From the NCBI GenBank assembly GCA_903930515.1, contig CAIYYW010000337.1, positions 1-9,815 of the forward strand: a stretch of DNA of 9,815 nt, read 5' to 3'. The translations under genes were made by a program, and so were the position numbers. Shown here one piece after another: positions 1 to 9,815 of the stretch. The notes beneath the pieces are model-generated. The model saw only the letters and a list, made by a program, of their open reading frames with translations, was not told the origin of the DNA and searched no databases. The stretch comes from an uncultured delta proteobacterium. GTDB taxonomy: Bacteria > RBG-13-61-14 > DRUE01. The stretch's first letter is position 1. Every line of letters begins with the position of its first letter.

Positions 1-131
1 ATGGTCATACCTGTGCCCTTGCCTCTTCTGATGAAGTAAAGTGCTGGGGGTGGAATGGGTATGGTCAACTTGGAAATGGCACAAAGACTGATAGCAATAT
101 TCCAGTAAATGTGATTGGATTTGGGCCGTAA
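1..131 (+). CDS. RCC1-repeat protein, C-terminal end (5' truncated by window)
   Basis: An open frame enters from the left edge (first full codon at base 3) and ends at TAA 129-131. It encodes about 42 residues containing GHTCALASS, then [16 protein letters not shown], then a PVNV segment. This matches the RCC1 / alpha-tubulin-suppressor blade consensus (HTCAL, CWG-N--GQLG-GT, PV-V). It is therefore the last blade of a beta-propeller repeat protein that stops right after the repeat. Bacterial proteins of this type are often secreted or surface-exposed with many tandem blades; that is family knowledge, since the rest of the protein lies outside the window. Function is unknown. The repeat assignment is firm; the size and domain content of the whole protein cannot be judged. 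Confidence 0.8.
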
Positions 132-512
132 ATTCAATAAGGCGAACATTGGGTCGGCAAGCTGGATCGCGCCCGGTTTCCTCGCGCTTCGCAGCGAACT
201 ACTTCGCAGAGCAGCAGTGGGCGCCAATTTAGTCTTGCTTTAATTCCAGCGGGACCGAAATAGGGCGGGGCAATCCAGCCCGAGGCGGGACCCTGGATTT
301 CGCCGCCCTTATTCCATATCCCAGGAAATCGGCGCCAGCTCAGAAACCACTTGACAAGGTTGGCAAAATGCGCTTGAATAATGTCCAAGAAACCGGGGGC
401 GATCCCCGCATTGTTCGGGGTTATTTGGCGACAGTCATTTAAGGGAAACGGTTTTGAAGGGGCATTTTCATTTTCAGCGGACAAGGGTTTTAAAGGGAGG
501 CCTTAAGGAAAA
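132..512. other. Intergenic stretch without a recognised gene
   Basis: These 381 bases separate the RCC1 gene end from the SDR gene. The minus strand has an open frame of 116 codons (484 to 134) with a TTG start. It has no Shine-Dalgarno site and no family I recognise; its second half is Arg/Cys/Leu-rich and looks unlike a folded protein, so I do not call it a gene. On the plus strand CTTCGCAG occurs twice close together at about 194-214, giving the area a repeat-like look. A possible promoter at 351-379 is listed separately. No terminator with a T tract is visible after the RCC1 stop. Confidence 0.4.
351..379 (+). promoter_or_regulatory. Possible sigma-70 promoter upstream of SDR gene
   Basis: A perfect -35 TTGACA (351-356) is followed after 17 bases by TTGAAT (374-379), which matches 4 of 6 of the -10 consensus. 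Transcription would start near 386, giving a leader of about 125 bases before the SDR start codon at 513. The spacing is ideal but the -10 is weak, so this is a candidate only. Confidence 0.35.
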
Positions 513-1706
513 ATGGGGACCGAAAGATTTAATTTGGTAACCGGCGCGTGCGGTTTTACGGGAACGCATCTGATGAAAAAATTATTGGACCAAGGGCAGA
601 AAGTCATCGCCACTGACCTGGCCAGGGCATTTGAGCACCCGAAAAACAAGATGATTTTCAAGACCCTCGGCCTTAATTTTGCCCACCCGAACTGCCGGGT
701 GATCCCGTCGGACCTGACCGACCAGGAAAGCCTGAAACCGTTGTTCCATCAGCCGTTAACCCATATATTCCATACCGCTTCCCTGTATGATTATTCCGCG
801 GCGCTGGCGATCTTACAAAAGGTCAACATCAACGGGTTTGTCAATCTGGCCGACCTTGCGGTGGAGCATAAAAGCCTGAAACGGTTCATCCATTGGAGCA
901 CCTGCGGTATTTTTGGGAAACCCTACACCGCCAAGGATGGCAAGTTGTGCAACATACCCTTTACCGAGGACTTTAACTCCTCGCCCAAAAACACGCCCTT
1001 TGAACAAGACCAGCCCACCGGCAGTCATTTGGTTAACGATTATTCCGTGACCAAGTGGAAGCAGGAACAGATCGCCTGGAAGTATCACCGGGAAAAGGGA
1101 TTGCCCCTGACGGTGGTCCGGCCGGCTCCCCTTTATGGCCCGGGCAGCGATTATGGCCACGGCGGAATCGTTCTGACCATCAACCGGGGTCTTTTGCCCG
1201 CGATTCCAACGGATTCAAAAAATTACATCACCACCTCATTGCACATTGAGGATATGGCTGGGTTTGCGGCTTTCATCGCCGACAAGGATTTCGGGGTGGG
1301 CGAGGATTACAATGTCGTGGACGACAGTATAATTTCCTATGACGATTTCGTCAGGTATCTTGCCCTGCTCCTCGGCCGAAGAATGCGCGGCATCCCCCTG
1401 CTCAGACAGACCTGGCTCCGGCCGGCGATGATCTTCGCGGCCAAACTCTGGCTCATCCTGGAGCAAAAATTGGGTGTGCCCCGGGTCAGGGTCTTTGAGG
1501 TCGGGTCCGCGACTTATATGTCATCCAGTTACTGGATCTCCAATAAAAAAACCAAGGAAGCGGGATATGTTTACCGCTATCCGGATGTGCGGGAAGGAAT
1601 GAGAGATACCATTGACTGGTTCCGAAGGGTGGGCTGGCTTGACCAGTCATACAATCCAAAAGCCATCTGGATGGAGAATATGGACGCGAAAAAAACGGCA
1701 AAATAA
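513..1706 (+). CDS. NAD(P)-dependent epimerase/dehydratase, extended SDR (3-beta-HSD-like)
   Basis: This 397-residue protein has an N-terminal Rossmann fold with the extended-SDR glycine motif TGACGFTG (residues 10-17). An acidic residue ends strand 2 (VIATD, Asp35), which favours NAD over NADP. The HTAS motif is at 87-90, and the catalytic set is Ser129 with Tyr177-x3-Lys181 in DYSVTK. RPAPLYGPG at 203-211 is the usual substrate-side motif. The family oxidises or epimerises sugar nucleotides, sterols or related alcohols. The overall pattern is closest in feel to 3-beta-hydroxysteroid dehydrogenase-like SDRs, but the substrate cannot be read from the sequence. A hydrophobic stretch around 302-317 may contact the membrane. 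The start is supported by GGAGG (496-500) and AAGGA (505-509) before the ATG. It appears to be a single gene, with 330 bases before the next one and no clear terminator. Confidence 0.88.
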   Translation: MGTERFNLVTGACGFTGTHLMKKLLDQGQKVIATDLARAFEHPKNKMIFKTLGLNFAHPNCRVIPSDLTDQESLKPLFHQPLTHIFHTASLYDYSAALAILQKVNINGFVNLADLAVEHKSLKRFIHWSTCGIFGKPYTAKDGKLCNIPFTEDFNSSPKNTPFEQDQPTGSHLVNDYSVTKWKQEQIAWKYHREKGLPLTVVRPAPLYGPGSDYGHGGIVLTINRGLLPAIPTDSKNYITTSLHIEDMAGFAAFIADKDFGVGEDYNVVDDSIISYDDFVRYLALLLGRRMRGIPLLRQTWLRPAMIFAAKLWLILEQKLGVPRVRVFEVGSATYMSSSYWISNKKTKEAGYVYRYPDVREGMRDTIDWFRRVGWLDQSYNPKAIWMENMDAKKTAK

Positions 1707-1756
1707 AATTTACGGCCGGGCTTTGGATCCAGGGAATTATCTTCAGGATGGAGGGG

Positions 1757-1993
1757 TCAAACCCAAGGGGCGTGCGGCCCAAATCCTATTTGGTTGAATT
1801 TTATTTCCGGAATGCGGGGGTCTTGGACACCGCTTTGGTTCAGCCTCCCGGCAACAGCTTCCTTTGCAAACCTCAATCCTTCCAGGTCCAACCGCGCAAA
1901 ACGCAAAAGGTCAAGCAAAGCCGATTCCCGCTCCTGGGCAGGAGCGCCCCCAAGCGTTTCCGGGTCAAAATAGTTTAAGCAAAGATCAGGGGG
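1757..1993 (-). pseudogene. Possible gene remnant or small unrecognised ORF on the minus strand
   Basis: The 330-base gap 1707-2036 has no gene on the plus strand. On the minus strand a frame is open from a stop at 1994-1996 to TGA at 1757-1759, about 78 codons. Its translation is protein-like in composition: FDPETLGGAPAQERES, then a leucine/arginine amphipathic helix (LLDLLRFARLDLEGLRFAK), then EAVAGRLNQSG. Many codons have a purine at the first position, as real coding frames do. There is no ATG and no ribosome binding site, so it may be the decayed tail of a lost gene or chance. A 6-bp stem with a 4-base loop lies inside it at 1930-1945, without a T tract. No family recognised. Confidence 0.2.
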
Positions 1994-2036
1994 TCAAGCC
2001 GAGACGGGAACGCGCCGTCATTGACCTGGGGCTGGA

Positions 2037-3899
2037 ATGGTGATTAGAATGATGCGGATGGACGGGGTAAAAAAGAACGGGCGGGATTTGCGGAAGCTGG
2101 ACCTGGAGTTGAAGCCGCGCTGGGTTCGGGAGCATCCGGAGGAAGCGGGTCAAATATTCAATTCGGTTCCGGTTGCGGACCAGGCGCAGTTGGCTCTGAC
2201 CCGGCGGGGCAAGGATCGGATGGAATTAATTTTGCTCTCGCATCAAGCGCGGGGTTTGGTTCACCGGCTTCCGGAATCGGAGCTGTATTTCACGATCAAG
2301 GAGCTTGGGGAAGAGGACTCGCTTCCGATTTTGGCTTTGGCCGGTTCCCGGCAATTGACCTATATTTTTGACCTGGAGTTCTGGGACCATGACCGGCTGA
2401 TCCCGGAAAAAATCTTGCAATGGCTGGACCGGTTACGGCTGGCGGACGAGGATCAATTCCAGAACTGGATCAAGAAGGCGGACCAGGAGCTTTTGATCGG
2501 GGCGTTGCAGAAGCTGGTTCAGGTATTGGTGGTTGACCCGGACAACCTCGGGGCAGAGCCGTGGCGGGAACAGGAGGTGTTCACCCTGGACGAGCAATAC
2601 TATTTCCTGCTCAGCGAGAGCAAGTTCCGTCCGATCGTGGAGCGGATCCTGATCACTTTGCGCGAGATAGACCCGGAGAAATTTTACAGTCTGCTGGACC
2701 AGGTCCGGATGGTATTGAGTTCGGAAGTGGAAGAGACGGCGCACCGGGTCCGGCAGGGCCGGCTGGAGGATTACGGGTTTTATACTTTTGACCAGGCCTT
2801 TGAAATTTACCGATACCTTTCCCCGGCGCAGATGGAGCGGTTGATAAAAAATCCGGAGCGGCCGGAGCCGGTGAAGGCGGGCGGGGCAAGGTATCCGGTT
2901 TTGGTTTCGCGGGAAGTCCCGTCTTTTTTGGCCGAGTCGCTCAAGGCGCTTTCGGATTTGGAGCTGGAGGATTTTTACTGCCAGTTCGCGCTGCTGGCGA
3001 ACCAGGTGATGATCGCGGACCTGATGGACCTGACCGATCTGGATACCTTGAAGCGGGCCGCGGAGAAGGTTTACGGATATTTGGAGCTGGGCCTGGGGTC
3101 GTGGTCAAAAGACGATCCGGTGCGGGCTTTGGAAATTTTGCAACGGCAATGGCTTCAGCACATTTTCCAGGCCGGTTTTTCCCGGGCGTTGAAACTCCGG
3201 TTCCGGGCGCAGCGGCTTGTGCAACCGGACTGGTTCCGGAGCGTGGGCAAGCCGTTCCATCTGTTCGGAGAGCCGGACGGGAACCGGATTCAGGCCCTGC
3301 TCCAGAAGCGGCCGAAATTTTATTCCGGAGAGAAGCCGCTGGGGACTCGGGAGTTCCGGTCCGGGGCAGATCTCAGCGCCGCGGAACAGAGTTTGGGCCG
3401 GGCGGAATTTTCGGTCCTATATTTTTTCCAGGCCCTGGGGCTGGACCAGCCCAAACTCAGCCGTCTGCTTTCCATATATCCCTTTGAGCTGAATTTTCAG
3501 GTGATCCTGTCAACCTTTTTGGTCAACGGGGTGGTCAAGGATAAACCGGAATTTGAGCCGGTCAGCGCGGAAGACTTGAGCGTTTTTATTGAGCGGGCGA
3601 TGAGTCGTGTTCCCGCGGGCAAGACGAAGGGGTCCGCCCCGAAGAAACTTTTAAGAAAGCTGGATGCCCTGCTCCGGGACGAGTTTTTGAGATGGCTTTG
3701 GAAGCGAAGGCTGGAGGCGGGAATAGACGACGAATCGCGGGTGCGGGAGATGTGCCAGGCCGCTTTCGGGGAGATGGAAATGGAACTGGGAAGACTTAAA
3801 CGGGTCAAAAAGATAAATCCGAAATTGATCAGTTCAATTGTGGTCTTTTGGAAGCAATCGGCAGAAGCGGAACCGCATAAAAAGGAGGGCAAGCAATGA
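2037..3899 (+). CDS. DUF6178 family protein
   Basis: This 620-residue, mostly helical soluble protein has no signal peptide and no membrane segment. The N-terminal third carries the pattern I associate with DUF6178: RLPESELYFTIKELGEED (78-94), then LPILALAGSRQLTYIFDLEFW (96-116) and a DRL-PEK---WL segment. Further on are EQYYFLL and, near residues 243-265, a GRLEDYGFYTFDQAFEIY-type segment that resembles the family's GF-dF-eAleIY motif. Biochemical function is unknown; I recall the family mostly from Deltaproteobacteria and relatives. Alternative starts exist at Met5, Met6 and Met8; only a weak GGGG (2028-2031) precedes the first ATG, so the start is uncertain by a few residues. Its stop overlaps the start of the DUF4349 gene (ATGA), implying one operon. 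Confidence 0.72.
   Translation: MVIRMMRMDGVKKNGRDLRKLDLELKPRWVREHPEEAGQIFNSVPVADQAQLALTRRGKDRMELILLSHQARGLVHRLPESELYFTIKELGEEDSLPILALAGSRQLTYIFDLEFWDHDRLIPEKILQWLDRLRLADEDQFQNWIKKADQELLIGALQKLVQVLVVDPDNLGAEPWREQEVFTLDEQYYFLLSESKFRPIVERILITLREIDPEKFYSLLDQVRMVLSSEVEETAHRVRQGRLEDYGFYTFDQAFEIYRYLSPAQMERLIKNPERPEPVKAGGARYPVLVSREVPSFLAESLKALSDLELEDFYCQFALLANQVMIADLMDLTDLDTLKRAAEKVYGYLELGLGSWSKDDPVRALEILQRQWLQHIFQAGFSRALKLRFRAQRLVQPDWFRSVGKPFHLFGEPDGNRIQALLQKRPKFYSGEKPLGTREFRSGADLSAAEQSLGRAEFSVLYFFQALGLDQPKLSRLLSIYPFELNFQVILSTFLVNGVVKDKPEFEPVSAEDLSVFIERAMSRVPAGKTKGSAPKKLLRKLDALLRDEFLRWLWKRRLEAGIDDESRVREMCQAAFGEMEMELGRLKRVKKINPKLISSIVVFWKQSAEAEPHKKEGKQ
3882..3899 (+). promoter_or_regulatory. Strong RBS and ATGA start-stop overlap coupling two genes
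   Basis: AAGGAGG at 3882-3888 lies 7 bases before the ATG at 3896, inside the last codons of the DUF6178 gene. The ATG overlaps that gene's TGA (3897-3899) as ATGA. This layout is typical of translational coupling and fixes the start of the lipoprotein gene. Confidence 0.85.
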
Positions 3900-4783
3900 G
3901 GACCAAGCCGACGGCGATTTTGGGAACGGCCATTCTTTTCGGGATGATCGTCTCGGTTTTGGGTTGCGATCAGGGCAACCAGGCCCGGGGGCCGATCTCC
4001 AGGTATTTGGCAAAAGCGGCAGCGCCGGCGCCGGCCGCAGAGGACTCCGCGGGGTCGGCCGGAATGCCGATGGAGGCTGAAAAAAGCGCGGACAAGGGCA
4101 ATGGGACTGCGGTGATGGAGCGGAAGCTGATCGCGCGGGTGTCGCTGACCCTGGAGGTTAAGGACCTGAAGGTCCAGGTCCTCAAGGCCGAAACGATCGC
4201 GAAGGAGGAAGGCGGATACCTGTCGGATTCGCAGATTTACCAGGAGGAAACCAGCGAGCGGGCGAGCCTGACTTTGATGATCCCATTCACTAAACTGGAT
4301 CAGGCGGTGGTCAAGATCCGGGAGCTGGGCAAGGTTCGGTTTGAGCAGAAATCCACCGAGGATGTCACCCGCCAGTTCATTGATTCCCAGGCCCGGGTCA
4401 ACAACCTTCAGAAAGAAGAGGCCGCTCTTTCGGAATTGCTCAAGCGCACGGGCAAGCTCAGTGACATCCTGGAGGTTGAGAATGAATTGAGCCGGGTCCG
4501 GACCGAGATTGAGCAAATCCAGGGAGAGCTTCGGTATCTGGAACACCTGACCAGTTATTCCACGGTCACCCTTTCTCTGGAAACCCGGCCCGAGCCGGAG
4601 CAATACGAGAGCAGCCCCCTGAAAAACGCTTTCATCCGGGCCTGGCATTCCTTCCGGGCAACCGTTCACGGGATCGCGGTGCTTTTGATCTACGGAGTTT
4701 TTTATCTGCCGCTCCTGCTGGCCGGGTATTTCATCCTGAAGCTGATCGTCAGGAAACTCTGGAAAAGAAAGAAAGCGGCCTGA
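3896..4783 (+). CDS. DUF4349 domain lipoprotein with C-terminal membrane anchor
   Basis: This 295-residue protein begins with a basic n-region and hydrophobic core ending in the lipobox-like VLGC, so Cys24 would be lipidated. Asp follows at +2, which in E. coli keeps lipoproteins in the inner membrane. A disordered Ala/Pro/Gly-rich linker (about 38-70) leads into a DUF4349 domain (about 75-230). Landmarks are ERKLIARVSLTLEVKDL, an EGGYLSDS segment, LTLMIPFTKLDQAV and an FIDSQARVNNLQKEE start of a coiled coil running to about 215. STVTLSLE follows as the closing strand. A hydrophobic helix at about 258-285 is followed by a very basic tail, giving a second anchor with a cytoplasmic end. Function of the family is unknown; an envelope role is likely. 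It is coupled to the DUF6178 gene. The family call is strong; lipidation is inferred, because Leu at -2 is slightly atypical. Confidence 0.82.
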   Translation: MRTKPTAILGTAILFGMIVSVLGCDQGNQARGPISRYLAKAAAPAPAAEDSAGSAGMPMEAEKSADKGNGTAVMERKLIARVSLTLEVKDLKVQVLKAETIAKEEGGYLSDSQIYQEETSERASLTLMIPFTKLDQAVVKIRELGKVRFEQKSTEDVTRQFIDSQARVNNLQKEEAALSELLKRTGKLSDILEVENELSRVRTEIEQIQGELRYLEHLTSYSTVTLSLETRPEPEQYESSPLKNAFIRAWHSFRATVHGIAVLLIYGVFYLPLLLAGYFILKLIVRKLWKRKKAA

Positions 4784-4884
4784 GGGAAAACCATTTATAT
4801 CGCCTTGAAATTCGGACCGCTTTGCGAAAAGGGATTTGATTTTCCGCTTTTCCGTCGGAAATGATGGGGGTTTTGAAAATCTTT

Positions 4885-4913
4885 TTGACATATATATTCG
4901 CAGGTGTTAAAAT
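4885..4913 (+). promoter_or_regulatory. Near-consensus sigma-70 promoter directly before the kinase gene
   Basis: TTGACA (4885-4890), an exact 17-base spacer, then TAAAAT (4908-4913), 5 of 6 to consensus. The expected start of transcription is about 4919-4921, immediately before the ATG at 4922, so the transcript would be leaderless or nearly so. Confidence 0.7.
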
Positions 4914-4921
4914 AAGTAACC

Positions 4922-6619
4922 ATGGCGCTGAGACCCAAGAGTCGGGCTAAACTGAACAGGCTTGGAAAGGGGGCTGCGAAAAAGCCCCAATCCTCCGGAC
5001 CCGGATTGGATCATCCGAAGCGGACATTGAAATCCCCCCCGGCCTCATCGCTCCAATCTAGAAAGTTGCCCGCTCCCTCGCCGGAGATGGCCGATCTCCT
5101 AAAGCGCTACGATTCCATGACCAAGATTCACGACCGGCTTTCCTGCTGGGTGAATGTCCTGGATGAAAAGGGGAATGTTATTTCCTGGAACAAGGCTGCG
5201 GAGCAAATTTCCGGATACCAAAGGCAGGAAGTGTTGGGGCACGGCAAGATCTGGGAATGGCTATACCCGGACCCGCAATATCACAAGGAAGTCTTCAGCA
5301 AGGCGATGGAAATCATCCGGGGCAAGAGCGTGCAGAACCTGGAAACCACCATCGTGACCAAGGACGGCCGGAAGCGGATCATCTCCTGGCAATCAAACAA
5401 CCTGGTGGACGATAAGGGCCGGGTGAAGGGGAGCGTGGCCCTGGGAGCGGATGTCACGGACCAGAAGGCGATGGATGAGCAAACCCGGCTCCAGGAGAAA
5501 ATGGAAGGGATGGCGCGGCTGTCCGGGAATATCGCCCACACCTTTAATAACACCTTCAGCATCATCCAGGGTTATGTGGAACTGGTCCTGGAGCGGATGG
5601 ATTACAACGCGCCCGGCCGTGAGGATCTCCTGGAGATCGTGGAGGCGGTGGAGCGGGGTTCCGCCTTGACCAATCAACTGCTCGCCTTCAGCAAGCATCA
5701 AATCCTTGAGCCGATTTCCATAGACCTGAACCAGATCATCTCCGCAATGGGACAAGTCCTGCATCGCGCCCTCGGAGATAAAATACAACTGATCCAGAAC
5801 CTAGACCCCCGCCTCCCAACCATCCAGGCAGATCCCAACCAGATCCAGCAGGTCATCCTAAACCTCGCCCTGAACGCCCGCGAGGAAATGCCCGAGGGCG
5901 GAAAATTCTCCCTCTCCACCGCGCTATCCCAAATTGAATACGCCCATATCCGAGCCCATCCCTTCGTGTCGCCCGGCGAATATATCCTGCTCACCGCTTC
6001 CGATTCCGGGCAGGGGATCAGCCCGCGGCTGAAGGAAATCATCTTTGAGCCGTTCCTCACCACCCGCGCCGACCGCGCCGGACTCCTCCTTTCAACCGTC
6101 TATGGGATCGTCAACCAGCATAACGGTTATATCTGGGTGGAAAGCGAATCCGGCAAAGGAACCGCATATCTAGTTTATCTCCCGGTCAGCGGCAAGCCCG
6201 CGCAAATGCCCGCGCCCAAAAAAGATGGCCCGGAGCTTCCCAAAGGCAGCGAAGCCATCCTCCTGGTTGAAGACGACGACTATATGCGCACCCTGGCCGT
6301 CCGGGTGCTCCGGAACCTCGGTTATACCGTGATTGAAAGCGGAAACCCCATTGAGGCCCTCCAAATCCTCAAGCAATACCCCAAACCCGTCAACCTGCTC
6401 CTATCCGATGTAGAGATGCCCCAAATGAACGGAGCGCAACTCGCGGAGCAGTCCCTTAAAATCAGGCCCAACCTCAAAGTCCTTTACTTCTCCGGATATT
6501 CCCTCGCTTACCTGGTGGATAAAAAAATACTCAAACCGGATTCACCCCTCCTCGCCAAACCCTTCTCCCTCAGATCCCTCTCCCAAAAAGTCCGCGAAAT
6601 CCTCAATAAAAAGAAATAA
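4922..6619 (+). CDS. PAS-domain histidine kinase fused to a receiver (hybrid sensor kinase)
   Basis: This 565-residue protein has no membrane helix, so it is a cytoplasmic sensor. The order is: a basic, Pro/Ser-rich tail (1-55); a PAS domain (about 60-182; WNKAAEQISGY, then a WQSNN core and an ADVTDQK exit); an H box, GNIAHTFNN, with His206; an N box, NLALNAREEMPEGG (314-327); a G1 box, DSGQG (361-365); an F box, IFEPFLTT; and a G2 region, DRAGLLLSTVYGIV. The receiver (about 444-562) has the acidic pocket Glu450-Asp452, phosphoacceptor Asp496, Ser524 and Lys546, so it looks active. Two kinase boxes are altered: Thr207 replaces the usual Asp/Glu after the histidine, and the G2 glycines are partly lost. 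Lys and Leu codon choice changes near residue 262. No Shine-Dalgarno site precedes the ATG; Met56 (5087) is an alternative start. No output regulator is adjacent, so the partner is unknown. Confidence 0.88.
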   Translation: MALRPKSRAKLNRLGKGAAKKPQSSGPGLDHPKRTLKSPPASSLQSRKLPAPSPEMADLLKRYDSMTKIHDRLSCWVNVLDEKGNVISWNKAAEQISGYQRQEVLGHGKIWEWLYPDPQYHKEVFSKAMEIIRGKSVQNLETTIVTKDGRKRIISWQSNNLVDDKGRVKGSVALGADVTDQKAMDEQTRLQEKMEGMARLSGNIAHTFNNTFSIIQGYVELVLERMDYNAPGREDLLEIVEAVERGSALTNQLLAFSKHQILEPISIDLNQIISAMGQVLHRALGDKIQLIQNLDPRLPTIQADPNQIQQVILNLALNAREEMPEGGKFSLSTALSQIEYAHIRAHPFVSPGEYILLTASDSGQGISPRLKEIIFEPFLTTRADRAGLLLSTVYGIVNQHNGYIWVESESGKGTAYLVYLPVSGKPAQMPAPKKDGPELPKGSEAILLVEDDDYMRTLAVRVLRNLGYTVIESGNPIEALQILKQYPKPVNLLLSDVEMPQMNGAQLAEQSLKIRPNLKVLYFSGYSLAYLVDKKILKPDSPLLAKPFSLRSLSQKVREILNKKK

Positions 6620-6651
6620 ACCGCCCGAAACCCGCAGCATTGCTTCACCGA

Positions 6652-6756
6652 ATCCTGCTTTGCCAAAGGCTTCGCAGGATAGGGAGACGCAGAGAATTCT
6701 GGGGCGCAGGTTACGGGCTTTTCTGCTTGTCCTGCGTAAGCTTGGCGAAGCAGGAT
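6652..6756. repeat. Inverted pair of short palindromic (REP/BIME-like) repeats
   Basis: Unit 1 (6652-6680) is itself a hairpin: ATCCTGC pairs with GCAGGAT, with an inner GCC/GGC. Unit 2 (about 6729-6756) is a diverged copy of unit 1 in the opposite orientation. ATCCTGCTTTGCCAA (6652-6666) and TTGGCGAAGCAGGAT (6742-6756) are reverse complements with one mismatch. The pair begins about 30 bases after the kinase stop codon. Such units are usually dispersed intergenic repeats that stabilise or end transcripts; no T tract follows, so a classical terminator is not supported. Confidence 0.6.
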
Positions 6757-6770
6757 GGAAAGCCCCCCAC

Positions 6771-6799
6771 TTGACAGCCTCTTTCAAATCCGGCATAAC
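6771..6799 (+). promoter_or_regulatory. Possible sigma-70 promoter
   Basis: Perfect TTGACA (6771-6776), a 17-base spacer, then CATAAC (6794-6799), 4 of 6 to the -10 consensus. It could drive the small ORF at 6889 and the immunity-like gene at 7074. Confidence 0.38.
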
Positions 6800-6888
6800 T
6801 TTGACTAGCAGTTAATTTAAGAAGCAGTAAATTTGAAAAGCCCTGAAATGGGGGAGAAGAGGCAGGCAACGGAAAGAGGAGGAGATTG

Positions 6889-6960
6889 ATGGCGATCAAG
6901 GCTCAATCCGCAAAGATTGTGAATTTTGTCTCAGGTCTGCGTCTGACCGAGATGGCATAA
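6889..6960 (+). CDS. Possible 23-residue small ORF with strong RBS
   Basis: ATG at 6889 follows AGGAGG (6877-6882) at a spacing of 6 bases, a better ribosome binding site than most genes in this window have. The ORF encodes 23 residues (MAIKAQSAKIV... ending LTEMA) and stops at TAA 6958-6960. No family recognised. An overlapping frame that closes at TAG 7002-7004 also reads like protein (ending TDLEKKANALAFKL), so the spot may be a frameshifted remnant of a longer gene rather than a functional small protein. It lies between a promoter candidate and the immunity-like gene and could act as a leader peptide. Confidence 0.25.
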   Translation: MAIKAQSAKIVNFVSGLRLTEMA

Positions 6961-7043
6961 CGGATTTGGAGAAAAAGGCCAATGCCCTTGCTTTTAAACT
7001 TTAGACCTGACCCCCAGGCTCATGCCGGTTGATGAATGACCAA

Positions 7044-7052
7044 TGTTATAAA
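7044..7052 (+). promoter_or_regulatory. Extended -10 promoter candidate for the immunity-like gene
   Basis: TGTTATAAA fits the extended -10 pattern TGnTATAAT with one mismatch. No -35 is visible at the proper distance. Transcription would start near 7059, just before the GGAGG at 7061-7065, giving a very short leader. Confidence 0.4.
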
Positions 7053-7073
7053 ACCTAATGGGAGGTTTGCAAT

Positions 7074-7724
7074 ATGAGTCTTTATGTATTGCTAAATCCT
7101 TACACAACCGGCAATTACGCATTTGGGATGAAGAGCTATGCCAAAAATGAGGAATCCAAGCATATGGGCGAAATGAGGAGATGCAGCGCTTGCGGTGAAA
7201 TCATCGGCCTGAGAGAATGGCTGCCTTCATTTCAAATCAAACTCTTACGAGGCGTAAAAACCAATAAGCCGGCCGATATTATTTGGGGTGTATATCGTGA
7301 TTTTATGACGAGCGAAAGATTTAGAAAGGTCTGGACGGAGACTAAGCTGAAAGGCATTGTTGAGTGGAGGAATGTAAAGATTGTCATCAAGAAACCTCTG
7401 CAAATGAAGTATTATTATCCCCTGTTCAAGCCTGCTACTGCTAGGCCGGATTTTAATAAGACAAAAGTTGCTTGGCGAAAGCATAATCCCCCGTTATGTC
7501 CGGTTTGCATGTGGTCTGATCATGAAGCAATAAAAGGGGTTTTTTTCGTTACAGAAACCATACCTGGCGATGACCTATTCCATTCCCTGGGCCTCAATGA
7601 AATTTTCGCTTCCGAACGATTCAAGAATGCCATGGAACAGGCTGGAATAACTGGGATAGAACTGATTCAAGCTGATAAATATGAATATGATGTCAGACCT
7701 TTAAGCAGGCTTGGGCCGTTTTGA
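7074..7724 (+). CDS. Double-CXXCG motif protein, probable immunity protein (SitI-like)
   Basis: This 216-residue soluble protein has CSACG at 37-41 and CPVC at 142-145. Each cysteine motif is followed by a similar half-domain: one holds ADIIW...SERF...LKGI (about 67-96), the other GDDLF...SERF...ITGI (about 165-195). This internally duplicated layout matches the double-CXXCG family known from Myxococcus, which includes immunity proteins for Sit polymorphic toxins. The cysteine pairs probably bind a metal. The second motif lacks the glycine (CPVCM). Start: GGAGG at 7061-7065, 8 bases before the ATG. A sampled stretch is near 42% G+C, against about 58% in the kinase gene, consistent with transfer. 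No toxin domain precedes it; an Rhs fragment begins 17 bases after its stop. Its role as immunity protein is inferred from family and context; the cognate toxin is absent. Confidence 0.65.
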   Translation: MSLYVLLNPYTTGNYAFGMKSYAKNEESKHMGEMRRCSACGEIIGLREWLPSFQIKLLRGVKTNKPADIIWGVYRDFMTSERFRKVWTETKLKGIVEWRNVKIVIKKPLQMKYYYPLFKPATARPDFNKTKVAWRKHNPPLCPVCMWSDHEAIKGVFFVTETIPGDDLFHSLGLNEIFASERFKNAMEQAGITGIELIQADKYEYDVRPLSRLGPF

Positions 7725-7741
7725 AATAGTAGAATGATATT

Positions 7742-9082
7742 ATGAAAATATATAGATCTATATATCCCTTCGGGGAACAGAGAGAAGGAAATGACTGCCT
7801 GCAGGCCGTGGTTTCGGAAGCCGTCCCCATCGGAGCAGACACCGTCACCATTCATTACGCCTCCGGCGGTTCGGTTACCAGCAATGCCCTCGCGCAGGAC
7901 ATTGAATATAGGACTATCCAGATCAGCCGGATTCTGGATGCCGATGGCAGCGAGATCACAACCACGGCTTGGATCAACGACCTCATCTACCTGGAAGGCA
8001 GCAATTTTTCAACCACCCTAGCCAACAACGCCATCACTTTCACGGGTGAATCCAGTCAGGTAACCATCTACCCGCTTGCCTGGGGCAATACCTGCAATCC
8101 CTCCTATCAATGCCTGCAAGCCAAAATCTCCAACCTGGTCCCCACCGGCAACGACACCGTCTCGGTCCATTATGTCTTGGGCGGACCTGATCCTAGCAAC
8201 ACCGTAGAGCTGAATATTACCGGCGTGTTCTATTACCACAATAACCAGGTCGGAACCCCGGTCGCCATTACGGACTCGGAGCGCAATGTGGTCTGGAGGG
8301 CAGAATACTTTCCGTTCGGGGATGTGGTGGATGCAACCGTGCAGACCGTCGGAAACCACCTCAATCGCCGCAAACTCACCGGCCACTATCAGGACGATGA
8401 GCTGGTGCTTGATAATGAGGGCGATGAAAACGATGCCTCGCTCGTCTATATGAAGGCCCGATATTATGACACCCAGATCGGGAGGTTCTACAGCCCGGAC
8501 CCGATTGGGGCGACCGGGGAAAAGGGCAGTGCAAATCAGGATTATGCATATTCATACGTGGGCAATAACCCGATCTTAAGATTAGACCCGTCCGGTTTGT
8601 GGTATATTGAAGCTAACATTGGTGTTCCTATTCCATTATTTGGACCATCTTTCGGAGTGGCTCTTGACTTTCCTGAGGGCGAAAAGTATAAAGTATATGG
8701 ATATGGCGGGTTGGGAGTATTCACTCCTGGTCTTAGTGGATCTATAACTATATCACTAAATGATGTTGCAAAATGGAATGCGGGATTACAGGGGCAATTT
8801 ATTGGCGCTGCTCAAGTGGGCGTAGATGCCGAAGCTTTTGCGGATTGGTATGACCGAAAAATACCTTGGGGTGAGTCTGGACCTACAGTTTCAAAAGAGT
8901 TGAAAGATCTAATAGATACAGGATTTTATGAATTTGGCGCGGGTGGCAGTGTTCCATTTGACATTGGAGTATCCTTGACTGGATTCAGAACATTTTTGAT
9001 ATATGACGAAAATTTTCCCGAAGATGATCGGTGGGGGTATGAAGATAGCTGGGAAGAACTTGAGAAGGAACTTGAACCATAA
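7742..9082 (+). CDS. Headless Rhs core fragment fused to a glycine-rich C-terminal tip (orphan toxin cassette)
   Basis: 446 residues. Residues 18-43 and 124-148 are two copies of a CLQA-type beta unit (CLQAVVSEAVP and CLQAKISNLVP, each ending in an HY--GG segment). Residues about 163-286 are the Rhs-associated core: YYHNNQVGTPVAITDS, VVWRAEYFPFGD, YMKARYYDTQIGRF, YVGNNPILRLDPSGL. After DPSGL (282-286) a 160-residue tip starts abruptly at lower G+C. It is rich in glycine and beta-prone (GVPIPLFGPSFGVALDF, VYGYGGLGVF) and ends in an acidic tail; I do not recognise it. Full Rhs toxins have over 1000 residues with signals and YD repeats, all missing here. No Shine-Dalgarno site precedes the ATG, which sits in an 18-bp palindrome. 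It is therefore most likely a silent displaced 3' cassette. The two-helix protein 17 bases downstream is the likely immunity partner. Toxic activity is inferred, not shown. Confidence 0.8.
   Translation: MKIYRSIYPFGEQREGNDCLQAVVSEAVPIGADTVTIHYASGGSVTSNALAQDIEYRTIQISRILDADGSEITTTAWINDLIYLEGSNFSTTLANNAITFTGESSQVTIYPLAWGNTCNPSYQCLQAKISNLVPTGNDTVSVHYVLGGPDPSNTVELNITGVFYYHNNQVGTPVAITDSERNVVWRAEYFPFGDVVDATVQTVGNHLNRRKLTGHYQDDELVLDNEGDENDASLVYMKARYYDTQIGRFYSPDPIGATGEKGSANQDYAYSYVGNNPILRLDPSGLWYIEANIGVPIPLFGPSFGVALDFPEGEKYKVYGYGGLGVFTPGLSGSITISLNDVAKWNAGLQGQFIGAAQVGVDAEAFADWYDRKIPWGESGPTVSKELKDLIDTGFYEFGAGGSVPFDIGVSLTGFRTFLIYDENFPEDDRWGYEDSWEELEKELEP
7748..7765. repeat. Perfect 18-bp palindrome at the immunity/Rhs junction
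   Basis: ATATATAGATCTATATAT is its own reverse complement. It lies just after the ATG at 7742, exactly where AT-rich sequence from the preceding immunity gene meets GC-rich Rhs sequence. It could be an operator, a hairpin hiding the start codon, or a recombination scar; the sequence alone does not decide. Confidence 0.8.
8138..8363 (+). repeat. Direct repeat, copy 1 (Rhs core DNA)
   Basis: This segment is repeated at 9590-9815, with an offset of 1452 bases. Over the 226 bases visible I count 4 mismatches (about 98% identity): three in and near the codons for VELNIT and one in the codons for SERN. It encodes the Rhs segment from VPTGNDTVSVHY to about VGNHL. The repeat probably continues past the right edge of the window. 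Confidence 0.95.
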
Positions 9083-9099
9083 TAATTAAGGAGGATATT

Positions 9100-9387
9100 A
9101 TGAAATTCCCAATACCCCTTCCGCTTTTTTACTCATGTGGCATACTTCTGGGCTTATATTTTGTTATTTTCTCCAATAGAATAGCAAATAGATACGCAAA
9201 AAAGAGAACAATATATTATGCTCGCAAGAGCGAGGGAATAATTTTAACCGATGACATGATATATAATAAGAAGTCTTATTATTATCTCGAATATCGGGAC
9301 TATTATAATATGTGTAAATATATGACTATAATAGTTGGCGTTTTATCTATTGTTTATTGTGTATTATGGTTTATTATAGACTCATAA
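9100..9387 (+). CDS. Small two-helix membrane protein, probable immunity protein of the preceding tip
   Basis: This 95-residue protein has two hydrophobic helices at about 8-25 (PLFYSCGILLGLYFVIFS) and 75-93 (MTIIVGVLSIVYCVLWFII). They are joined by a polar, basic, tyrosine-rich loop of about 50 residues, giving a hairpin topology in the inner membrane. AAGGAGG (9088-9094) lies 5 bases before the ATG, a strong site, in contrast to the Rhs fragments on either side. It begins 17 bases after the stop of the Rhs tip ORF. A sampled part is near 32% G+C, much lower than the Rhs core (57% in a sample). I do not recognise a named family. Position directly after an Rhs tip and before the next Rhs fragment is the standard place for the cognate immunity gene, and a membrane location suggests a toxin that acts at the membrane. 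This role is inferred from context. Confidence 0.6.
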   Translation: MKFPIPLPLFYSCGILLGLYFVIFSNRIANRYAKKRTIYYARKSEGIILTDDMIYNKKSYYYLEYRDYYNMCKYMTIIVGVLSIVYCVLWFIIDS

Positions 9388-9421
9388 GGCTTTTGAGCGA
9401 ATATTAAGATTACTAAAAAGC

Positions 9422-9815
9422 ATGAGAATGATAAATATTTTAGGCAAATACTCGCAAAATGTATCTAGGGGGACGAACGGTAGGGAAATGTTCAAATACG
9501 GCAGCGCCCAGGCGATCATTGCTCCGTATGCCTGCAGCGACCGGTTCGTGCCCGACGCTGACTGCCTGCAAGCCGTGATCTCGGAAGCCGTCCCCACCGG
9601 CAACGACACCGTCTCGGTCCATTATGTCTTGGGCGGACCTGATCCTAGCAACACCGTGGAGCTGAATGTAACCGGCGTGTTCTATTACCACAATAACCAG
9701 GTCGGAACCCCGGTCGCCATTACGGACTCGGAGCGGAATGTGGTCTGGAGGGCAGAATACTTTCCGTTCGGGGATGTGGTGGATGCAACCGTGCAGACCG
9801 TCGGAAACCACCTCA
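9422..9815 (+). CDS. Second headless Rhs core fragment, 3' truncated by window
   Basis: A frame open from about 9380 runs off the right edge. ATGs in frame lie at 9422, 9428 and 9488; none has a good ribosome binding site, so the start shown is the most upstream one and is uncertain. From 9488 it reads MFKYGSAQAIIAPYACS, then a CLQAVISEAVP unit, VPTGNDTVSVHYVLGG and the Rhs core signature YYHNNQVGTPVAITDS ... VVWRAEYFPFGD. The last 226 bases are nearly identical to part of the upstream Rhs fragment. The first 60 or so bases are AT-rich and unrelated to Rhs, as expected for a fragment joined behind the previous immunity gene. Another tip domain and immunity gene would be expected just beyond the window. 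Like the first fragment it is probably a silent cassette. Confidence 0.75.
   Translation, partial: MRMINILGKYSQNVSRGTNGREMFKYGSAQAIIAPYACSDRFVPDADCLQAVISEAVPTGNDTVSVHYVLGGPDPSNTVELNVTGVFYYHNNQVGTPVAITDSERNVVWRAEYFPFGDVVDATVQTVGNHL
9590..9815 (+). repeat. Direct repeat, copy 2 (Rhs core DNA)
   Basis: Second copy of the 226-bp segment at 8138-8363, same orientation, 4 mismatches. Together the two copies flank the glycine-rich tip and its membrane immunity gene, so homologous recombination between them would remove exactly one tip-immunity cassette of 1452 bp. Confidence 0.95.

What the first reader, a model, noticed from the sequence alone, without database searches (positions are those of the whole stretch)
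7074..9815. Array of displaced Rhs toxin tips and immunity genes
Seen: immunity-like gene, headless Rhs core plus tip, small membrane gene, second headless Rhs core, all on one strand with 17-base gaps between the first genes. The Rhs pieces lack N-terminal parts and good ribosome binding sites, while both immunity candidates have strong ones. Known: Rhs and CDI loci often carry orphan tip-immunity cassettes that share core homology with a full-length gene. Inferred: this is such an array, with silent tips and expressed immunity, possibly a memory of past toxin types.
Basis: partly seen in the sequence, partly recalled or inferred. Interest (0 to 1): 0.8.

Follow-up and report, generated by a model that had tools for sequence, protein, structure and literature searches.

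The report
Orphan Rhs toxin-tip and immunity array
This stretch is a small storehouse of detached toxin tips and antidote genes from an Rhs contact-killing system, an arrangement already well described in enteric bacteria and here found in a poorly sampled lineage, with one toxin-antidote pair that matches nothing in the libraries searched.

Summary
At 7074-9815 lie, on one strand, (1) an Imm11/Imm43/SitI6-like double-CXXC immunity gene without a toxin upstream, (2) a headless Rhs core with an unclassified tip, (3) a 95-aa two-helix membrane protein in the immunity position, and (4) a second headless Rhs core cut off by the contig end. The gaps are 17, 17 and 34 bases. The two cores share 95% DNA identity over 253 bp, and the final 79 bp are identical, which explains the contig break. 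Core DNA has normal GC (54%); tip, immunity and membrane genes are AT-rich (42, 43, 30%). Relatives show the same layout: one of the same order has a 2,480-aa SpvB/TcdB-type Rhs gene followed by three orphan units with 75-78% core DNA identity. These are orphan rhs-CT/rhsI modules as published by Poole 2011 and Koskiniemi 2014. No full-length Rhs gene was found in this draft genome. 'Silent tips' is only partly supported: the first piece lacks a ribosome site, but the second has a candidate in-frame ATG, and across relatives the contrast is not significant when every start is considered. New member of a known kind.

The parts
6996..7014 (+). Solo end (AAACTTTAGACCTGACCCC) of a REP-associated tyrosine transposase (RAYT/Y1) type element, 59 bp upstream of the immunity gene
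   Evidence: 27 copies in the genome against 0 for the reversed control pattern; full elements with an inverted GGGGTCAGG end on either side of a Y1_Tnp / REP_Tyr_transpos gene at C25
7074..7724 (+). Orphan immunity gene, Imm11/Imm43/SitI6-like, double CXXC (C37-x2-C40, C142-x2-C145); no toxin piece upstream
   Evidence: Imm11 2e-4, Gmx_para_CXXCG 9e-4, Imm43 1.2e-3, all just under the curated cut-offs; homologs directly behind a SitA6-type Rhs tip in G267; strong SD -11.1
7742..8599 (+). Headless Rhs core of orphan unit 1 (PF03527 at about 8225-8326, TIGR03696 at about 8306-8599, ends in DPSGL)
   Evidence: no SD site; GC 53.5%
8600..9082 (+). Tip 1: about 160-aa C-terminal toxin domain of unknown family, AT-rich
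   Evidence: follows DPSGL; GC 41.8%; no Pfam family, no convincing PDB match, no plasmid match, no match in 385 other genomes
9100..9387 (+). 95-aa protein with two predicted transmembrane helices, in the position of tip 1's immunity gene
   Evidence: hydropathy peaks at about residues 4-25 and 70-95; strong SD -10.0; GC 29.5%; no real homolog
9422..9815 (+). Headless Rhs core of orphan unit 2, runs off the contig end; shared core DNA starts at 9463
   Evidence: PF03527 3.8e-12; 95% DNA identity of 9563-9815 to 8111-8363, the last 79 bp identical; 9463-9601 matches C372:1-139 with one mismatch

Best explanation
It is an array of orphan Rhs modules (rhs-CT/rhsI). Shown: two headless copies of the same Rhs core, the first ending at the DPSGL boundary in a tip, with an AT-rich membrane-protein gene right behind the tip, and in front an immunity gene of the SitI6/Imm11/Imm43 type whose own toxin is missing. 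Inferred: each unit arose when a new core-tip-immunity cassette recombined by its core into the locus and pushed the older tip out of the main gene. The displaced tips lack export and start signals and stay silent or nearly so, while the immunity genes are translated and protect against kin or neighbours that still fire the old tips. Recombination between the shared cores could put a stored tip back on a main gene. The tip missing in front of 7074 is predicted to have been SitA6/DUF2380-like. Tip 1, paired with a two-helix membrane immunity protein, probably acts on or is inserted into the inner membrane (inferred from the immunity type only).
For: Rhs families on both pieces. Core DNA shared at 95% with a 79-bp identical end, and a third core stub at C372. 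GC step from core to tip to immunity, 53.5 / 41.8 / 29.5%. Strong SD on both immunity-position genes, none on rhs piece 1. Same-order relative G002:C106: full-length 2,480-aa SpvB-TcdB_mid-Rhs gene followed by immunity-position genes and three orphan core copies at 75-78% DNA identity, one of them in a unit with an M23-peptidase tip. Same-genus G001:C494: core-tip, membrane protein, core-tip, PD40 protein, core stub. G107:C159: four headless units, cores 85-90% alike, tips mostly different. G267:C52: three double-CXXC homologs of the 7074 gene 7-13 bp apart behind an Rhs tip matching SitA6 TIGR02269 and DUF2380.
Against: No full-length Rhs gene was found in this genome, so the main gene these pieces would belong to is not shown; the assembly is fragmented (401 contigs). 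The immunity family hits are just below the curated cut-offs. Tip 1 and the 95-aa protein have no homolog, so toxicity and pairing are inferred from position alone. An ATG at 9488 in unit 2 has a possible ribosome site. Over relatives, when all in-frame starts in the first 100 nt are allowed, orphan Rhs starts are not significantly weaker than immunity starts (p = 0.08, n = 12 and 17).
Confidence: 0.87

Rival explanations
1. One or two ordinary Rhs genes decayed by mutation or transposition: the pieces are pseudogene remnants with no function, kept by chance.
For: A core stub at C372 stops after about 149 bp where a RAYT-type end begins, and another RAYT end lies 59 bp in front of 7074, so mobile-element decay occurs here. 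G001:C494 also ends in a broken core stub.
Against: Frames of 446, 95 and 216 aa are open and intact; both immunity-position genes have strong SD sites; of the 7 codon differences between the cores only one is a conservative replacement after the VPTG motif; the same core-tip-immunity layout recurs in several lineages.
Confidence: 0.1
2. Assembly artefact: chimeric joining or repeat collapse created the second core copy and the headless pieces.
For: The contig ends inside the repeat, and the draft genome has 401 contigs.
Against: The two cores differ at 13 of 253 bases and are separated by unique tip and immunity sequence; the upstream part of unit 2 is seen again, with a different continuation, in C372; relatives have real multi-unit arrays inside longer contigs (G002:C106 is 122 kb).
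Confidence: 0.03
3. The headless Rhs pieces are translated and are free toxins or delivered by another route, with translation coupled to the gene in front.
For: Gaps of 17 and 34 bases would permit re-initiation; unit 2 has an in-frame ATG at 9488 with a -8.4 site.
Against: No SD at 7742 and no signal or delivery domain on either piece; no VipB, hence no sign of a type VI system, in the three genomes of the phylum.
Confidence: 0.12

Closest known systems
Orphan rhs-CT/rhsI modules of Salmonella (StLT2 rhs locus) and other Enterobacteriaceae (PMC3967940)
   Same: Headless core fragment, variable tip after a DPxG motif, immunity gene right behind, lack of start signals on the tip, several units in a row (up to eleven reported).
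   Different: Here no main rhs gene is found in the draft genome, the core is of a different lineage (a related genome carries an SpvB/TcdB-type Rhs, and no T6SS marker was found), and the first unit has lost its tip.
Orphan cdiA-CT/cdiI modules (PMC3150448)
   Same: Same logic of displaced tips and expressed immunity; the idea of an immunity repertoire was stated there.
   Different: CdiA/VENN two-partner system, not Rhs.
T6SS orphan immunity gene arrays of Vibrio cholerae (PMC5361080)
   Same: Old immunity genes kept after the toxin was displaced, as for the 7074 gene.
   Different: T6SS effectors; the displaced effectors are replaced rather than kept as headless core copies.
SitA6/SitI6 (TIGR02269/TIGR02264) and Imm11/Imm43
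   Same: 7074 gene: double CXXC and weak hits to all three families; homologs in G267 sit behind a SitA6-type Rhs tip.
   Different: About 25% identity to the G267 proteins and below the curated cut-offs; no SitA6-type toxin next to it in the window.

Membership tests
Orphan rhs-CT/rhsI array | Rhs core fragment without the N-terminal part | tested here: met
   PF03527/TIGR03696 on short ORFs, no YD repeats upstream
Orphan rhs-CT/rhsI array | Variable tip beginning at the DPxG motif | tested here: met
   DPSGL then an unrelated AT-rich 160-aa tip
Orphan rhs-CT/rhsI array | Small immunity gene directly behind each tip | tested here: inconclusive
   95-aa two-TM ORF 17 bp behind tip 1 with a strong SD; family unknown; unit 2 is not visible
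Orphan rhs-CT/rhsI array | Core DNA shared among the units | tested here: met
   95% over 253 bp, third stub at C372
Orphan rhs-CT/rhsI array | Full-length main rhs gene with matching core in the same genome (usual, not strictly required) | tested here: inconclusive
   None found in the 401-contig draft, but contigs break at these repeats and the draft is 93% complete; present in the same-order relative G002
Orphan rhs-CT/rhsI array | Tip lacks translation start signals while immunity has them | tested here: inconclusive
   Clear for unit 1; unit 2 has a candidate ATG at 9488; relatives p = 0.08
Orphan rhs-CT/rhsI array | Toxicity of the tip and specific protection | not testable with these tools
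   needs co-expression
SitI6/Imm11/Imm43 immunity protein | Profile match above the curated cut-off | tested here: not met
   21.2/22.1, 19.1/25 and 19/25 bits; so it is called SitI6-like, not a member
SitI6/Imm11/Imm43 immunity protein | Double CXXC motif | tested here: met
   C37-SA-C40 and C142-PV-C145; C37, C142 and C145 are invariant in the 4-sequence alignment
SitI6/Imm11/Imm43 immunity protein | Located next to a polymorphic toxin, SitA6 type | tested here: inconclusive
   met for homologs in G267:C52; for the window gene itself the toxin is missing

The most novel reading that the evidence does not exclude
The genome keeps an Rhs immunity and tip bank without any main Rhs gene, i.e. 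a purely defensive archive, and tip 1 with its 95-aa membrane partner is a new toxin-immunity family.
Probability: 0.2. Interest if true: 0.5.

Novelty: new member of a known kind. Interest (0 to 1): 0.3.

Why it matters
It extends orphan Rhs tip/immunity arrays to a sparsely sampled lineage (3 genomes of its phylum held here) in which a full-length Rhs relative is SpvB/TcdB-type and no VipB is found. This suggests that displacement and storage of tips is a general property of Rhs loci rather than one of PAAR/T6SS Rhs. It also names one unclassified tip/membrane-immunity pair to test.

Tried and rejected
AlphaFold of tip 1 and of the 7074 protein as single sequences gave pLDDT 34 and 38, unusable, so no fold search was made. 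PDB sequence searches gave nothing convincing. No remnant of a SitA6-type tip was found upstream of 7074. Plasmid searches for the 7074 protein and tip 1 found nothing. Hits to the 95-aa protein in other genomes are short, weak and often cross stops, judged chance hydrophobic matches. A first, unfair SD comparison (first start for Rhs, best start for immunity) looked striking; the fair one did not reach significance.

Full report
What is there. The window is the whole 9,815-bp contig C337 of a 401-contig draft genome, 93% complete. Left of 6,620 lie ordinary genes: an epimerase, a DUF6178 protein, a DUF4349 protein and a PAS-kinase-receiver protein. At 7074-9815 lie four same-strand ORFs: a 216-aa protein, a 446-aa Rhs piece, a 95-aa protein and a second Rhs piece that runs off the contig. 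The gaps are 17, 17 and 34 bases.

The Rhs pieces. Both match PF03527 far above the cut-off, and the first also matches the Rhs-associated core TIGR03696. Neither has upstream YD repeats, and PF05593 and TEN_YD-shell give no hit anywhere in the draft genome. The copies share 253 bp at 95%. Of the 7 codon differences, 3 are silent and 4 are replacements, and 3 of those 4 replacements cluster at the left edge of the shared block. The last 79 bp of the contig are identical to unit 1, so the break is what a repeat does to a short-read assembly (inference). A third copy of the upstream part of the unit-2 core stands at the end of C372 (139 bp, one mismatch) and stops where a RAYT-type element end begins. 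C167 carries another headless Rhs unit with a different core, right behind a gene that resembles 6-pyruvoyl-tetrahydropterin synthase/QueD (my reading of the sequence, not tested against a family).

Composition. GC is 55% in the ordinary genes, 53.5% in core 1, 41.8% in tip 1, 29.5% in the 95-aa gene and 42.7% in the first immunity gene. A core of normal GC followed by an AT-rich tip and immunity gene is typical of Rhs elements (general knowledge).

The immunity genes. The 216-aa protein matches Imm11 (2e-4), Gmx_para_CXXCG (9e-4) and Imm43 (1.2e-3), each just under its cut-off. It has two CXXC pairs. Its homologs in genome G267 form a tandem trio directly behind an Rhs tip that matches SitA6 (TIGR02269) and DUF2380. 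It is therefore best read as a SitI6-like immunity protein, and the toxin that should precede it is absent. The 95-aa protein has two hydrophobic segments and no homolog. It is assigned as immunity to tip 1 by position and by its strong ribosome site only.

Start sites. SD energies are -11.1 (7074), -0.1 (7742), -10.0 (9100) and +0.3 (9422) kcal/mol, with an in-frame ATG at 9488 in unit 2 at -8.4. In the relatives, immunity starts are strong (median -9.9), but orphan Rhs ORFs also have candidate internal starts (median -7.65), and the difference is not significant (p = 0.08).

Relatives. The same-order genome G002 has on C106 a 2,480-aa Rhs gene with SpvB, FG-GAP, TcdB_midN and RHS repeats. 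Behind it come an immunity-position gene and then three orphan core copies at 75-78% DNA identity to the main gene, each separated by further genes; the first of these units ends in a separate ORF with an M23 peptidase domain. The same-genus G001:C494 shows core-tip, membrane protein, core-tip, PD40 protein, core stub, with cores 77% alike. G107:C159 has four headless units with cores 85-90% alike and mostly different tips. None of the three genomes of the phylum has VipB.

Verdict against the literature. Koskiniemi et al. 2014 (PMC3967940) describe orphan rhs-CT/rhsI modules downstream of main rhs genes, lacking start signals and activated by recombination with the main gene, with up to eleven modules per strain. 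Poole et al. 2011 (PMC3150448) propose that expressed orphan immunity genes give broad protection. Kirchberger et al. 2017 (PMC5361080) describe retained immunity genes after effector displacement. The locus fits these descriptions. It is a new member of a known kind, in a new lineage, with an unclassified tip 1/95-aa pair.

Limits. The main gene, if any, is not in the draft. Unit 2 is truncated by the contig end. Toxicity, pairing and expression are untested. Single-sequence structure predictions were unusable.

Noticed in passing
window 6996-7014; L008 (C372) 155-173; L057 (C25): A dispersed element end (AAACTWWAGMCCTGACCCC, 27 copies against 0 for the control pattern) belongs to REP-associated tyrosine transposase elements; solo ends lie beside two of the Rhs remnants, so these elements may have trimmed the locus.
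   Followed up: partly
L041, L039, L043, L045 (G002:C106, G001:C494, G107:C159, G107:C18): Many immunity-position genes behind orphan Rhs tips encode 290-440-aa proteins with apparent export signals; one matches PD40 beta-propeller repeats and several others look similar by eye. They could be a recurrent class of exported immunity proteins.
   Followed up: no
L041 8671-9180 and 6376-7575 (G002:C106): Two orphan units carry M23-peptidase-like tips: one is a separate ORF with a PF01551 match, the other was judged by eye from the sequence.
   Followed up: partly
L009 (C167) 93-836 minus strand: Another headless Rhs unit with a cysteine-rich tip starts 4 bases inside the end of a QueD-like gene and ends about 90 bp from the contig end, so its immunity gene is not seen.
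   Followed up: partly
L050 (G267:C52) 914-2956: Three tandem, diverged double-CXXC immunity genes follow a single SitA6-type Rhs tip, itself a small immunity array.
   Followed up: partly
window 7793-7903, 8108-8218, 9560-9670: A short repeated protein motif (DCLQAVISEAVPTGNDTVSVHY) occurs twice in unit 1 and once in unit 2; outside this genome it was not found in any other Rhs locus fetched.
   Followed up: partly
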